Source: Pelomonas aquatica
GTDB lineage: Bacteria; Pseudomonadota; Gammaproteobacteria; Burkholderiales; Burkholderiaceae_C
Assembly (NCBI RefSeq): GCF_026712205.1
Contig: NZ_JAPPUW010000005.1
Coordinates: forward strand, 1 to 64,000
Direction of reading: 5' to 3'
DNA: 64,000 nt
The position numbers and the translations under genes are program-made. The first letter of the stretch is position 1; each line of letters opens with the position of its first letter. A model generated the notes under the pieces. The model was not told the DNA's origin, ran no database searches, and worked only from the letters and a program-made list of their open reading frames with translations. Positions 1 to 64,000 of the stretch are shown piece by piece.

Positions 1-120
1 GCTGGTCTCGCTGGTGGATACCCACCAGCAACTCCAGCGTTTTACTTGAACCGCCGGATGCGGACCCGCACGTCCGGTGGTGTGAGAGGGCTGAGGGGGC
101 GACCCCTCACCCTACTCGAT
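1..120 (+). mobile_element. 3' end of a group II intron (domains V-VI), 5' part outside window
   Basis: The segment folds as the end of a bacterial group II intron. A domain V-like hairpin has lower arms ACCGCCGGA (50-58) and TCCGGTGGT (73-81), an upper TGCG/CGCA stem and a two-base CG bulge. A domain VI-like hairpin follows, TGAGGGG (92-98) pairing with CCCCTCA (103-109). A candidate branch-point A (114) lies seven bases from a terminal AT at 120, and the end TACTCGAT is typical of this class. A further hairpin, GCTGGTGG/CCACCAGC (about 10-29), precedes it. Any reverse transcriptase gene would lie upstream, outside the window, so it is unknown whether the intron is intact. The GNAT gene starts 15 bases after the presumed 3' splice site. 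The structural assignment is by eye. Confidence 0.65.
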
Positions 121-134
121 GAGAGGACGAGCCC

Positions 135-677
135 ATGCTCAGAGGACAGCGCGTCGGCCTGCGCCATGTGACCGAGGAAGACCTGCCCTGGCTGAAGCGC
201 ACCACCGGCGACCCGCAGATCCGCGGCCCCTTCATGGGCACGCGCATGATGACGCCGCACACGGTGGAGCAGCGCTGGAAGGACAACGGCTTCTCCGGCG
301 AGGACGCCGAGCGGCTGCTGATCTGCCATCTCGTCGACGGCAGCGTCATCGGCGACGTGGTGCACTTCGCCGCGGCCCGCTACACGACGGCGCGCGAGAT
401 CGGCTGGACCATGGCCGACATCGCGATGCGCGGCCAGGGCCTGGCCAGCGAGGCCGCCGCGCTGCTGGTGGACTACCTGTTCGAGAACTGGCCGGTGAAC
501 CGGCTGTCCTGTGGCATGTCCGTGCACAACCATGCGTCGCGGCGCGTGGCCGAGAAATGCGGCTTCAAGCACGAGGGCATCCAGCGCGGCATCATCTTCG
601 TCGGCGGCGAGTATGTGGACTGCCATGCGCTGTCGCTGCTGCGCGGCGACTGGCAGGCGATGAGGGGCGGGGCCTGA
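135..677 (+). CDS. GNAT family N-acetyltransferase (RimJ/RimL-like)
   Basis: A 180-residue protein with the layout of RimJ/RimL-type GNAT acetyltransferases, which move an acetyl group from acetyl-CoA to an amine. The N-terminal LRHVTEEDLPWL segment is the usual first strand and helix. The acetyl-CoA loop is around residues 100-115 (MRGQGLASEAAALLVDYLF, of the R/Q-x-x-G-x-G/A form), and the C-terminal part has the typical N..S.RVAEKCGFKHEG stretch. The substrate cannot be told from sequence. The gene lies directly after the group II intron end, so its native promoter may have been separated from it. The ATG at 135 fits the domain start. Confidence 0.85.
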   Translation: MLRGQRVGLRHVTEEDLPWLKRTTGDPQIRGPFMGTRMMTPHTVEQRWKDNGFSGEDAERLLICHLVDGSVIGDVVHFAAARYTTAREIGWTMADIAMRGQGLASEAAALLVDYLFENWPVNRLSCGMSVHNHASRRVAEKCGFKHEGIQRGIIFVGGEYVDCHALSLLRGDWQAMRGGA

Positions 678-678
678 T

Positions 679-1146
679 TCAGGCGCGCCGGATCAGCGCC
701 GCATAGCAGCCGCGGCGCGCGAAGTGGGCGTGGATGTAGTCGACCTCGGGCCGGGCGAGCAGACGCTCGATGAGGCCCTCGATGGCCGTGCCGTCGACGA
801 TGTCGGCGTCGACCATCATGCCGGCGGCGTCGAAGGCGCGCAGCGACAGCAGGCGCCGGCGCAGCGCGGCGGGCACCTCGTCGACGGCGTCGAAGGGCGC
901 ACCGGCACGCTCGCGGACGAAGACGGCGTGGCGCGAGCGGTAGGGCGTGTGGGCCGGCTGGTGCTCGTGGTTGACGAGCAGCACCGTCTCGCCCGGCAGG
1001 GCGTCGCTGAGCTCGATGCGGTCGGGATGGGCATCGCCGGGCCGGGTCGGCAGGCGGATGGCGCCCTCGCGGGCGAGCTCGGCGTCGCCGAGGCCGAAGA
1101 GATGGGCGAAGGACTGGGCGGACAGCCCGGTGATGCGAAAGGACAT
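679..1146 (-). CDS. DUF1203 domain-containing protein
   Basis: A 155-residue cytoplasmic protein that matches the DUF1203 family along its whole length. It starts MSFRITGLSAQSFAHLFGL and ends with the family hallmark in which a Y-I-H-A-H segment is followed by a GCYAALI strand. A central ETVLLVNHEHQPAHTPYRS segment is also typical. The biochemical role of the family is unknown. The ATG at 1146 is chosen because upstream in-frame codons have no family resemblance. The gene is convergent with the GNAT gene (one base between stops) and has the inverted-repeat element upstream of it. Confidence 0.8.
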   Translation of the reverse strand: MSFRITGLSAQSFAHLFGLGDAELAREGAIRLPTRPGDAHPDRIELSDALPGETVLLVNHEHQPAHTPYRSRHAVFVRERAGAPFDAVDEVPAALRRRLLSLRAFDAAGMMVDADIVDGTAIEGLIERLLARPEVDYIHAHFARRGCYAALIRRA

Positions 1147-1226
1147 GGCGTGCTCCGTGGTGGGATGCACGCGATTCTTCAGGGGGCGTTGCGTGGCGTC
1201 TGGCCGCAATCGGACCTGGAATTGTC

Positions 1227-1493
1227 AGAACCTGTTCAAGGTCTCCCCATGGCGCCCGTTGCCCCGCAAAAGCAGGGGCTGCAAGGCGCAAACCGGAGAC
1301 GGGCTGGGTGCCCGGCGAGGATTTGCAACGCCGCAGACGCTGTTTTTGCGGGGCAACCCGAAGGGCAAGGCATCCCCGGGCCGCACTCTGCGTTGCCCAC
1401 CTTGGCCAGGCATGAGCCTGGCCGGCGGCGTGCGCCTTGATTGCGGCCCGGGGATGCCTTGCGGGCACCATGGGGAGGCCTTGAACAGGTTCT
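1227..1493. repeat. 267-bp inverted-repeat element with nested hairpins (MITE-like)
   Basis: The ends are 26-bp imperfect inverted repeats, AGAACCTGTTCAAGG at 1227 and CCTTGAACAGGTTCT ending at 1493, continuing inward to CCATGG. Inside are a 14-bp pair (1258-1271 with 1344-1357) and a perfect 21-bp pair (1365-1385 with 1442-1462). The loop of the latter holds another perfect hairpin, GGCCAGGC/GCCTGGCC (1404-1423). A possible 3-bp direct repeat TCA flanks the GAACC..GGTTC core. There is no credible coding sequence. It fills most of the gene-free stretch 1147-1492, and its right end abuts the TGA of the neighbouring gene. A non-autonomous mobile element or structured intergenic repeat is inferred. 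Confidence 0.65.
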
Positions 1494-1975
1494 CAGTCCG
1501 CGCCCGCCGGGCGCTCGAAGCCGGCATCGACCCAGGCCTCGGCGGCGGACTGCGTGAACCTGAAGCCGGCCGCCACCTTGACCTGGGCCAGCGGCTCGCC
1601 GGCCGCGTCGAAGGCGCGCAGCCAGGCATAGGGATCGTCCTCGGCGGGCACGATCTCCAGCGTGAGCTTCAGCCAGGCGCCGTCGCGTGCGACATAGAGC
1701 GTCTTGTTGAGCTGGGCGTGCAGCTGCTGTTCGTGGCGGCGGATCACCTCGGAGGCCGTCTTCACCAGCGTGTTGAAGGCGTTCGAGTCCAGCGGCTTGG
1801 GGTTCTTCTTGTCGCGGCCCATGGTCCAGGGTCCGACCAGCGCCGGTTCGCTCTCGCCGTCCTTGAACATCGCGACGGCCCAGCCCTCGTCGTCTTCGTT
1901 CTTGATGACCTGGGCGGTCCAGCCGTGGTCGCGCCACAGGCGGGGCTCGTACAGGGGTTCGTCGGTCTCGTTCAT
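1493..1975 (-). CDS. conserved hypothetical protein
   Basis: A 160-residue soluble acidic protein with no recognised domain. It starts MNETDEPLYEPRLWRDHGWTA and has a conserved-looking core (EGWAVAMFKDGESEPALVGPW) followed by a helical segment rich in charged residues. There is no signal peptide or membrane segment. The reading frame shows the third-position GC bias of its neighbours, and the protein looks like those conserved across Burkholderiales without a known role. The ATG at 1975 is preferred over an upstream in-frame start because the upstream residues are low-complexity. Its stop codon touches the inverted-repeat element at 1227-1493. Confidence 0.7.
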   Translation of the reverse strand: MNETDEPLYEPRLWRDHGWTAQVIKNEDDEGWAVAMFKDGESEPALVGPWTMGRDKKNPKPLDSNAFNTLVKTASEVIRRHEQQLHAQLNKTLYVARDGAWLKLTLEIVPAEDDPYAWLRAFDAAGEPLAQVKVAAGFRFTQSAAEAWVDAGFERPAGAD

Positions 1976-2079
1976 CGGGTGTGGAAGCAGAAATGGCGGG
2001 CCAGAGCCCGCCATTGTCCGGTGCGGCGCCTGCCGTCATGCCATCCGGCCGGCATGCCGGGTGGCCTTCGACGCCTGCC

Positions 2080-2571
2080 TCAGCCGTTGCTGGCCGAGGC
2101 CGCCGGCGCGACGGCTGGCGCGCGCGTCACGCGGGTCTTGCCGCCGGTCGTCACGAGGATGACGGTGTCGCCGTTGTTGAAGGTCTCGGCACCCTTGGCC
2201 TGGATGACGGAGCGGCGCTCGCCGTTGCGCAGCTGGACGATGATTTCCAGCGCTTCTTCGCGCGTGGTGGAGCGCTCGATGGCATTGCCGATGACGGCGC
2301 CGGCCACGGCACCCAGCACGCCGACCACCTGGCCCTCGCGCCGGCCGCCGACCGTGCTGCCGGCAATGGCGCCGGTGACGCCGCCGGCCACGCCGCCGAT
2401 GCCGCTCTGCGAGCCGTCCACGGTGACGGGGCGCACGTTCAGCACGGTGGCGTCCTGGACCTGGGACAGGCGTTGCGCGTCGCCGCGCTGGATGACGTCG
2501 GGGCTGGTCGTCGAGCAGGCCGACAGCACCAGCGCGGCCGCCACGGAGAGGGAAGTGATGAGTTTGGACAT
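2080..2571 (-). CDS. glycine-zipper outer-membrane lipoprotein (SlyB/PcP-like)
   Basis: A 163-residue lipoprotein. The signal peptide ends in lipobox LSAC, with the lipidated Cys at about residue 19. The mature part carries a glycine-zipper region at about 58-100 (GIGGVAGGVTGAIAGSTVGG and GAVAGAVIGNAIE), typical of the SlyB/Pcp/17-kDa surface antigen group, followed by a small beta domain ending in a Pro/Ala tail. Such proteins sit in the outer-membrane inner leaflet and support envelope integrity. The gene is monocistronic here. Which SlyB-like subfamily it belongs to is uncertain. Confidence 0.85.
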   Translation of the reverse strand: MSKLITSLSVAAALVLSACSTTSPDVIQRGDAQRLSQVQDATVLNVRPVTVDGSQSGIGGVAGGVTGAIAGSTVGGRREGQVVGVLGAVAGAVIGNAIERSTTREEALEIIVQLRNGERRSVIQAKGAETFNNGDTVILVTTGGKTRVTRAPAVAPAASASNG

Positions 2572-2651
2572 GGATGACTCCTAGGGCACGACAGCAGCCC
2601 AACGGGTGCGATTGTCTCGCCGTTGACCGCCCCCCGGGCCTCTACAACTCT

Positions 2652-3209
2652 TTACCCGTGCAGGCGGCTGGAGCGCGGCACGCTGGCGAGCAGGAACTCC
2701 ATCTGGTCGGCCAGGATGCGGCGGCCGCGCAGGATCATGTCTTCGTGCAGGCTGGGCACATAGGGCAGGTAGAGCAGGCTCATATGGGCCTCTTCGGGCA
2801 GGCGGCTGCCCTTGCGGCCGTTGCAGGGGCGGCAGGCGGTGATGCAGTTCATCCAGCTGTCCTGGCCGCCGCGCGACGTGGGCTGGATGTGCTCGCGCGT
2901 CAGGTCCTCGGGCAGGGCGCGGTGGCCGCAGTAGGCGCAGATGAAGCGGTCGCGCACGAAGAGCTTGCCGTTGGTCAGCGCGGGCGCCTGGCGCCAGGCC
3001 CGGCTGGGCATTGCGCCGCGCACGGCGATGATGGGGTGCACCTCGATGCGCGACTGCCGCCCGCTGACGCGCTGCCAGCCGCCGCGCAGCACCTGGCAGG
3101 GGTCGCCCAGCGTCCAGGCGACGCCGTCACAGGCGTAGATGACCGCGGCCTCGCGGGTCGTGATCCAGGCCTGGGGTCGGCCGGAGACATCGAGCTGGAG
3201 CACATCCAC
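2652..3209 (-). CDS. HNH endonuclease
   Basis: A 185-residue protein with a clear HNH nuclease fold in the second half. A zinc-binding CAYC pair is followed by the LTREHIQPTSRGGQDSW core with the HNH His, a central Asn (MNCITACRPCN), and a second CxxC pair. Proteins of this type are common single genes in Proteobacteria chromosomes and are usually annotated simply as HNH endonucleases, so a housekeeping or repair role is as likely as a defence role. The N-terminal 85 residues are unassigned. It is transcribed away from the TetR gene, and the shared intergenic region holds the palindromes described below. Confidence 0.85.
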   Translation of the reverse strand: MDVLQLDVSGRPQAWITTREAAVIYACDGVAWTLGDPCQVLRGGWQRVSGRQSRIEVHPIIAVRGAMPSRAWRQAPALTNGKLFVRDRFICAYCGHRALPEDLTREHIQPTSRGGQDSWMNCITACRPCNGRKGSRLPEEAHMSLLYLPYVPSLHEDMILRGRRILADQMEFLLASVPRSSRLHG

Positions 3210-3291
3210 GGGCAGTTCACCGTCGTTGCTGTGCCCGAAGCCTAGCGAGAACCGGGCCAGCGCTCAAGCGTGCCACCGTGACGGCCGAGGT

Positions 3292-3340
3292 CTAGGGGTC
3301 ATCCCTAGGTCGGTCGGCAGTATTAGGCGCATCACCCTAG
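3292..3340. promoter_or_regulatory. CTAGGG palindrome plus a third CCCTAG copy
   Basis: A perfect inverted repeat CTAGGG-GTCAT-CCCTAG occupies 3292-3308, and another CCCTAG lies at 3335-3340, 32 bases downstream of the right arm (about three helical turns). It sits between the divergent HNH and TetR genes. The sites look like a transcription-factor binding array rather than a terminator, as there is no T run. The regulator is not identifiable from sequence. Confidence 0.4.
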
Positions 3341-3388
3341 AAATCGCTCGGTGAAGCTGGCGCCGTCACACGAGCGAACTGCAAAATA

Positions 3389-3400
3389 GAACGATCGTTC
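3389..3400. promoter_or_regulatory. TetR-type operator palindrome
   Basis: The perfect 12-bp palindrome GAACGATCGTTC lies in an A/T-rich patch 35 bp before the TetR start codon. Palindromes of this size and base content directly upstream of TetR-family genes are normally their own operators. It probably controls the tetR gene and, by read-through, the beta-oxidation genes behind it. Binding is inferred from position and symmetry. Confidence 0.6.
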
Positions 3401-3435
3401 GTTTTATTCCTTGCCCTCTCTCACCGTTTCGCGCC

Positions 3436-4158
3436 GTGTCCTCGCTGCCCGTTTCCGCCAAGAAAGCTGCCTCGCTGCGCGTGGTCAAGCCCGTGCGCGT
3501 CGCGCGCTCGCTGCAGAAGGGCCAGCAGACCCGCGCCGCCATCCTCGAGGCGGCGCTGGGCCTGGCGTCGCATATGGGGCTGGAGGGCCTGTCCATCGGC
3601 GCGCTGGCGGACGTGACGGGCATGAGCAAGTCGGGCGTCTTCGCCCACTTCGGCTCGCGCGAGGAATTGCAGATCGCCGTCGTGACCGAGTATCACGCCA
3701 AGTTCGAAGAGGAAGTCTTCTTCACCGCCATCCGCGAGCCGCGCGGCCTGCCGCGGCTGCGCGCGATGTTCGAGCGCTGGGTGCGCCGCGTGTCGGTCGA
3801 GGTGGACTCGGGCTGCATCTACATCAGCGGCGCCGTCGAGTTCGACGACCGGCCGGGCCCCGTGCGCGACGCGCTGGTCGGCATGGTCAAGGCCTGGCAT
3901 GCGGCCCTGCACAAGGCCATCGTGCTGGCCCTCGACGAGGGCCATCTGCAGGCCGGCGCGGACGTCGACCAGATCGTCTTCGAGCTGCACGGTCTGATCC
4001 TGTCCCTGCACCACGACGCGCGCTTCATGCGCAGCCCCGGCGCGCTCGCGCGGGCCGGCCTCGGTTTCGACCGGACCATCCAGTTCTATGCGACGCCGGC
4101 TGGTCTGCAGGTCGACGGCGCGCGCAAGCCTCCCAAGATCGGCGCCACCCGGCGCTGA
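3436..4158 (+). CDS. TetR/AcrR family transcriptional regulator
   Basis: A 240-residue repressor. The N-terminal helix-turn-helix is at about residues 28-75 (QTRAAILEAALGLASHMGLEGLS, then ALADVTGMSKSGVFAHFGSREELQ), and the remainder is the ligand-binding domain. The start is a GTG at 3436; the first 25 residues are a basic tail. It immediately precedes acyl-CoA dehydrogenase (39 bp gap) on the same strand. Many TetR proteins in this position sense acyl-CoA and repress fatty acid degradation, so that role is inferred here. The operator-like palindrome at 3389-3400 suggests autoregulation. Confidence 0.88.
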   Translation: MSSLPVSAKKAASLRVVKPVRVARSLQKGQQTRAAILEAALGLASHMGLEGLSIGALADVTGMSKSGVFAHFGSREELQIAVVTEYHAKFEEEVFFTAIREPRGLPRLRAMFERWVRRVSVEVDSGCIYISGAVEFDDRPGPVRDALVGMVKAWHAALHKAIVLALDEGHLQAGADVDQIVFELHGLILSLHHDARFMRSPGALARAGLGFDRTIQFYATPAGLQVDGARKPPKIGATRR

Positions 4159-4197
4159 CCCGATTCACCCCACCCAAGACTGTTCCAGGAGTCCCCG

Positions 4198-5988
4198 ATG
4201 CCCCAGTACACCCCGCCCATGCGTGACATGCAGTTCGTCATGCACGAGCTGCTGAACGTCGTCGACGAGCTGAAGATGCTGCCCGGCCACGAGGACATCG
4301 ACGCCGACACGATCAACGCGGTGCTCGAGGAAGGCGGCAAGTTCGCTGCCGAGGTCATCGCCCCCATCAACCTCAGCGGCGACGCCGAAGGCTGCACGCT
4401 CGACAAGGCCACCCACGAGGTGACCGCGCCCAAGGGCTTCAAGGAGGCCTACCAGCAGTACGTCGAGGGCGGCTGGCCGGCGCTGAGCTGCGACCCGAAC
4501 TTCGGCGGCCAGGGCCTGCCCCACCTGGTGAACCAGTTCTTCTATGAGATGCTGAACTCGGCCAACCAGGCCTGGACGATGTACCCCGGCCTGAGCCACG
4601 GCGCCTACGAGGCCCTGCACGCCCACGGCACGCCCGAGCAGAAGGCCACCTATCTGCCCAAGCTGACCAGCGGCGAGTGGACCGGCACGATGTGCCTGAC
4701 CGAACCGCACTGCGGCACGGACCTCGGCCTGCTGCGCACCAAGGCCGAGCCCCAGGCCGACGGCACGTACAAGATCACCGGCGCCAAGATCTTCATCTCG
4801 GCCGGCGAGCACGACATGGCCGAGAACATCGTCCACCTGGTGCTGGCCCGCCTGCCGGACGCGCCGCAGGGCTCCAAGGGCATCTCGCTGTTCATCTGCC
4901 CGAAGTTCAACGTGAACGCCGACGGCAGCCTCGGCAGCCGCAACGGCATCTTCTGCGCCGGCTTGGAGCACAAGATGGGCATCCACGGCAACGCCACCGC
5001 GCAGATCGTGCTGGAAGGCGCCACCGGCACGCTGGTCGGCGAGCCCAACAAGGGCCTGGCCGCGATGTTCGTCATGATGAACGCGGCGCGCCTGGGCGTC
5101 GGCAACCAGTCCCTCGGCCTGACCGAGGTGGCCTACCAGAACGCCGTGGCCTATGCGAAGGACCGCATCCAGATGCGCGCGCTGAGCGGCCCCAAGGCGC
5201 CGGACAAGCCGGCCGACCCCATCATCGTCCACCCCGACGTGCGCAAGATGCTGCTGACGGCCCGCGCCTTCGCCGAGGGCGGCCGCATGCTGCAGGCCTA
5301 CACGGTGCTGCAGCTCGACAAGGCGCTGAAGAGCGATGACGAGGACGAGCGCAAGGACGCCGACGCCGAAGTCGCGCTGCTGACGCCCATCATCAAGGCC
5401 TTCATCACCGACAACGGCTGGCTGGCCACGTCGCACTGCATGCAGGTTTTCGGCGGCCACGGCTTCATCCACGAGTGGGGCATGGAGCAGTTCGTGCGCG
5501 ACGCACGCATCAACATGATCTACGAGGGCACCAACACCATCCAGTCGCTGGACCTGCTGGGCCGCAAGGTGCTGGGCAACAACGGCGCCACGCTGAAGAA
5601 GTTCGGCAAGAAGATCGCCGCCTTCATCGAGGAGGAAGGCACCAATGAGGCCATGCAGGAGTTCGTGAACCCGCTCGCCGACTTGGGCGACAAGGTCAAC
5701 AAGCTGACGCAGGAAATCGGCATGAAGGCCTTCGGCAACCCCGACGAAGTCGGCGCCGCCGCGGTGGACTACCTGCGCGTGGTCGGCCACATGACCTTCG
5801 CCTATTTCTTCGCCCAGGCCGCCAAGATCGCGCTGGCCAAGCAGGACGGCGGCGACCCCTTCTACACGGCCAAGCTGGCGACGGCGCGCTTCTATTTCGC
5901 GAAGCTGCTGCCCGAGACGGCGTCGCTGATCCGCAGCTGCCGCGCAGGCCTGGCGCCGCTGATGGCCATGGAAGAGGCGCTCTTCTGA
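4198..5988 (+). CDS. acyl-CoA dehydrogenase, 596-residue (DmdC/FadE-like) type
   Basis: FAD-dependent acyl-CoA dehydrogenase, which makes the trans-2-enoyl-CoA in the first step of beta-oxidation. At 596 residues it is longer than the 380-residue short forms and belongs to the group with extra N- and C-terminal extensions that includes DmdC. Visible features are the FAD/substrate strand MCLTEPHCGTDLGLLRT, the core helices, QVFGGHGFIHEWGMEQFVRD, and the catalytic base in MIYEGTN (Glu at about 443). The gene follows tetR and starts the catabolic operon. Chain-length specificity cannot be read from sequence. Confidence 0.92.
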   Translation: MPQYTPPMRDMQFVMHELLNVVDELKMLPGHEDIDADTINAVLEEGGKFAAEVIAPINLSGDAEGCTLDKATHEVTAPKGFKEAYQQYVEGGWPALSCDPNFGGQGLPHLVNQFFYEMLNSANQAWTMYPGLSHGAYEALHAHGTPEQKATYLPKLTSGEWTGTMCLTEPHCGTDLGLLRTKAEPQADGTYKITGAKIFISAGEHDMAENIVHLVLARLPDAPQGSKGISLFICPKFNVNADGSLGSRNGIFCAGLEHKMGIHGNATAQIVLEGATGTLVGEPNKGLAAMFVMMNAARLGVGNQSLGLTEVAYQNAVAYAKDRIQMRALSGPKAPDKPADPIIVHPDVRKMLLTARAFAEGGRMLQAYTVLQLDKALKSDDEDERKDADAEVALLTPIIKAFITDNGWLATSHCMQVFGGHGFIHEWGMEQFVRDARINMIYEGTNTIQSLDLLGRKVLGNNGATLKKFGKKIAAFIEEEGTNEAMQEFVNPLADLGDKVNKLTQEIGMKAFGNPDEVGAAAVDYLRVVGHMTFAYFFAQAAKIALAKQDGGDPFYTAKLATARFYFAKLLPETASLIRSCRAGLAPLMAMEEALF

Positions 5989-6017
5989 CCCGCCCGCTCT
6001 GACCAAGGACACGCCCG

Positions 6018-6449
6018 ATGAAATCCCTGTTCGCTGCTGCCCTGCTGTTGCCCGCGTTTGCGTTCGCGCAGACCACACCCGTGGGCCTGTGGAAGACCAT
6101 TGACGACGACGGCAAAACCGCGAAGTCGCTGGTCCGCATCAGCGAACAGGCGGGCACCATCGTCGGCAGCATCGAGAAGCTGCTGGATCCCAAGGACCCC
6201 GCCGACGGCAAATGCGACAAGTGCAGCGACGACCGCAAGGACAAGCCCGTCGTCGGCCTGCAGATCATCCGCGGCATCAAGGCCCAGGGTGATGGGGTCT
6301 GGGGCGGCGGAGAGATCCTTGACCCCAATGATGGCCAGACCTACCGCACGCGCCTGAAGCCCGTGGAGGGCGGCAAGAAGCTGGAGGTGCGCGGCTACAT
6401 CGGCGCCCCCCTGTTCGGCCGCACCCAGACCTGGGTTCGCGTCGAGTGA
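6018..6449 (+). CDS. DUF2147 domain exported protein
   Basis: A 143-residue secreted or periplasmic protein. The signal peptide MKSLFAAALLLPAFAFAQ ends in an AFA-Q cleavage site. The mature part begins PVGLWKTIDDDGKTAKS, the DUF2147 hallmark, followed by a CDKC pair and a GLQIIRGIK strand, consistent with a small lipocalin-like beta barrel. Its function is unknown. It lies between acyl-CoA dehydrogenase and the bifunctional beta-oxidation enzyme with gaps below 30 bp on both sides, so it is co-transcribed with them. A role in handling hydrophobic substrate at the envelope is speculation. Confidence 0.85.
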   Translation: MKSLFAAALLLPAFAFAQTTPVGLWKTIDDDGKTAKSLVRISEQAGTIVGSIEKLLDPKDPADGKCDKCSDDRKDKPVVGLQIIRGIKAQGDGVWGGGEILDPNDGQTYRTRLKPVEGGKKLEVRGYIGAPLFGRTQTWVRVE

Positions 6450-6476
6450 ATTGAACACCCTTAGGAGATACACCCC

Positions 6477-8873
6477 ATGAGTCGATTCCAAGTCCGCAAG
6501 GTCGCCGTGCTCGGCGCCGGCGTGATGGGCGCGCAGATCGCGGCCCACCTCGTCAACTGCAAGGTGCCGGTCGTGCTGTTCGACCTGCCCGCCAAGGAAG
6601 GCGCCAAGAACGGCATCGTGAGCAAGGCCGTCGACGGCCTGAAGAAGCTCAAGCCCGCACCGCTGGGCGACGGCGCCGAGGCTGCGCTGATCCAGCAGGC
6701 CAACTACGAAGAGCACCTCGAAGTGCTGCGCGGCTGCGACCTCATCATCGAGGCCATCGCCGAGCGCATGGACTGGAAGCTCGACCTCTACACCAAGATC
6801 GCGCCCTTCGTCGCCCCGCACGCCATCGTGGCCTCGAACACCTCGGGCCTGTCGATCACCAAGCTCTCCGAAGTGCTGCCCGAGGCGATCAAGCCGCGCT
6901 TCTGCGGCATCCACTTCTTCAACCCGCCGCGCTATATGGCGCTGGTCGAGCTGATCAACACGCCGACCACGCAGCCCGAAATCCTCGACCAGCTCGAAGC
7001 CTTCGTGACCACGTCGCTGGGCAAGAGCGTCGTGCGCGCCCACGACACGCCCAACTTCGTCGCCAACCGCGTCGGCATCGCCGGCATGATGGCCACGATG
7101 ATCGAGGCCGAGAAGTTCGGCCTGAGCGTGGACGTCGTCGACGACCTGACCGGCAAAAAACTGGGCCGTGCGTCGTCGGGCACCTTCCGCACCGCCGACG
7201 TCGTGGGCCTGGACACCATGGCCCACGTCGTCAAGACGATGCAGGACAACCTGAAGGACGACCCGTTCTACTCGACCTACGCCACGCCCAAGGTGCTGGC
7301 CGGCCTGATCGAGAAGGGCGCGCTGGGCCAGAAGACCGGCGCCGGCTTCTACAAGAAGGTCGGCAAGGACATCCAGCGCCTGGACTTCGCGACCGGTGAC
7401 TACGTCGCCGGCGGCAAGAAGGCCGACGAGATCGTCGCCCGCATGCTGAAGAAGGCCCCGGCCGACCGCCTGAAGCTGCTGCGCGAATCGACCAACCCGC
7501 AGGCCCAGTTCCTGTGGGCCATCCTGCGCGACGGCTTCCACTACGCCGCCGTGCATCTGGACACCGTGGCCGACACGGCCCGCGAGATCGACTTCGCGAT
7601 GCGCTGGGGCTTCGGCAGCCAGCAGGGGCCGTTCGAGCTGTGGCAGGCCGCCGGCTGGAAGCAGGTCGCCGAGTGGATCGCGGCCGACATCGCCGACGGC
7701 AAGACCCTGTCCAGCGCGCCGCTGCCGGCATGGGTCACCGAAGGCCCCGTCGCCGAGGCCGGTGGCGTGCACACGCCGCAAGGCTCGTGGAGCGCCGCCG
7801 AGGGCAAGTTCAAGCCGCGCAGCGAGCTGCCGGTCTACGCCCGCCAGGCCTTCCGCGAATCGCTGCTGGGCACCGGCGCGGCCGACCCGCTGAAGTCGGG
7901 CACCGAGCTGTTCAGGAACGACGAAGTGCGCGTCTGGACGCTGGACGGCAAGGTCGTCATCGCCTCCATCACCGCCAAGCTGCACCTGATCAGCCCGGCC
8001 GTCACCGAGGGACTGCTCAAGGCCGTCGAGATCGCCGAGGCCGACTACCAGGGCCTGGTGATCTGGAGCCCGGACGACGTGTTCTCGGCCGGCGCCAACC
8101 TCGAGAGCCTGATGCCCGTCTTCATGAAGATGGGCAGCAAGGGCATCGCGCCGGAAGAGAAGAAGCTGCAGGACATGATGCTGCGCCTGCGTTATGCCAG
8201 CGTGCCGGTCGTCGCCGCGATGCGCGGCCTGGCCCTGGGCGGTGGCGCCGAGCTGGCCGTGCATTGCGCGCGCCGCGTCGCGCATGTCGAGAGCTATGTG
8301 GGCCTGGTCGAAGTCGGCGTGGGCCTGGTGCCTGGCGGCGGCGGCCTGACCTATATCGCCCGCCGCGCCGCCGAGATGGCCGCGGCCGGCAACGCCGGCG
8401 CCGACATCCTGAGCTTCCTGAAGGACGGCTTCCTGACCGCGGCCACGGCCAAGGTCGCGACCTCGGCTCACGAGGCGAAGAAGAACGGCTTCCTGCTCGA
8501 CAGCGACATCATCGTGCCGCACAAGGACGAGCTGCTGTACGTCGCGACGGCCACCGCCATCGGCATGTTCGAGGCCGGCTACCGCCCGCCGCACAAGGCG
8601 CTGTTCCCGGTCGCAGGCCGCAGCGGCATCGCGACGATCAAGGGCCAGGTCGCCAACATGCGCGACGGCGGCTTCGTCAGCGCCCACGACTACCACCTGG
8701 CCGCGGCGATCGCCGACGTGGTCTGCGGCGGCGAGGTCGAGGCGGGTTCCCTCGTCACCGAGGAATACCTGATGGCGCTGGAGCGCAAGCACTTCTGCGC
8801 GCTGCTCGACAACCCCAAGACCCAGGAACGCATCATGGGCATGCTGCAGACCGGCAAGCCCGTTCGCAACTAA
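6477..8873 (+). CDS. 3-hydroxyacyl-CoA dehydrogenase / enoyl-CoA hydratase (FadN-like order)
   Basis: A 798-residue bifunctional beta-oxidation enzyme. The NAD-dependent 3-hydroxyacyl-CoA dehydrogenase comes first: Rossmann motif VLGAGVMG at 11-18, catalytic region IHFFNPPRYM with His at about 146, and a C-terminal helical domain to about 400. The crotonase-type hydratase domain follows (about 480-690, FSAGANLESL and ALGGGAELAVHCARRVA oxyanion loops). This order is opposite to E. coli FadB and matches B. subtilis FadN/YusL. A Shine-Dalgarno AGGAG stands 7 bp before the ATG. It works with the thiolase at 9388. Confidence 0.92.
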   Translation: MSRFQVRKVAVLGAGVMGAQIAAHLVNCKVPVVLFDLPAKEGAKNGIVSKAVDGLKKLKPAPLGDGAEAALIQQANYEEHLEVLRGCDLIIEAIAERMDWKLDLYTKIAPFVAPHAIVASNTSGLSITKLSEVLPEAIKPRFCGIHFFNPPRYMALVELINTPTTQPEILDQLEAFVTTSLGKSVVRAHDTPNFVANRVGIAGMMATMIEAEKFGLSVDVVDDLTGKKLGRASSGTFRTADVVGLDTMAHVVKTMQDNLKDDPFYSTYATPKVLAGLIEKGALGQKTGAGFYKKVGKDIQRLDFATGDYVAGGKKADEIVARMLKKAPADRLKLLRESTNPQAQFLWAILRDGFHYAAVHLDTVADTAREIDFAMRWGFGSQQGPFELWQAAGWKQVAEWIAADIADGKTLSSAPLPAWVTEGPVAEAGGVHTPQGSWSAAEGKFKPRSELPVYARQAFRESLLGTGAADPLKSGTELFRNDEVRVWTLDGKVVIASITAKLHLISPAVTEGLLKAVEIAEADYQGLVIWSPDDVFSAGANLESLMPVFMKMGSKGIAPEEKKLQDMMLRLRYASVPVVAAMRGLALGGGAELAVHCARRVAHVESYVGLVEVGVGLVPGGGGLTYIARRAAEMAAAGNAGADILSFLKDGFLTAATAKVATSAHEAKKNGFLLDSDIIVPHKDELLYVATATAIGMFEAGYRPPHKALFPVAGRSGIATIKGQVANMRDGGFVSAHDYHLAAAIADVVCGGEVEAGSLVTEEYLMALERKHFCALLDNPKTQERIMGMLQTGKPVRN

Positions 8874-8884
8874 GGTCCATCGTC

Positions 8885-9376
8885 GTGAACCGGCTTCAAC
8901 GCACCCTCGCAAAGCTGGACGGCCTGCCCGGCCCGCTGCGGGGCGCCGCGCGCAACTTCGCGCTGCGCCGCGCCGTGCCCTTCACCGGCACGGCGGCGCT
9001 GGACTTCGTCGCGCTCACCCCTGAGCGCAGCGAGATCCGCGTGGCCAACCGCCGCCCCGTGCAGAACCACATCAAGGGCGTGCATGCGGCCGCGATGTCG
9101 CTGCTGGCCGAAACGGCCACCGGCATGGTGGTGGGCATGAATGTGCGCGACGACTGCCTGCCGCTGTGCAAGTCGCTGCAGGTGAACTTCCGCAAGCGCG
9201 CCACCGGCGGCCTCGTCGCCCGCGCGCATCTGACCGAGGCCCAGCGTGCCAGCATGGCGAGCGAGACCAAGGGCGAAGTGCGCGTTGCCGTCACTGTGAT
9301 CGACGAAGCCGGCATCGAGCCGATCGAGTGTGAATTTGTCTGGGCCTGGGTGCCCAAAGAGAAGCCCCAGGCTTGA
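8885..9376 (+). CDS. DUF4442 hotdog-fold (PaaI-like thioesterase) protein
   Basis: A 163-residue hotdog-fold protein of the DUF4442 group, related to PaaI-type acyl-CoA thioesterases. Visible features are the NRRPVQNHIKGVHAAAMSLLAET segment (hotdog helix with the HAAA active-site region) and the strand LCKSLQVNFRKRATG. The start is a GTG at 8885, 11 bp after the preceding stop; the frame is open far upstream, but that part is antiparallel noise over the dehydrogenase gene. Its place between the two core beta-oxidation genes suggests release or editing of acyl-CoA intermediates, which is an inference. Confidence 0.82.
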   Translation: MNRLQRTLAKLDGLPGPLRGAARNFALRRAVPFTGTAALDFVALTPERSEIRVANRRPVQNHIKGVHAAAMSLLAETATGMVVGMNVRDDCLPLCKSLQVNFRKRATGGLVARAHLTEAQRASMASETKGEVRVAVTVIDEAGIEPIECEFVWAWVPKEKPQA

Positions 9377-9387
9377 AAGGAAAAGTC

Positions 9388-10602
9388 ATGAGCAAGCAAG
9401 TCCAAGACGCCTACATCGTCTCCGCCACCCGTCTGCCCATCGGCAAGAGCGGCCGCGGCTACTTCAAGAACACGCGCCCCGACGAGATGCTCGTCAAGGT
9501 CATGCAGGCCGTGCTGGCGCAGGCTCCGGGCCTGGACCCGGCCGCGATTGAAGACGCCATCGTCGGCTGCTCCTTCCCCGAAGGCGAGCAGGGTATGAAC
9601 ATCGCCCGCGTGGCCTCGGTGCTGGCCGGCCTGGGCCCCACCATCGGCGGCGTGACGATCAACCGCTACTGCGCGTCCGGCATCACCGCCGTGCAGATGG
9701 CCGCGGACCGCATCCGTGTCGGCGAGGCCGACGTGATGTTCGCCGGCGGCGTCGAGTCCATGTCCATGATCCCGATGGGCGGCAACAAGCCCAGCCTGTC
9801 GCCGCTGATCTTCGAGAAGGACGAGAACATCGGCATCGCCTACGGCATGGGCCTGACGGCCGAGAAGGTCGCCGCGCAGTGGAAGATCAGCCGCGAGGCG
9901 CAGGACGCGTTCTCGGTGGAATCGCACCGCCGCGCCGTGGCCGCCATGCAGGCCGGCTGGTTCGACGCCGAGATGACGCCCTTCGACGTCGTCGAGCGCA
10001 CGCCCAACCTGGCCGACGGCACGGTCAACGTCAAGACCCGCACCGTCAAGCTCGACGAAGGCGCCCGCCCCGACACCTCGCTCGAAGGCCTGGCCAGGCT
10101 CAAGCCCGTGTTCGCCGCCAAGGGCAGCGTGACGGCCGGCAACAGCTCGCAGACGTCCGACGGCTCGGGCGGCCTGCTGATCGTCAGCGAAGCCGCGCTG
10201 AAGCGCTACAACCTGACGCCGCTGGCCCGCTTCGTGTCCTTCGCCGTGCGCGGCGTGCCGCCCGAGATCATGGGCATCGGCCCCATCGAAGCCATCCCCG
10301 CCGCGCTGAAGGCCGCCGGCATCAGCGCCAAGGACCTGGACTGGGTCGAGCTGAACGAAGCCTTCGCCGCGCAGTCGCTGGCCGTGCTGAACGACCTGGA
10401 CAGCAAGGGCTTCGAACTGGACCGTGCCAAGGTCAACCCGAACGGTGGCGCGATCGCGCTGGGCCACCCGCTGGGCGCCACCGGTGCCATCCGCGCGGCC
10501 TCGGTCATCCACGGCCTGCGCCGCACCGGCGGGAAATATGGCATGGTGACGATGTGCGTCGGTGCCGGTCAAGGCGCGGCGGGCATCTTCGAAAGGCTTT
10601 GA
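9388..10602 (+). CDS. acetyl-CoA C-acyltransferase (thiolase, FadA/FadI type)
   Basis: A 404-residue thiolase that cleaves 3-ketoacyl-CoA to acetyl-CoA and a shortened acyl-CoA. The acyl-accepting Cys is at about 95 (NRYCASGITAVQ). The C-terminal catalytic His is in GHPLGATGA (about 360) and the second Cys in CVGAGQG (about 390). A good ribosome site (AAAGGAAAAG) precedes the ATG at 9388; an in-frame ATG at 9373, inside the end of the previous gene, is less likely. It completes the degradation set with the genes at 4198 and 6477. Confidence 0.94.
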   Translation: MSKQVQDAYIVSATRLPIGKSGRGYFKNTRPDEMLVKVMQAVLAQAPGLDPAAIEDAIVGCSFPEGEQGMNIARVASVLAGLGPTIGGVTINRYCASGITAVQMAADRIRVGEADVMFAGGVESMSMIPMGGNKPSLSPLIFEKDENIGIAYGMGLTAEKVAAQWKISREAQDAFSVESHRRAVAAMQAGWFDAEMTPFDVVERTPNLADGTVNVKTRTVKLDEGARPDTSLEGLARLKPVFAAKGSVTAGNSSQTSDGSGGLLIVSEAALKRYNLTPLARFVSFAVRGVPPEIMGIGPIEAIPAALKAAGISAKDLDWVELNEAFAAQSLAVLNDLDSKGFELDRAKVNPNGGAIALGHPLGATGAIRAASVIHGLRRTGGKYGMVTMCVGAGQGAAGIFERL

Positions 10603-10607
10603 CCCTC

Positions 10608-11138
10608 ATGAAACGGCGTCGCGTGCTCCAGGCCTCCTCGGTATTGCTCGCGGCGCCTCTCGCTGGTTGTTCCGGCGAGCTGCAGACCTTCACGAGCTGG
10701 AAGGCCGGCCAGCAGGCCGTGCTGGAGCTGCTGTTCACGGAGAAGGTCGTGCAGGGCAGCCCCTGGAACCTGAGCCAGGTGCTGCAGCATCTGGCTCAGA
10801 GCGTCGAGTTCTCGATGCAGGGCTTCCCGGCGCTCAAGGGCGCCTGGTTCCGCTCCAGCATCGGCTCGGCGGCCTTCGCCGTCTTCAATGCGCGCGGCGC
10901 GATGAGCCACAGCCTGGACGAGCCCATCCCCGGCGCGCCCGCGCTCGATGCATCGCAGACGCTGAAGACCTCGGTGCAGCGCCTGCTGGACGCGATGGAG
11001 GCCTTCGCCAGTTTCCAGGGCACACTGCGGCCCCACTTCGCCTACGGCGAGCTGACCAAGCCGCAGTACGAGCGAGCCCATCTGATGCACCTGGCCAACC
11101 ACTGGACCCAGTTCCAGTCGAAGACCGCCACGGCCTGA
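10608..11138 (+). CDS. DUF1569 family exported lipoprotein
   Basis: A 176-residue protein beginning MKRRRVLQASSVLLAAPLAGC, a signal peptide with lipobox LAGC and a weak twin-arginine-like RRRVLQ. The body (SWKAGQQAVLEL, HLAQSVEFSMQGFP, FNARGAMSHSLDEPIPGAP) resembles the DUF1569 family, which has a DinB-like four-helix character. Function is unknown. The ATG is 5 bp after the thiolase stop and the next gene starts 13 bp after its own stop, so it belongs to the beta-oxidation operon. The family assignment is from memory of its pattern and should be confirmed by a profile search. Confidence 0.75.
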   Translation: MKRRRVLQASSVLLAAPLAGCSGELQTFTSWKAGQQAVLELLFTEKVVQGSPWNLSQVLQHLAQSVEFSMQGFPALKGAWFRSSIGSAAFAVFNARGAMSHSLDEPIPGAPALDASQTLKTSVQRLLDAMEAFASFQGTLRPHFAYGELTKPQYERAHLMHLANHWTQFQSKTATA

Positions 11139-11151
11139 ACCGGAGACCCCG

Positions 11152-11916
11152 ATGACCATCAAGAGCTACACGCTCAACGGCGTCGCGACCCTCGAGATCG
11201 CCCGCCCCGAGAAGAAGAACGCCATCACCCAGGCGATGTACCTGAGCATGGCCGAGGCGCTGCGCGCCGCCGATGCCGACCCCGCGGTGCGTGCGGTGCT
11301 CATCACCGGCCAGCCCGGCATCTTCACGTCGGGCAACGACCTGGAAGACTTCATGGCCGGCCCGCCGCGTGGCGAGGACGCGCCGGCCTTCCAGTTCATG
11401 CATGCGCTGGCGGACTGCGGCAAGCCCGTCGTCGCGGCCGTGACCGGTGCGGCCATCGGCATCGGCACGACCATGCTGCTGCACTGCGACTTCGTCTTCG
11501 TTGCCGACGACGCCCGCCTGGCCATGCCCTTCGTGGCCCTGGGCCTGGTGCCCGAGTTCGCGTCCAGCGTCGTGCTGCCCCAGCTCGTCGGCAACCGTCG
11601 CGCGGCCGAGAAGCTGCTGCTGGGCGACCCCTTCACCGGCGAGCAGGCCGTGGAATGCGGCATCGCCAACCGCGTGCTGCCGGGCAGCGAGGTGCTGAAC
11701 CACGCGCGCCGCATCGCCGAGCGCTTCAACACGCTGGCCCCGGGCGCCGTGCGCGACAGCAAGCAGTTGATCCGCGGCCCGCAGCGCGAGGCCGTCAAGG
11801 CGGCCATCACGCGTGAGGCCGAGGTCTTCGGCGCCCGGCTGCGCGCGCCTGAGGCGATGGAGGCCTTCCAGGCCTTCTTCCAGAAGCGCGCGCCGGACTT
11901 CTCCAAGTTCCAGTGA
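11152..11916 (+). CDS. enoyl-CoA hydratase/isomerase family protein
   Basis: A 254-residue single-domain crotonase. The first oxyanion loop is in FTSGNDLEDFM (about 60-70) and the second in AAVTGAAIGIGTTMLLHCDFVFVADDARLAMPF (about 95-127). A C-terminal helical trimerisation segment ends in RAPDFSKFQ, common to enoyl-CoA hydratases of proteobacterial beta-oxidation operons. It could be a hydratase or a delta3-delta2 isomerase supplementing the bifunctional enzyme for unsaturated or unusual acyl chains. It overlaps the next gene by four bases (GTGA). Confidence 0.9.
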   Translation: MTIKSYTLNGVATLEIARPEKKNAITQAMYLSMAEALRAADADPAVRAVLITGQPGIFTSGNDLEDFMAGPPRGEDAPAFQFMHALADCGKPVVAAVTGAAIGIGTTMLLHCDFVFVADDARLAMPFVALGLVPEFASSVVLPQLVGNRRAAEKLLLGDPFTGEQAVECGIANRVLPGSEVLNHARRIAERFNTLAPGAVRDSKQLIRGPQREAVKAAITREAEVFGARLRAPEAMEAFQAFFQKRAPDFSKFQ

Positions 11917-12638
11917 CGCCCGAGCTCCTGCTGGGGCCGCTGCTGCTCTGGCAGGGGCGGCGCGTGCGTGCGACCGCGCTGCGCCTGCCCGAGGCGGCCG
12001 GTCCGCGCACGGCCGAGGGCTCGGCGCTGCGCCTGCTGATCGTCGGCGACTCCTCGGCCGCCGGCGTGGGCGCCGCGCACCAGGACGAGGCCCTGGCCGG
12101 CCGCCTCGCGCAGGCGCTGGCCGCGCGGCTGGGCCGACCGGTGGGCTGGCAGCTCGTCGCGACCAGCGGCCACAGCAGCGAGCAGGCGCTCGCGGCGCTG
12201 GCCGCCACCGAGCTCGCGCCGGCCGACGTGCTGGTCACGGCCCTGGGCGTCAACGACGTCGTCGACCGGGTCGCGCCGTTGCAGGCACTGGCGGCGCTGG
12301 AGCGCATCCACGCCCTGGCCACCGAGCGCGCCGGCGTGCGCCTGAGCGTGCACTGCGCAGCGCCGCCGATGCAGCAATTCCCGCTGCTGCCCCAGCCGCT
12401 GCGCTGGTTCTTCGGCCGCCAGGCGGCGCGCTTCAATGCGGCCCTGACGTCGTCCGTGGCCGGCCAGGCATCGCGCCGCGTGTTGCATCTGCCCGAGGAA
12501 ATGCAGAGCAATGCGGCGGCACTGATGGCTGAGGACGGCTTCCACCCCAGCCCGGCGGGCTATGCCCTGTGGGCCGAGGCGTTGGCGGATCAGATCGCCA
12601 GCGGCCTGGGCTTGCCCTGCAGGTCGATGGCCACATAG
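11913..12638 (+). CDS. SGNH/GDSL hydrolase
   Basis: A 241-residue esterase of the SGNH superfamily. The block I nucleophile is in LLIVGDSSAAGVGA (Ser at about 47), the Asn block in TALGVNDVVD, and the C-terminal catalytic Asp-His pair in EDGFHPSPAGYALWAE. The start is GTG at 11913, overlapping the preceding TGA, which implies translational coupling to the hydratase. A role in releasing fatty acids from an ester before beta-oxidation would fit the operon but is inferred. Its 3' end overlaps the convergent thioesterase gene by about 49 bp. Confidence 0.87.
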   Translation: MTPELLLGPLLLWQGRRVRATALRLPEAAGPRTAEGSALRLLIVGDSSAAGVGAAHQDEALAGRLAQALAARLGRPVGWQLVATSGHSSEQALAALAATELAPADVLVTALGVNDVVDRVAPLQALAALERIHALATERAGVRLSVHCAAPPMQQFPLLPQPLRWFFGRQAARFNAALTSSVAGQASRRVLHLPEEMQSNAAALMAEDGFHPSPAGYALWAEALADQIASGLGLPCRSMAT

Positions 12639-12994
12639 GTCAGGTTGGCCTCGGTCACCTTGACGATGTGCGGGTTCTCGGGGTCGCGCTCGGCCATCAC
12701 CTCGACATGCACCGTGATGGACGTGCGGCCGACGCGGGTCACCGTGGCATAGAAGCTCAGCAGGTCGCCGATGGAGACCGGTTGCTTGAAGATGAATTCG
12801 TTGACGGCCACCGTGGCCACGCGCCCGCGCGAGATGCGCGCCGGCAGGATGGAGCCGGCGATGTCCACCTGGGCCATGATCCAGCCGCCGAAGATGTCGC
12901 CGTTGGCGTTGGAGTCGGCGGGCATGGGCATCACGCGCAGCACGAGCTCGCGCTGGCCGGCCTGGGGTTGAGGGGGGCTTGAATCCTGGGTCAT
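12590..12994 (-). CDS. acyl-CoA thioesterase (YciA family)
   Basis: A 134-residue hotdog thioesterase hydrolysing acyl-CoA. The family motif NANGDIFGGWIMAQVDIAGS (catalytic Asp in GDIFGG) is clear, followed by VATVAVNEFIFKQPVSIGD and the strand TSITVHVEVMAERD. A start at 12994 is chosen because it gives a standard YciA length; a longer in-frame extension is unsupported. The ATG shares the CATG with the ABC exporter start on the other strand, so either the two divergent genes have no conventional upstream spacer or the exporter begins further in. Confidence 0.9.
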   Translation of the reverse strand: MTQDSSPPQPQAGQRELVLRVMPMPADSNANGDIFGGWIMAQVDIAGSILPARISRGRVATVAVNEFIFKQPVSIGDLLSFYATVTRVGRTSITVHVEVMAERDPENPHIVKVTEANLTYVAIDLQGKPRPLAI

Positions 12995-14855
12995 GGTGGT
13001 CACTTGTGACAATCCGTCGTTGAACTCCATTTTCGGGCCTGCCGCGTTGCGTTCCTCCACTTCAGCATCATCCCTGCCGCTGCCCGGCACCGCCCCCGCG
13101 CCGCGCGGCGACTGGGGCACCGTCGGCCGCCTGCTGCCCTATCTGTGGCGCTACCGCTGGCGCGTCGCGCTGGCCCTGGCCTTCATGGTGGGCGCCAAGC
13201 TGTGCAACGTGGGCGTGCCCATCCTGCTCAAGCACCTGATCGACGCTCTCGACCTGAAGCCCGGCGCGCCGCAGGCCCTGCTCGTCGTGCCGCTGGGCCT
13301 GCTGCTGGCCTATGGCGGGCTGCGGCTGTCGACGTCGCTGTTCACCGAGCTGCGCGAGCTGATCTTCGCCAAGGCCACCGAGGGCACGGCGCGCAGCATC
13401 TCGCTGCAGGTGTTCCGCCACCTGCACGACCTGTCGCTGCGCTTCCATCTGGAGCGCCAGACTGGCGGCATGACGCGTGACATCGAGCGCGGCACGCGGG
13501 CCGTGCACTCCCTCATCAGCTACTCGCTCTATAGCATCGTGCCGACGCTGATCGAGGTGGCGCTGGTGCTGACGCTGCTGGGCGTGAAGTTCGATGCCTG
13601 GTTCGCCGGCATCACCGTCGCGGCGCTGGTCGTCTACATCGCATTCACGGTCGTCGTCACCGAGTGGCGCACCAAGTTCCGCCGCACGCTGAACGAGCTG
13701 GACTCGGTGGCCCACAGCAAGGCCATCGACTCGCTGCTGAACTACGAGACGGTGAAGTATTTCAACAACGAGGACTTCGAGGCGCGCCGCTACGACGAGA
13801 GCCTGGAGAGGCTGCGCCGCGTCCAGCTGAAGAGCCAGACCACGCTGTCGCTGCTGAACACCGGCCAGCAGCTCATCATCGCGGCGGCCCTGGTGCTGAT
13901 GCTGTGGCGGGCCACGCAGGGCGTCGTCGCCGGCCGCATGAGCCTGGGCGACCTCGTCATGGTCAACGCCTTCATGATCCAGCTCTACATCCCGCTGAAC
14001 TTCCTCGGCGTGATCTACCGCGAGATCAAGCAGAGCCTGACCGACATCGAGAAGATGTTCCGCCTGCTCGACCGCGAGCGTGAGGTGGCCGATGCGCCCG
14101 GCGCGGCGCCGCTGCAGGTGCAGGGCGCGCATGTCGTGTTCGACGACGTGCGCTTCGCCTACGACCCGGCGCGGCCCATCCTGCACGGCGTCAGCTTCGA
14201 GATCCCGGCCGGCCGCAAGGTCGCCGTCGTCGGCCCCAGCGGTTCGGGCAAGAGCACCTTGGCGCGGCTGCTCTACCGCTTCTACGACATCGACGGCGGC
14301 GCCATCCGCATCGACGGCCAGGACATCCGCGCGGTCACGCAGGGCAGCCTGCGCCGGGCCATCGGCATCGTGCCGCAGGACACGGTGCTGTTCAACGACA
14401 CCGTGGCCTACAACATCGCCTACGGCCGCCCCGGGGCCGGCCAGCCCGAGGTCGAGGCCGCCGCGCGCGCGGCCCACATCCACGCCTTCATCGCGGCCAC
14501 GCCGGGCGGCTACGAGACCATGGTCGGCGAGCGCGGGCTGAAGCTGTCGGGCGGCGAGAAGCAGCGCGTGGCCATCGCGCGCACGCTGCTGAAGAACCCG
14601 CCGCTGCTGATCTTCGACGAGGCGACCTCGGCGCTGGACTCGACCAACGAGCGCGCCATCCAGGCCGAGCTGGAGTCCGTCGGCCAGGACAAGACCGTGC
14701 TCGTCATCGCGCACCGGCTGTCGACGGTGGTCGACGCGCACGAGATCATCGTGCTGGAGCAGGGGCGCATCGTCGAGCGCGGCCGGCACGACGAGTTGCT
14801 GGCCCGGGACGGGCGTTACGCGGAGATGTGGCGGCTGCAACAGGCCACCGACTGA
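12993..14855 (+). CDS. Atm1-type ABC exporter (permease-ATPase fusion)
   Basis: A 620-residue half transporter of the ABCB7/Atm1 group, linked to export of glutathione-type sulfur compounds or metal complexes. The membrane domain (about 50-340) includes the characteristic FNNEDFEARRYDESLERL and NFLGVIYREIKQSLTDIEKMF segments. The nucleotide-binding domain has Walker A GPSGSGKST (about 415), signature LSGGEKQRVAIARTLL, and Walker B LLIFDEATSALD. The true start is uncertain: ATG at 12993 overlaps the divergent yciA start, and TTG codons at 13020 or 13047 give N-termini closer to known relatives. Confidence 0.9.
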   Translation: MVVTCDNPSLNSIFGPAALRSSTSASSLPLPGTAPAPRGDWGTVGRLLPYLWRYRWRVALALAFMVGAKLCNVGVPILLKHLIDALDLKPGAPQALLVVPLGLLLAYGGLRLSTSLFTELRELIFAKATEGTARSISLQVFRHLHDLSLRFHLERQTGGMTRDIERGTRAVHSLISYSLYSIVPTLIEVALVLTLLGVKFDAWFAGITVAALVVYIAFTVVVTEWRTKFRRTLNELDSVAHSKAIDSLLNYETVKYFNNEDFEARRYDESLERLRRVQLKSQTTLSLLNTGQQLIIAAALVLMLWRATQGVVAGRMSLGDLVMVNAFMIQLYIPLNFLGVIYREIKQSLTDIEKMFRLLDREREVADAPGAAPLQVQGAHVVFDDVRFAYDPARPILHGVSFEIPAGRKVAVVGPSGSGKSTLARLLYRFYDIDGGAIRIDGQDIRAVTQGSLRRAIGIVPQDTVLFNDTVAYNIAYGRPGAGQPEVEAAARAAHIHAFIAATPGGYETMVGERGLKLSGGEKQRVAIARTLLKNPPLLIFDEATSALDSTNERAIQAELESVGQDKTVLVIAHRLSTVVDAHEIIVLEQGRIVERGRHDELLARDGRYAEMWRLQQATD

Positions 14856-14861
14856 CGCTCT

Positions 14862-15182
14862 TTAGTGGGGCTTCCGGGGCTTCTCGAAGCTCTTGGGGCG
14901 GTAGACGTTGCCGTCCCACTCACCCTCGGGCCGTGGCCCCTGCTCGCGCAGCGCCGCCTCGCGGGCGCGGCGGATGACGCGCTCGGCCTCCAGCGCCGCG
15001 GCGCGGGTCTGGCGCTGGCGGCGGCGCCAGCCGGTCAGGCGGTTCATCTGCAGCTGCAGCCAGCCGCCCAGGCGGCGCAGCCGCGAGTCCACGCCGGCCC
15101 GGGCCCGGTAGGGCAGGGCCATGTGGATCGCCAGCGCGATGCAGAGGCCGAGGCCGGCGGCGGCGATCAGGTCGTGGAGCAT
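14862..15182 (-). CDS. small membrane-anchored protein, unknown function
   Basis: A 106-residue protein with one N-terminal membrane segment (MLHDLIAAAGLGLCIALAIHMAL) and a long basic, helical cytoplasmic part rich in Arg and Gln (about 30-75). It ends in a short EGEWDGNVYRPKSFEKP tail. No known domain is recognised. It is convergent with the ABC exporter, six bases after its stop. The ATG at 15182 places the hydrophobic helix at the N-terminus. Confidence 0.6.
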   Translation of the reverse strand: MLHDLIAAAGLGLCIALAIHMALPYRARAGVDSRLRRLGGWLQLQMNRLTGWRRRQRQTRAAALEAERVIRRAREAALREQGPRPEGEWDGNVYRPKSFEKPRKPH

Positions 15183-15215
15183 GCTTCGAGTGTGGCCCAA
15201 ACCGCTGCACAGCGG

Positions 15216-15848
15216 TCAGCCGATTTGAGGGGGGCATCGGCCGGATTGACGAATCTTCCACAGCGCCAGCATGGCGTCAGGAATCTGCCGACTGGCCGCG
15301 TCGCGGTCTTCCGCGGAGCCTTCGGCCAGCGCGCCGTCGGGGCTGCCTAGCGCGGCAATGGGGGCCAGCAGCGGCGCCGTCTCGCCGCCGTCGAACCATG
15401 GCGTCCAGGCGTCGGGCGCCAGGGCCACGGCCGTCAGGAAGCCGGCGGCCCAGTCCTCGGCATCGGCGTACTCGGTGTCCTCGTCCTCGCCGTCGGCGAA
15501 GCTGAAGATGGGCTCCCAGGCCTGCGGCCGCTGCGCCCAGGCGGTGGCGATGGACTGCAGATGCCGCAGCACGCCCATGACCACCTTCTTGCGCTGCTTG
15601 CCGCTGGCGAAGGGCGCGGGGTCGGGGTCGCCGTCGCCGCCCCAGACGAAGGGCAGCCAGGCCTCGCCGGGCAGTTCGGCGAGCGGGCGGCCGGGCGTCA
15701 GCAGCAGGCCGGCGAGGTAGCCGTCCAGCGCCTCGATGTTCATGGCCGCGTCGGCCGGCAGGGCGGCCAGCAGCTCATCGAGGTCGTCGAGCTCCTCGTC
15801 GGACAGCGGGCGGTTGTCGGATTCGGGGTTGTAGTGGGGGTACTGCAT
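15216..15848 (-). CDS. UPF0149 (YecA/YgfB) family protein
   Basis: A 210-residue acidic soluble protein matching UPF0149. The helical N-terminus LSDEELDDLDELLAALP leads into MNIEALDGYLAGLLLTPG, the family signature. The WL.FVWGG segment and EDWAAGFLTAVALAPDAW follow. It lacks the C-terminal Cys-rich SEC-C motif that some YecA proteins carry. Function is not established. It starts 13 bp from the end of the small gene at 15862 on the same strand and may be co-transcribed with it. Confidence 0.85.
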   Translation of the reverse strand: MQYPHYNPESDNRPLSDEELDDLDELLAALPADAAMNIEALDGYLAGLLLTPGRPLAELPGEAWLPFVWGGDGDPDPAPFASGKQRKKVVMGVLRHLQSIATAWAQRPQAWEPIFSFADGEDEDTEYADAEDWAAGFLTAVALAPDAWTPWFDGGETAPLLAPIAALGSPDGALAEGSAEDRDAASRQIPDAMLALWKIRQSGRCPPQIG

Positions 15849-15861
15849 GGGATTCCTGGAT

Positions 15862-16101
15862 TCAGCCGTGGCGGCCGTGGCGGCTCTTGGGTTTCTTGGC
15901 GTCGAATTCGGCGATCTGGGCCTTCAGCAAGGCCATCAGCACGCGGGCGTTCTGCTCGGTCATGACGAGCAGGCTGCTGGGCTCGATGCCTTCGATGGGC
16001 TCGCGGCTGGCCACGAGCGCATCGACCTTGAACACGATCTGGCCGTGCAGGTTGTTGGTGGCGGCCTTGAGCTTCTGGATTTCGATCTGGTGGGTCTTCA
16101 T
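15862..16101 (-). CDS. small conserved hypothetical protein
   Basis: A 79-residue soluble protein starting MKTHQIEIQKLKAATNNLHGQ, predicted mostly helical, with a basic His/Lys/Arg tail (KKPKSRHGRHG). No known domain. A segment near residues 20-55 (FKVDALVASREPIEGIEPSSLLVMTEQNARVL) looks conserved in character rather than random. It lies just upstream of UPF0149 and divergent from the RAYT-like gene. The ATG at 16101 is preferred over a longer frame that would run into the divergent gene. Confidence 0.6.
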   Translation of the reverse strand: MKTHQIEIQKLKAATNNLHGQIVFKVDALVASREPIEGIEPSSLLVMTEQNARVLMALLKAQIAEFDAKKPKSRHGRHG

Positions 16102-16165
16102 GGCGTGAGAGGGGGCCGTCAAGCCGCCATCTTGCCATTCCGGGCGGTGCGACTTAAGGTGGCAC

Positions 16166-17011
16166 ATGGCCCGGCCTGCTCGCCTCGAGATCGCTGGCGC
16201 GGTCTACCTGATCGGCGCCCACTGCCCGTTCGAGGGCAGGCGAGCCGCCTTTGTCGACGAGGCGGACCACGCCGAGATGCGCGCGCTGCTGGCCCAGGCC
16301 CTGCACCGTTTCGACGCCCAGGCGCTGGCCTATGCGCTGCTGCCCGAGCATTACTGGCTGCTGCTGTTCACGCGCCGCGCCAACCTGTCGCAGCTGATGC
16401 GGCATGTGAACGGCGTCTACACCCAGCACCACCAGCGCCGCTGGGCCTTCGGCGGGCCGCTGTTCCAGGGCCGCTTCCACGCCGTGCTGGTCGACCGCGA
16501 GCGGCATCTGCTGGACGCTTGCCGCTATGTCGACCTCGACCCGGTGCGCGAGGGCCTGGCGCGCAGCGCGGCGGATTGGCCGGGGTCGAGCTTCCGGGCG
16601 CTGGCCGGGCTGGAGGCGGCGCCCGAATGGCTGGAGGTCGACGGCCTGCATGCCCACCTGCTGGGCCGCCGGGCCAGCACGGCGGCGCTGCGCCGCCAGG
16701 CCGGCGAGCGCTATGCGCGCCTCGTCGCGTCGGAGCCGGGCTTCGAGCTCTGGCCGGGGCGGCTGCGCGAGCAGATCTTCCTCGGCGACGCGGCCTTCGC
16801 CGCGCGCATGCGCGCGCTCGCCACGGCGCCGCGGCGCAGCGTGCGCGCAAGCTGGGCCGAGTGGCTCAGGCGCGCCAGCGGCATCCGCGAGCAGGCGCTG
16901 TGGCTGGCGCATACCCAGGGCGGCGTCGCGATGACCGAGCTGGCCGGCCAGCTCGGGTTGTCGGTGTCGCGCGTGAGCCGGCTGATCGCGGCCGCGGAGC
17001 GCGCCGTCTGA
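16166..17011 (+). CDS. RAYT-like (Y1_Tnp) protein with altered HUH motif and C-terminal HTH
   Basis: A 281-residue relative of REP-associated tyrosine transposases. Landmarks include LSQLMRHVNGVYTQHHQRR, GPLFQGRFHAVLVDRERHLLDACRYVDLDPVRE (candidate catalytic Tyr at about 121), and a C-terminal helix-turn-helix (MTELAGQLGLSVSRVSRLI) of the DnaA-like kind seen in a RAYT subgroup. The metal-binding motif, normally His-x-His, reads His62-Tyr-Trp64, so one chelating His is missing. It may therefore be inactive as a transposase or domesticated. No REP-type hairpin array flanks it within view. Confidence 0.82.
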   Translation: MARPARLEIAGAVYLIGAHCPFEGRRAAFVDEADHAEMRALLAQALHRFDAQALAYALLPEHYWLLLFTRRANLSQLMRHVNGVYTQHHQRRWAFGGPLFQGRFHAVLVDRERHLLDACRYVDLDPVREGLARSAADWPGSSFRALAGLEAAPEWLEVDGLHAHLLGRRASTAALRRQAGERYARLVASEPGFELWPGRLREQIFLGDAAFAARMRALATAPRRSVRASWAEWLRRASGIREQALWLAHTQGGVAMTELAGQLGLSVSRVSRLIAAAERAV

Positions 17012-17014
17012 GGC

Positions 17015-17320
17015 TCAGATCAATTCATCGTTGACGCAGTCGCGCACGCTGGCCGGCACGGCGGCCTCGGGCACCTCGATGACCGTGGGTGCGGCGGCGC
17101 CCGGCCGGTGCAGGGCCAGCCGGTAGCGGAAGCCGTCGGCCGCGCCGCGCGGCTCGGCGGGTGGCGCCGCACCGGCGAACAGCGCGGCCAGGTGTTCGCG
17201 GTCGGCCGCCCGCAAATCACGGCCGAGCAACTGGCCGGTGCTGCGGATATGCCCGCCCGGCCCGCCCATGCCGGCCAGGCCGCCCAGGCGCTCGACGTCG
17301 AGGCGGTCCTCAGCCTGCAT
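17015..17320 (-). CDS. emfourin-like inhibitor of M4 metallopeptidase
   Basis: A 101-residue protein with the layout of emfourin, the small proteinaceous inhibitor encoded beside protealysin-like M4 peptidases. It shows GGxAGM/GG near the N-terminus, a FRYRLALHR strand, and an acidic C-terminus VPASVRDCVNDELI. It lies six bases downstream of the M4 peptidase on the same strand, the arrangement known for protealysin operons. Assignment rests on this context plus pattern resemblance. It probably binds and silences the neighbouring protease in the cytoplasm. Confidence 0.75.
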   Translation of the reverse strand: MQAEDRLDVERLGGLAGMGGPGGHIRSTGQLLGRDLRAADREHLAALFAGAAPPAEPRGAADGFRYRLALHRPGAAAPTVIEVPEAAVPASVRDCVNDELI

Positions 17321-17326
17321 GGGGCC

Positions 17327-18364
17327 TCACAGGCCGACCTTCTTCCAGCCCGCGTCGACGGCCGCGGCCACGGCCGGCTGGGCGCCGTAGTTCTGCGCGG
17401 CGAGCTGGCGGGTGCGGGCGGCGAACTGCGGCATGGTCATGTTGGGCTGGGCACCGGAAGTTGTCAGCGCGGCGTACCAGACCTGGCCGATCTTCTCCCA
17501 GCTCTTGCCGCCCAGGGTCTTGCAGGCGGTGCAGAAGGCGAGGTTGGGCGGCCCGCTGCTGTAGTGCGGGTCCATGCCGGGCGTGACCTGCGAATACTGA
17601 GTGGGCTGGGCCGCCAGGGCCGCCTTGTCGTCGGGCTGGGCCATATTGCGTAGCGCCTTGTAGCCCTTGGCCTTGGCGACCGGGCCCATGATGTCGGCGC
17701 CGATCAGCCAGTCGGCCGCGTTGACGTCCTGGTTGGCCTCCCACTGCCGGAACATCGAGCCGAAGCAGTCCGACAGGCTTTCGTTGAGGCCGCCGGCGTC
17801 GCCCGCGTAGGCCAGCTGCAGGCTGTGCTGGGTGACGCCGTGGGTGAGCTCGTGGCCGATGACGTCGTTGCCGCCGGTGAAGTCGGTGAAGAGCTTGCCG
17901 TCGCCGTCGCCGTAGAGCATCTGCGAGCCGTTCCACATCGCGTTGTTGTAGTTCCGGCCGAAGTGGATGCTGGACATCATCGTCATGCCGGCGTCGTCGA
18001 TGGAGTTGCGGCCGAACACGGTCTTGTAGAACTTGGCGACGTCGGTGGTCTCGGCGAAGCAGCGCTTGGCGGTCGCGTCCTTGGACGCGCCGGGGCTGGC
18101 CACCGGCGCGCCCGGCAGCGTCTGGGTGTGCTTGCAGTCGTAGACGGTGATCTTGGGCGCGGCGGCCAGCTGCACGAGGTGGGAGCCGGTCTCGTGGGCC
18201 AGCTGCGTCAGCGCGGCGGCCTGGCTGCGCAAGGCGCGCAGGCCGTCGCTCATGCGGGCGCTGTCGCGCGCGGCCTGACGCAGCTCGGTGGCGAGCTTCT
18301 TGTCGCCGGCCAGACGTTCGAGCACGTCCTTGGGCACGATGTGGCAGGTGCAGGTCATCCGCAT
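17327..18364 (-). CDS. M4 family metallopeptidase, protealysin-like
   Basis: A 345-residue thermolysin-like zinc protease. Zinc ligands are HELTH (His171, His175, catalytic Glu172) and the distal Glu195 in NESLSD; the second active-site His lies in DPHYSS (about 267). There is no Sec signal peptide and no long FTP/PepSY propeptide. Instead a short N-terminal region of about 60 residues starts CTCHIVPKDVLERL, as in protealysins, which are made without a classical signal. The emfourin-like inhibitor follows at once. Targets are unknown; related enzymes act on cytoplasmic or host proteins. Confidence 0.9.
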   Translation of the reverse strand: MRMTCTCHIVPKDVLERLAGDKKLATELRQAARDSARMSDGLRALRSQAAALTQLAHETGSHLVQLAAAPKITVYDCKHTQTLPGAPVASPGASKDATAKRCFAETTDVAKFYKTVFGRNSIDDAGMTMMSSIHFGRNYNNAMWNGSQMLYGDGDGKLFTDFTGGNDVIGHELTHGVTQHSLQLAYAGDAGGLNESLSDCFGSMFRQWEANQDVNAADWLIGADIMGPVAKAKGYKALRNMAQPDDKAALAAQPTQYSQVTPGMDPHYSSGPPNLAFCTACKTLGGKSWEKIGQVWYAALTTSGAQPNMTMPQFAARTRQLAAQNYGAQPAVAAAVDAGWKKVGL

Positions 18365-18509
18365 GGCGGGCTCCTTGGGCGAAGGCGGTGCCCCGCAGCT
18401 TAGACAGCATCACCGCGCCGGGGCGCCCCTAGGCTTGGGGGCGCGGGCCGGGGCATCCTCAAGGCGTAGCGCGCGGCTTGCGCTGAGCTGTCGGCGCACT
18501 CCGCCTACG

Positions 18510-20741
18510 ATGCGCGCCATGCTGAAGCTCCTCGTCCAACGCCCCTGGCTGGGCGCCCTCGTCGCCGCGCCGCTGCTGGCGCTGCTGCTCGGCGCCATCG
18601 TCGCGACCTTCGTCTGGGCCCAGCTGCCCGAGCTCGATGCGCTGACCGACTACCAGCCCCACCGGCCGCTGCGCGTGCTCAGCGAGGACGGCCAGCTGAT
18701 CGGCGAGTTCGGCGCCGAGCGGCGCCGCTTCGTGCCGTTGAAGGACATCCCGAAGCCGCTGCAGGACGCGCTGCTGGCCGTCGAGGACAGCGACTTCTAC
18801 AAGCACTCGGGCATCGACTTCGGCGGCATCCTGCGCGCCTTCGGCCACAACCTGCTGCACCCGACGCGGCTGCAGGGCGCGTCCACGATCACGCAGCAGC
18901 TGGCCCGCAACATCTACCTGAGCAACCGCCAGACGCTGTGGCGCAAGGCCCAGGAGGCGCTGCTGGCGATCAAGATCGAGAACAACCTCGGCAAGGAGCA
19001 GATCCTCGAGATCTACATGAACCAGATCGCGCTGGGCAACAAGGCCTATGGCTTCGGCGCCGCGGCCGAGCGCTACTTCGGCAAGCCGCTGGACAGGCTG
19101 GACGTCGGCGAGATCGCCATGCTCGTCGGCCTGCCCAAGGACCCCAACAAGCTCAACCCCGTGCTCTACCCCGAGCGCGCCACGCGCCGCCAGCATGTCG
19201 TGCTCGGGCGGCTGCAGGCAGTGGGGCTGATCAGCGCCGAGCAGGCCCGGGCCGCGCACGACAGGCCGCTGGACGTGCGCCGGCCCAGGCGCCTGGCCGG
19301 CGTGGCCGACCACGCGGCCGAGCAGGTGCGCGCCGAGATGGTCACGCGCTACGGCGAGGAGGCCTACACGCGCGGCCTGACGGTCACCACGACGCTGCGC
19401 TATGCCGAGCAGGCGGCGGCCCAGGAGGCGCTGCGCCACGCGCTGTTCGAGCTGGAGCGCCGCCAGCCCTGGCGCGGCCCGGAGGCGACGCTGAACCTGC
19501 CCGACGGCGGCGACGAGCTCGACGACGCGTTGGACGCCGCCTTCGAGGCCCACCCCGACCTCGGCGAGCTGAAGACGGCCGTGCTGCTCGAAGCGACCAA
19601 GACCGCGGCCGGGCTGGTGCTGGCCGACGGCCAGGAGATCACGCTCAAGGGCGCCGCGCTGCGCTCGCTGCAGAACGCCAGGCGCGGCGCGGTGCTGCGC
19701 GTGCTGGAGTCCGGCAAGGGCAACTGGGCGCTGAGCCAGGTGCCGCAGGCCGAGGGCGCCGTCGTCACGCTGGACCCGGCCAGCGGCGCGATCCGCGCAC
19801 TGGTGGGCGGCTTCGACTTCGCGCGCAACCAGTTCAACTCGGCCACCCAGGCCTACCGCCAGCCGGGCTCGGCCTTCAAGCCCTTCGTCTACTCGGCGCT
19901 GATCGACCAGGGCGCCTGGGCCGGCACGCGGGTCAGCGACCAGCCCTTCGAGCAGGGCGACTGGGCGCCGCGCAACTACGACGGCCAGTACGAGGAGGCG
20001 CTGACGCTGCGCCAGGCGCTGGCCAAGTCCAAGAACATGGTCACCATCCGCCTCGTGCAGGCCATCGGCCCGCAGCGCGCCCGCGCCTGGGCCGCGCGCT
20101 TCGGCTTCGACGAGGCCAAGCAGCCGCTGAACCTGACGCTGGCCCTGGGCACCGGCTCCGTCACGCCGCTGCAGATGGCCCAGGGCTATGCGGCCTTCGC
20201 CAACGCCGGCCAGCTTCCGACGGCCTGGCTCGTCGACCATGTGCAGGACGCCCAGGGCATCGTGCTGTGGAAGGCCGACCCGCCCAAGCCCAGGGCGGCC
20301 GTCAGCGCGCGCAATGCCTTCATGACCTCGCAGCTGCTGGCCGCCGTCACGCGCGAGGGCACCGGCGCGCGCGCCAGCGCGATGCTCGGCCGCTGGGACC
20401 TCTACGGCAAGACGGGCACGACCAATGACGCGGTGGACGCCTGGTTCTGCGGCTTCCAGGCCACGCGTGCCGGTGCGGTCTGGATCGGCTACCCGCAGCC
20501 CAAGTCCCTCGGCGAGCGCGAGAGCGGCGGCGGCCTGGCCCTGCCGGTCTGGGCCGCGACGATGGCCGTGGCGCTGCGCGGCCAGCCCAGCGCGCCGCTG
20601 GCGCCGCCCGGCGAAGGCCTGGTGCAGCGCGACGGCGACTGGTTCTACGAGGAGTTCGCGGGCGACCTCGCCATCGCCCGGATCGGCCTGCCGGCCGTGG
20701 ACCCGGCGGCTTCGGCCGCGTCCGCGAGCGACAAGCCCTAG
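18510..20741 (+). CDS. penicillin-binding protein 1A, bifunctional glycosyltransferase/transpeptidase
   Basis: A 743-residue class A PBP that polymerises and cross-links peptidoglycan. An N-terminal membrane anchor (about 13-37) is followed by a GT51 domain with catalytic Glu92 in AVEDSDFYKHSGID and the GASTITQQLARN block. The transpeptidase domain carries SAFK (Ser454 in the SxxK motif), SKN, and KTGT (Lys634). ATG codons at 18510 and 18519 both fit the anchor. The gene ends in a TAG that overlaps the stop of the convergent VOC gene. It resembles PBP1A/MrcA but lies apart from a pil operon; paralogue identity is uncertain. Confidence 0.92.
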   Translation: MRAMLKLLVQRPWLGALVAAPLLALLLGAIVATFVWAQLPELDALTDYQPHRPLRVLSEDGQLIGEFGAERRRFVPLKDIPKPLQDALLAVEDSDFYKHSGIDFGGILRAFGHNLLHPTRLQGASTITQQLARNIYLSNRQTLWRKAQEALLAIKIENNLGKEQILEIYMNQIALGNKAYGFGAAAERYFGKPLDRLDVGEIAMLVGLPKDPNKLNPVLYPERATRRQHVVLGRLQAVGLISAEQARAAHDRPLDVRRPRRLAGVADHAAEQVRAEMVTRYGEEAYTRGLTVTTTLRYAEQAAAQEALRHALFELERRQPWRGPEATLNLPDGGDELDDALDAAFEAHPDLGELKTAVLLEATKTAAGLVLADGQEITLKGAALRSLQNARRGAVLRVLESGKGNWALSQVPQAEGAVVTLDPASGAIRALVGGFDFARNQFNSATQAYRQPGSAFKPFVYSALIDQGAWAGTRVSDQPFEQGDWAPRNYDGQYEEALTLRQALAKSKNMVTIRLVQAIGPQRARAWAARFGFDEAKQPLNLTLALGTGSVTPLQMAQGYAAFANAGQLPTAWLVDHVQDAQGIVLWKADPPKPRAAVSARNAFMTSQLLAAVTREGTGARASAMLGRWDLYGKTGTTNDAVDAWFCGFQATRAGAVWIGYPQPKSLGERESGGGLALPVWAATMAVALRGQPSAPLAPPGEGLVQRDGDWFYEEFAGDLAIARIGLPAVDPAASAASASDKP

Positions 20742-21100
20742 GCTGCGGGCGGCTCCCAGAGCTCGACCTTGTTGCCGTCGAGGTCCAGCACCCAGCCGAA
20801 GCTGCCGTACTCCGAGTCCTGCGGCTCGCCGACGACCCGGCAGCCCTCGCTGCGCAGCGCGGCGATCAGGCCGTGCAGGTCGGCGACACGGAAGTTCACC
20901 ATGAAGGGCGCGTCGCTCGGCGCGAAGTAGCCGGTGTCGGCCTTGAAGGGCGTCCACATCGTCGGGCCGGTGCTGCCCGGGAGCTTGGCGCCGCCCCAGG
21001 CCTGCACCTCCAGGCCGAGGTGCACGCGGTACCACTCGGTCAGCGCCTTGGGGTCGGGCGACTTGAAGAAGATGCCGCCGATGCCGGTGACTCGTTTCAT
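20738..21100 (-). CDS. VOC (glyoxalase/bleomycin resistance) family protein
   Basis: A 120-residue single vicinal-oxygen-chelate domain. It has the two beta-alpha-beta-beta-beta modules, beginning VTGIGGIFFKSPDPKALTEWYRVHLGLEV and ending SFGWVLDLDGNKVELWEPP, the classical final strand with the metal Glu. The substrate is not predictable. Its TAG stop overlaps the TAG of PBP1A through a shared CTAG at 20738-20741. The ATG at 21100 has a GGAGG-like sequence upstream. Confidence 0.88.
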   Translation of the reverse strand: MKRVTGIGGIFFKSPDPKALTEWYRVHLGLEVQAWGGAKLPGSTGPTMWTPFKADTGYFAPSDAPFMVNFRVADLHGLIAALRSEGCRVVGEPQDSEYGSFGWVLDLDGNKVELWEPPAA

Positions 21101-21315
21101 GAGGGCCTCCTGAGGAGCGGCGATTTCAGCACGAACCGCGCGCGAACCCGCCTCGCCGGCGGCATGGCCGGATCGCACTGCAGCGGGCGGCGGCGTGCCG
21201 TGGAGGTAACAGTCTGTTGGCCCGCGCGCCGCCCGTCGCCGGCGCTTGCAATTCCCTCGGAGCCCGGCGGGCCGCGCCGCTAGAGTGCGTCTCCCAGCCA
21301 CTGCCGAGGCCCGCC

Positions 21316-22011
21316 ATGCCGAAATCCACCGCCATCGCGATGACGCTGTTCGCGCTGCTGGCCGCCGGCTGCGCCACGGTGCGCGAGGCCTCGCGTGCGA
21401 TGCGAGAGGAGCGCATGGCCCAGCCGCCGTCGGTGGCCGGCGTGGCGGAGGAAAAGTTTGGCAGGCCGGCCTGGGGGCGCCAGGGCGAGTTCTCACTGAA
21501 CGGCCAGCGTGTGCACTATGAGCGCGGGGCGGAGCGCCTCGCGTTGTTCGAGCCCCTACCCGCCAAGCTGCAGACGGCGCTGCGCTTCAGCTGGGCCGGC
21601 CCGGCGGGCGAAAGCTCGACCGTCTGCGAGGCCTGGACACCCGAGACCAGCGCCAACGGCCGCCTGACCGACAGCAAGCCCTGGGTGCTGAGCTGCCGAT
21701 GGGGCAGCGGGCCGGCGGCGATGCTGCAGATCGGCGAGGGCCAGATGCGGCGCGGCAAGCTCAGCCGTGAAGGCGCCTACCGCCGCGGCGAGCTGACCGT
21801 GGGGCTGCGTTCGACCCATCTGTACGAGGGCCGCGCCCAGCCGCAGACAGCGGCGGTGGGCTACGAGATGCTGCACCAGGGCGCGGTGGTCGGCAGCCTG
21901 GACCTGAGCGGTCCGGTGCCGCGGCTGCGCCGGCCCGACCCGGCCACGCCGCTGGGGCGTGCGGTCACCGAAGCGGCGCTTGCCTTGGCGCTGGTGTCCG
22001 AGCCCGGCTGA
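21316..22011 (+). CDS. putative lipoprotein, unknown function
   Basis: A 231-residue exported protein. The signal peptide MPKSTAIAMTLFALLAAGC ends in lipobox AAGC. The body lacks a recognised domain; it has short beta-type stretches and several Trp residues (FSWAGPAGESSTVCEAWTP, WVLSCRWGSGPA) suggesting a small beta-rich fold. It is monocistronic and convergent with the SRPBCC gene, five bases apart. Confidence 0.65.
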   Translation: MPKSTAIAMTLFALLAAGCATVREASRAMREERMAQPPSVAGVAEEKFGRPAWGRQGEFSLNGQRVHYERGAERLALFEPLPAKLQTALRFSWAGPAGESSTVCEAWTPETSANGRLTDSKPWVLSCRWGSGPAAMLQIGEGQMRRGKLSREGAYRRGELTVGLRSTHLYEGRAQPQTAAVGYEMLHQGAVVGSLDLSGPVPRLRRPDPATPLGRAVTEAALALALVSEPG

Positions 22012-22016
22012 GACGA

Positions 22017-22547
22017 TCAGCCTTTTTCGGCGAGGGCCTTCAGGTGGGCCAGACCGGCGTCGAAGTCCGGCCCGACCATCTTGTTCATGAACAGGCCCAT
22101 CCAGCGGTAGATCGGGTTGCGGCCCATGTCGCCGTCCATCGTCCAGGTGACCTGGGTGCCGCCGCCGTTGGGGTCGAGGCGGAACTCGCCGGTCGACGTG
22201 GTGCCGAAGTCCGGGAAGAAGAGCTCGTAGCCCAGGCGCCTGGGCGCCTCGGCGGTCGTGAAGCTCATGCGGCCGTCGCCCTGGCTCTTGCTCTTCCAGG
22301 CCCAGACGGCGCCGGCACCCGAGGCCGCGCCGCTGTACTCGATGGCCATGGCCGGGTCGCGCCGGTTCCAGGCGCTCCACTGCTTCCAGCCGCGCGGGTC
22401 GGCGATCAGCGCATAGACCTTGTCGGGCGCGGCTTCGATGGTGGTCGTGCGGCTGACCGTGAACTTGGGCGACAGCAGCAGGCCGCCCGCGCACAGCAGC
22501 ACGATCAGCGCGACGACGGCGATCAGCAGGATCTTGAGCGCTTTCAT
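22017..22547 (-). CDS. SRPBCC family protein with N-terminal membrane anchor
   Basis: A 176-residue protein: one N-terminal membrane helix (LKILLIAVVALIVLLCAGGLLL), then a START-like SRPBCC fold beginning VSRTTTIEAAPDKVYALIADPRGWKQWSAW, which is the polyketide cyclase/dehydrase-type signature. It ends in the long helix MVGPDFDAGLAHLKALAEKG. Such proteins bind hydrophobic ligands; none is identifiable here. The ATG at 22547 places the hydrophobic segment at the N-terminus. Confidence 0.82.
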   Translation of the reverse strand: MKALKILLIAVVALIVLLCAGGLLLSPKFTVSRTTTIEAAPDKVYALIADPRGWKQWSAWNRRDPAMAIEYSGAASGAGAVWAWKSKSQGDGRMSFTTAEAPRRLGYELFFPDFGTTSTGEFRLDPNGGGTQVTWTMDGDMGRNPIYRWMGLFMNKMVGPDFDAGLAHLKALAEKG

Positions 22548-22664
22548 CGGGAGTCTCCCGGGGGTTGGGGTGGCCGCACTGTGGGCGCCGCCCGGCGGCC
22601 ACACAATCCGCACAAATCCCTGCCGCCCGCGGCCAAGCTGCCCCGGACGGCGCACCCTGAAACG

Positions 22665-22691
22665 ACAAGGGCGCCCGACGGGCGCCCTTGT
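22665..22691. terminator. strong 12-bp hairpin, likely terminator
   Basis: Perfect 12-bp inverted repeat ACAAGGGCGCCC / GGGCGCCCTTGT with a three-base loop. It lies 17 bp past the stop of the minus-strand gene at 22709 and is followed on that strand by CGTTTC, a weak T tract. It likely ends transcription of that gene before the SRPBCC promoter region. Confidence 0.6.
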
Positions 22692-22708
22692 CAAGGCCGG
22701 CGCGGCAC

Positions 22709-23137
22709 TCAGTGGCAGAACTGGGTGCGGGCCGGCGCCAGCTCGGCGCCGATCAGTGCCTCCTCGGTCACGTCGCGGGCGGCCTCCAGTTGCAGGCAGA
22801 GCTCGGAGATGCCGTCGTCGCGGCCGCCGACGACCTCGGGCAGCGGCGCGCTGGCGACGTCGGCGGGCAGGTCGGCGAGGGCACCGATCAGCTGGAACAG
22901 CAGTTCCAGGCTGGCTTCGCCGTCCTGGGGCAGGTCGCGCGCGGCGCCGAGGCTGCGGGCCAGGTACCAGCAGGCTTCGGCGGCGTTGTCGCAGGCCTGG
23001 GCCTTCAGTTCCAGCGCGTGGTTGCGGGCCGCGGCCTCTTCGCGCTGCTGCTGCGCCTGGGCGACCTCGTAGGCGCCGAGGTCGGCCGGGACGGCGTCGT
23101 CGAGCGAGAGCGCGGCAAAGTCGAGTTCGTGGGCCAT
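22709..23137 (-). CDS. hypothetical acidic helical protein
   Basis: A 142-residue soluble protein, Ala/Glu-rich and predicted helical through most of its length, with no recognised domain, signal or membrane segment. It starts MAHELDFAALSLDDAVPADLGAYEVAQAQQQ and ends in FCH. A central ACDNAAEACWYLARSL stretch has conserved-looking Cys and Trp. It is flanked by a strong terminator downstream and lies between SRPBCC and glmU on the same strand but with gaps over 100 bp, so it is probably transcribed alone. Confidence 0.6.
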   Translation of the reverse strand: MAHELDFAALSLDDAVPADLGAYEVAQAQQQREEAAARNHALELKAQACDNAAEACWYLARSLGAARDLPQDGEASLELLFQLIGALADLPADVASAPLPEVVGGRDDGISELCLQLEAARDVTEEALIGAELAPARTQFCH

Positions 23138-23253
23138 GGGGTCAACGGTTCTGGGGGCAGGGGCATCCTAACGGCGGGCCGGCCGGGTGGCGGTCCCCTC
23201 ATCCCGGGCGTTGCGGTGCAAACGCCGGAACTAAGTCACGCGAGGGGGGCAAT

Positions 23254-24663
23254 TCAACGCTTCTTGGCCGGGCGGATCCAGCCCGTCAGCGCGACCTGTT
23301 TGCCGCGCGCCACGGCGAGGTCGCCGGGGTTGACGTCCTTGGTGATCGTCGACCCGCCACCGATGGTGGCACCTTTGCCGAGCGTGACCGGCGCGACCAG
23401 CACGCAGTTGGAGCCGACATGGACGTCGTCGCCGATGGTCGTGCGGTGCTTGTTGGCGCCGTCGTAGTTGGCCGTGATGGCGCCGGCGCCGTAGTTGACG
23501 CGCTCGCCCACCGTCGCGTCGCCGAGGTAGGCGAGGTGGTTGGCCTTGGCGCCTTTTGCGAGCGTCGAGTTCTTGACCTCGACGAAGTTGCCGATGTGGA
23601 CATCCGCGCCGAGCTGGGCGCCGGGGCGCAGGCGGGCGAAGGGGCCGATCAGCGCGCCCGCGCCGACGCTGGCGCCGCCGGGCTTCTCGCCGTCGATGTG
23701 GCTGAACTCGTGGATGCGCGCGCCGGCCGCGATCTTCGCGTTGCGGATCACGCAGTTGGCGCCGATGCGCACACCGTCGCCCAGCTCGACTTCGCCCTCG
23801 AAGACGCAGTTCACGTCGATCTCGACGTCCTGGCCGTGGGTCAGCGTGCCGCGCAGGTCGAAGCGGGCCGGGTCGGCCAGGCGCATGCCGGCGTGCATCA
23901 GGTCCTCGGCCTGGGCGGCCTGGAAGGCGCGCTCCAGCTGCGCGAGCTGCACCGGGTCGTTGACGCCCAGCACCTCGGTCTCGCTCGAGGCCTTGATGCC
24001 CAGCACTGGCAGGCCCTCGGCGACGGCCATCGCGACGATGTCGGTCAGGTAATACTCGCCCTGGGCGTTGTTGTTGCTCAGCTGGCCGACCCAGCGCTTC
24101 AGCGCGGCCGTGGGCGCGGCCATCATGCCGCTGTAGCCCTCGTGGATGAGGCGCTGCTCGGGCGTGGCGTCCTTGTGCTCGACGATGGCCAGCACGCCGT
24201 CGTCGTCGGGGTCGCGCAGGATGCGGCCGTAGCCGCTGGGGTCGAAGAGGTCGACCGTCAGCAGCACCAGCGCGTGGCCGGCGCAGGCGTCGATCAGGGC
24301 CTTGGCCGTGGCCGTCTCGATCAGCGGCACGTCGCCATTGAGGATCAGCGTCGTGCCTTCGCCGACGAGGGCCGGCACGGCCTGCTGGATGGCGTGGCCG
24401 GTGCCGAGCTGGGGCATCTGGCGCACGAAGCCGATGCCACCCGCGGCTTGCGCCGCGGTTCCGATGTCTGCGGCAACGGCCGCCTCGACCAACTCGGCGC
24501 CGTGGCCGGTGATGACGATGCGGGCGGCGGCGTGCAGCGGCTCGCAGCTCTTCAGCACATGGGCCAGCAGCGAGCGCCCGGCGAGCTTGTGCAACACCTT
24601 GGGCGTTGCGGACTTCATGCGGGTGCCCTTGCCCGCCGCCATGATCACGATGTTGAGCGCCAT
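23254..24663 (-). CDS. glmU: bifunctional UDP-GlcNAc pyrophosphorylase / GlcN-1-P N-acetyltransferase
   Basis: A 469-residue GlmU that acetylates glucosamine-1-phosphate and then couples it to UTP, giving UDP-GlcNAc for peptidoglycan and lipopolysaccharide. The N-terminal nucleotidyltransferase has the signature IVIMAAGKGTRMKS, plus LNGDVPLI and EYYLTDIV. The C-terminal half (about 250-450) is a left-handed beta helix of hexapeptide repeats, including HLAYLGDATVGERVNYGAGAITANYDGANKHRT. Length and all motifs are normal. It is not next to glmS within the window. Confidence 0.97.
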   Translation of the reverse strand: MALNIVIMAAGKGTRMKSATPKVLHKLAGRSLLAHVLKSCEPLHAAARIVITGHGAELVEAAVAADIGTAAQAAGGIGFVRQMPQLGTGHAIQQAVPALVGEGTTLILNGDVPLIETATAKALIDACAGHALVLLTVDLFDPSGYGRILRDPDDDGVLAIVEHKDATPEQRLIHEGYSGMMAAPTAALKRWVGQLSNNNAQGEYYLTDIVAMAVAEGLPVLGIKASSETEVLGVNDPVQLAQLERAFQAAQAEDLMHAGMRLADPARFDLRGTLTHGQDVEIDVNCVFEGEVELGDGVRIGANCVIRNAKIAAGARIHEFSHIDGEKPGGASVGAGALIGPFARLRPGAQLGADVHIGNFVEVKNSTLAKGAKANHLAYLGDATVGERVNYGAGAITANYDGANKHRTTIGDDVHVGSNCVLVAPVTLGKGATIGGGSTITKDVNPGDLAVARGKQVALTGWIRPAKKR

Positions 24664-24737
24664 GCCTGCCTTGCGACTACGTTTTGACGAAGTCGCGATT
24701 ATGGGCAGGCCGTGTGACGCCGGCCTTGAAAAGCTGC

Positions 24738-25358
24738 CTAGCGGGCGACCTGTACGCTGACGCGGTGGGACTTCGGGTCCACCTTGGGGAAGTCGGCCAG
24801 CGCGGCCTCGAACAGCGCGCCGATCATGGACTCGCCACCCGCGGTGATGCCCTCGTTGCTGGCATGCGCCTCGAACAGCGCTTCGCCGCTGGCGCGGTCG
24901 CGCATCAGCACGGCCACGGCGCGGTCGTAGCGGCGGTCGAAGAAGGGGTCGTTGCGCCAGCCCCAGCCGCCCCAGCCGCCATAGCCGTAGCGCGGCGAGA
25001 GCAGCCGGCCGCGCCAGCGCCACCACAGCGGGTCGTCCCAGGGCACGGGGTCGTAGGCGGTGACGCGGGCGCCCAGCGTGACCAGCACGTCGGCGCTCCT
25101 GGCATCGGCCGCGGGCTTGAAGCCGGCCTTCTCGAGCGCGGCCCTGGCGGCGTCTTCGAGCGTGATCTCGCGCTTGCTGGCTTCCTCGTTGTGCTGCTGG
25201 GAGGGCAGGCGCTCGAAGGCGTAGCTGCCGGGCTTGCGCTCGGCCGGCCAGTTGCCATAACTGGATACGTCGGCGGAGACCATATAGGGCCCGGTGCAGG
25301 CGGCGAGCGCGGCGACGGCCAGCGCCGTGGCGGTGGAGAGGATCAGGCGGCGGTTCAT
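24738..25358 (-). CDS. DUF4136 domain lipoprotein
   Basis: A 206-residue lipoprotein with signal peptide and lipobox LAAC at about 18-21. The mature protein matches DUF4136: VSADVSSYGNWP near the N-terminus, a YAFERLPS segment, LEDAARAALEKAGFKPA, then DVLVTLGARV and a Trp/Gly/Tyr-rich stretch (RYGYGGWGGWGWRND). The function of the family is unknown; it is an envelope protein by its signal. The ATG at 25358 gives the intact signal. Confidence 0.85.
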   Translation of the reverse strand: MNRRLILSTATALAVAALAACTGPYMVSADVSSYGNWPAERKPGSYAFERLPSQQHNEEASKREITLEDAARAALEKAGFKPAADARSADVLVTLGARVTAYDPVPWDDPLWWRWRGRLLSPRYGYGGWGGWGWRNDPFFDRRYDRAVAVLMRDRASGEALFEAHASNEGITAGGESMIGALFEAALADFPKVDPKSHRVSVQVAR

Positions 25359-25420
25359 GGCGGCACCTCCATGGAATGACATGCCGCCATTCTGGCCCGC
25401 CGACGTTGCCCCCGTGTAAA

Positions 25421-26353
25421 TCAGCGTTGCAGCGTGATCACCGAACTCGCGGGGGACGGCGTTGCGCAAGATTCATCGTCGTCGAAGGCGATGTCCCCGC
25501 CCGCGTCGGCGACGCCGGTGGCCTGGATGGTCTCGAAGGGGAAGAGCTTCTTGTCCATCATGTGCGAGGGCACGATGCTGCCCATGGCCGTGAAGATGTT
25601 GTCGATGCGGCCCGGGTAGCGCTTCTCCCATTCGTTGATCATGGCCTTGACCTGCACGCGCTGCAGGTTCTCCTGGCTGCCGCAGAGGTTGCACGGGATG
25701 ATGGGGAACTCGCGGTGCTCGGCCCAGCGCACGAGGTCGGGCTCCTTCACGTAGGCCAGCGGGCGGATGACGACGTTCCTGCCGTCGTCGCTGACGAGCT
25801 TGGGCGGCATGCCCTTGATGCGGCTGCCGAAGAACATGTTCAGGAACAGCGTCGTGACGATGTCGTCGCGGTGGTGGCCCAGCGCGATCTTGGTGGCGCC
25901 CAGCTCGCCGGCCACGCGGTAGAGGATGCCGCGGCGCAGGCGCGAGCACAGGCTGCAGGTCGTCTTGCCCTCGGGGATGAGCTTCTTGACGATGGAATAG
26001 GTGTCCTGGCTCTCGATGTGGAAGTCCACGCCGCGCGAACGCAGGTAGTTGGGCAGCACGTCCTCGGGGAAGCCGGGCTGCTTCTGGTCGAGGTTGACGG
26101 CGACGAGGCTGAACTTGATGGGCGCGCGCTGCTGCAGGTTGAGCAGGATGTCCAGCATCGCGTAGCTGTCCTTGCCGCCGGACAGGCAGACCATGACCTT
26201 GTCGCCGTCTTCGATCATGTTGAAGTCGGTGATGGCCTGGCCGACCTGGCGGTGCAGGCGCTTGGACAGCTTGTTGATCTCAAAGGCGGCCTTTTTCTCG
26301 GCGGCGAGGGCTTCGGCGGCAGCCTGATCGTGGTCGATGACGTCTGTATTCAT
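25421..26353 (-). CDS. ttcA: tRNA 2-thiocytidine(32) synthetase TtcA
   Basis: A 310-residue PP-loop ATPase that, with an Fe-S cluster, thiolates cytidine 32 of certain tRNAs. The PP-loop [10 protein letters not shown] and the cluster-binding Cys pairs in [12 protein letters not shown] and PCNLCGSQ are all present, as is [18 protein letters not shown]. The ATG at 26353 is chosen; an in-frame TTG 18 bases upstream is possible. It follows the oxidoreductase-FolB gene on the same strand, separated by a repeat copy. Confidence 0.95.
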
Positions 26354-26405
26354 GGCAGTCGTTGAAGTCAATTGGGGAGGCTGGCGCAGCGCGCCGCCGA
26401 TTCAT

Positions 26406-26489
26406 CCAGCGGCTGCCGTGGAACCGGCTTTGCCGGGCCACTGGCAGCGCCCCCTTGAGGGGGCACGCGAAGCGTGTAGGGGGTGGTCA
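26406..26489. repeat. intergenic repeat, copy 1 (related to 62885-63034)
   Basis: The segment contains CCGTGGAACCGGCTTTGCCG at 26417 and the imperfect hairpin CCCCTTGAGGGGGC...TAGGGGGTGG near its right end. A second copy at 62885-63034 matches closely over the first about 42 bases and again over the CCCTTGAGG...GGTGGTC end. The right end overlaps the stop codon of the oxidoreductase-FolB gene. The Gly/Cys-neutral TAGGGGGTGG type tail is common in intergenic repeats of related genomes. Function unknown. Confidence 0.6.
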
Positions 26490-27737
26490 CCATTGCCCGG
26501 TTTCGGAGCTGACTGCGACTTCGCAGTCCGGGAAGATTTCAAGCTTGGTCAGCTTCACGCGCACGCCGACGACGCCGGTGAGGCTCATCAGGCGGTTGCT
26601 GAGCTTGCCCACCAGCGCCTCGACGAGGTCGGTGTGCTCGACGGTGCACTCGTCGATGATGGCGGCGCGGATGCGGCGGTAGTCCAGCACGCGGCCGATG
26701 TCGGCGTCGCGCGCGACGATGGGTAGGGCACCGAGGTTGACCTCGGCATCGACCTGGATGGGCTGCGGGCCGCTGCGCTCGAAATCGAGGATGCCCAGAT
26801 TCGCGTCGAAGCGCAGGCCCTGCAGATGGATGACCTGGCGGTTGTTGAAGCGTTGCGGCGCGGCCATGGCCGCCTCGGGGCGCAGGGCCTGCTCGATGAG
26901 CTTGGCGGCCTGCACGCCGTCGGCCAGCGCCGTCTGCACGCAGGGGTGCCAGCGGCCGCTGGCGTCGCCGGCCACGAAGGCGTGCGGGCGGTCGTGCTCG
27001 CTGAGCAGCGCGAAGGCCGAGGGCTCGGGCTCGAAGCCCAGCAGCGCGGCGACCATGTCGAAGCGCTCGTCGCCGACGCTCACGCCGCTGTCGCCGGGCC
27101 GCAGCGCGTCGGGCAGCGGCGTGGACAGGCGCAGCCGGATGCGCGGATGCGCCTCGGCGCGCGACGCGAGGTGGGCCTGGGCGCGCCAGCTGCCGCGGGC
27201 CCACAGCGTCACGTCGAAGCCGCGGTCGGCCAGGAAGAGGGCGTTCTCGGCCGCGTTGTCGCCGGCGCCCAGCAGCAGCGCGCGGCCGGGCGGCAGCATG
27301 TCGCGGCGGGCGGTCAGCGAGGTGGCGTCCAGCACGCGCGGGTGGGGCACGGCGAAGTAGCGCGCCGGCCGCAGCAGCCGCAGGCCGGTGGCCACGAGCA
27401 GGGCGCGCGCCTGCACATGCTCGCCGGTGGCCAGCTGCAGCGTCCAGGCGCCGGCCGCGTGGCGGGCCGACTCCGCCCGTGTGCCCAGGCGCAGCGCAAC
27501 GCCGGCCGTGGATTCGATCTGGCGGGCGTAGTGCAGGGCCAGGTCGGCCAGCGCGGCGGCGGGCTGGCCCAGCACCCAGTCCTGGCGGAAGTCCAGTCCG
27601 CGCAGCGCGGCGCACAGCTGCGGCTCGCGCTCGACCAGCAGCACCGACAGCCCCAGCTGCGCGAGCCACGAAGCGGCGCTGCAGCCCGCGGGGCCGCCGC
27701 CGAGGATGGCAACGTCGATGGAGGTGGAGTCGGGCAT
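26487..27737 (-). CDS. FAD-dependent oxidoreductase fused to dihydroneopterin aldolase (FolB) domain
   Basis: A 416-residue two-domain protein. Residues 1-290 are a thioredoxin-reductase-like flavoprotein: dinucleotide motif LGGGPAG (13-18) at the N-terminus, a second GAGDNAAENALFLADRGFDV site, and HAFVAGDASGRWHPCVQTALADG, the FAD-binding C-terminal part. No CxxC redox pair is seen. Residues about 296-416 are a full FolB domain: LRFDANLGILDFERSG with a catalytic-type Glu at 320, VLDYRRIRAAI, and the terminal VRVKLTKLEIFPDCEVAV with Lys at 395/398. FolB makes 6-hydroxymethyl-dihydropterin in folate synthesis. The ATG at 27737 is assumed. Confidence 0.85.
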   Translation of the reverse strand: MPDSTSIDVAILGGGPAGCSAASWLAQLGLSVLLVEREPQLCAALRGLDFRQDWVLGQPAAALADLALHYARQIESTAGVALRLGTRAESARHAAGAWTLQLATGEHVQARALLVATGLRLLRPARYFAVPHPRVLDATSLTARRDMLPPGRALLLGAGDNAAENALFLADRGFDVTLWARGSWRAQAHLASRAEAHPRIRLRLSTPLPDALRPGDSGVSVGDERFDMVAALLGFEPEPSAFALLSEHDRPHAFVAGDASGRWHPCVQTALADGVQAAKLIEQALRPEAAMAAPQRFNNRQVIHLQGLRFDANLGILDFERSGPQPIQVDAEVNLGALPIVARDADIGRVLDYRRIRAAIIDECTVEHTDLVEALVGKLSNRLMSLTGVVGVRVKLTKLEIFPDCEVAVSSETGQW

Positions 27738-27763
27738 GGGCGCGGCCGAAGCAAAGCCGCCGA

Positions 27764-28459
27764 TTATCCCAGCCGGGGCTTTTTCCCCCGCAAGCGCCGG
27801 TAGACCCGCCACCCCAGCAGCGCGGCAAGGATCACGCCGTAGACGGCCGGCTCGGCGAAGTTGTGCTTGCCGGCGCGCATCCAGATGAAGTGCATCAGCG
27901 CGATGACGGAGATCGCATAGACCGCCTTGTGCAGGGCCTGCCAGCGCTTCGCGCCGAGAAGCCGGATGGCCCTGTTGAAGCTGGTGGCCGCCAGCGGCAG
28001 CAGCAGCAGCCAGGCCGTGAAGCCCATCAGGATGAAGGGCCGCTTGGCGATGTCGCGGCCGATGTCGCCGAAGTCCAGCCCCATGTCCAGCCAGCCGTAG
28101 GCCAGCAGGTGCAGGCTGGCGTAGCTGAACGTGAACAGGCCCAGCATGCGCCGAAAGCGCGCCAGTGCGGCCAGGCCGCTCAGCTCGCGCAGCGGCGTGA
28201 TGGCCAGCGCGATCATGAGGCCGCGCAGCGTCCAGTCGCCCAGGCGGCGGATCAGCGCCTCGGCGGGGTTGGCGCCGAGCTGGTTGGCGAAGGCACCGTA
28301 GACCAGCCAGGCCAGCGGCAGCAGGCAGGCGATGAACAGCAGCGGCTTGGCGGCACGGCTGAGTAATGCCGCCTGGACGAGGCCTCGCGCCGTCCGGCCC
28401 CCGGAGGGTGCGGGCAGGCTGGCGCTGGCCTGGGGAGCTGTCGAGAGCAGCAGCTTCAT
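27764..28459 (-). CDS. msrQ: MsrQ, heme membrane subunit of the methionine sulfoxide reductase system
   Basis: A 231-residue integral membrane protein with about six helices, matching MsrQ (formerly YedZ), which passes electrons from quinones to MsrP. It shows GDWTLRGLMIALAITPLR and RRMLGLFTFSYASLHLLAYGWLD with heme-ligand His, AKRPFILMGFTAW, and WQALHKAVYAISVIALMHFIWM. It starts two bases after the stop of msrP, so the pair forms one operon. Confidence 0.93.
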   Translation of the reverse strand: MKLLLSTAPQASASLPAPSGGRTARGLVQAALLSRAAKPLLFIACLLPLAWLVYGAFANQLGANPAEALIRRLGDWTLRGLMIALAITPLRELSGLAALARFRRMLGLFTFSYASLHLLAYGWLDMGLDFGDIGRDIAKRPFILMGFTAWLLLLPLAATSFNRAIRLLGAKRWQALHKAVYAISVIALMHFIWMRAGKHNFAEPAVYGVILAALLGWRVYRRLRGKKPRLG

Positions 28460-28461
28460 CG

Positions 28462-29442
28462 TCAGTAGAAGCGCTTCAGGTCCATGCCGGCATAGAGCTG
28501 CCCGACCTGGGCCTCGTAGCCGTTGAACATCAGCGTGGGGCGCTTCTTCGAGAACAGGCCGTCCTCGCCGATGCGGCGCTCGGCCGCCTGGCTCCAGCGC
28601 GGGTGGGGCACGCTGGGGTTCACGTTGGAGTAGAAGCCGTACTCCTGCTGCGCCGCCTTGGTCCAGCTGGACATGGGCTCCTTCTCGACGAAGCGGATCT
28701 TGACGATGCTCTTTGCCGACTTGAAGCCGTACTTCCACGGCAGGGCCAGGCGCAGCGGTGCGCCGTTCTGGTTGGGCAGCATTTCGCCGTACATGCCGAA
28801 CACCAGCATCGCCAGCGGGTGCATGGCCTCGTCGATGCGCAGGCCCTCGACATAGGGCCAGTCCAGCACGCCCGAGCGCACGCCGGGCATCTGCGACCTG
28901 TCGGCCAGGCTGGTGAACTCGACGTATTTGGCCTTGGACGTGGGCTGGGCCTGCTTGAGCAGTTCGGCCAGCGAATAGCCCGTCCACGGGATCACCATGC
29001 TCCAGCCTTCGACGCAGCGCAGCCGGTACAGGCGCTCCTCCATCGGCGCGAGCTTCAGCAGGGCCTCGATGTCGAAGCGGCCGGGCCTGCCGCATTCGCC
29101 CTCGATGCTGACCGTCCAGGGGCGCGTCTTCAGCGTGTGGGCATGCTCGGTGGGGTCGGCCTTGTCGGTGCCGAACTCGTAGAAGTTGTTGTACGAGGTC
29201 GCGTCGGCGTAGCTGGTGGGCCTGTCCATCACGAAGGCGCCGGCCACGGCCGAGCGCGCGCCGGGTAGCCTGGGCAGCTTGCCGCCGCCGGGTGCTGCGG
29301 GCTGGGCCAGGGCCAGCGGCGATGCGGCCGCGAGGCTCAGCGCGGCCAGGGCCTCGCGCCGTGTCGGGCGGTTCAGATAGGCCGAGCGCGGCGTGATCTC
29401 GCTGGGCAGCGGGTCGTGAAGGGCGGAGGTTCGGATCAGCAT
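28462..29442 (-). CDS. msrP: MsrP, periplasmic protein-methionine sulfoxide reductase catalytic subunit
   Basis: A 326-residue molybdopterin enzyme that repairs oxidised methionine in periplasmic proteins. The N-terminus has a twin-arginine signal ([23 protein letters not shown]), as expected for folding with cofactor in the cytoplasm. The Mo-ligating Cys is Cys143 in [13 protein letters not shown]. Other family blocks are [26 protein letters not shown] and [19 protein letters not shown] at 29442 is chosen; it sets the Tat motif at about residue 25. Confidence 0.95.
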
Positions 29443-29661
29443 GAGGCTCTCAGGGCGGTGGGGCTGACCTGTCGGTCGGCCGGGGACGGGCACAACTTAC
29501 ACCCGCAGGGCTGGCGGTGCCTGAGGTCATCAAGAATCCCGACCCGCGCGCCGGTGCTGCCAAGTGGGCGCCGTGCATGGGTTTTCACGCTGTTCGCGGT
29601 GGGGCCGGGTCGGCAGACTGCGCGGTCCGCTTCATAGAGCTTTACAAGACAGGGAGAGAAG

Positions 29662-30867
29662 ATGATGAAGGAATGGGTCTGCTCGCGTGAGCGCACGCTG
29701 GGCGCGGTGTTGCTGGTGCTGGGCGTGCTGGTCTGGCTGGGCCTGATCGTCGGCACCTTCGGCGTCATGCTGATCGTGCTGCTGTTCGGTTTCGTGGCCT
29801 ATGTGTTTGCGCAGTCGGCCCTGGTGGCCCATGTGCGCGGCAATGGCGTGCAGCTGGGGGCCGAGCAGTTCCCGGACCTGCATGGGCAATTCGTGAGCTG
29901 CTGCGAGAAGCTCGGCCTGGACAAGCAGCCCGAGGCCTATGTGCTGCAGGGCGGCGGCATGCTGAATGCCTTCGCGGCCCAGTTCCTGGGCCACCGTTTC
30001 GTCGTGCTGCTGTCGGGCGTCGTCGACGCGATGCAGGCTCACCCCGACGGCGTGCGCTTCTATGTCGGCCATGAGCTCGGCCATCTGCGGCGCGGCCATG
30101 CCGTCGGCGGCCTGCTGCGCATGCCGGTGCTGTGGCTGCCGCTGATCGGCGGGGCCTATGCGCGGGCCAAGGAGACGAGCTGCGACCTGCACGGCCTGGC
30201 CTGCAGCAGCTCCGGCGAGTCGGCCGCGCGGGCCCTCGCGGCGCTGGCCAGCGGCCCGCAGCGCTGGCAGCAGATGGACATGAAGGTCTTCGCGCGCCAG
30301 TCCCGCCACGGCGCGGGCTTCTGGATGTCCTTCCACGAGCTGGCCTCGGGCTACCCCTGGCTGACCAAGCGCGTCGCCCGCGTGATGGGCGCCAACCGAC
30401 TGCCGGGCCGCAACCCGCTGGCCTATGTGCTGGCCGCCTTCGTGCCCTATGCCGGCCGGCTGGGCGGAGGCTTCGGGCTGCTGCTGATGGTCTATCTGAT
30501 CGGCGTGCTGGCCGCGGTGGCCATCCCGCAGTACCAGGCCTACACGATCAAGGCCAAGCTGGTGCAGGCGGTGCAGGCCTCGAACGGCGCGCGCGAGGCG
30601 CTGGCGCAGCAGTATCTGCAGAGCGGGCAGATCCCCGAGTCCCTGGCCGCTGCGGGGCTGCCCGAGATGGCGGCCGACGGCAGCCGCCTGAGCCTGGACG
30701 CCGAAGGCATGGTGCTCACGGTGCAGACGCCGCGCGGCGCCCTCGTCTTCACGCCGCATCGCGACGAGAAGGGCGGCCTGGGCTGGGAATGCGCGGGCCG
30801 GACGCCGCTGACGGCCCAGCAGCTGCCGGCGGGTTGCATGGTGGCTGAAGGCACCGGCAAGTTCTAG
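29662..30867 (+). CDS. M48 family metalloprotease with C-terminal type IV pilin-like segment
   Basis: A 401-residue membrane protein. Residues 12-58 hold membrane segments; the M48 peptidase core has zinc motif HELGH (137-141, catalytic Glu138) and a likely third ligand in ETSCD (Glu171). Residues about 270-400 are unlike M48 proteins: FGLLLMVYLIGVLAAVAIPQYQAYTIKAK followed by a small globular tail with a Cys pair. This copies the N-terminal helix and head of a type IV pilin such as PilA, minus the leader and pre-pilin cleavage site. Substrate is unknown. Similar fusions occur in some betaproteobacteria, from memory. Confidence 0.85.
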   Translation: MMKEWVCSRERTLGAVLLVLGVLVWLGLIVGTFGVMLIVLLFGFVAYVFAQSALVAHVRGNGVQLGAEQFPDLHGQFVSCCEKLGLDKQPEAYVLQGGGMLNAFAAQFLGHRFVVLLSGVVDAMQAHPDGVRFYVGHELGHLRRGHAVGGLLRMPVLWLPLIGGAYARAKETSCDLHGLACSSSGESAARALAALASGPQRWQQMDMKVFARQSRHGAGFWMSFHELASGYPWLTKRVARVMGANRLPGRNPLAYVLAAFVPYAGRLGGGFGLLLMVYLIGVLAAVAIPQYQAYTIKAKLVQAVQASNGAREALAQQYLQSGQIPESLAAAGLPEMAADGSRLSLDAEGMVLTVQTPRGALVFTPHRDEKGGLGWECAGRTPLTAQQLPAGCMVAEGTGKF

Positions 30868-30881
30868 AAGAAGCGGCCGCC

Positions 30882-31952
30882 CTGTCCGCTCCTACGCCCG
30901 CACGCTGGCGCGATGCCAGGCGCCACGCCTGGCTGCTGTCGGGCCGGTTCCCGGGCCTGGCATGGCTGAACGTCTGGCAGGCCGACCGCAGCAACCCGCC
31001 CGAGGCCCAGGGGCCGGCGCTGGAGGTCGACCGCTGGTATCTCGCCGTGCTGCTGCTCTTCGTGCCGCTGCAGTTCGGGTTGACGCTGCACGGCGCCTGG
31101 CTGGCGGCTCAAGGCGGGCTGGGCGTGGCGGGCTTCATCGGCCTGGTGCTCACGGTGGGCGGCATCAACGGCGCGGCTATCAACACGGCGCATGAGCTGG
31201 GCCACTAGCACGCGGCGTGGGAGCGATGGATGTCGCGCCTGGTGCTGGCGCCCGTGGCCTACGGCCACTTCTTCGTCGAGCACAACCGCGGCCACCATCG
31301 CCGCGTCGCCACGCCGGGAGACCCGGCCAGCGCGCGCCTGGGCGAAAGCTTCTGGGCCTTTCTGCCGCGCACGCTGGGGGGCAGCCTGCGTTCGGCCTGG
31401 CATCCCGAAGGCCGGCGCCTGGCGGGTCGTGGCCATGGCCCCTGGCATTGGCGCAACGAATGCCTGCAGGCTTGGGGCCTGACCGTGCTGCTGTGGGGTG
31501 GACTGGTGGCGTGGCTGGGCTGGGCGGTGCTGCCCTTCCTGCTCGTTCAGGCGGCCTACGGCGTGCAGCTGCTGGAGGTGGTGAACTACATGGAGCACTA
31601 CGGCCTGCTGCGACAGCAGGGGCCCGACGGCCGCTATGAGCGCTGCGCGCCCGAGCACTCATGGAACAGCAACCACCGCGTGTCCAACTTTTTCCTCCAC
31701 CATCTGCAGCGCCACAGCGACCACCACGCCCACCCGGCGCGCCACTACCAGGCCCTGCGGCATTTCGAAGAGGTGCCGCAGCTGCCGATTGGCTACGCGG
31801 GCCTGCTCCTGGTGGCCTATGTAACGCCGCTGTGGTTCCGGCTGATGGACCGAAGGGTGCTGGCGCATTACGGCGGGGAGCTCAAGCGGGCGAATGTGCA
31901 GCCGGGCGCCCGGGCCAGGTTGGAGGCGCGATGGGGGAAAAGTAAGGGTTGA
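30882..31952 (+). pseudogene. alkB (alkane 1-monooxygenase) pseudogene: lost start, internal deletion, in-frame stop
   Basis: Remnant of an integral-membrane non-heme diiron alkane hydroxylase. The frame begins with an AlkB-like N-terminus (SAPTPARWRDARRHAWLLS) led by CTG where an ATG is expected at 30882. It then jumps to a later region (ADRSNPPEAQ), as if about 60-70 residues with the first membrane segments were deleted. A TAG at 31206 interrupts NTAHELGH*HAAWERW, where a Lys codon is expected. All later metal-binding blocks (EHNRGHH, NYMEHYGL, LQRHSDHHAH) are intact. A 240-residue product starting at 31230 could be translated but would lack the HELGH block. Confidence 0.85.
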
Positions 31953-31998
31953 CGTCGCCGCGCCGGGACGCGACGACGAGTTCGTTCAGGCTCTCAGC

Positions 31999-32931
31999 TC
32001 ACCCGGCGCCGCCTGCTGAAGCAGCGCTTGGCCGCATCGCCAGTTCGCTGCGCAGCGCCTTCACCAGCGCTTGCGCCGGTCCGCCCAAGCGCCTGCCCTG
32101 GCGGGTGATCAGGCCCAGGGTGCGCTCGATGCGCGGCTGCTTGAGCGGCACCCCCGCCAGAGCCGCCCCGGGCCGCATGGACAGCGCCAGCCGCGGCACC
32201 ACCGCTACACCCAGCCCCGCCTCCACCAAGCCCAAGGCGCCGGCCACATGGTTGGCTTCGAACCGCACCACGGGCCGCTGCTTGAGGCGCGACAACGCCT
32301 GATCGATCAGCACCCGGTTGCCACTGTCACCTGCCACCGCCACCATGGGCTCGGCCAGCAGGTCGCGCCAGCTCAAGACAGCGCGCCGCGCCAAAGGGTG
32401 GTCTGTCCGCAGGGCCAGTACATAGTCCTCGGTCAACAGCGGCTGGAAGTCGATCTCCGGGTGCGAAGCGCCGGTGAAGCTCAGGCCCAGCTCGGCCTCG
32501 CCCGACTGCACCGCGCGCAAGACCTCGGGCGCCCCCTCGTCCAGCATGTGCAAGCGCAGCTCGGGGTGCTGGGCAGCCAAGCGGGCAAAGGCTCGCGGCA
32601 ACAACGCACTCGCCACGGTGGGGATGCAGGCCACCGTGAGGCTGGCGGCACGGCGCGCCACCTCCCGCTCCACCTCATCGACCCCGGTGCGCAGGGCCGC
32701 CAGGCCGCGCTCGGCGTGGGCCAGGAACTCCCGACCCTCCGGCGTCAATGCCACCCGGCGTGTGGTGCGCTCCAACAGCCGCACCTCCAGGACCTGCTCC
32801 AGCTTGTCCACACGACGGCTTAGGGCGGGCTGCGAGAGGAACAGCGCGTCAGCCGCCCCCTTGAAGCTGCCGGCATGCGCCACGGCGACGAAGGCCTGCA
32901 CTTCATCGAGCGTCAGATTGATGCGCTTCAT
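31999..32931 (-). CDS. LysR family transcriptional regulator
   Basis: A 310-residue LysR regulator. The N-terminal winged helix-turn-helix (about 6-60) has LDEVQAFVAVAHAGSFKGAADALFLSQPALSRRVDKLEQVL, and a periplasmic-binding-like effector domain follows (about 90-295, LTVACIPTVASALLPRAFARL). It is divergent from the porin gene across an A/T-rich 102-bp spacer and so likely controls the porin-binding protein module. The inducer is not predictable. Confidence 0.92.
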   Translation of the reverse strand: MKRINLTLDEVQAFVAVAHAGSFKGAADALFLSQPALSRRVDKLEQVLEVRLLERTTRRVALTPEGREFLAHAERGLAALRTGVDEVEREVARRAASLTVACIPTVASALLPRAFARLAAQHPELRLHMLDEGAPEVLRAVQSGEAELGLSFTGASHPEIDFQPLLTEDYVLALRTDHPLARRAVLSWRDLLAEPMVAVAGDSGNRVLIDQALSRLKQRPVVRFEANHVAGALGLVEAGLGVAVVPRLALSMRPGAALAGVPLKQPRIERTLGLITRQGRRLGGPAQALVKALRSELAMRPSAASAGGAG

Positions 32932-33033
32932 GGAAGAGTTAATCCAAATAATGCAATTTACAAATGAGTGTGCCAGTCGCACCATTACTTCACAAGCAGG
33001 CGCCCACGCCTTCAGAACACATCGGAGACACCC
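32932..33033. promoter_or_regulatory. LysR-porin divergent promoter region
   Basis: The 102 bp between the divergent starts is markedly richer in A/T than its surroundings (for example CAAATAATGCAATTTACAAA near 32945-32964). This is where a LysR protein would bind to control both directions. A GGAGAC ribosome site lies at 33024-33029 before the porin TTG. No single T-N11-A site can be chosen with confidence. Confidence 0.45.
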
Positions 33034-34107
33034 TTGAAGCGAACACCCATCCTGTCGGCAGCCCTGTTGTCCCTTGCGGCCGGTGCTGCCGTAGCGCAAA
33101 GCAGCGTCGTCGTCGGCGGCGTCCTCGACTCCGCCGTCCGCTACGTCCACAACGAAGGCGGCGGCTCGATCAAATCCCTGGTGAGCGGCTCCAGCCAGAC
33201 GAGTCGCCTGTACTTCCGCGGCGATGAGGACCTTGGTGGCGGCATGTCCGCTGGCTTCTGGCTCGAGTCCGGCGTACTCGCCGACACCGGCACCAGCGCT
33301 GGCGGCACGCAGTTCTTCGACCGTCGCGCCACGTTGTCGCTGTCGAGCCGCGGCATCGGCGAGCTTCGCCTGGGCCGCGACTATGTGCCGACCTACACCC
33401 TCTGGGTGCGCCACGACCCCTTCGCGCACGTCGGTGTGGCCGGTTCGAACAATTTCTCGTCCTCGTCCCAGCAGGGGCCGATCCGGAGCGCATTCAGCAC
33501 AGGCCCGAACACGACGGTCCGATCCAGCAACGCCGTGGAATACCTCCTGCCGTCCGATCTCGGTGGGCTTGAGGGCGGCCTGATGGTGGCAGCCGGCGAA
33601 GGCGGAACCGCGGCAAATGGCCAAGACAAGCTGATCGGTGGCCGCATCGGGTGGCAGAGCGCCAGCTTCGGCGCGCACGCCAGCCGGGTGATCACCTCCA
33701 ATGACCTCACGGCGTCCGGCAAGTTCAAGGACACGCTGTTCGCCGCGAACGGGACCGTTGGTCAGGTGCGGATGAACGCGGCTCTGCGCAAGTATGAGCA
33801 GGCCCTGTCCGAGGAAACCATCCTCCTGCTTTCGACCGTGGCGACCTTCGGCCAGGTCGACCTGAAGGCGTCCTATCTGCGGGCCAATATGAAGGGCAAG
33901 GTCGGCACGACGGTGATTGACGCCAACGATGCGACGCAGATCGGCCTCGGTGCGATCTACAACCTGTCCAGGCGGTCGGCGCTTTATGTCCAAGGTGCTC
34001 GCATCAACAACGACGGCAAGGCAAGCTTCTCAATCCCGGGTGGCACGGCGATGGTCGCCGGCGGCAGCTCCACGGCCCTTGAAGCCGGTGTGCGCCACAA
34101 CTTCTGA
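33034..34107 (+). CDS. Gram-negative porin (Burkholderiales general porin family)
   Basis: A 357-residue outer-membrane beta-barrel. The start is a TTG at 33034 with a GGAGAC site 5 bp upstream, giving signal peptide MKRTPILSAALLSLAAGAAVAQ. The mature protein starts SSVVVGGVLDSAVRYV and shows the porin markers SRLYFRGDEDLGGGMSAGFWLESG, GIGELRLGRDY and a terminal AGVRHNF with C-terminal Phe, the OMP sorting signal. It lets small hydrophilic solutes cross the outer membrane. It is followed at 20 bp by a binding protein. Confidence 0.92.
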   Translation: MKRTPILSAALLSLAAGAAVAQSSVVVGGVLDSAVRYVHNEGGGSIKSLVSGSSQTSRLYFRGDEDLGGGMSAGFWLESGVLADTGTSAGGTQFFDRRATLSLSSRGIGELRLGRDYVPTYTLWVRHDPFAHVGVAGSNNFSSSSQQGPIRSAFSTGPNTTVRSSNAVEYLLPSDLGGLEGGLMVAAGEGGTAANGQDKLIGGRIGWQSASFGAHASRVITSNDLTASGKFKDTLFAANGTVGQVRMNAALRKYEQALSEETILLLSTVATFGQVDLKASYLRANMKGKVGTTVIDANDATQIGLGAIYNLSRRSALYVQGARINNDGKASFSIPGGTAMVAGGSSTALEAGVRHNF

Positions 34108-34127
34108 CCACCAACAGGAGACAAGCC

Positions 34128-34925
34128 ATGATTTCCACGCACTGCAGCCACCCCTTGCTGCACCGACTCGCCCTTTTCCTGCTCACCTGCCTGATGCTGG
34201 CCGGCCCCGTCGCCCGGGCCGACGAGGTGCGTGTCGTCAGCTCCGGCGGCTTCGCTGCCGCCTACAAGGCATTGGCGCCGGCGTTCGAGAAGGCCACCGG
34301 GCACACCCTGGTCAGCGGCTGGGGGCCGTCGATGGGCGAGACGAAGAACGCGATCCCCCAGCGGCTGGCGCGACAGGAGCCCATCGACGTGGTGATCATG
34401 GTGGGCAGCGCCCTGGACCGGCTCGTGGCCAGGGGTCAGCTTGATGGCGCCTCCCGCACGTTGCTGGCCAGCTCCCGCATCGCCCTGGCCGTGCGCCACG
34501 GTGCGCCGCAACCCGCCATCGCCACGGTGGAGCAGCTCAAGCAGGCGCTGCTCGCGGCCAAGTCCATCGCCTACTCCGACAGCGCCAGCGGCGTCTACCT
34601 GTCGCAGGTGTTGTTCCCCCGACTGGGTCTGGCCGAGGCCTTGAAGGGCAGGGCACGCATGATCCCCGCCGAACCGGTGGGCCAGGTGGTGGCGCGCGGT
34701 GAGGCGGAGCTGGGCTTCCAGCAGCTCAGCGAGTTGCAGCACATCGAGGGTATCGACGTGGTCGGCCTGTTGCCCGAGGCCGCGCAGGAGGTGACCGAGT
34801 TCTCGGCCGCGGTCGTCCAGGGTGCCGCTCATGCCCAGGCCGGTCAGGCCCTGATCCGCTTTCTGTCCTCGCCCGAGGCGGCGCCCATCATCGACGCCAC
34901 CGGCTTGAACGCCGCCCACCGCTGA
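34128..34925 (+). CDS. ModA-like periplasmic substrate-binding protein
   Basis: A 265-residue exported protein with a signal peptide ending GPVARADE. The mature part matches the molybdate-binding (ModA-like) group of periplasmic binding proteins: VRVVSSGGFAAAYKALAPAFEKATGH, then VDVVIM-type strands, KSIAYSDSASGVYLSQVL and a C-terminal ALIRFLSSPEAAPII. Orphan members such as this often bind other small anions, so molybdate is not assumed. No modB or modC is in the window. It is co-directional with the porin and DctP-type genes. Confidence 0.83.
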   Translation: MISTHCSHPLLHRLALFLLTCLMLAGPVARADEVRVVSSGGFAAAYKALAPAFEKATGHTLVSGWGPSMGETKNAIPQRLARQEPIDVVIMVGSALDRLVARGQLDGASRTLLASSRIALAVRHGAPQPAIATVEQLKQALLAAKSIAYSDSASGVYLSQVLFPRLGLAEALKGRARMIPAEPVGQVVARGEAELGFQQLSELQHIEGIDVVGLLPEAAQEVTEFSAAVVQGAAHAQAGQALIRFLSSPEAAPIIDATGLNAAHR

Positions 34926-34966
34926 GCCGCCGCTCGCGCCCATTCACAACGATTCGGAGACCTCCC

Positions 34967-35989
34967 GTGACACGTCGCACCTTCCTGCAGGCCAGCCTGG
35001 CCCTTGGCCTGACTTGCGCCCTCGCGCCCATCCTCAGCCAGGCCCAATCGGCGCCCATCGTCATCAAGTTCAGCCATGTGGCCGCGGTGGACACGCCCAA
35101 GGGCCAGGGGGCCGAGCGCTTCAAGAAGCTGGCCGAGGAACGCACCAAGGGACGCGTCAAGGTGGAGGTCTATCCCAACAGCCAGCTCTACAAGGACAAG
35201 GAAGAGCTGGAGGCGCTGCAGCTGGGCTCGGTGCAGATGCTGGCGCCCTCGGTGTCCAAGTTCGGACCGTTCGGCGTCAAGGAGTTCGAGGTCTTTGACC
35301 TGCCCTTCGTCACGCCGGACCAGGCCAGCTACCTAAAGGCTGTTGGCGGCGATTTCGGTGCCGCGATGCTGAAGAAGCTGGACGTCAAGGGCGTGCACGG
35401 CCTGGCGTTTTGGGACGCCGGATTTCGCGTCATCACCGCCAACAAGCCGCTGCGCAAGCCCGAGGACTTCAAAGGCCTGAAGATCCGCATCAACTCATCC
35501 AAGGTGATCGACGCGCAAATGCGGGCCCTGGGCGTCATGCCTCAGACCATCGCGTTCTCCGAGGTCTACCAGGCGCTGCAAACCGGCGTGGTGGACGGGG
35601 CCGACGTGACGCTGTCCAACGTCTACACCCAGAAGCTGTACGAGGTGCAGAAATACGTGACGCTGCTGCATCACTCGCACCAGGTCTATGCGGTGGTGGT
35701 CAATCGCAAGTTCTGGGAGGGCCTGCCCAAGGACCTGCGGAGCACGCTGGAGTCCGCCATGGCCGATGCCACCACCTACGCCAACGGCCTGACCCTGGCC
35801 GAAGATCGCAACGCCTACGACAAGATCAAGGCGGCCGGCAAGGCCGCGCTGATCGAGCCCACACCGGCCGAGCGCGACGCCATCCGCGCCGTGATGGTGC
35901 AGACCCACAAGGACGTGGAAGGCCGCCTGGGTCGTGAAACGATGCAGGCCTTGTACAAGGCGACGGAGTTCAACGCCGGCAAGCGCTGA
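34967..35989 (+). CDS. TRAP transporter substrate-binding protein (DctP type)
   Basis: A 340-residue periplasmic binding protein. The N-terminus TRRTFLQASLALGLTCALAP is a twin-arginine-type signal, and the start is a GTG at 34967. DctP markers are IKFSHVAAVDTPKGQGAERFKKLAEERTKGRVKVEV, ELEALQLGSVQM, GFRVITANKPLRKPEDFKGLKIRI (the Arg that pairs with the substrate carboxylate), and VYQALQTGVVDGADV. Substrates of the family are usually dicarboxylates or other organic acids. The membrane subunits DctQ and DctM are absent here. Confidence 0.92.
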   Translation: MTRRTFLQASLALGLTCALAPILSQAQSAPIVIKFSHVAAVDTPKGQGAERFKKLAEERTKGRVKVEVYPNSQLYKDKEELEALQLGSVQMLAPSVSKFGPFGVKEFEVFDLPFVTPDQASYLKAVGGDFGAAMLKKLDVKGVHGLAFWDAGFRVITANKPLRKPEDFKGLKIRINSSKVIDAQMRALGVMPQTIAFSEVYQALQTGVVDGADVTLSNVYTQKLYEVQKYVTLLHHSHQVYAVVVNRKFWEGLPKDLRSTLESAMADATTYANGLTLAEDRNAYDKIKAAGKAALIEPTPAERDAIRAVMVQTHKDVEGRLGRETMQALYKATEFNAGKR

Positions 35990-36313
35990 TCCAACGCCTC
36001 GAGGTGCTTCAGCACTCCTGGGCTCGGCCATTCGCGCTCGATAGGGGCGTTCGCGGCCCGCCTCCGTGTCCCGCGGTCTTGGCAAGGCTGAGCGCCACGC
36101 GTCGCGAATCACCATCCGGCCGACCAGGACGACGATGACTGCCGCCGGATAGATGCCGGGCCGCTCACAGCACGCCGTGGGCCCGCCTTCTTCGGGTGTG
36201 CCGCCTGGGTCTGAGCGACGGCTTCAGGGCGGCGAATTCGAGGGCGTGGATGTCGCTGATGGGGCGAAAGCCTCACATGCCCGCCTTCGGGCTTCAAGGC
36301 AATAGCCAGCCCC
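35990..36313. other. gene-free stretch, possible remnant
   Basis: The 324 bp between the DctP-type gene and dnaE2 hold no convincing gene. Open frames here lack coding bias and recognisable motifs. No strong terminator or repeat copy was found. It may hold decayed DNA, since it lies at the right edge of the LysR-porin-binding protein module. Confidence 0.4.
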
Positions 36314-39531
<3,218 letters not shown>

Positions 39532-39535
<4 letters not shown>

Positions 39536-40818
39536 GCGAACACCCCGTGCAGGAACCATCCCGACGTCGCCGAGGCCGGCAGCCGCTCGTGATAGACCCA
39601 CAGCAGCCCGCGCGTGGCGCTGCGGTACACGTAGTAGTCGCGGGTCTGCAGGCCGCCGCCCTGCCACCAGCCGGCCTCGATGCGGTGCGGGCCGCTGATG
39701 CGCGCCAGCGGCCCGGCGAAGACCGGCTGTTCCTGCGCATCGCAGCGCAGCGGCTGCGGCGGCTCGACGAGCCAGGTGGGCTGGGGCCCGGGCGGGCGCC
39801 GTGCGGCCGGCGCGGGCGGGGCGGGCCAGGGATGCCAGCGCTGCATGTGGTCCAGGCGGTGGTCTTCGTGCAGCCGGCCTTCGCGCACGCGGCCGGCGCC
39901 CAGGCGCACGCAGAGGCGTTCCAGCAGCGCGTTCGTCGTCGTGCGCTCCTGGGGGTCGGCGGGCCCCGGCAGCAGGCCGGCGCTGCCTTCCTCCAGCGGC
40001 AGCACGCTGTCGGCGCTGAGGCGGAGCTCGCCGGCCGGCGCGGCCAGCGTCGTGCGGGCCAGGTGCTCGGCCAGCAGGCGCGACAGGCGGCGCAGGTCGC
40101 GCGTGGTGTCGGCCGTGGCCACGGTCAGCTCGCCGCCGCCGGCGACGTCGCGCGCGCGCATCGCGTCGTGCTGCCAGGCCAGGCGCAGCGCGCGCACGCC
40201 GGCATGACGGGCAGCCAGGAAGGCGCAGAGCTGGCGCAGCAGCTGCTCGGCGAAATGCAGCAGCACCGGCGCATGCTCGACGCGCCAGGGCAGCTCCAGG
40301 CGGGCGTCGAAGCGCTCGGGCAGCGTCAGCCAGGCGTGGGCCTCGGGCAGGTCGCCGTAGGCCTGGTCCAGGGCCGCCAGCAGGCCGGGGCCGAAGCGCC
40401 TGGCCAGCGCGGGGCGGGGCAGCCGGCGCAGTTCGCCCAGGCGCTGGCAGCCCAGCCGGGCCAGCATCGCGTGATGGGCCTGGGCGGCGCTCAGCGCGGC
40501 GAGAGGCAGCGCGTCGAGGCGTTCGGCCAGGCGGCCTTGTTGCGGGTGCTGCGGGCAGCGTGCCAGCGCCAGGGCGGCGAGCGCGGTGGGCGCCCAGGCC
40601 GCGGCGCCCAGGGCCAAGCCGGCCTGCGTCGCCGCGGCCTGCAGCTTCTGGCGCAGCGCGCGCGCGCCGCCGAACAGCCGCAGGCTGGCCGAGACCTCGG
40701 CCACGACCGCTTCCTCCAGCCGGGCGACGCGCGGCGTGAAGCTCAGCGCCAGCCAGGCCAGGGCGTCGCTGTCGCCGGCGGCCGCATCAGGCCTGCGGCA
40801 CAGGGCGAGCCAGCGCAT
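39532..40818 (-). CDS. imuB: ImuB, inactive Y-family polymerase partner of DnaE2
   Basis: A 428-residue Y-family relative (ImuB/DinP-like) acting as the hub of the DnaE2 mutasome. It opens MRWLALCRRPDAAAGDSDALAWLALSF; palm and thumb-like parts follow (ARLGCQRLGELRRLPRPALARRFGPGL). The acidic catalytic residues of active Y-family enzymes are not evident, as expected for ImuB. The C-terminal part (GPHRIEAGWWQGGGLQTRDYYVYR) is the ImuB-specific signature. It overlaps imuA by 32 bp and dnaE2 by four. Confidence 0.93.
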
Positions 40819-41629
40819 CGTGGCGCTCCGTCGGGGGGCGGGCCGGTGTGGGCGCAGGCGCGGGCGGGCCCTTGCGCTTGGCCGCCGTCAGCAGCGGCTC
40901 CACGGCGCCCGGCACGGCCGCCAGCTTCAGCCAGCCTGCGTGCGCCGGGCCGCGGCGCTTGAGCAGGTGCACGTCGAGGCGCCAGCCCTCGCCGGGCTTG
41001 ACGACGAGTCGCAGCGGCGCCGCCGAGGACTGCTGGCCGGCGCGCTCCGGCCGGATCAGGAAGAGGGGGGCATCCGAGCCGAGGGCGTTGACCTGCAGGC
41101 GCCGGACCTGCTCCGGCCGCGCTTCGGGCAGCCAGGCCAGCACGGCCACGCGCGACTTGACGGCCTGCTCGGCGGCCCAGAGCGCTTCGGCCGGCGTGGC
41201 GGCCGCTACCCAGACCAGCGCCGCCGGCGGCAGGCCCAGCGCCTGCAGGCCGGGCAGGTGGGGGGCGTGCGGCGGGTTGATGAGCAGCAGCGAGCGCAGG
41301 GCCGGCGCGGCGGCGGCCTGGGCGCGGCGGCCGGGGCGGGCGCCGGGCCCGGCCTGGCCGGCCCACCAGCCGCTCAGGGCCGGGGCCAGCAGCCGCCACT
41401 CCAGCACGCCGGGCTGGGGCGTCAGCAGCTCGGTGGCGGCCTGCAGCGGCCAGCCGCCGCCGGGCAGTTCGGCGTCCAGCGCCGCGAAGCCGCTGGGCAG
41501 GGTGGGGGCGGCGGCTGCGCCCAGGCTGCTGCCGCGCCACAGCCGGCCCTGCAGGCGGGCGTCGTCCAGCGGCAGGCGGCCGTGCGCGGTCGTCGCGATG
41601 GATGTGGTGGCAATGGAAGCGGGCTGCAT
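40787..41629 (-). CDS. imuA: ImuA, SOS mutasome accessory protein
   Basis: A 280-residue RecA/SulA-like protein, first gene of the imuA-imuB-dnaE2 cassette. Recognisable parts are PTLPSGFAALDAELPGGGWP (ImuA/SulA-type opening, ATPase-like without a clear Walker A), LLTPQPGVLEWRLLAPAL, and LLLINPPHAPHLPGLQALGLPPAALVWV. ATG at 41629 is chosen, 54 bp from a LexA-box-like site. The C-terminus is Pro-rich. It overlaps imuB by 32 bp, showing a compact operon. Confidence 0.9.
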   Translation of the reverse strand: MQPASIATTSIATTAHGRLPLDDARLQGRLWRGSSLGAAAAPTLPSGFAALDAELPGGGWPLQAATELLTPQPGVLEWRLLAPALSGWWAGQAGPGARPGRRAQAAAAPALRSLLLINPPHAPHLPGLQALGLPPAALVWVAAATPAEALWAAEQAVKSRVAVLAWLPEARPEQVRRLQVNALGSDAPLFLIRPERAGQQSSAAPLRLVVKPGEGWRLDVHLLKRRGPAHAGWLKLAAVPGAVEPLLTAAKRKGPPAPAPTPARPPTERHDALARPVPQA

Positions 41630-41683
41630 GGCCGGGTGGAGGCGGTGCGGAGGGAAGAAGCCGGAGCCTGGATGAGACCACGA

Positions 41684-41703
41684 TACTGTAATTGCATCCA
41701 GTA
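41684..41703. promoter_or_regulatory. LexA (SOS) box upstream of imuA
   Basis: The 20-bp site TACTGTAATTGCATCCAGTA has the spacing and outer arms (TACTG/CAGTA) of the classical proteobacterial LexA box; only the inner right half (CCAG rather than ACAG) differs. It lies 55 bp before imuA and 98 bp before the divergent small gene at 41801. LexA control of this operon type is well known, so damage induction is inferred. Confidence 0.7.
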
Positions 41704-41800
41704 TTTTGTGGTGGGCAACCCGGCCCGGCAGCGCGCCGGCGCACAATGGCTTGCGCAGGCCGTCGTCGCGGCCTGCGGCCCATGCGGGCGAGGAGGCAGC

Positions 41801-42091
41801 ATGAACCACGGCTTCGGTCACGAGGTACCGGCGCGGCACTCGCCGCGGGAACTGCGGCAGGTCACGCGCTATCTGGTCGTCATCTCGGCGGGCGCGGTCC
41901 AGGTCGCCCGTTTCTTCACGGTCAAACGCGAGCCGGTGGCCGAGATCGATGCCGGCACCGAGGAGGTGGCGGTCATGACCGCGGGCGCGGCGGCCACGAC
42001 GGGCGCCATGGGGCCGGAATGGGATCGCGGCCTGGTGGGGCACAGCGCCGCCGAGCGTGCGAGCGCCACCGTCTACGTGCTGGATCTTTGA
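41801..42091 (+). CDS. small hypothetical protein divergent from imuA
   Basis: A 96-residue soluble protein starting MNHGFGHEVPARHSPRELRQVTRYLVVI, with a very good ribosome site (AGGAGG) just upstream. The middle is a beta-type VVISAGAVQVARFFTVKREPVAEIDAG stretch and it ends in SATVYVLDL. No known domain is recognised. It shares the intergenic region with the LexA-box-like site, so it could be SOS-controlled. It is convergent with srkA, 15 bp apart. Confidence 0.6.
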   Translation: MNHGFGHEVPARHSPRELRQVTRYLVVISAGAVQVARFFTVKREPVAEIDAGTEEVAVMTAGAAATTGAMGPEWDRGLVGHSAAERASATVYVLDL

Positions 42092-42106
42092 GCCGAGAGC
42101 GGCAGC

Positions 42107-43162
42107 TCAGGCAAATCCGTCGCCGTCGAAATCCACCACGTCCTCGTCCCGGGCGAGCGTCGGCATCGCCGTCCTGGGCTTCATCGCCTCCAGCTGTTCC
42201 CTGAGCTTGGCCACCTGGTCCAGCCAGTAGTTGGGCGTGCCGAACCACGGGAAGGCGATGGGGAAGGCCGGGTCGCCCCAGCGGCGCGCCAGCCAGGCGC
42301 TGTGGTGGATCATGCGCATCGTGCGCAGCGGCTCGATGAGGCGCAGCTCGCGGTCGTCGAACTCGGCGATCTGCTCGTAGCCGTCGAGCACGGCGTTCAG
42401 CAGATGGCGGGCGGCCTCGCTTTCGTCGGTTTGGCCGGGCAGCAGCATCCACAAATCCTGCACGACGGGGCCAGTGACGGCGTCGTCGAGGTCGACGAAA
42501 TGCGGGCCGCGGTCGGGCGTCCACAGGATGTTGCCGGGGTGGCAGTCACCGTGCAGGCGTGTGAGCTGCAGGCCGGGCAGGCCGTCGAAGGCGGCCTGGA
42601 TGGCGTCGAGGCAGCGCCGGGCGGCGTCGTCCCAGGCGGGCGCGATCTCGGGCGGGATGGCGTCGTTGGCCATCAGCCAGTCGCGCGCCGCCCGGGCCGG
42701 CGCGGCGCTGGCCCAGGCGAGGCGTTCGGCAAAGGGCTTTTGCCGCCCGACGCCGTGCAGCCGGGCCAGCAGCCGGCCGATCCAGCGCAGCACCTCGGGG
42801 TCTTCCAGCTCCGGCCCGCGCCCGCCCTGGCGCGGCGTGACGGCCAGGCGCTGGCCCTGGTAGTGGAAGAGGGTGGAGCCGCCGCCCAGCAGCCACGGTG
42901 CGGCCACCGGCACCTCGGCCGCGGCCAGCTCGGCGGCAAAGCCGTGTTCCTCCAGGATCTGCGCGTCGCTCCAGCGGGCCGGTCGGTAGAACTTGGCCAC
43001 GGCCGCGCCGCCGTCCTCCAGATGCACCATCAGCACGCGGTTCTCGAACGAGTTGAGCTGCAGCATCCGGCCATCGGCGCGCAGGCCGGCGGCGTCGAGG
43101 GCGTCGAGCATGAACTCCGGCGTCAGGTCGCCGAAGCTGAGGTCAGGGGTCGCGGGGTGCAT
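42107..43162 (-). CDS. srkA: stress response kinase A (SrkA/YihE/RdoA)
   Basis: A 351-residue Ser/Thr kinase of the APH-like fold found in many Proteobacteria, involved in surviving oxidative and envelope stress. Motifs are the Lys-bearing strand VLMVHLEDGGAAVAKFYRPARW (Lys at about 57), the HGDCHPGNILW catalytic loop, and PHFVDLDDAVTGPVVQDLWMLLPG with the metal-binding Asp. Opening LSFGDLTPEFMLDALDAAGL is a family marker. It is monocistronic here. Confidence 0.93.
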   Translation of the reverse strand: MHPATPDLSFGDLTPEFMLDALDAAGLRADGRMLQLNSFENRVLMVHLEDGGAAVAKFYRPARWSDAQILEEHGFAAELAAAEVPVAAPWLLGGGSTLFHYQGQRLAVTPRQGGRGPELEDPEVLRWIGRLLARLHGVGRQKPFAERLAWASAAPARAARDWLMANDAIPPEIAPAWDDAARRCLDAIQAAFDGLPGLQLTRLHGDCHPGNILWTPDRGPHFVDLDDAVTGPVVQDLWMLLPGQTDESEAARHLLNAVLDGYEQIAEFDDRELRLIEPLRTMRMIHHSAWLARRWGDPAFPIAFPWFGTPNYWLDQVAKLREQLEAMKPRTAMPTLARDEDVVDFDGDGFA

Positions 43163-43185
43163 CCGGCGAGTGTCGCCGGTAAGGC

Positions 43186-44037
43186 TCAGCCCCGGCGGGG
43201 GCGCTGGGTCGCGTAGCGCGGCGCGTCGACGACGATGCCGACGATGTCGTCCATCATGGCCTCTTCGTCCGCATCGTCCAGCACGGGCAGGGTGCGCGGG
43301 TTGTAGCGCGCCGTGTCGAGGCTGCGCTGCACGGTGCGGCGCTGCGGCATCGGCTGCCGCAGGGTCTGGGCCGGCATGCGCGGGCGCGGCTCGCCGAAGG
43401 CGTCATGGCCGCCGAAGACGCTGGCGTCCTGCCACAGCGGCAAGGGCTGCGAGAACTGGCCCCAGTCGCTGCCGAATTCGTCCTCGCCCAGGCCGCGGCG
43501 GCGCGGCAGGGCGGGGCTGGCGGCGGGCGCCGGCAGCGGCCCGCGCGGGTTGCTGCCCTGGGGCACGAGGAGCTGCAGCTCGGCGACGCTGGGCAGGTGG
43601 TCCGCCGCGCAGCGCAGATGGCGCACGCGGCAGGCCGACAGCACGGCATGCTTGATCTGCAGGCTGCGCGGCGTGACGCCCCGCTCGCCGTCCAGGTCGA
43701 TGGCGGCCAGCACGCGGCCGTTGGGGCTGCAGACGGCGAAGGTCACGTGCGAGGCGCCGAGCAGGTCGAACCAGTAGCGCACTTCCTTGGCCTCGGTCGG
43801 CTGGCAAAAGCGCACCAGCGGCAGCTTGGACAGCACGATATGGTGGGGCAGGGCCTCGCGCAGCAGCCGGAAGACGCGCCGCTCGTCGGCCGTGAACACG
43901 GGCCGCGCCGTGAGCGACCACTCCGCCGGCAGGCCTTTATTGGCGTGAGCCGGCCGCCGCAAGGCCCAGACCAAGCCGATGGCAAGGCCCAGCACGCAAA
44001 CAGCCAGCGCGGCGATCCAATAGATGGCGTACGGCAT
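43186..44037 (-). CDS. DUF2726 domain protein with N-terminal membrane anchor
   Basis: A 283-residue protein. One N-terminal membrane helix (AIYWIAALAVCVLGLAIGLVWAL) is followed by a DUF2726 domain at about 45-155: FTADERRVFRLLREALPHHIVLSKLPLVRFCQP, then YWFDLLGASHVTFAVCSPNGRVLAAIDLDGE, which resembles the restriction-endonuclease-like/topoisomerase-linked DUF2726 core. The C-terminal 130 residues are low-complexity and Pro/Arg/Asp-rich. No function is established. ATG at 44037 chosen to place the helix first. Confidence 0.82.
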   Translation of the reverse strand: MPYAIYWIAALAVCVLGLAIGLVWALRRPAHANKGLPAEWSLTARPVFTADERRVFRLLREALPHHIVLSKLPLVRFCQPTEAKEVRYWFDLLGASHVTFAVCSPNGRVLAAIDLDGERGVTPRSLQIKHAVLSACRVRHLRCAADHLPSVAELQLLVPQGSNPRGPLPAPAASPALPRRRGLGEDEFGSDWGQFSQPLPLWQDASVFGGHDAFGEPRPRMPAQTLRQPMPQRRTVQRSLDTARYNPRTLPVLDDADEEAMMDDIVGIVVDAPRYATQRPRRG

Positions 44038-44202
44038 GTCCCTTGGCGGAGTTTGGCGACAACGCCGACGTTTCTTGCGGCGCAATGGTCGGGCAATGTA
44101 GCTCAATGTCCCTAAAACACATTACTCGCTAGCCCCCATGCCCCCGGCCTGAGGGGGAGGGCGAGCTTGACGCTGTCGCCGGCCGCGTCATCCCGCCGCC
44201 AT

Positions 44203-45006
44203 TTATTCCTTGGTTTCGCGGTCCGAGGCGTCGAAATGGGCCTTGACCTCGGCGACGCTGTCGACGATGCCGCTCAGCACCTGGGCCTGGCGCTTGAACT
44301 GGAAGTCCAGCTCACCGAGGTGGCGGTCCAGCGCCTGTTCGACCTGGGAGCCCACGGTGTCCGGCGGCAGGCGCAGCCAGGCGGCCGACTCGCCGCCGTC
44401 GCGCTCGACGACGGCGCCCGCGGCGGCGGCGATGCGCAGCATGGGCCGGTTCTCGCTGAGGGCGTGGATGAAGAGAGTGTCGACGCCGCGGTTGCGTGCG
44501 TGCAGGGCGGCGGCGTCGAACAGCCGCCGGCCCAGGCCGCGGCCGCGCGACTGCCGCAGCACCGACACGCCGAACTCGGCCATCGTGCGCTGCGACGGGC
44601 TCGGCGGCGGTGGCTCGTAGGCCAGATGGGCCAGCGCGACGAGCTGCAGGCGGCGGTTGAAGATGCCCAGCACCTCGTCGCGGCCGAAGTCGATGCCGAG
44701 GGCGTATTTGTGGATCTGCTCGTCCGAGGCCGGGTAGCCGAAGCGCAGATAGCGGTCGTGAGGCTCCAGCGCGAGCAGGTGCTCGACGATGCGGCGGCGG
44801 TGGCGCCGGGCCAGCGCGTGGATGGGCACCCAGGTTGACAGCCGCTCCAGCGCCGCGCGGGCGCTGGCCAGCGGGCCGCCGCCCGGCTCCGCGGGCGCCC
44901 GCGTTGGCGCGGTCTTCGGATCGGGGCCGAAGGCCGACAGCTCGTGGTCCCAGTCCGCCGGGTCGGCGGGCGAGGGCTCGGGGGCGGCGGGAGGGGTTCC
45001 GGGCAT
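44203..45006 (-). CDS. GNAT family N-acetyltransferase
   Basis: A 267-residue protein with a GNAT core at about 75-215. Visible are RRRIVEHLLALEPHDRYLRFGYPASDEQI, then FGVSVLRQSRGRGLGRRLFDAA, the Q/R-x-x-G-x-G acetyl-CoA loop (about 147-160), and a strand/helix FIHALSENRPMLRIAAAAGA. A Pro/Ala-rich N-terminal extension of about 50 residues precedes it and a coil-like C-terminal tail of about 50 follows. Substrate unknown. It is divergent from the ribosomal protein operon. Confidence 0.85.
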   Translation of the reverse strand: MPGTPPAAPEPSPADPADWDHELSAFGPDPKTAPTRAPAEPGGGPLASARAALERLSTWVPIHALARRHRRRIVEHLLALEPHDRYLRFGYPASDEQIHKYALGIDFGRDEVLGIFNRRLQLVALAHLAYEPPPPSPSQRTMAEFGVSVLRQSRGRGLGRRLFDAAALHARNRGVDTLFIHALSENRPMLRIAAAAGAVVERDGGESAAWLRLPPDTVGSQVEQALDRHLGELDFQFKRQAQVLSGIVDSVAEVKAHFDASDRETKE

Positions 45007-45045
45007 GGCTGAATCTTGGAGATGGCTAGATTAGCGCGCCGGGCC

Positions 45046-45075
45046 TTTCCAAGCCATCGATCGCGCTGGTACACT
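45046..45075 (+). promoter_or_regulatory. candidate sigma70 promoter for rplM-rpsI
   Basis: A -35-like TTTCCA (45046-45051) and -10-like TACACT (45070-45075) are separated by 18 bp, upstream of rplM. A leader of about 130 nt follows. The match is moderate (four of six bases at -35), so this is a candidate only. Confidence 0.4.
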
Positions 45076-45216
45076 CGTGGGCTTTTCCGTCAAAAGGCTG
45101 CGGGAAAAATCCGTCCGAGAGGTTGTGCAACAGACACAGCACCGAGGCCGGCCGAAGTTTCAGCCATCCATCGCCGGCTTCTTCTTTGAGGGGTCGGCAC
45201 AGCGAAAGCTACTCTC

Positions 45217-45645
45217 ATGAAGACCTTCAGCGCCAAGCCGGCCGAAGTGACGCACGAGTGGTTTGTGATTGACGCCACCGACAAGGTGCTCGGACGTGTT
45301 GCCAGCGAAGTGGCACTCCGTTTGCGCGGCAAGCACAAGGCCATCTACACGCCTCACGTCGACACCGGTGATTTCATTGTCATCGTCAATGCCGACAAGC
45401 TCCGCGTGACCGGCAACAAGGCCACCGACAAGGTGTACTACCGCCACAGCGGCTTCCCTGGCGGCATCTACGCCACGAAGTTCAAGGACATGCAAGCCAA
45501 GCACCCCGGCCGCGCGCTGGAGAAGGCCGTCAAGGGCATGCTGCCCAAGGGCCCGCTCGGCTATGCCATGGTCAAGAAGCTGAAGGTCTATGCAGGTCCC
45601 ACGCACCCGCACACCGCTCAGCAGCCCAAGGCTCTCGAGATCTAA
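45217..45645 (+). CDS. rplM: 50S ribosomal protein L13
   Basis: A 142-residue ribosomal protein, early assembly protein of the large subunit. It starts [27 protein letters not shown], and [33 protein letters not shown] is the L13 signature. Length is standard. It is followed after 9 bp by rpsI, the universal pairing. The preceding leader of about 130 nt could carry autoregulation as known for E. coli rplM-rpsI, but no structure is asserted. Confidence 0.98.
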
Positions 45646-45654
45646 GGAACGGCC

Positions 45655-46047
45655 ATGATCGGAAATTGGAACTACGGCACTGGCCGCCGCAAGTCGTCGG
45701 TCGCTCGCGTCTTCATCAAGAAGGGCACGGGCCAGATCATCGTCAACGGCAAGGCCATCGACGCCTACTTCGGTCGTCAGACCTCGATCATGATCGCCAA
45801 GCAGCCCCTGCTGCTGACGAACAACGGCGAGGCCTTCGACATCAAGGTGAACGTGCACGGTGGCGGCGAGTCCGGCCAGGCCGGCGCGCTGCGCCTGGGC
45901 ATCACCCGCGCGCTGATCGACTACGACGCGACGCTCAAGCCCGAACTGAGCCGCGCCGGCTTCGTCACGCGTGACGCGCGTGAAGTCGAGCGTAAGAAGG
46001 TCGGTCTGCACGGCGCCCGTCGCCGCAAGCAGTTCAGCAAGCGCTGA
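45655..46047 (+). CDS. rpsI: 30S ribosomal protein S9
   Basis: A 130-residue ribosomal protein of the small-subunit head. It has [27 protein letters not shown] at the N-terminus and ends in the usual [14 protein letters not shown] tail that reaches the P-site tRNA. Standard length. Second gene of the rplM operon, ended by the terminator at 46068. Confidence 0.98.
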
Positions 46048-46067
46048 TCGACGCTTCGCGTTCAAAG

Positions 46068-46093
46068 AGGCCGCACGATCGTGCGGCCTTTTT
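46068..46093 (+). terminator. rho-independent terminator after rpsI
   Basis: The 22-base palindrome begins AGGCCGCACGA and ends CGTGCGGCCT, followed by a T run. It lies 20 bp after the rpsI stop and before erpA. Because both arms are complementary to themselves the stem is long and GC-rich; this is a strong intrinsic terminator. Confidence 0.9.
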
Positions 46094-46138
46094 CATTTCC
46101 GCCGACAATCAGGCATCTCCCAGATTCCAGGAACTTCG

Positions 46139-46504
46139 ATGAGCGCCGTTCTCGAAACCCCCGCTACCGACATCCCCGCCCCGCTGGTGTTCACCGACAG
46201 CGCCGCCGACAAGGTGCGCGACCTCGTCGCCGAGGAGGGCAACCCCGAGCTGAAGCTGCGCGTCTTCGTGCAGGGCGGCGGCTGCTCCGGCTTCCAGTAC
46301 GGCTTCACCTTCGACGAGGCCGTCAACGACGACGACACGCAGATGCAGAAGAACGGCGTCACGCTGCTGATCGATTCGATGAGCCTGCAGTACCTGATGG
46401 GCGCCGAGATCGACTACAAGGAAGACCTGCAGGGCGCCCAGTTCGTCATCAAGAACCCCAACGCGACGACCACCTGCGGCTGCGGCTCCAGCTTCTCGGC
46501 CTGA
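46139..46504 (+). CDS. erpA: iron-sulfur cluster insertion protein ErpA
   Basis: A 121-residue A-type carrier that delivers Fe-S clusters to apo-enzymes. The three cluster-binding Cys residues are in [12 protein letters not shown] (about 49) and [10 protein letters not shown] near the C-terminus (about 113 and 115). The signature [21 protein letters not shown] is present. The ATG is at 46139. It follows rplM-rpsI, as in related genomes, but behind a terminator, so it has its own promoter. Confidence 0.96.
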
Positions 46505-46529
46505 GTTGGCACTGGCACTTGCACTGAAG

Positions 46530-46549
46530 ACCGCCTCCGGGCGGTTTTC
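46530..46549 (+). terminator. rho-independent terminator after erpA
   Basis: Six-bp stem ACCGCC/GGCGGT with a TCCG loop followed by TTTT. It lies 25 bp after the erpA stop and just before the DHA2 transporter gene. Confidence 0.75.
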
Positions 46550-46562
46550 TGCTTTCTGAGCC

Positions 46563-48005
46563 ATGGCAGCCTCCTCGCCCCCGACCGACCCTCGGCAGGA
46601 GCAGTCCCTGCGCGTGCTGCTGTGGCTGGTGGCCGTCGGCTTCTTCATGCAGACGCTGGACGCCACCATCGTCAACACGGCGCTGCCGGCGATGGCGCGC
46701 AGCCTGGGCGAGAGCCCGCTGCGCATGCAGTCCGTCATCGTCGCCTACTCGCTGACGATGGCCATGCTGATCCCGGCGTCGGGCTGGATGGCCGACCGCT
46801 TCGGCACGCGCCGGGTCTATGTCGGCGCCATCGTGCTCTTCGCCATCGGTTCGCTGCTGTGCGCGCTGTCGCCGAGCCTGAGCGTGCTGGTGGCCGCGCG
46901 TGTCGTGCAGGGGGCGGGCGGCGCGCTGCTGCTGCCGGTCGGCCGCCTCGTCGTGCTGAAGACCTTCCCGCGCGAGCGCTTCCTGCAGGCGATGAGCTTC
47001 GTCGCCATCCCCGGGCTGATCGGCCCGCTGATCGGGCCGACGCTGGGCGGCTGGCTCGTCGAGGTCGCGTCCTGGCACTGGATCTTCCTGATCAACCTGC
47101 CGGTCGGCGTCGTCGGCGCGCTGGCCACGCTGCGCCATATGCCCACGCCGCCGCCGGCCGCCGTCGCGCGCTTCGACGCCGCCGGCTATCTGCTGCTGGC
47201 CTTCGGCATGGTCGCGATCTCGCTGGCGCTGGACGGCCTGTCGGGCCTGGGCCTGCGCCAGGCTTCGGTCCTGGTGCTGATGATCTTCGGCCTGGCCAGC
47301 CTGACGGCCTACTGGCTGCATGCGCTGCGCCGGCCCGACCCGCTGTTCTCGCCGCAGCTCTTCCGCGTCGGCTCGCTGCGCATCGGCCTGCTGGGCAATC
47401 TGTTCTCGCGGCTGGGCAGCTCCTGCATGCCCTTCCTGATCCCGCTGCTGCTGCAGGTGACGATGGGCTATTCGCCCGCCCAGGCCGGCATGATGATGCT
47501 GCCCGTGGCCATCGCCAGCATGTCGATGAAGCGCATGACGACGCCCCTGATCACCCGCCACGGCTACCGCCGCGTGCTGGTCGTCAACACCGGCCTCGTC
47601 GGCCTGACGATGATGAGCTTCGTGTTCGCGTCGCCCGGCCAGCCGCTGGCGCTGCGCATCCTGCAGCTGGCCGTGTTCGGCGCCGTCAACTCGATGCAGT
47701 TCACCGCGATGAACACGCTGACGCTGAAGGACCTCGGGCCCGACACGGCCAGCAGCGGCAACAGCCTGCTGTCCATGGTGCAGATGCTGGCCATGGGTAT
47801 GGGCGTCGCGGCGGCCGGTGCGGTGCTGGCGGCCTTCACGGATGTCTTCGGCAGCGGCGGTGCGCAGACGCTGGATGCCTTCCGCGCGACCTTCGGCTGC
47901 ATGGCCCTGATCACGATGGCCTCGGCGGGCATCTTCTGGCAGCTCGACGCGCGGGACAGCCGCGCGGCCGCCGCCCACGGCGAGGCGGAAGCCGGCGAAG
48001 CCTAG
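46563..48005 (+). CDS. DHA2 family MFS drug efflux transporter
   Basis: A 480-residue membrane protein with about 14 segments, typical of the DHA2/EmrB group. The first helix carries FMQTLDATIVNTALPAMARSLGES, the DHA2 marker with the membrane Asp, and AYSLTMAMLIPASGWMADRFGTRRVYVGAI is motif A. Its proton-driven export substrate is unknown. The start is at 46563. Its TAG overlaps the stop of the convergent anmK gene by a shared CTAG. Confidence 0.92.
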   Translation: MAASSPPTDPRQEQSLRVLLWLVAVGFFMQTLDATIVNTALPAMARSLGESPLRMQSVIVAYSLTMAMLIPASGWMADRFGTRRVYVGAIVLFAIGSLLCALSPSLSVLVAARVVQGAGGALLLPVGRLVVLKTFPRERFLQAMSFVAIPGLIGPLIGPTLGGWLVEVASWHWIFLINLPVGVVGALATLRHMPTPPPAAVARFDAAGYLLLAFGMVAISLALDGLSGLGLRQASVLVLMIFGLASLTAYWLHALRRPDPLFSPQLFRVGSLRIGLLGNLFSRLGSSCMPFLIPLLLQVTMGYSPAQAGMMMLPVAIASMSMKRMTTPLITRHGYRRVLVVNTGLVGLTMMSFVFASPGQPLALRILQLAVFGAVNSMQFTAMNTLTLKDLGPDTASSGNSLLSMVQMLAMGMGVAAAGAVLAAFTDVFGSGGAQTLDAFRATFGCMALITMASAGIFWQLDARDSRAAAAHGEAEAGEA

Positions 48006-49117
48006 GCGGGGTAGAGCGCACCCAGCAGCCGCGGCCCCGCGGCGCCGGTGACGGTGGGCAGGTTGCCCGGCAGCCGCTCGACGAAGCGATGCGCCAGCCA
48101 GGCAAAGGCGGCGGCCTCGACCTGATCCACTGGCAGGCCGTGTTCGGCGCTGGTCTGCACGGCGGCGCCGGGCAGCAGGGCGGCCAGGCGGCGCATCAGC
48201 GCGCCGTTCAGCGCGCCGCCGCCGCAGGCGATCAGCCTTGTCGCGCCGGGCATCTGCGCACGGAGCGCGGCGGCCGCGCAGCGCGCGCTGAGCTCCAGCA
48301 GCGTCGCCTGCACGTCCTCGGGCGCGAGGCCGGGCGTGAGCCGCGCGTCCAGCCAGTGCTGATGGAAGAGGTCGCGGCCCGTGCTCTTGGGCGGCGGCAG
48401 TGCGAACCAGGGCTCGGCCAGCAGCGCGGCCAGCAGTTCGGGCAGCAGGCGGCCGGTTGCGGCCCAGGCGCCGTCGGCGTCGTAGGCCAGGCCGCGGCGG
48501 CGGGCGATCCAGCCATCCATCAGGCAGTTGGCCGGGCCGCAGTCGAAGCCGCCCGTGCGGCCGTCGGCGAAGAGCAGGCTGAGGTTGGCGATGCCGCCCA
48601 GGTTCAGCACGGCCACGTCGCGGCCCGCGGCGCCGAACACGGCGCGATGGAAGGCCGGCACCAGCGGCGCGCCCTGGCCGCCGGCGGCGACATCGCGGCT
48701 GCGCAGGTCGCAGATCACGGCCATGCCGGCCTGCTCGGCCAGCAGCGCGCCGTTCAGCAGCTGGGTCGTGTAGGCCTCGATGCCGCCGGGCCGGTGGCGC
48801 ACCGTCTGCCCGTGGGCGCCCAGCGCGCGTACCTGCGCGCGCGGCGTGCGCGTGGCCTCCAGCAGCTGCGAGACCAGGTCGGCATAGCCGCGCGCGACGG
48901 CATTGGCCGCCAGCGCGGCGCGGTGCAGTTCGTTGTCGCCGGGCGCGTTCAGCGCCAGCAGTTCGTCGCGCAGCGCCGGGGCGAAGGGGGCGTGCACATG
49001 GCCGATGACGGCCATCGCATCCGCGTCGAAGAGCACGCCATCGATGCCGTCGAGCGAGGTGCCCGACATCAGCCCGATGTAGAGGGCCGACGGTTTACTC
49101 AGCGGCGGAGACGCCAT
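48002..49117 (-). CDS. anmK: anhydro-N-acetylmuramic acid kinase
   Basis: A 371-residue sugar kinase that converts anhydro-MurNAc to MurNAc-6-phosphate in cell wall recycling. The nucleotide loop YIGLMSGTSLDGIDGVLFD is at the N-terminus, and NLGGIANLSLLFADGRTGGFDCGPANCLMD and LIACGGGALNGALMRRLA are the family's later motifs. It overlaps the upstream M23 peptidase gene by 23 bp, so both are in one operon, joining wall cleavage and recycling. Confidence 0.95.
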   Translation of the reverse strand: MASPPLSKPSALYIGLMSGTSLDGIDGVLFDADAMAVIGHVHAPFAPALRDELLALNAPGDNELHRAALAANAVARGYADLVSQLLEATRTPRAQVRALGAHGQTVRHRPGGIEAYTTQLLNGALLAEQAGMAVICDLRSRDVAAGGQGAPLVPAFHRAVFGAAGRDVAVLNLGGIANLSLLFADGRTGGFDCGPANCLMDGWIARRRGLAYDADGAWAATGRLLPELLAALLAEPWFALPPPKSTGRDLFHQHWLDARLTPGLAPEDVQATLLELSARCAAAALRAQMPGATRLIACGGGALNGALMRRLAALLPGAAVQTSAEHGLPVDQVEAAAFAWLAHRFVERLPGNLPTVTGAAGPRLLGALYPA

Positions 49118-50483
49118 CCATCGTCTCGGCGACCGACAGCTGGGTCTTCACGCTGGCGACGATCTGCTGGAACTGGGCCTTGGCGTAGTTGGGCAGCGTG
49201 ACGGCCTCGGAGGCGCGCGCGATGGTGCGCGGGTCCATCAGCCGGCTGCCGGCGTGGAACTCGAAGTGCAGATGCGGGCCGGTGGCCCAGCCCGTCATGC
49301 CGACGGCGCCGACGCGCTGGCCCTGCTCGATGCGCTGGCCCTTCTTCACGTCGATCTTGCTGAGGTGGGCGTAGACGGTCTCGCGGTCGCCGCCGTGGCG
49401 GATCTTGACGACATTGCCGAAGCCGCTCTGCCAGCCGGCCATTTCGACCGTGCCGTCGCCCACGGAGCGCACGGCCGTGCCGGTGGGCGCGCCGTAGTCC
49501 ACGCCGTTGTGCTGGCGCCAGGTGTTCAGGATGGGGTGGAAGCGCATCGCGAAGCCGCTGGTGATGCGCGAGAACTCCATCGGGCTGGCCAGGAAGGCGC
49601 GGCGCTTGCTCTGGCCGTCGAAGCCGTAGAAGCTGCTCTTGCCGGTGGCCTGGTCCTTGAACCAGACGGCGCTGTAGGTGCGGCCGTTGTTCGTGAACTC
49701 GCCAGCCACGAGGCGGCCGACGCCGCCGTCCCAGGTCACGGGCTCGCCGTCGGCCGTCAGCGTCTCGTAGACGATGCTGAAGCGGTCGCCCTTGCGCAGC
49801 TCGCGGTGGAAGTCGATGTCGCCGGAGAACATGTCGGCCATCTGCGAGGCGATGGCGTCGGGGATGTTGGCGTCGTCGGTGGCGGCGAACAGCGAGCTGC
49901 GGATCGTGCCGCTGCCCAGGGCCACCTGGGTCTGCAGCGGCGCGGTCTCGGTGCGGGCGCTGAAATGCGCGCCGTCGCGCTCGATCGTCAGGCGCGTGAA
50001 GTGCGTGCCCTGCTGCTCGACCTTCTCGGCCGGGAAGCGCACGACGATCTTCTGCACCTGGCCCGCGGCGTCGGCCGTCAGGTGGACCATCTTGCCGGCG
50101 CGGCCCTGCAGCACGCGGCGACCCAGCGGGTCGGTGCGCAGGAAGGCGGCGGCGGCCGGGTCGAAGGCGCCGGCGCGCCTGAGCAGGCTGTCGGGCGTGT
50201 CGCTGGAGCGGGTGGCCTCGGCGCGGGTCAGGCCGATGGCGTGGGCGGAGAGTTCGTCGAGCTGGGCCGCGATGTCGGGCGTGGGCAGGGCTTCGACCAG
50301 CGTGCGGCGCGGCAGCTCGGCCGCGTCGGGCGCCAGCGGTGCGATGCCGAAGGCGGTCACGGCGAAGCCGCTGAGGATGCCGACGACGGAGGCAGTCAGC
50401 GCGCGCGGATGCCTGGCGGCGAAGGCTTCAGCGCTTTTCAACGCTGTTTGAAGCTGATGCAGACGTTTCTGAACTGCGGTCAC
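49095..50483 (-). CDS. M23 family (LytM) peptidoglycan endopeptidase
   Basis: A 462-residue cell wall endopeptidase. An N-terminal membrane anchor (about 29-50) is followed by a mixed region with OapA/LysM-type character, then the LytM domain. Zinc ligands are visible in RQHNGVDYGAPTGT (His, Asp) and GPHLHFEFHAG (HxH), so it should be active. It resembles MepM. It lies divergent from tyrS with anmK behind it, an arrangement conserved in Burkholderiales. Confidence 0.9.
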   Translation of the reverse strand: MTAVQKRLHQLQTALKSAEAFAARHPRALTASVVGILSGFAVTAFGIAPLAPDAAELPRRTLVEALPTPDIAAQLDELSAHAIGLTRAEATRSSDTPDSLLRRAGAFDPAAAAFLRTDPLGRRVLQGRAGKMVHLTADAAGQVQKIVVRFPAEKVEQQGTHFTRLTIERDGAHFSARTETAPLQTQVALGSGTIRSSLFAATDDANIPDAIASQMADMFSGDIDFHRELRKGDRFSIVYETLTADGEPVTWDGGVGRLVAGEFTNNGRTYSAVWFKDQATGKSSFYGFDGQSKRRAFLASPMEFSRITSGFAMRFHPILNTWRQHNGVDYGAPTGTAVRSVGDGTVEMAGWQSGFGNVVKIRHGGDRETVYAHLSKIDVKKGQRIEQGQRVGAVGMTGWATGPHLHFEFHAGSRLMDPRTIARASEAVTLPNYAKAQFQQIVASVKTQLSVAETMDGVSAAE

Positions 50484-50719
50484 GCGCGGGCATCCCGGGG
50501 TTGTCGCTGGGGCAATCCCGGCCAGGCCGGTTCCATGCGAAGGGCAGCGCGGAGTTCAAAACCATGCTGCCCTTAAAATCCATGCCGGTTGTGTTGAAGC
50601 AACACCCCCGATCCGAAGGGTGAATTCTAACGGCTCCTGTCCACCCGGCATGCCGGTTTACCCCGATGGATCAACAACTTAACAATCGCGTCCGGCCCGC
50701 CGCCGGGTGCTGAGCCGCC

Positions 50720-51946
50720 ATGTCCGACGCCGCCCAATTCCCGATCACCGATGCCGTTCTGGAGGCCCTGGCCGTCACCCGCCGCGGGGTCAACGAACTG
50801 CTGCCGGAGGCCGAGTGGACGAAGAAGCTGGCCCGCTCGGCGGCGACGGGCGTGCCGCTGCGCATCAAGCTGGGCCTGGACCCGACGGCGCCCGACATCC
50901 ACGTCGGCCACACCGTGGTGCTGAACAAGATGCGCCAGCTGCAGGACCTGGGCCACGAGGTCATCTTCCTGATCGGCGACTTCACCTCCATGATCGGCGA
51001 CCCTTCAGGCCGCAACGCCACCCGCCCGCCGCTGACCAAGGAACAGATCCAGGCCAATGCCGAGACCTACTACGCCCAGGCCCGGCTGGTGCTGGACCCG
51101 GCGCGCACCGAGATCCGCTACAACTCCGAATGGAGCGAGCCGCTGGGCGCGGCCGGCATGATCCAACTGGCCAGCAAGTACACGGTGGCCCGCATGCTGG
51201 AGCGCGACGACTTCACGAAGCGCTTCCAGAGCCAGACGCCGATCTCGGTGCACGAGTTCCTCTACCCGCTGATGCAGGGCTACGACTCGGTGGCGCTGAA
51301 GAGCGACCTGGAACTGGGCGGCACCGACCAGAAGTTCAACCTGCTGATGGGCCGCCACCTGCAGCAGGAATACGGCCAGGAGCCGCAGTGCATCCTGACC
51401 ATGCCGCTGCTGGAGGGCCTGGACGGCGTCGAGAAGATGTCCAAGTCCAAGAACAACTACATCGGCATCACGGAGCCGGCCAACACCATGTTCGCTAAGA
51501 TCCTGTCGATCAGCGACGTGCAGATGTGGAAGTGGTACGAGCTGCTGTCCTTCAGGTCCATCGCCGAGATCGCCCAGCTGAAGGCCGAGGTCGAAGGCGG
51601 GCGCAACCCCAAGGAGGCCAAGGTCGCACTGGCCAAGGAGATCACCGCGCGCTTTCACAGCGCCGCGGCGGCCGATGCGGCCGAGGCCGACTTCAACAAC
51701 CGTGCCAAGGGTGGCATCCCGGACGACATCCCCGAGGTGCAGCTCAGCGGCGCGCCGCTGGGGCTGGCCCAGGTGCTGAAGGCGGCCGGCCTGGTGGCCT
51801 CCACCAGCGAGGGCCTGCGCATGATCGAGCAGGGCGGCGTGCGCCGTTCCGGCGAGCTGCTGTCCGACAAGGGCCTGAAGCTCGACGCCGGCGAGCATGT
51901 GCTGCAGGTCGGCAAGCGCAAGTTCGCGCGGGTCGTGCTGGGCTGA
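50720..51946 (+). CDS. tyrS: tyrosyl-tRNA synthetase
   Basis: A 408-residue class I tRNA synthetase. The HIGH-type signature HVGH is at 61-64 and KMSKS at 239-243. Tyr-binding residues sit in [17 protein letters not shown]-terminal S4 RNA-binding domain starts near residue 345 ([22 protein letters not shown]). The form is the TyrZ-like type common in betaproteobacteria. It is divergent from the M23 gene and followed by a terminator. Confidence 0.97.
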
Positions 51947-51968
51947 GCGGCGCGGCGAGAGAAAGCAG

Positions 51969-51992
51969 AAGGGAGGCCGAGCCTCCCTTTTT
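51969..51992 (+). terminator. rho-independent terminator after tyrS
   Basis: Stem GGGAGGC/GCCTCCC (51971-51977 with 51981-51987), loop CGA, followed by a run of T. It is 24 bp past the tyrS stop and also faces the convergent gene at 52011. Confidence 0.85.
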
Positions 51993-52010
51993 CGCGTGCG
52001 CGGCCCGGAT

Positions 52011-53606
52011 TCAGATGCAGCCCGGGAACTTGAACGAGGCGATGCGCGTGGACCAGTTGAAGGCCCCGTCGCTCTTCAGGTACTCGGTGGTGTACCAGAA
52101 GGTGCAGTCGTCGACCGGGTCCACCGTCATCGCGCTGTAGTCGCCCCAGCGCGCCAGGTTGGAGCCCGTCTGCGAGCCAGCGCCCTCGAGGATCGAGGTC
52201 TCCGCCTGCATCGTGCCCAGCGGATCATTGGCCGCGCGCGTCGTATAGCGGATGCCCGGATGGATGGCCGTGCTCGACACGCTGTAGCCCAGCGCGATAT
52301 TGCCCTGCTTGTCCTGCGCGATCGAGCCCATCCAGCGCCAGGTGCCGTCCGGGTTGAAGGTGCCCTGCTGGTACACGGCGGTGGCGGTACGCGGGTTGCG
52401 CACCTCGTACCAGCGCACGGCGGCATTGCCGCTCTTGCGCGTGCCGCCCACCTGCACCGAATGGGTGACGACCACACTGTCGTAGCTGCCGAAGTTGCGG
52501 TAGGCAAGACGGAACATCAGCCGATCGGCCAGCGAATCGAGCTTCTGCGACACGCCTGCCTGCGGGATGCAGGTGCCGCCACCGCAGGCGGCGGCGTAGG
52601 ACGCGACCGGCAGCGACGCCGGCGTGCCCGAGAAGCTCGTGTTGGCCGGCGTGGCCCAGTCGACCTGCATCAGCCAGCGGTACAGCGAGTTCGAGCCGCG
52701 CGCCATGAAGATGCCTGGCGAGCCCGCGGGCGGCGCGGTCGTGCCGTCGAGGTCGGCGGGCAGCAGGCCGCCATAGCTCGTGGAGAGCTGGAAGCACTGC
52801 TGCGTGGCCGCCCTGCCGGCCAGCATGGCGCTGCGGTCGTAGGCGCAGGCCTTCGCACCCTGGAAGGTGCTGGTGAACATGTTGAAGCTGATGTAGTAGG
52901 CATCGGGCCACACGCCCATCTTCGGGTAGTCCGGGAACACCGAGCCGTAGCTGAAGGCGTAGAGGTTGTAGGCGCCCGTCGCGTCGGCGGTCTGCGACAC
53001 CGCGACGCACTGGTAGTAGGGCGTGGTCGTCACCGCGAACTGCGAGATGACCCAGCGCTGCGCGAGCTTGTCGAACACGACGACCGGGTCGCCGTCGTTG
53101 TCGGACGCGCAGCGCCCGCCCAGCGGCTGGAACAGCGTGTTGATCGGCACCGGGCCGTACAGCACATTGCCGCTGGCCTTGTCGAACACGGCCAGCGCGG
53201 TGTTGACCGTCTGCACGTATTGCGTCGTGCCGGCCGCGCCGTTGGTGTCGGGCGGCGCGGAATTCACGGTGAAACTGCCCTGCGGGCCGGTAAAGCCCTG
53301 GCCGATGCCGTCGAAGCCCAGGCCGGGCGTCGTCGCGGCGGGCAGGATGGTCTGCGACTGCAGCGCGCCGTCGCTGGGCGTGCCGGGTCCGTCGAGCCAG
53401 GGCAGGGGCTTGGCCGCATGCTCGCGGCCGCTCTTGCTGAGCTCGTCGGGCCTGGGCATCGAGCCGCGCAGCGACTTCAGCGTCGCGTGCTCGGCATGCG
53501 TCACCTCGACGCCGTTGGCATTGGGGGCGGCCTGCGCGGACGAGGTGGCCACGAAGGACAGCGCCAATGCAAGCCACGCGGCGTGTGTTGATCCGGCTCT
53601 TCTCAT
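52011..53606 (-). CDS. large secreted protein, unknown function
   Basis: A 531-residue exported protein. The signal peptide ends in SSAQA-APNANG. The mature part has many aromatic, Ser/Thr/Gly-rich beta segments, with repeated Y-x-x-W and GD/DND elements (QRWVISQFAVTTTPYYQCVAVSQTADATGAYNLYAFSYG, WPDAYYISFNMF, TWRWMGSIAQDKQGNIALGYSVS), consistent with a beta-propeller. Five or six Cys residues suggest disulfides. No catalytic motif is recognised. The GTG-rich region upstream holds its promoter. Similar proteins occur in many soil bacteria as unnamed secreted proteins, from memory. Confidence 0.75.
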   Translation of the reverse strand: MRRAGSTHAAWLALALSFVATSSAQAAPNANGVEVTHAEHATLKSLRGSMPRPDELSKSGREHAAKPLPWLDGPGTPSDGALQSQTILPAATTPGLGFDGIGQGFTGPQGSFTVNSAPPDTNGAAGTTQYVQTVNTALAVFDKASGNVLYGPVPINTLFQPLGGRCASDNDGDPVVVFDKLAQRWVISQFAVTTTPYYQCVAVSQTADATGAYNLYAFSYGSVFPDYPKMGVWPDAYYISFNMFTSTFQGAKACAYDRSAMLAGRAATQQCFQLSTSYGGLLPADLDGTTAPPAGSPGIFMARGSNSLYRWLMQVDWATPANTSFSGTPASLPVASYAAACGGGTCIPQAGVSQKLDSLADRLMFRLAYRNFGSYDSVVVTHSVQVGGTRKSGNAAVRWYEVRNPRTATAVYQQGTFNPDGTWRWMGSIAQDKQGNIALGYSVSSTAIHPGIRYTTRAANDPLGTMQAETSILEGAGSQTGSNLARWGDYSAMTVDPVDDCTFWYTTEYLKSDGAFNWSTRIASFKFPGCI

Positions 53607-53797
53607 GCGTGCTCCTGGTGTGGTTGCGACGACAACGCCGATCACCGACCTTCATGGAGCCGGCGTCGCGCGCGGTCGACGGTGAGGCTGCAGGCCCGGC
53701 TCGGACAGGCAGGTGCGCACATCGTGAACGAAAGGCACATCGGTTGTAAACCCGTCGAAACGATGTCATCCCCTGTTTGCAGGGCATGAGCGCGCGT

Positions 53798-54184
53798 TCA
53801 CCGCAGCCCGGAATCGCAGGCGATCGTGACGTCGACGGTCTGCTGCGCCTGCACGACGGCTTGCACGCTGTCACACCGCGGCAGGGGGCTGTTGTGGATC
53901 CGCACACGAACCTCGGAGCGCCCCGGTCGCGCCGGGATGCGGAAGCGCCCCGCCGCGTCGGTTCGGGAGGTCGCGATCGGGCGGCCGCGCGCATCGCGCA
54001 GCTCGATGGTGGCGTCGGCAAAGGGGGCCGTGCCCGCCTCGCCGCGACGCTGCGGGCCGGGCTGCGTGGGCCACAGCGTCACGGTGCCGCCGACGCCCGA
54101 GCCGGCCCCCTGCGCCGCCACCGGCGCCAGGCCGGCACCGCAGGCCGCGCTGAGGCATAGCGTGCAGCGGACGAGCCGGCGCAT
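53798..54184 (-). CDS. exported carboxypeptidase regulatory-like domain protein
   Basis: A 128-residue protein. Its signal peptide ends ...APVAAQG, and the mature part holds a prealbumin-like beta-sandwich of the CarboxypepD_reg type: GTVTLWPTQPG, ADATIELRDARGRPIATSRTDAAGRFRIPARPG, then VRVRIHNSPLPRCDSVQAVV with a Cys pair. It is transcribed with the tricorn-type protease, from which it is separated by nine bases. The role may be binding or presenting a substrate at the envelope. Confidence 0.75.
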   Translation of the reverse strand: MRRLVRCTLCLSAACGAGLAPVAAQGAGSGVGGTVTLWPTQPGPQRRGEAGTAPFADATIELRDARGRPIATSRTDAAGRFRIPARPGRSEVRVRIHNSPLPRCDSVQAVVQAQQTVDVTIACDSGLR

Positions 54185-54193
54185 GGCGGTCGC

Positions 54194-57100
54194 TCACTCG
54201 GCCTTCGTGCGCGGCTGCACCGGCCGCGGATACGGCCCGGGCCTCACCTGCGGCACCGGCTGTGCGGCGATGCGCCGCTTCAGCTCGGCGATCGCCGCGT
54301 CCAGCTGCGCGTCCTGGCCCATGAAGCTCGCGCGCGGCGGGTTGTCGACCTCGATGTCGGGCGACACGCCGATGCCTTCGATCAGGAAGCGGCCGTCGGC
54401 GTCGATCTGGCCGTCCTCGGCGGCGCGCATGATGCCGTTGTCGAGCAGGCGGTTGCCGTCGGACAGCCACACGCCCGCGCCCGAGCTGCGCCTGCCGATG
54501 ACGGGGCCGATCTTCAGGCGCTTGAAGCCCTCGGAGAAGGTCTCGCCGTCGGAGTAGGTGTCCTCGTTCATCAGCACGACCGTGTGGCCGCGGAACACGT
54601 TCTGCATATTGGCGTAGACCGGCGCGCCGGCCGGCGAGCGCGGCTGCCAGAAGGCCCAGGCGCGGCGCAGCAGCTTCTCGAGGATCCAGCTGTCGATGTT
54701 GCCGCCGTTGTTGTAGCGCACGTCGATGATGAGGCCGTCGCGGTCGCTGGCGGCGTAGAACTCGCGCACGAAGTCGGCGATGTCGGCCGGCCCCATCGCG
54801 CGCAGATGCACATAGCCGATGCGGCCCTGGCCGGCCTGCTCCACGGCGCGGGCGCGGCCGACGCGCCAGTCGTTGTAGCGCAGCTGGTTCTCGCGCGGCT
54901 GGGCCACCGGCGTGACGATGCGCTGCACCGTCTTGCCGCCGGCCAGTCTCACCTCCAGCAGCACCTGGCGGCCGGCCTGGCCGCGCAGCAGCTCCAGCAG
55001 ATGGGGCGCGCCGGCCGTGGGGCGGCCGTTCAGCGTCGTGATGACGTCGCCCACCTTCAGCCCCAGGCCGGGCGCGGCCAGCGGCGCGGCCTCGGACGGC
55101 AGCTCGGGGTCGGCGCCGTAGATGGCGTCGATGCGCCAGCCGTCGGCCACGCGCGAGAAGCGCCCGCCCAGGCCGGCCAGGCCGGGTTCGTCCGGCCCGT
55201 TGCGCGTGTCGCCGGGGCCGACCTGGCTGTGCAGCGCGCCCAGCTCGCTGACCATCTCGGCCATCAGCTCGGCCAGCTCGTAGCGGTCCGTCACGCGCTC
55301 CACCAGCGGCTCGTATTTGGCGCGCACGGCCAGCCAGTCGACGCCGTGCATCTTGACGTCGTAGAAGTGGTCGCGGTGCATGCGCCAGGCGTCGGCGAAC
55401 ATCTGCTTCCACTCGGCGCGCGGCTGCGTGGCGATCTGCCAGTCGCTCCAGCGCACCTGCGCCTTGGCCAGCTCGGCCGGCAGCTTGGGCGCCGCGTCGA
55501 CGATGAGAACCTCGGGCGCCGCGCCGCTGCCCTGGTTGCGCACCAGCATCAGCTTCCTGCCGTCGGCGCTCAGCTCGTATTCGCGCACGTCGCCGGCCAG
55601 GGTTTCGGCCGGGCTACCCTGGTTGTCGATGGCGACGGACTTGAGCTGGCTCTTGCCGTCGAGGTCGCGGTCCAGGAACCACAGCCGCTTGCCGTCCGTG
55701 CGCAGCGCATGGAAGTCGCCGGCCGGCAGCGGCAGCTCGAACAGGCGCTCGGCGAGGCCATCGAAGGCGATGGCGGGATTGGGCTTCTTCTCGGGCGCCT
55801 TCTTGCCGTCGGCGCCGGCCTTGTCGTCGGCCTTTTTCTCGGCGGGCGTCTCCAGCTCATCCCTGGCCGCGAACGGCGAGCGCAGGCCCGGCTGCAGGGC
55901 CAGCGCGTAGAGCTTGCTGCGCAAGCCGAAGAAGGGGCCGGTGTTGCGGTCGCCCCAGGGGGCGCTGCCGCCGGTGGTCGCGAAATTGCGCTTGGACGCG
56001 AGGTAGAGCCAGTGCCCGTCGGGGCTGAAGGCGGCGGCGTCGCTGTCGTAGCGGTCGCTGGTCAGCGTGTGCGTGCGGCCATCGGCCACGCTGTAGAGCT
56101 GCAGCTGGCTGCGGTCGACCTGGCGCAGCGGGCGGGCCCAGACCAAGGCCTGGCCGTCGGGGCTCCAGGCCAGCAGTTGGGGCGGGTCGCCGACGCTGCC
56201 GTGGGCGATCTCGCGCGTTGCCGTGGCGGCGGGGGCCTTCAGGTCGGTCAGCCAGATGCGACCTTCCTTGTCGGTGTGGGCGATCCAGCGGCCGTCGGGC
56301 GAGGGCATCAGGTTGCGGCGCTGCGTCGTGGCGCCGCTGGTGATGCGCTCGGGCTGGCCCGTGCCGTTGGCCGCGAAGCGCCAGATCTCGGTCTCGCCGC
56401 TGAAGTCGCAGATGCCGAACACGCTCTTGCTGTCGGCGCTGAACTCGGCCTTGCGGCAGCGGCCGTCGGCGGGCTGGGGCAGTTCGGCGCGGCGCAGCTG
56501 CTGCACGCCTTGCGTCGCGAGATGGCCGCGCGCCGCGAGCAGCGCGCGTTCGCCATTGGGCGCGAAGGCCGTGTCGGTCAGGAAGTCCTGCGGCTTCTTG
56601 ACCCAGCGCTCGCGCTGCTGGTCGAAGTCGCCGCCGAGGGCGATGTCGAGCTTGCGCGGCGCGGCGGCCTGGGCCAGGTCGACGAGCCAGAGGTCGGCGC
56701 CCAGCGCGTAGACGACGCGGCTGCCGTCGATGGACGCGTGGCGGATGTCCCAGCCCCTGTGCGTGGTGTGCTGGCGCAGGTCGCCGCCCTGGGCATTGAC
56801 GCTCCAGACATTGACCGTGCCGTCGCGGTCGGACAGGAAGGCGACGCGCTCGCCGGCCGCCGTGGCATAGGGCATGGGGCGGCGGTCGTTGTTGCCCTCG
56901 GCCAGCAGCGGCCGGGCCTCGGCATTGCCGGCCAGGTCCAGCGCCCACAGCCGCGCGATGGCGCCGCCGCGGTACTGGCGGGCGTTGTCGCTGCGCAGGC
57001 CGCTGCGCGTGAAGTACAGCGTCCTGCCGTCTGCGCTCAGCGCGCCGTCGCTGGCCTGGCCCACGGGCAGCTGGCGGCGCTGGCCGGTGCCCGCGTCGAT

Positions 57101-57502
57101 GGCGAACAGCTGGGTGCCTGGGCGGCCGTCCAGGCCTGTATAGACAACTTCGCCGGCCGCCGTGAAGCCCCAGGCCTTCATGCCGCTGCCTTCCCAGGTC
57201 AGCCGCTTCGGCACGCCGCCGCCGGCCGGCATCAGATAGAGCTCGGTGCCGCCGTCGTACTGCGCAGTGAAGGCCAGCCATTGGCCGTCGGGCGACACCA
57301 CGGGCTGGCTCTCCAGCCCCGGGTGGGTGGTCAGGCGCCGGGCTTCGCCGCCCTGGGCGCCGACGCGCCAGAGGTCGCCCTCGGCGACGAGATAGACCTG
57401 GTCGCCGCGCAGCGCGGGCTGGCGATAGAAGCCGCTGCTGCCGGCCCAGGCGCTGGTGGCGCACAGTGCGGCGGCGAGGGCGGCAAGACGGAAACGGGGC
57501 AT
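54194..57502 (-). CDS. tricorn-type S41 peptidase
   Basis: A 1102-residue exported protease. Signal peptide MPRFRLAALAAALCATSAWAG; two beta-propeller regions (about 25-370 and 375-650) with many WD/SPDGxW repeats; then a PDZ-like domain (about 850-920, AAPLAAPGLGLKVGDVITTLNGRPTAGAPHLL) and an S41 catalytic domain (about 930-1060). The nucleophile Ser is at about 984 in NEDTYSDGETFSEGF. A low-complexity Lys/Ala patch interrupts the propellers. Tricorn-like proteins degrade peptides into short products. ATG at 57502. Confidence 0.9.
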   Translation of the reverse strand: MPRFRLAALAAALCATSAWAGSSGFYRQPALRGDQVYLVAEGDLWRVGAQGGEARRLTTHPGLESQPVVSPDGQWLAFTAQYDGGTELYLMPAGGGVPKRLTWEGSGMKAWGFTAAGEVVYTGLDGRPGTQLFAIDAGTGQRRQLPVGQASDGALSADGRTLYFTRSGLRSDNARQYRGGAIARLWALDLAGNAEARPLLAEGNNDRRPMPYATAAGERVAFLSDRDGTVNVWSVNAQGGDLRQHTTHRGWDIRHASIDGSRVVYALGADLWLVDLAQAAAPRKLDIALGGDFDQQRERWVKKPQDFLTDTAFAPNGERALLAARGHLATQGVQQLRRAELPQPADGRCRKAEFSADSKSVFGICDFSGETEIWRFAANGTGQPERITSGATTQRRNLMPSPDGRWIAHTDKEGRIWLTDLKAPAATATREIAHGSVGDPPQLLAWSPDGQALVWARPLRQVDRSQLQLYSVADGRTHTLTSDRYDSDAAAFSPDGHWLYLASKRNFATTGGSAPWGDRNTGPFFGLRSKLYALALQPGLRSPFAARDELETPAEKKADDKAGADGKKAPEKKPNPAIAFDGLAERLFELPLPAGDFHALRTDGKRLWFLDRDLDGKSQLKSVAIDNQGSPAETLAGDVREYELSADGRKLMLVRNQGSGAAPEVLIVDAAPKLPAELAKAQVRWSDWQIATQPRAEWKQMFADAWRMHRDHFYDVKMHGVDWLAVRAKYEPLVERVTDRYELAELMAEMVSELGALHSQVGPGDTRNGPDEPGLAGLGGRFSRVADGWRIDAIYGADPELPSEAAPLAAPGLGLKVGDVITTLNGRPTAGAPHLLELLRGQAGRQVLLEVRLAGGKTVQRIVTPVAQPRENQLRYNDWRVGRARAVEQAGQGRIGYVHLRAMGPADIADFVREFYAASDRDGLIIDVRYNNGGNIDSWILEKLLRRAWAFWQPRSPAGAPVYANMQNVFRGHTVVLMNEDTYSDGETFSEGFKRLKIGPVIGRRSSGAGVWLSDGNRLLDNGIMRAAEDGQIDADGRFLIEGIGVSPDIEVDNPPRASFMGQDAQLDAAIAELKRRIAAQPVPQVRPGPYPRPVQPRTKAE

Positions 57503-57880
57503 TCGGCTCTCCTGAAAGTGGCGCGATTGTGTGAGCCGGCTACAAGCGGGCGATTCGTCACATCGATTGAACCTAGAAACGGCAGTTGACCGCTCGCTAT
57601 TCATCGGCAGTCTCAGTGCGTCCATGTCTTGCTCATTGCGCAAAGTTCACCACGCCGTTGGGCAGCGCTGCCCGCCCGCTGGACCGCCGCTTCGGGCCGC
57701 CGGCTGCGTTGCTCCTTCTCGTGGGCACGAGCCCACTTCGTCGTCGCGCCTTGCCGGCAACCCGCCTCGGCGGCCCCTCGGGCGCGCCCAACTGCCGTTT
57801 CTAGGTTGAATCCGGGGGCGGGGGCGCGCCGTAGAGCACTTCAGATGCCAAGCCGGCATCGCCTCACACAGGATGCCCCC
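57503..57880. other. gene-free stretch holding a MITE-like element
   Basis: The 378 bp between the divergent tricorn and DUF4331 genes contain no gene. Most of it (57572-57805) is the inverted-repeat element described separately. The remaining 75 bp before the DUF4331 start includes a short GCCCCC leader with AGGATG as its ribosome site, and promoters for both sides must lie in the flanks or inside the element. Confidence 0.5.
57572..57805. mobile_element. 234-bp MITE-like element with 16-bp inverted repeats
   Basis: The ends are perfect inverted repeats: CCTAGAAACGGCAGTT at 57572-57587 and AACTGCCGTTTCTAGG ending at 57805. Direct repeats TTGAA flank the element on both sides (57567-57571 and 57806-57810), fitting a 5-bp target duplication, though their AA/TT bases also extend the inverted repeat by two. 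Inside are a 14-bp palindrome GGGCAGCGCTGCCC (57660-57673) and a hairpin GTGGGC-ACGA-GCCCAC (57721-57736). There is no credible coding frame. Non-autonomous transposition is inferred. Confidence 0.7.
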
Positions 57881-59419
57881 ATGAAAGTTCGACTCACGCG
57901 CAGCGCCCTGGGCGTGGCGCTGCTCTGCCTGGCCTGCGCGGCCCAGGCTTCCAGCCACCGCGAAGCCCCCTTCATCACGACCGTGCCCAAGGTCGACGCG
58001 ACGGACTTCTATATGTTCCGCAGCTACGAGGCCGGCCGCGACGGCTATGTGACGCTGATCGCGAACTACCAGCCGCTGCAGGACGGCTATGCCGGCCCGA
58101 ACTATTTCTCGATGGACCCGAACGCGCTCTACGAGATCCACATCGACAACGTCGGCGATGCCAAGGAGCATCTGAGCTTCCAGTTCCGCTTCAAGAACAC
58201 GCTGTCCAACAACGGCGCCGGGACGGCGCTGACGATCGGCGGCAAGCAGGTCGACATCCCGCTGATCCAGTCCGGCGCGGTGTCCAACGTGAAGGACGCC
58301 AACCTGCAGGTCAACGAGAGCTACACGCTGACCGTCGTGCGCGGCGACCGCCGCGTCGGCACCGCGCAGCCGGTCAGCAACGCGGCCAACGGCGCGACGA
58401 CCTTCGACAAGCCGGTCGACAACATCGGCAAGAAGACCATCGCCGACTACGCCGCCTACGCGGCCAAGCACATCTACACGGTCAACATCCCGGGCTGCGG
58501 CATGCCGGGCAAGCTCTTCGTCGGCCAGCGCCAGGACCCGTTCGCGGTCAACCTCGGCACCATCTTCGACCTCGTCAACGCGCCCGTCTCGGTCCTCACC
58601 GACCCCAGCCAGATCAATGCGGTGCCCAACGCCCTCGCGGACAAGAACGTCACGACGCTGGCGCTGGAGGTCCACAAGGACTGCCTGAAGTCCTCGCCGA
58701 GCGGCGGCGACGTCATCGGCGGCTGGACGACGGCCAGCCTGCGCCAGGGCCGGCTGATCAACCCCAAGCCCGGCAGCGGCCATCAGGCGAGCGAGAAGCC
58801 CGGCGGCGCCTGGGTGCAGGTGTCGCGCCTGGGCATGCCCCTCGTCAACGAGGTCGTCATCGGCCTGAAGGACAAGGACAAGTACAACGCCTCCAAGCCC
58901 AAGGACGACGCGCAGTTCCTCGACTACGTGACCAACCCGACGCTGCCCGCCCTGCTCGAGATCGCGCTGGCCCTGCCCAACACGGCGCCGACCAACTTCC
59001 CGCGCAACGACCTCGTGACGGCCTTCCTGACCGGCATCAAGGGCGTCAACCAGCCAGCGGGCGTCGTCGCGTCCGAGATGCTGCGGCTGAACACGGCGAT
59101 CGCTCCCGTGCCCTTCGCGCAGCAGAACCGCCTCGGCATCGTCGGCAACATCCTCGCCGGCGGCAGCGACAGCGCGGGCTTCCCCAACGGCCGCCGACCC
59201 AAGGACGACGTGGTCGACATCTCCCTCGTCGCGATGATGGGCGGCCTGTGCATGGCCAACGGCGATACCGACAAGCTCGGCTTCGGCGCGGCCTGCAAGC
59301 CCTCGGCCGTGCCGCTGGGCGCCACGGCCTTCAAGCTGCACGACGGCGTCGACCAGGCCGTCGTGCCGCTGCTGCCGGCCTTCCCCTATCTCAACACGCC
59401 CATCCCGGGCACCAAGTGA
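57881..59419 (+). CDS. DUF4331 family exported protein
   Basis: A 512-residue secreted protein. The signal peptide ends AAQA, after which the mature protein begins SSHREAPFITTVPKVDATDFYMFRSYE, the DUF4331 hallmark, with further family blocks PNYFSMDPNALYEIHIDN and FAVNLGTIFDLVN. Several Cys residues and Asp-rich turns suggest metal or disulfide stabilisation. The function is unknown. Start at 57881 fits the signal peptide and an AGGATG site. It leads a four-gene operon with a small lipoprotein, a TPR-like protein and a HupE-type protein. Confidence 0.9.
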   Translation: MKVRLTRSALGVALLCLACAAQASSHREAPFITTVPKVDATDFYMFRSYEAGRDGYVTLIANYQPLQDGYAGPNYFSMDPNALYEIHIDNVGDAKEHLSFQFRFKNTLSNNGAGTALTIGGKQVDIPLIQSGAVSNVKDANLQVNESYTLTVVRGDRRVGTAQPVSNAANGATTFDKPVDNIGKKTIADYAAYAAKHIYTVNIPGCGMPGKLFVGQRQDPFAVNLGTIFDLVNAPVSVLTDPSQINAVPNALADKNVTTLALEVHKDCLKSSPSGGDVIGGWTTASLRQGRLINPKPGSGHQASEKPGGAWVQVSRLGMPLVNEVVIGLKDKDKYNASKPKDDAQFLDYVTNPTLPALLEIALALPNTAPTNFPRNDLVTAFLTGIKGVNQPAGVVASEMLRLNTAIAPVPFAQQNRLGIVGNILAGGSDSAGFPNGRRPKDDVVDISLVAMMGGLCMANGDTDKLGFGAACKPSAVPLGATAFKLHDGVDQAVVPLLPAFPYLNTPIPGTK

Positions 59420-59430
59420 AGGAGGCCGTC

Positions 59431-59694
59431 ATGCGAAGCCTGTTTTCGGCATCGGCGGCCCTGGCCGCCGGCCTGGTGCTCGCGGCCTGTGGCGGAGGCG
59501 GCTATGGCGACGGCGGCATGGCGCCGGCGCAGACGCCGGCCGCCGCCACGGCCGTGCCCGACAGCGCCATCGCGTCGGCCGCGGCGATGGTGAGCTACCT
59601 CAACGCGCTGCCGGCCCAGGACGGCGTGGAGCCGCTCGCGCTGCCCAGCGCGGACGTGGCCGTCAGCGAGACCGACGAGCCCCAGCCGCTGTGA
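59431..59694 (+). CDS. small lipoprotein of the DUF4331 operon
   Basis: An 87-residue lipoprotein: signal MRSLFSASAALAAGLVLAAC with lipobox LAAC, a glycine tract (GGGGYGDGG) and an Ala/Pro-rich mature part. No domain is recognised. A GGAGG ribosome site sits 5 bp before the ATG. It is 11 bp after the DUF4331 stop and overlaps the next gene by four bases. It may serve as an outer-membrane tether for the system. Confidence 0.75.
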   Translation: MRSLFSASAALAAGLVLAACGGGGYGDGGMAPAQTPAAATAVPDSAIASAAAMVSYLNALPAQDGVEPLALPSADVAVSETDEPQPL

Positions 59695-60854
59695 CCATGG
59701 CGCGCCTGCCCCTTGCCCTGCTGCTGGCGGCGGGCGCGCTGACGGCCTCGGCCGAACCCTTCGTGCCCAGGGACGACGCCGAGATCGTGCAGCGCCTGCC
59801 CTATCGCATCGACGCCGCCGAGCGCGCGCGCCACGCGGCCCTGGCGCGCGACCCGGCCCAGCTGCCGCTGGCCGCCGCCGCCGCGCGTGCCGCGCTGCAG
59901 CGCGCCCGCGTGCATGGCGACCCGCGCGAGCTCGGCGTGGCCGAGGCCGCGCTCGCGCCCTGGTGGCCGCGTGCCGATGCGCCGCCCGAGGCCGTGCTGC
60001 TGCGCGCCCATGTGCTGCAGGCCCGCCACGAGTTCGACGCGGCCCAGGCCGAACTGCATGGCCTGCTCGCGCGCGGCGGGCTGGACGACGCGCAGCGCGC
60101 CCAGGCCCTGCTCGACGCCGCGGCCCTGCACCAGCTGCGCGCCGAACTGCCCGAGGCCCGCGCGCTGTGCGAGCAGTTGCGGCCGCTGGCCGCCCGGCCC
60201 GCCGCGGCCTGCCTGGCCGAACTGGCCAGCCTGTCCGGCCAGGCCGCCGCCGCCGCGCGGACGCTGGCCGGCCTGGGCGCCGGGCGCGGCCTGGCCCCCG
60301 ACCCCTGGCTGGCGCTGATGCGCGCGGAGCTGGCCGAGCGCCTGGGCGACGAAGCCGCCGCGCCGGCCCTCTACCGCCTGGCCCTGGCCGGCGAAGACGC
60401 GGTCTACACCCGTGCCGCCTGGGCCGACTGGCTGCTCGCGCGCGGCCGCGCCGCCGAGGCGCTGGCGCTGCTGGAGCGCAGCCCCGATGCCGAGGCCGAC
60501 GCGCTGCTGCTGCGCCGCGCCATCGCGCTGCGCCAGCTCGGCCGCCCGGCAACGCTGATGGAGCGCCTGCGCGAGCGCCTCGCCGCCGCCGACCGCCGCG
60601 AGCCCGGCCGCCACGCGCGCGAGCAGGCCCGCTTCGCCCTCGACGTGCAGGCGCAGCCGCACGAGGCCCTGCGCCTGGCCCGTGTCAACTGGGCCCTGCA
60701 GCGCGAGCCGGCCGATGCGCTGCTGCTGCTGCGCGCAGCCCTGGCGGCCGGGCGCGACGGCGACGCGACGCGGGCGCAGCTCGCACGGCAGCTGCGCGAC
60801 AAGGGCTGGCAGGATGTGCGCCTCACCGCCCTCGACAGGAGCTTTGCGTCGTGA
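59691..60854 (+). CDS. TPR-like exported protein of the DUF4331 operon
   Basis: A 387-residue protein with a signal peptide (MARLPLALLLAAGALTASAEP) followed by a helical repeat array of about 300 residues, rich in Ala/Leu/Arg, in the style of tetratricopeptide repeats (AQAELHGLLARGGLDDAQRAQALLDAAALHQLRAELPEARALCEQLRPLA). Repeats are degenerate. Start: GTG at 59691 overlapping the previous TGA (GTGA), or ATG at 59697. It ends in an overlap with the next gene, again GTGA. Likely a scaffold for the exported partners. Confidence 0.75.
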   Translation: MTMARLPLALLLAAGALTASAEPFVPRDDAEIVQRLPYRIDAAERARHAALARDPAQLPLAAAAARAALQRARVHGDPRELGVAEAALAPWWPRADAPPEAVLLRAHVLQARHEFDAAQAELHGLLARGGLDDAQRAQALLDAAALHQLRAELPEARALCEQLRPLAARPAAACLAELASLSGQAAAAARTLAGLGAGRGLAPDPWLALMRAELAERLGDEAAAPALYRLALAGEDAVYTRAAWADWLLARGRAAEALALLERSPDAEADALLLRRAIALRQLGRPATLMERLRERLAAADRREPGRHAREQARFALDVQAQPHEALRLARVNWALQREPADALLLLRAALAAGRDGDATRAQLARQLRDKGWQDVRLTALDRSFAS

Positions 60855-61951
60855 TCCGTTGGCTGTTGCTGCTGCTGTTCTGCACCGCGGCCCAGGCCCA
60901 CCAGTCCAGCGAGGCCTACCTGAGCTATCGCGTGGACGGCGCCGAGGTCGAGCAACGCCTGGACATCGCGCTGCGCGACCTCGACCGCGACCTCGCGCTG
61001 GACGCCGACGGCGACGGCCAGCTGAGCTGGGGCGAGGTGCGTGCGCGCTGGCCCGACATCGAGCGCCTGGCCGCCGAAGGCCTGCGCTTCACGGCCGATG
61101 GCGCCGCCTGCCGCGCGCTGGACCGCGCGCCGCCCCAGCTCGATGAACACAGCGACGGCACGCACGCGGTGCTCGTCGGCCACTGGCGCTGCGCGGCGGC
61201 CGTGCACGAACTGCAGATCGACTACCGCCTCTTCGCCGCCACAGACGCCGGCCACCGCGGCCTGGCCCGCCTCGTCGGCGCGGCGGGCGAGCCGCTGCTG
61301 CTGGTGCCCGGCGCCGGCCCGCAGCGGCTGGGCACCGAGAGCCGCGGCTTCGCCGGCTTCGTCGCCGAGGGCATGGCCCACATCGCCAGCGGGCTGGACC
61401 ATGTGCTCTTCCTCGTCACCCTGCTGCTGGTGGCCGTCTGGCGCCGCGACGGCGCGGGCTGGGCGCCGCGGGCCGGCGCGCGCGGCGCCTTCGCCGAGAC
61501 GCTGAGGCTGGTCACGGCGTTCACGGTCGCCCACTCCATCACGCTGGGCCTGGCCGCCGGCGGCGTCATAGCCCCGCCGTCGCGCTGGGTCGAGTCGCTG
61601 ATCGCGCTGACCGTGCTGCTGGCCGCGCTGGACAACCTGCGCCCCTTCGTGCCGGGGCCGCGCTGGAGCATGGTGGCCGTCTTCGGCCTCGTGCACGGCG
61701 TGGGCTTTGCCGGGCCGCTGAAGGACCTGGGCCTGCGCGGCCACGAACTCGTGCTGCCGCTGCTGGGCTTCAACCTCGGCGTGGAGCTGGGCCAGCTCGC
61801 CGTCGTCGCGCTGCTGCTGCCGCTGGCCCTGCTGCTGAGGGCCCGTGCGGCCTACCGGCGCTGGATCGTACCGGGCGGCTCAAGCGCCATCGCGGCGCTG
61901 GCCACGCTGTGGCTGGCCGAGCGCAGCCTGGCGCTGAACCTGCTGCCCTGA
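60851..61951 (+). CDS. HupE/UreJ-type membrane protein with EF-hand
   Basis: A 366-residue protein. A signal peptide or first helix (MIRWLLLLLFCTAAQA) is followed by an exported domain of about 150 residues with a canonical 12-residue calcium loop, DADGDGQLSWGE (51-62). The C-terminal half has about six membrane helices with HupE/UreJ-type motifs: EGMAHIASGLDHVLFLVTLLL, TAFTVAHSITLGLA, VFGLVHGVGFAGPLKDLGL and GFNLGVELGQLAVV. HupE is linked to nickel/cobalt uptake. Start GTG at 60851 overlaps the TPR stop. Metal import is inferred only. Confidence 0.85.
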   Translation: MIRWLLLLLFCTAAQAHQSSEAYLSYRVDGAEVEQRLDIALRDLDRDLALDADGDGQLSWGEVRARWPDIERLAAEGLRFTADGAACRALDRAPPQLDEHSDGTHAVLVGHWRCAAAVHELQIDYRLFAATDAGHRGLARLVGAAGEPLLLVPGAGPQRLGTESRGFAGFVAEGMAHIASGLDHVLFLVTLLLVAVWRRDGAGWAPRAGARGAFAETLRLVTAFTVAHSITLGLAAGGVIAPPSRWVESLIALTVLLAALDNLRPFVPGPRWSMVAVFGLVHGVGFAGPLKDLGLRGHELVLPLLGFNLGVELGQLAVVALLLPLALLLRARAAYRRWIVPGGSSAIAALATLWLAERSLALNLLP

Positions 61952-61957
61952 GAGGGC

Positions 61958-62848
61958 TCAGCCGGCCGCCACGCCCGCGGCCACCTGGCCGGCCGGCACA
62001 TGGGCGGCCGCGCTCTCGACGTGGCCGGCCTGGTCGTCGAAGAAGAAGTCGGGCTCGAACTCGCGCAGGAACTCGCCCTTGGCCAGGCCGCCGAGGAACA
62101 TGGCCTCGTCGACCTCGATGCGCCAGTCCATCAGCGTGCGGATCGCGCGCTCGTGGGCCGGCGCGCTGCGTGCCGTGACCAGGGCCGTGCGGATGCGCAT
62201 GCCGGGCTCGTGCTGCAGGCGCTGCAGGGCCTCCAGCACCGGCTTGAAGGGGCCGGCCGGCAGCGGCTGGCGGGCGCGCTCGCTCTCGTGCTCGCGGAAG
62301 GCCGCGAGGCCGTCGCGCTGGTAGACCTGCTCGGCCTCGTCCGAGAACAGCACGGCGTCGCCGTCGAAGGCGATGCGCAGCTCGCCGGGGTGTTCGGCCG
62401 AGGCCTGGCGGGACAGCGGCATCACGCGCGCCGCGGCCACGCCGGCGGCCAGCGCCGAGCGCACGTCGGCCTCGTTGGCGGACAGGAAGAGCTGGGCCGA
62501 CAGCGGCCGCAGATAACGCCACGGTGCCGCGCCGCGCGTGAACACGCCGCGCTCGATGGACAGGCCGTAATGGGCCGCCGAGCGGAACACGCGCATGCCC
62601 GAGATCGGGTCGTTGCGCGACAGCACGACCACCTCGACGCGCGGCACGCCGCCGGCGTTGAAGGCCAGCAGCTTCTTCACGAGCGAGAAGGCCACGCCGG
62701 GCGGCGCCGGCTCGTCCAGGCGCTGCTGCTGCAGGGCCATATAGGCATGATCGTCCTCGGCCTCGAAGACCTGGTTCTCGGCCTCGAAATCGAAGAGGGC
62801 GCGCGAGGAGATGGCGACGACGAGTTGGCCGGAGAGCGTGGCAGGCAT
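61958..62848 (-). CDS. 5'-nucleotidase (cytosolic, NT5C1-like family)
   Basis: A 296-residue protein of the 5'-nucleotidase family (PF06189 type) that dephosphorylates nucleoside monophosphates. Recognisable parts: LVVAISSRALFDFEAEN near the N-terminus, VEVVVLSRNDPISGMRVFRSA, LRPLSAQLFLSANEADVRSAL, then HAD-like LRIAFDGDAVLFSDEAEQVY with the nucleophile Asp and a C-terminal FFFDDQAGHVESAA, the metal-binding Asp pair. Convergent with the HupE gene, separated by 6 bp. Confidence 0.85.
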   Translation of the reverse strand: MPATLSGQLVVAISSRALFDFEAENQVFEAEDDHAYMALQQQRLDEPAPPGVAFSLVKKLLAFNAGGVPRVEVVVLSRNDPISGMRVFRSAAHYGLSIERGVFTRGAAPWRYLRPLSAQLFLSANEADVRSALAAGVAAARVMPLSRQASAEHPGELRIAFDGDAVLFSDEAEQVYQRDGLAAFREHESERARQPLPAGPFKPVLEALQRLQHEPGMRIRTALVTARSAPAHERAIRTLMDWRIEVDEAMFLGGLAKGEFLREFEPDFFFDDQAGHVESAAAHVPAGQVAAGVAAG

Positions 62849-62884
62849 CCCCGCATTGTCAGGCGCGCGCAGCGCCGCCGCCCC

Positions 62885-63034
62885 TCCAGCGGTTGCCGTG
62901 GAACCGGCTTTGTCGGGCCACTGGCAGTTGCCAAGGCCAGAGGCCTTGGCCTTCGCCAGGCACAAACAGTCCACAGGACTGTTTGTGTCCGGGCTCAGCC
63001 CCTTGAGGAGCCGGCGAAGCCGGTAGGGGTGGTC
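62885..63034. repeat. intergenic repeat, copy 2, with a 12-bp hairpin
   Basis: The left 42 bases match copy 1 at 26406 closely (CCGTGGAACCGGCTTTGTCG at 62896). An extra inner segment contains the perfect hairpin CACAAACAGTCC-ACA-GGACTGTTTGTG (62961-62987). The right end CCCCTTGAGGAGCCGGC...GGTAGGGGTGGTC matches the copy 1 tail. The right end overlaps the gspF stop. It is a repeated intergenic element; function unknown. Confidence 0.6.
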
Positions 63035-64000
63035 TATTTGACCCAGGTGTTCAATTGGATGATCGGCAGCAGCACCGCCAGCACGATCAGCAGCACGATG
63101 GCGCCCATCGCGACGATGAGCAGGGGCTCCAGCAGCGTGGCCGCGGCCATAGCGCGGCGCTGCACCTCGGTGCCGAGCTGGCGCGCGGCGCGGCCCAGCA
63201 TCTCGGGCAGCTGGCCGGTCTGCTCGCCCAGGCGGGCGAACATCGCGAGGATGCCGGGGAAGCGCTTCTTGCCGGCCAGCGCCGAACCCAGCGGCGCGCC
63301 TTCGCGCACCTGCACGAGGGCATCCAGCGCATCGGCCTGCATGGCGCGGTTGGAGAGGGTTTCCGCCGCGGCCTGCAGCGCCTTCAGGATGGGCACGCCG
63401 GCGCCGGCCAGCATGGCCAGCGTGCCGGCGAAGCGCGCCGCGTTGTAGCCGCGCGCCAGCCGCCCCAGCAGTGGCAGGCCGAGGACGCCGGCGTCGAAGC
63501 GCAGCCGGAAGGCCGGCGCCTTCAGCGCCTGGCGCAAGGCCAGGCCGCCCAGCACCAGGCCGCCCAGCAGCGCCCAGCCCCAGGCGCGCACGAAGTCGCT
63601 GATGGCCAGCATCGCGACGGTCAGCATCGGCAGCGCGCGCTTGGAGCTGGTGAACACGGTCGCGATCTGCGGCACGACGTAGGTGACGAGGAAGATGACG
63701 ATGAACACCGAGATCAGCGACACGATGGCCGGGTAGGCCATCGCGCCGACGAGCTTGGCCTTCAGGTCCTGGCGTTCCTCCAGGTCGTCGGCGAGTTTTT
63801 CCAGCACCTGGCCGAGCGCGCCGCTCTGCTCGCCGGCCGCGACGACGCCGCGGTAGACCTCGTCGAACTCGCGCGGCGCCGAGGCCAGCGCGCGTGCGAA
63901 GGCCGAACCGGCGTTGACCTCGGCCTTGAGCTGGCTGATGAGCTCGCGCTGCTTCACGTCCTCGCTCTCGTCGGCGAGCGCCGTCAGCGCGCGCTCGATG
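63034..64000 (-). CDS. gspF: type II secretion inner-membrane protein GspF, 5' part outside window
   Basis: The C-terminal about 322 residues of GspF, which links the T2SS pseudopilus to the inner membrane. Visible family blocks are QLKAEVNAGSAFARALASAPREFDEVYRGVVAAGEQSGALGQVLEKLADDLE, three membrane regions (IVSLISVFIVIFLVTYVVPQI; the second near 150; IVLLIVLAVLLPII at the end), and RFAGTLAMLAGAGVPILKALQAA. The start is outside the window. Other gsp genes would be upstream on the minus strand. Confidence 0.92.
   Translation of the reverse strand, partial: IERALTALADESEDVKQRELISQLKAEVNAGSAFARALASAPREFDEVYRGVVAAGEQSGALGQVLEKLADDLEERQDLKAKLVGAMAYPAIVSLISVFIVIFLVTYVVPQIATVFTSSKRALPMLTVAMLAISDFVRAWGWALLGGLVLGGLALRQALKAPAFRLRFDAGVLGLPLLGRLARGYNAARFAGTLAMLAGAGVPILKALQAAAETLSNRAMQADALDALVQVREGAPLGSALAGKKRFPGILAMFARLGEQTGQLPEMLGRAARQLGTEVQRRAMAAATLLEPLLIVAMGAIVLLIVLAVLLPIIQLNTWVK

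Follow-up and report, generated by a model that had tools for sequence, protein, structure and literature searches.

A recurrent DUF4331–lipoprotein–TPR–HupE operon as a candidate envelope metal-capture system in Pelomonas aquatica

A four-gene operon at positions 57,881–61,951 of a 64,000-nucleotide stretch of Pelomonas aquatica DNA (the whole stretch analyzed; hereafter the window) encodes, in order on the + strand, a DUF4331 protein, a small lipoprotein, a TPR-like protein, and a HupE/UreJ_2-type membrane protein. On balance, we favor reading this operon as an envelope metal-capture relay that feeds the permease, with copper the most likely ion and nickel the second. The set probably catches one of these metals on the outer side of the inner membrane because two of its proteins are predicted, after signal-peptide removal, to begin with metal-gripping histidines, and it appears to be more than a chance arrangement because the gene set recurs.

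The operon is bounded on one side by a divergent S41/tricorn-type gene (54,194–57,502, − strand) and on the other by a convergent 5′-nucleotidase gene (61,958–62,848, − strand). Its genes share direction and overlap twice by GTGA (59,691–59,694 and 60,851–60,854), and every product, judged by eye, has a signal peptide, a lipobox, or membrane-protein character. An earlier sequence-only reading had described the four genes, their overlaps, and their exported or membrane products; all of this was borne out in position and strand, with Pfam matches to PF14224 and PF13795 and a LAAC lipobox. No RNA element of known type was found at the operon. BLAST clustering of neighbors, swamped by frame and antisense artefacts of GC-rich DNA and with few neighbors annotated, yielded nothing solid as further conserved neighbors outside the four genes.

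The first gene (57,881–59,419, + strand) encodes an exported protein (512 aa, of which 489 are predicted to remain after maturation) that matches PF14224 across the full profile (1–421 of 421; 493.8 bits against a cut-off of 27, E = 6.9e-148). In the ATCUN motif, a free amino terminus and a histidine at the third position grip Cu(II) or Ni(II). Cleavage after AQA would leave the window's protein with such an X-X-His start, Ser-Ser-His (codons 57,950–57,958, + strand); cleavage sites throughout are predictions of a home-made AxA rule rather than of SignalP or N-terminal sequencing. An H-x-[ED]-A-P motif occurs in 108 of 114 DUF4331 ORFs, and all 108 place Ala at −1 and His at +3 (next best offset 27/108), with A, V, or S at −3 in 103; the AxA rule predicts an X-X-His start in 108/114. 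In alignment A1, whose 11 rows were chosen independently of this motif, S25, H26, E28, A29, and P30 are invariant. The 44 rows of alignment A3 were picked and cut with the motif, so that identity at H3, A6, and P7 is by construction; the columns free of that selection retain S2 (44/44), E5 (44/44), and R4 (42/44). Distant short members also keep the His start (ALA|SDH in L144, LIA|ADH in L148). Residues 1–9 have pLDDT <50 in the AF2 model (mean pLDDT 81, pTM 0.86), so their conservation is not obviously for folding. Fold searches of the PDB gave no convincing match for DUF4331 (best Foldseek E 0.066, best VIA Z 5.1, mostly antibody rows). Across A3, 73 columns are invariant, which together with the sizeable predicted fold exceeds what a simple carrier would need and counts against a relay.

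The last gene (60,851–61,951, + strand), assigned from PF13795 and a structure model, encodes the HupE/UreJ_2-type protein with an anglerase (Ang-1-like) ectodomain. PF13795 matches residues 170–331 (155.4 bits against 24.5), and the transmembrane domain is encoded at 61,358–61,843 (+ strand); within it, H161, D167, H168, H212, and H266 (mature numbering) are invariant columns. The model has a mean pLDDT of 90, and the ectodomain's top PDB fold match is 9GCE, the copper-loaded anglerase RbAng-1a (Foldseek E = 4e-6; VIA Z 11.1 over 135 residues, rmsd 3.3 Å, 17% identity), with the zinc-containing structures of ZrgA and PA4063 next. This match came from the fold search alone; sequence and profile searches of the PDB returned only weak rows, including EF-hand proteins. 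An AxA-type site (AQA|HQSSEAYL) would place His1 of the mature protein at 60,899–60,901 (+ strand). The automatic rule gave His+1 in 54 of 66 HupE ORFs and scored the window's ORF and 11 others at a later site, an earlier His start being visible by eye in these twelve; in this recount two ORFs are unscored, two are fragments, and the residue preceding the His of L070 is not displayed. Rows of alignment A2 were cut at His1, and its His1 column is therefore by construction.

The sequence-only reading had also placed a calcium-binding EF-hand in this ectodomain. As a Pfam domain the label failed (PF13202, 11.5 bits against a cut-off of 25.9); what held was a conserved 12-residue loop, DADGDGQLSWGE (61,001–61,036, + strand; mature residues 35–46). 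EF-hand loops span 12 residues with D1, D/N3, D/N5, G6, and E12, a pattern satisfied by the window's loop and, in strict form, by 54 of 70 HupE ORFs. In A2, D35 (D1) and E46 (E12) are present in 21/21 rows, and D39 and G40 in 20/21 each. By its sequence conservation, the loop is real and, in the relatives examined, a general feature of this HupE ectodomain. It probably lends the ectodomain rigidity, perhaps with Ca2+ bound, and alone gives no indication of the transported metal. That the loop is instead the functional center of calcium-linked envelope assembly, in which the genes build a surface structure, is barely credible: invariance of D1 and E12 would suit it, but the loop belongs to the HupE ectodomain in all the relatives examined, none of the four operon proteins has a Pfam match to a secretion or assembly family (one relative of the TPR-like protein weakly matches a Slam TPR model), and both N-terminal histidine sites would go unexplained.

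Between these two genes lie a lipoprotein and a TPR-like protein. The lipoprotein gene (59,431–59,694, + strand; 87 aa, upstream AAGGAGG) has the lipobox LAAC|GGGG with Cys20 at 59,488–59,490, no Pfam family, and an acidic-Pro tail (QDGVEP... SETDEPQPL; 59,617–59,691, + strand) forming a degenerate two-copy motif. We counted lipoproteins by lipobox, since the LIPO profile caught out-of-frame ORFs; candidates follow 72 of 94 DUF4331 genes, at least one of them (L083) being an out-of-frame artefact. At least one loose acidic-Pro motif lies within the final 45 aa of 69/72 candidates, a figure inflated by the part this motif played in ranking the candidates. With a stricter regular expression, lipoproteins turned up at 49 of the 73 DUF4331 genes that share a locus with TPR and at 18 of the 34 that do not. 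The TPR-like gene (59,691–60,854, + strand; alternative start ATG 59,697) encodes an exported protein; TPR_19 matches 10 of 18 members of its family alignment, A4, and the window's own protein has no Pfam TPR match. Judged by gene content, the lipoprotein gene goes with DUF4331 and the TPR gene with the permease gene.

Recurrence of the neighborhood across genomes had been set beforehand as one test of the sequence-only reading, and the neighborhood does recur. Among 91 loci from the order and near relatives, 61 have a TPR gene alongside DUF4331, and TPR and HupE both accompany DUF4331 in 10 of the 14 full-length loci drawn from the phylum. HupE is present in 57 of the 61 TPR loci; three others reach a contig end, and L018 has DUF4331 and TPR with no HupE nearby, an observation that counts against a relay. 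TPR occurs in 22/23 genomes bearing full-length DUF4331 versus 21/376 other genomes, and genomes with a TPR-less DUF4331 locus carry it elsewhere in 22 of 29 cases. This recurrence rules out a chance gene cluster.

TPR–HupE pairs also occur without DUF4331. In 18 of 20 such loci, a small Lys-rich exported protein with His at +3 is encoded no more than 3 kb away. These partners come from eight family codes, most of 50–125 aa and low-complexity. In the corresponding control, 9 of 502 segments 3.3 kb long held such a protein (Fisher 9e-25, shared ancestry ignored); counted by ORF, the comparison is 21/40 versus 13/302 (Fisher 3e-14, shared ancestry again ignored). Lys-rich paralogues lacking His+3 (AKP in L157, AQP and TES in L186, ADA in L194), and the absence of any Lys-rich His+3 neighbor at L198 and L199, are observations against a relay. 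The neighbors resemble in part the pentapeptide MXKDX repeat proteins (TIGR02953): among eight tested, L196 passes (42.0 bits, cut-off 41), L159 (33.4), L187 (15.6), and L189 (14.4) fall below, and four have no match. In the available part of PMC8315932, MXKDX-type peptides elsewhere are hypochlorite scavengers, a role that likewise speaks against a relay.

A second exchangeable partner is DUF4198, described in the accessible portion of PMC12537917 as a secreted His1 protein binding nickel (Ni2+ Kd 18 nM). Counted with a model of trimmed sequences, it adjoins DUF4331 in 11 of 40 TPR-less loci versus 0 of 71 TPR loci, and it adjoins TPR–HupE in L200. Matches of a first DUF4198 model in L032, L057, L081, L087, and L101 were overlapping-frame ORFs, and the trimmed model finds none there.

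In the relay that we favor, DUF4331 would pick up the ion either periplasmically or on the surface, the acidic-Pro tail of the lipoprotein would keep DUF4331 near a membrane, and the TPR protein would provide a docking site for the carrier. The X-X-His site would then hand the ion to His1, from which it would move through the HupE domain. Within section 8 of PMC12537917, the anglerase RbAng-1a binds Cu2+ (Kd 74 nM) and Ni2+ (220 nM), HupE/UreJ domains are described as nickel permeases, and knock-outs point to metal supply; that source also notes that the second ligand, Asn41, is not highly conserved. More tentatively, DUF4331 and the unrelated Lys-rich, MXKDX-like micro-proteins may be interchangeable carriers set only by their first three residues, a convergent ATCUN Cu(II) trap passing its ion from X-X-His to His1 to the permease. 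The earlier suggestion of an envelope uptake or assembly system, possibly metal-linked, thus fared unevenly: recurrence and the N-terminal-histidine evidence for Cu/Ni support metal-linked uptake, and assembly found no positive support.

The same proteins might instead buffer or detoxify metal, with X-X-His proteins (DUF4331 and the Lys-rich peptides) absorbing excess Cu(II) and the anglerase–HupE protein sensing, recycling, or removing the load rather than importing a nutrient. Small, charged, repeat-type His+3 exported peptides in 18/20 loci would suit a buffer. So would L191, where DUF411, a family often found in copper-resistance clusters, and a plastocyanin/azurin-type gene adjoin TPR–HupE; the L191 neighbors speak for the copper relay too. 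MXKDX relatives protect sacrificially against HOCl, as far as the available part of PMC8315932 describes. We nevertheless consider buffering unlikely, given the nickel-permease role of HupE/UreJ and the knock-outs indicating metal supply in section 8 of PMC12537917.

Rather improbable, in our assessment, is that DUF4331 is a Cu/Ni enzyme or structural metalloprotein loaded by the TPR and anglerase–HupE proteins. N-terminal metal sites can be catalytic, as in lytic polysaccharide monooxygenases, and that precedent, with the 73 invariant columns and sizeable fold of DUF4331, would fit a metalloenzyme. Against this, TPR–HupE pairs with small low-complexity peptides in place of DUF4331, and such partners are hardly enzymes; the DUF4198 neighbors of TPR-less DUF4331 loci argue in the same direction.

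It is very doubtful that the operon imports nickel to supply enzymes that need it, such as NiFe hydrogenase or urease. The HupE/UreJ name, the described permease role, and the Ni2+ binding of DUF4198 neighbors favor this reading, but searches for NiFe hydrogenase (PF00374) and urease alpha (PF00449) matched nothing in the window's genome, which is 99.99% complete; this leads us to favor copper over nickel. Strong hydrogenase hits (E<1e-100) occur in 4/40 TPR+ versus 8/40 TPR− genomes (Fisher 0.35), and strong urease hits (E<1e-40) in 19/40 versus 20/40 (Fisher 1.0); three of 43 TPR+ genomes were left out as poorly complete, and the TPR− set was drawn from listed genomes rather than at random. 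The link of the operon to nickel enzymes is thus unsupported by these counts.

The comparative data make DUF4331 a testable copper/nickel protein with ties to the anglerase permeases, which were reported in 2025; they also bring out a pair of exchangeable partners, the Lys-rich X-X-His peptides and DUF4198. If true, the preferred relay would constitute an envelope carrier-to-permease route for trace metals in various Pseudomonadota and a metal source for anglerases; should the carriers prove interchangeable, it would supply a first function for DUF4331 and a new bacterial route of copper acquisition. The predicted ATCUN-type start of DUF4331 and the apparent swapping of partners are new here.

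DUF4331 (PF14224), of which the first gene encodes a clear member, is by its Pfam name a family of unknown function, and the literature searched held no paper on either name. HupE/UreJ nickel permeases share the membrane-domain family and conserved His/Asp residues with the window's protein, which adds a large ectodomain. The Ang-1 anglerase–HupE/UreJ-2 systems (RbAng-1a, 9GCE) have in common with it a signal peptide followed by His1 (predicted here), the Ig-like ectodomain fold, and a C-terminal PF13795; DUF4198 neighbors, seen here, are also reported for Ang-1 systems in the portion of PMC12537917 available. Here, by contrast, the permease lies in an operon with DUF4331, a lipoprotein, and a TPR protein, and its ectodomain is only 17% identical. 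The accessible main text of PMC12537917 makes no mention of DUF4331 or TPR, nor of an EF-hand or calcium, unlike the conserved loop here. The studied MXKDX proteins act in HOCl resistance in the available part of their source, and none is seen in the window's operon. IsDUF4198 (PDB 9GCB) is likewise an exported N-terminal-His metal protein, with a His1/His18 site rather than X-X-His according to the same portion of PMC12537917, and DUF4198 stands outside the window's operon.

The operon consists of four genes on one strand (57881-61951, +). It is flanked by a protease gene of the S41/tricorn type, which runs divergently, and by a 5'-nucleotidase gene, which runs convergently. Eleven bases separate the DUF4331 and lipoprotein genes, and the two later junctions are GTGA overlaps, as noted in the sequence-only reading. 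The first product is a full-length PF14224 member, whose best segment has its closest named match in Pelomonas sp. Root1237 (87% identity); the second has a lipobox and matched no Pfam family; the fourth carries PF13795 at residues 170-331. The TPR label given earlier to the third product stands through relatives only: TPR_19 was matched in 10 of 18 TPR-like relatives and not in the window's own member. A 248-bp MITE-like element (window 57565-57812) ends 68 bp 5' of the DUF4331 start. Its inverted ends measure 29 nt (90% complementary). Counting this one, the host genome has 10 copies that reach 216 bases or more (75-100% identical), plus shorter pieces; the element may supply or disturb the operon promoter.

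DUF4331 is patchily distributed, occurring at E ≤ 0.001 in 11/150 and 26/399 genomes of the order and in 22/398 of the phylum; by reading of the matches, 23 of the 399 order genomes hold a strong or full-length copy. We compared 91 loci, 11 from the order sample and 80 from a named-genome scan (the best 80 of 591 matches). Within this set, skewed to close relatives, 61/91 DUF4331 loci share TPR and 57/91 share HupE, and in the phylum sample both genes adjoin DUF4331 in 10 of 14 full-length loci. The check suggested in the sequence-only reading, a search for recurrent DUF4331-TPR-HupE neighborhoods, therefore had a positive outcome. One locus has the order HupE-TPR-DUF4331 (L022), and another carries DUF4331 on the opposite strand (L020). 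Genome-wide, TPR was found in 22/23 DUF4331 genomes vs. 21/376 others, the sole miss being a 68% complete genome (G543). Among 29 genomes with a TPR-less DUF4331 locus, 22 carry TPR elsewhere (2 as partial matches only), so the partners co-occur even without adjacency. Linkage of the genes is demonstrated across these samples.

The set divides into two pairings. TPR travels with HupE: four TPR loci lack HupE, of which three (L021, L075, L103) stop at that point, and L018, the one exception, has room yet no HupE. The lipoprotein pairs with DUF4331. A lipobox candidate follows 72/94 DUF4331 genes, many of them without TPR (the L083 candidate is an artefact), and a stricter regex gave 67/107; a similar scan within 1.2 kb upstream of TPR at 20 DUF4331-less loci returned only three strings, at two loci, out-of-frame by look. 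The lipoprotein tail is a degenerate acidic-Pro repeat (e.g., SETDEPQPL). At seven same-class loci (L130, L131, L133, L134, L135, L138, L141) the slot is filled by a larger lipoprotein with, by eye, a cadherin-like/Ig-type domain and a tail of type SRxAF...PLxxNGR. Other variants include two DUF4331 genes per locus (L065 and L034; in L065 only the second precedes lipoprotein, TPR, and HupE), a SnoaL-like gene, named by eye, between lipoprotein and TPR (L016:9081-9503), a TPR gene split between two ORFs that overlap, perhaps through a frameshift or a fault in the assembly (L033:9545-10935), and, just downstream of four solo-DUF4331 genes (L055, L066, L079, L095), a common ORF cluster whose N-terminus looks exported.

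Modeling identifies the HupE as a putative anglerase. The mature model, built from 21 sequences (pLDDT 90), has an Ang-1 fold; its best match is Cu-loaded RbAng-1a, 9GCE (Foldseek E 4e-6; VIA Z 11.1 over 135 residues, 3.3 Å), with ZrgA and PA4063 scoring lower (VIA Z 8.3-8.9). A His at +1 after the signal peptide is predicted in 54/66 ORFs by an automatic rule and in the remainder by eye, and C71, C98, H119, H161, D167, H168, H212, and H266 are invariant in 21/21 rows. The calcium loop earlier noticed in the exterior domain is present at mature residues 35-46, with D1 and E12 in 21/21 rows and the strict pattern in 54/70 ORFs. According to PMC12537917, RbAng-1a prefers Cu2+ and binds it through His1 and Asn41; HupE position 41, by its number a possible equivalent, falls inside the calcium loop.

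No paper on DUF4331 or PF14224 was found in the literature searched. H-x-[ED]-A-P occurs in 108/114 DUF4331 ORFs, the other six being short distant members or fragments. Ala stands three places ahead of the motif His in 108/108 (at other offsets, at most 27/108); an AxA-type cut would therefore leave the His at +3, with A, V, or S at −3 in 103. S-H-x-E-A-P is invariant in an 11-row alignment chosen independently of the motif; residues 1-9 of the AF2 model have low confidence. Distant short members keep His+3 (SDH after ALA in L144, ADH after LIA in L148) or, if a plausible cut is assumed, have HH at +2 and +3 (L145, L146). Mature DUF4331 is thus predicted to begin X-X-His, a sequence that forms the ATCUN motif when the N-terminus is free; such sites prefer Cu(II).

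TPR genomes number 43, of which 21 lack DUF4331; 20 are usable upstream of TPR (L201 is cut by a contig edge), and L200 was treated separately because its genome (G386) has DUF4331 elsewhere. Within 3 kb, 18/20 loci, spanning 8 family codes, have a small Lys-rich, predicted-exported protein with His+3 (predicted mature starts ASH, AKH, AAH, MSH, or GSH), on the opposite strand in 15/18; L198 and L199 have no such neighbor in that range. Control windows of 3.3 kb from other loci held a His+3 signal-peptide-like ORF in 9/502 cases (Fisher 9e-25, kinship ignored); per ORF, His+3 occurred in 21/40 test vs. 13/302 control (3e-14, kinship ignored), 2 of the 21 (L191, L197) not being Lys-rich. At sequence level, this partner swapping independently supports the X-X-His reading of DUF4331. 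Three loci (L157, L186, L194) hold several small exported Lys/Ala/Glu-rich paralogues by TPR-HupE, some with and some without His+3. At L191 (4761-5791), DUF411 and plastocyanin/azurin-type genes, both of copper-type families, adjoin the TPR-HupE pair and the X-X-His peptide that goes with it; this single locus thus hints at copper.

DUF4198, a His1 family that binds Ni2+ (PMC12537917), lies within 2 kb of DUF4331 in 11/40 TPR-less loci (L142, L143, L034, L037, L055, L089, L092, L096, L098, L100, and L146, of the distant short type) vs. 0/71 TPR loci. These genes have HDxW/HEFW starts, and DUF4198 appears to be a second exchangeable partner of DUF4331 where TPR is absent. It also adjoins TPR-HupE in L200 and, by coordinates, lies ~1-1.5 kb from TPR on the same contig in G772, G775, G779, and G781, as well as in G770, where its score falls short of the Pfam cut-off.

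The host genome gave no NiFe hydrogenase or urease match. Across 40 of the 43 TPR genomes and a nonrandom set of 40 TPR-less ones, neither enzyme was commoner with TPR (strong matches: hydrogenase, 4/40 vs. 8/40; urease, 19/40 vs. 20/40). Given this absent nickel-enzyme link and the metal preferences of RbAng-1a and ATCUN sites, copper is the favored candidate for the metal of the operon. The export signals and the N-terminal histidines are predictions from sequence. In the relay we propose, DUF4331 would capture the metal, the lipoprotein tail would act as an anchor, the TPR protein would provide docking, and the metal would be handed to His1 of HupE for import. Metal buffering instead of such an import relay is a live alternative, as is metalloenzyme maturation. 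Some Lys-rich peptides of DUF4331-less loci resemble the MXKDX repeat family, whose studied members MsrX and BcrX protect against HOCl (PMC8315932). The Ang-1 neighbors described in the anglerase paper (PMC12537917) likewise include DUF4198.
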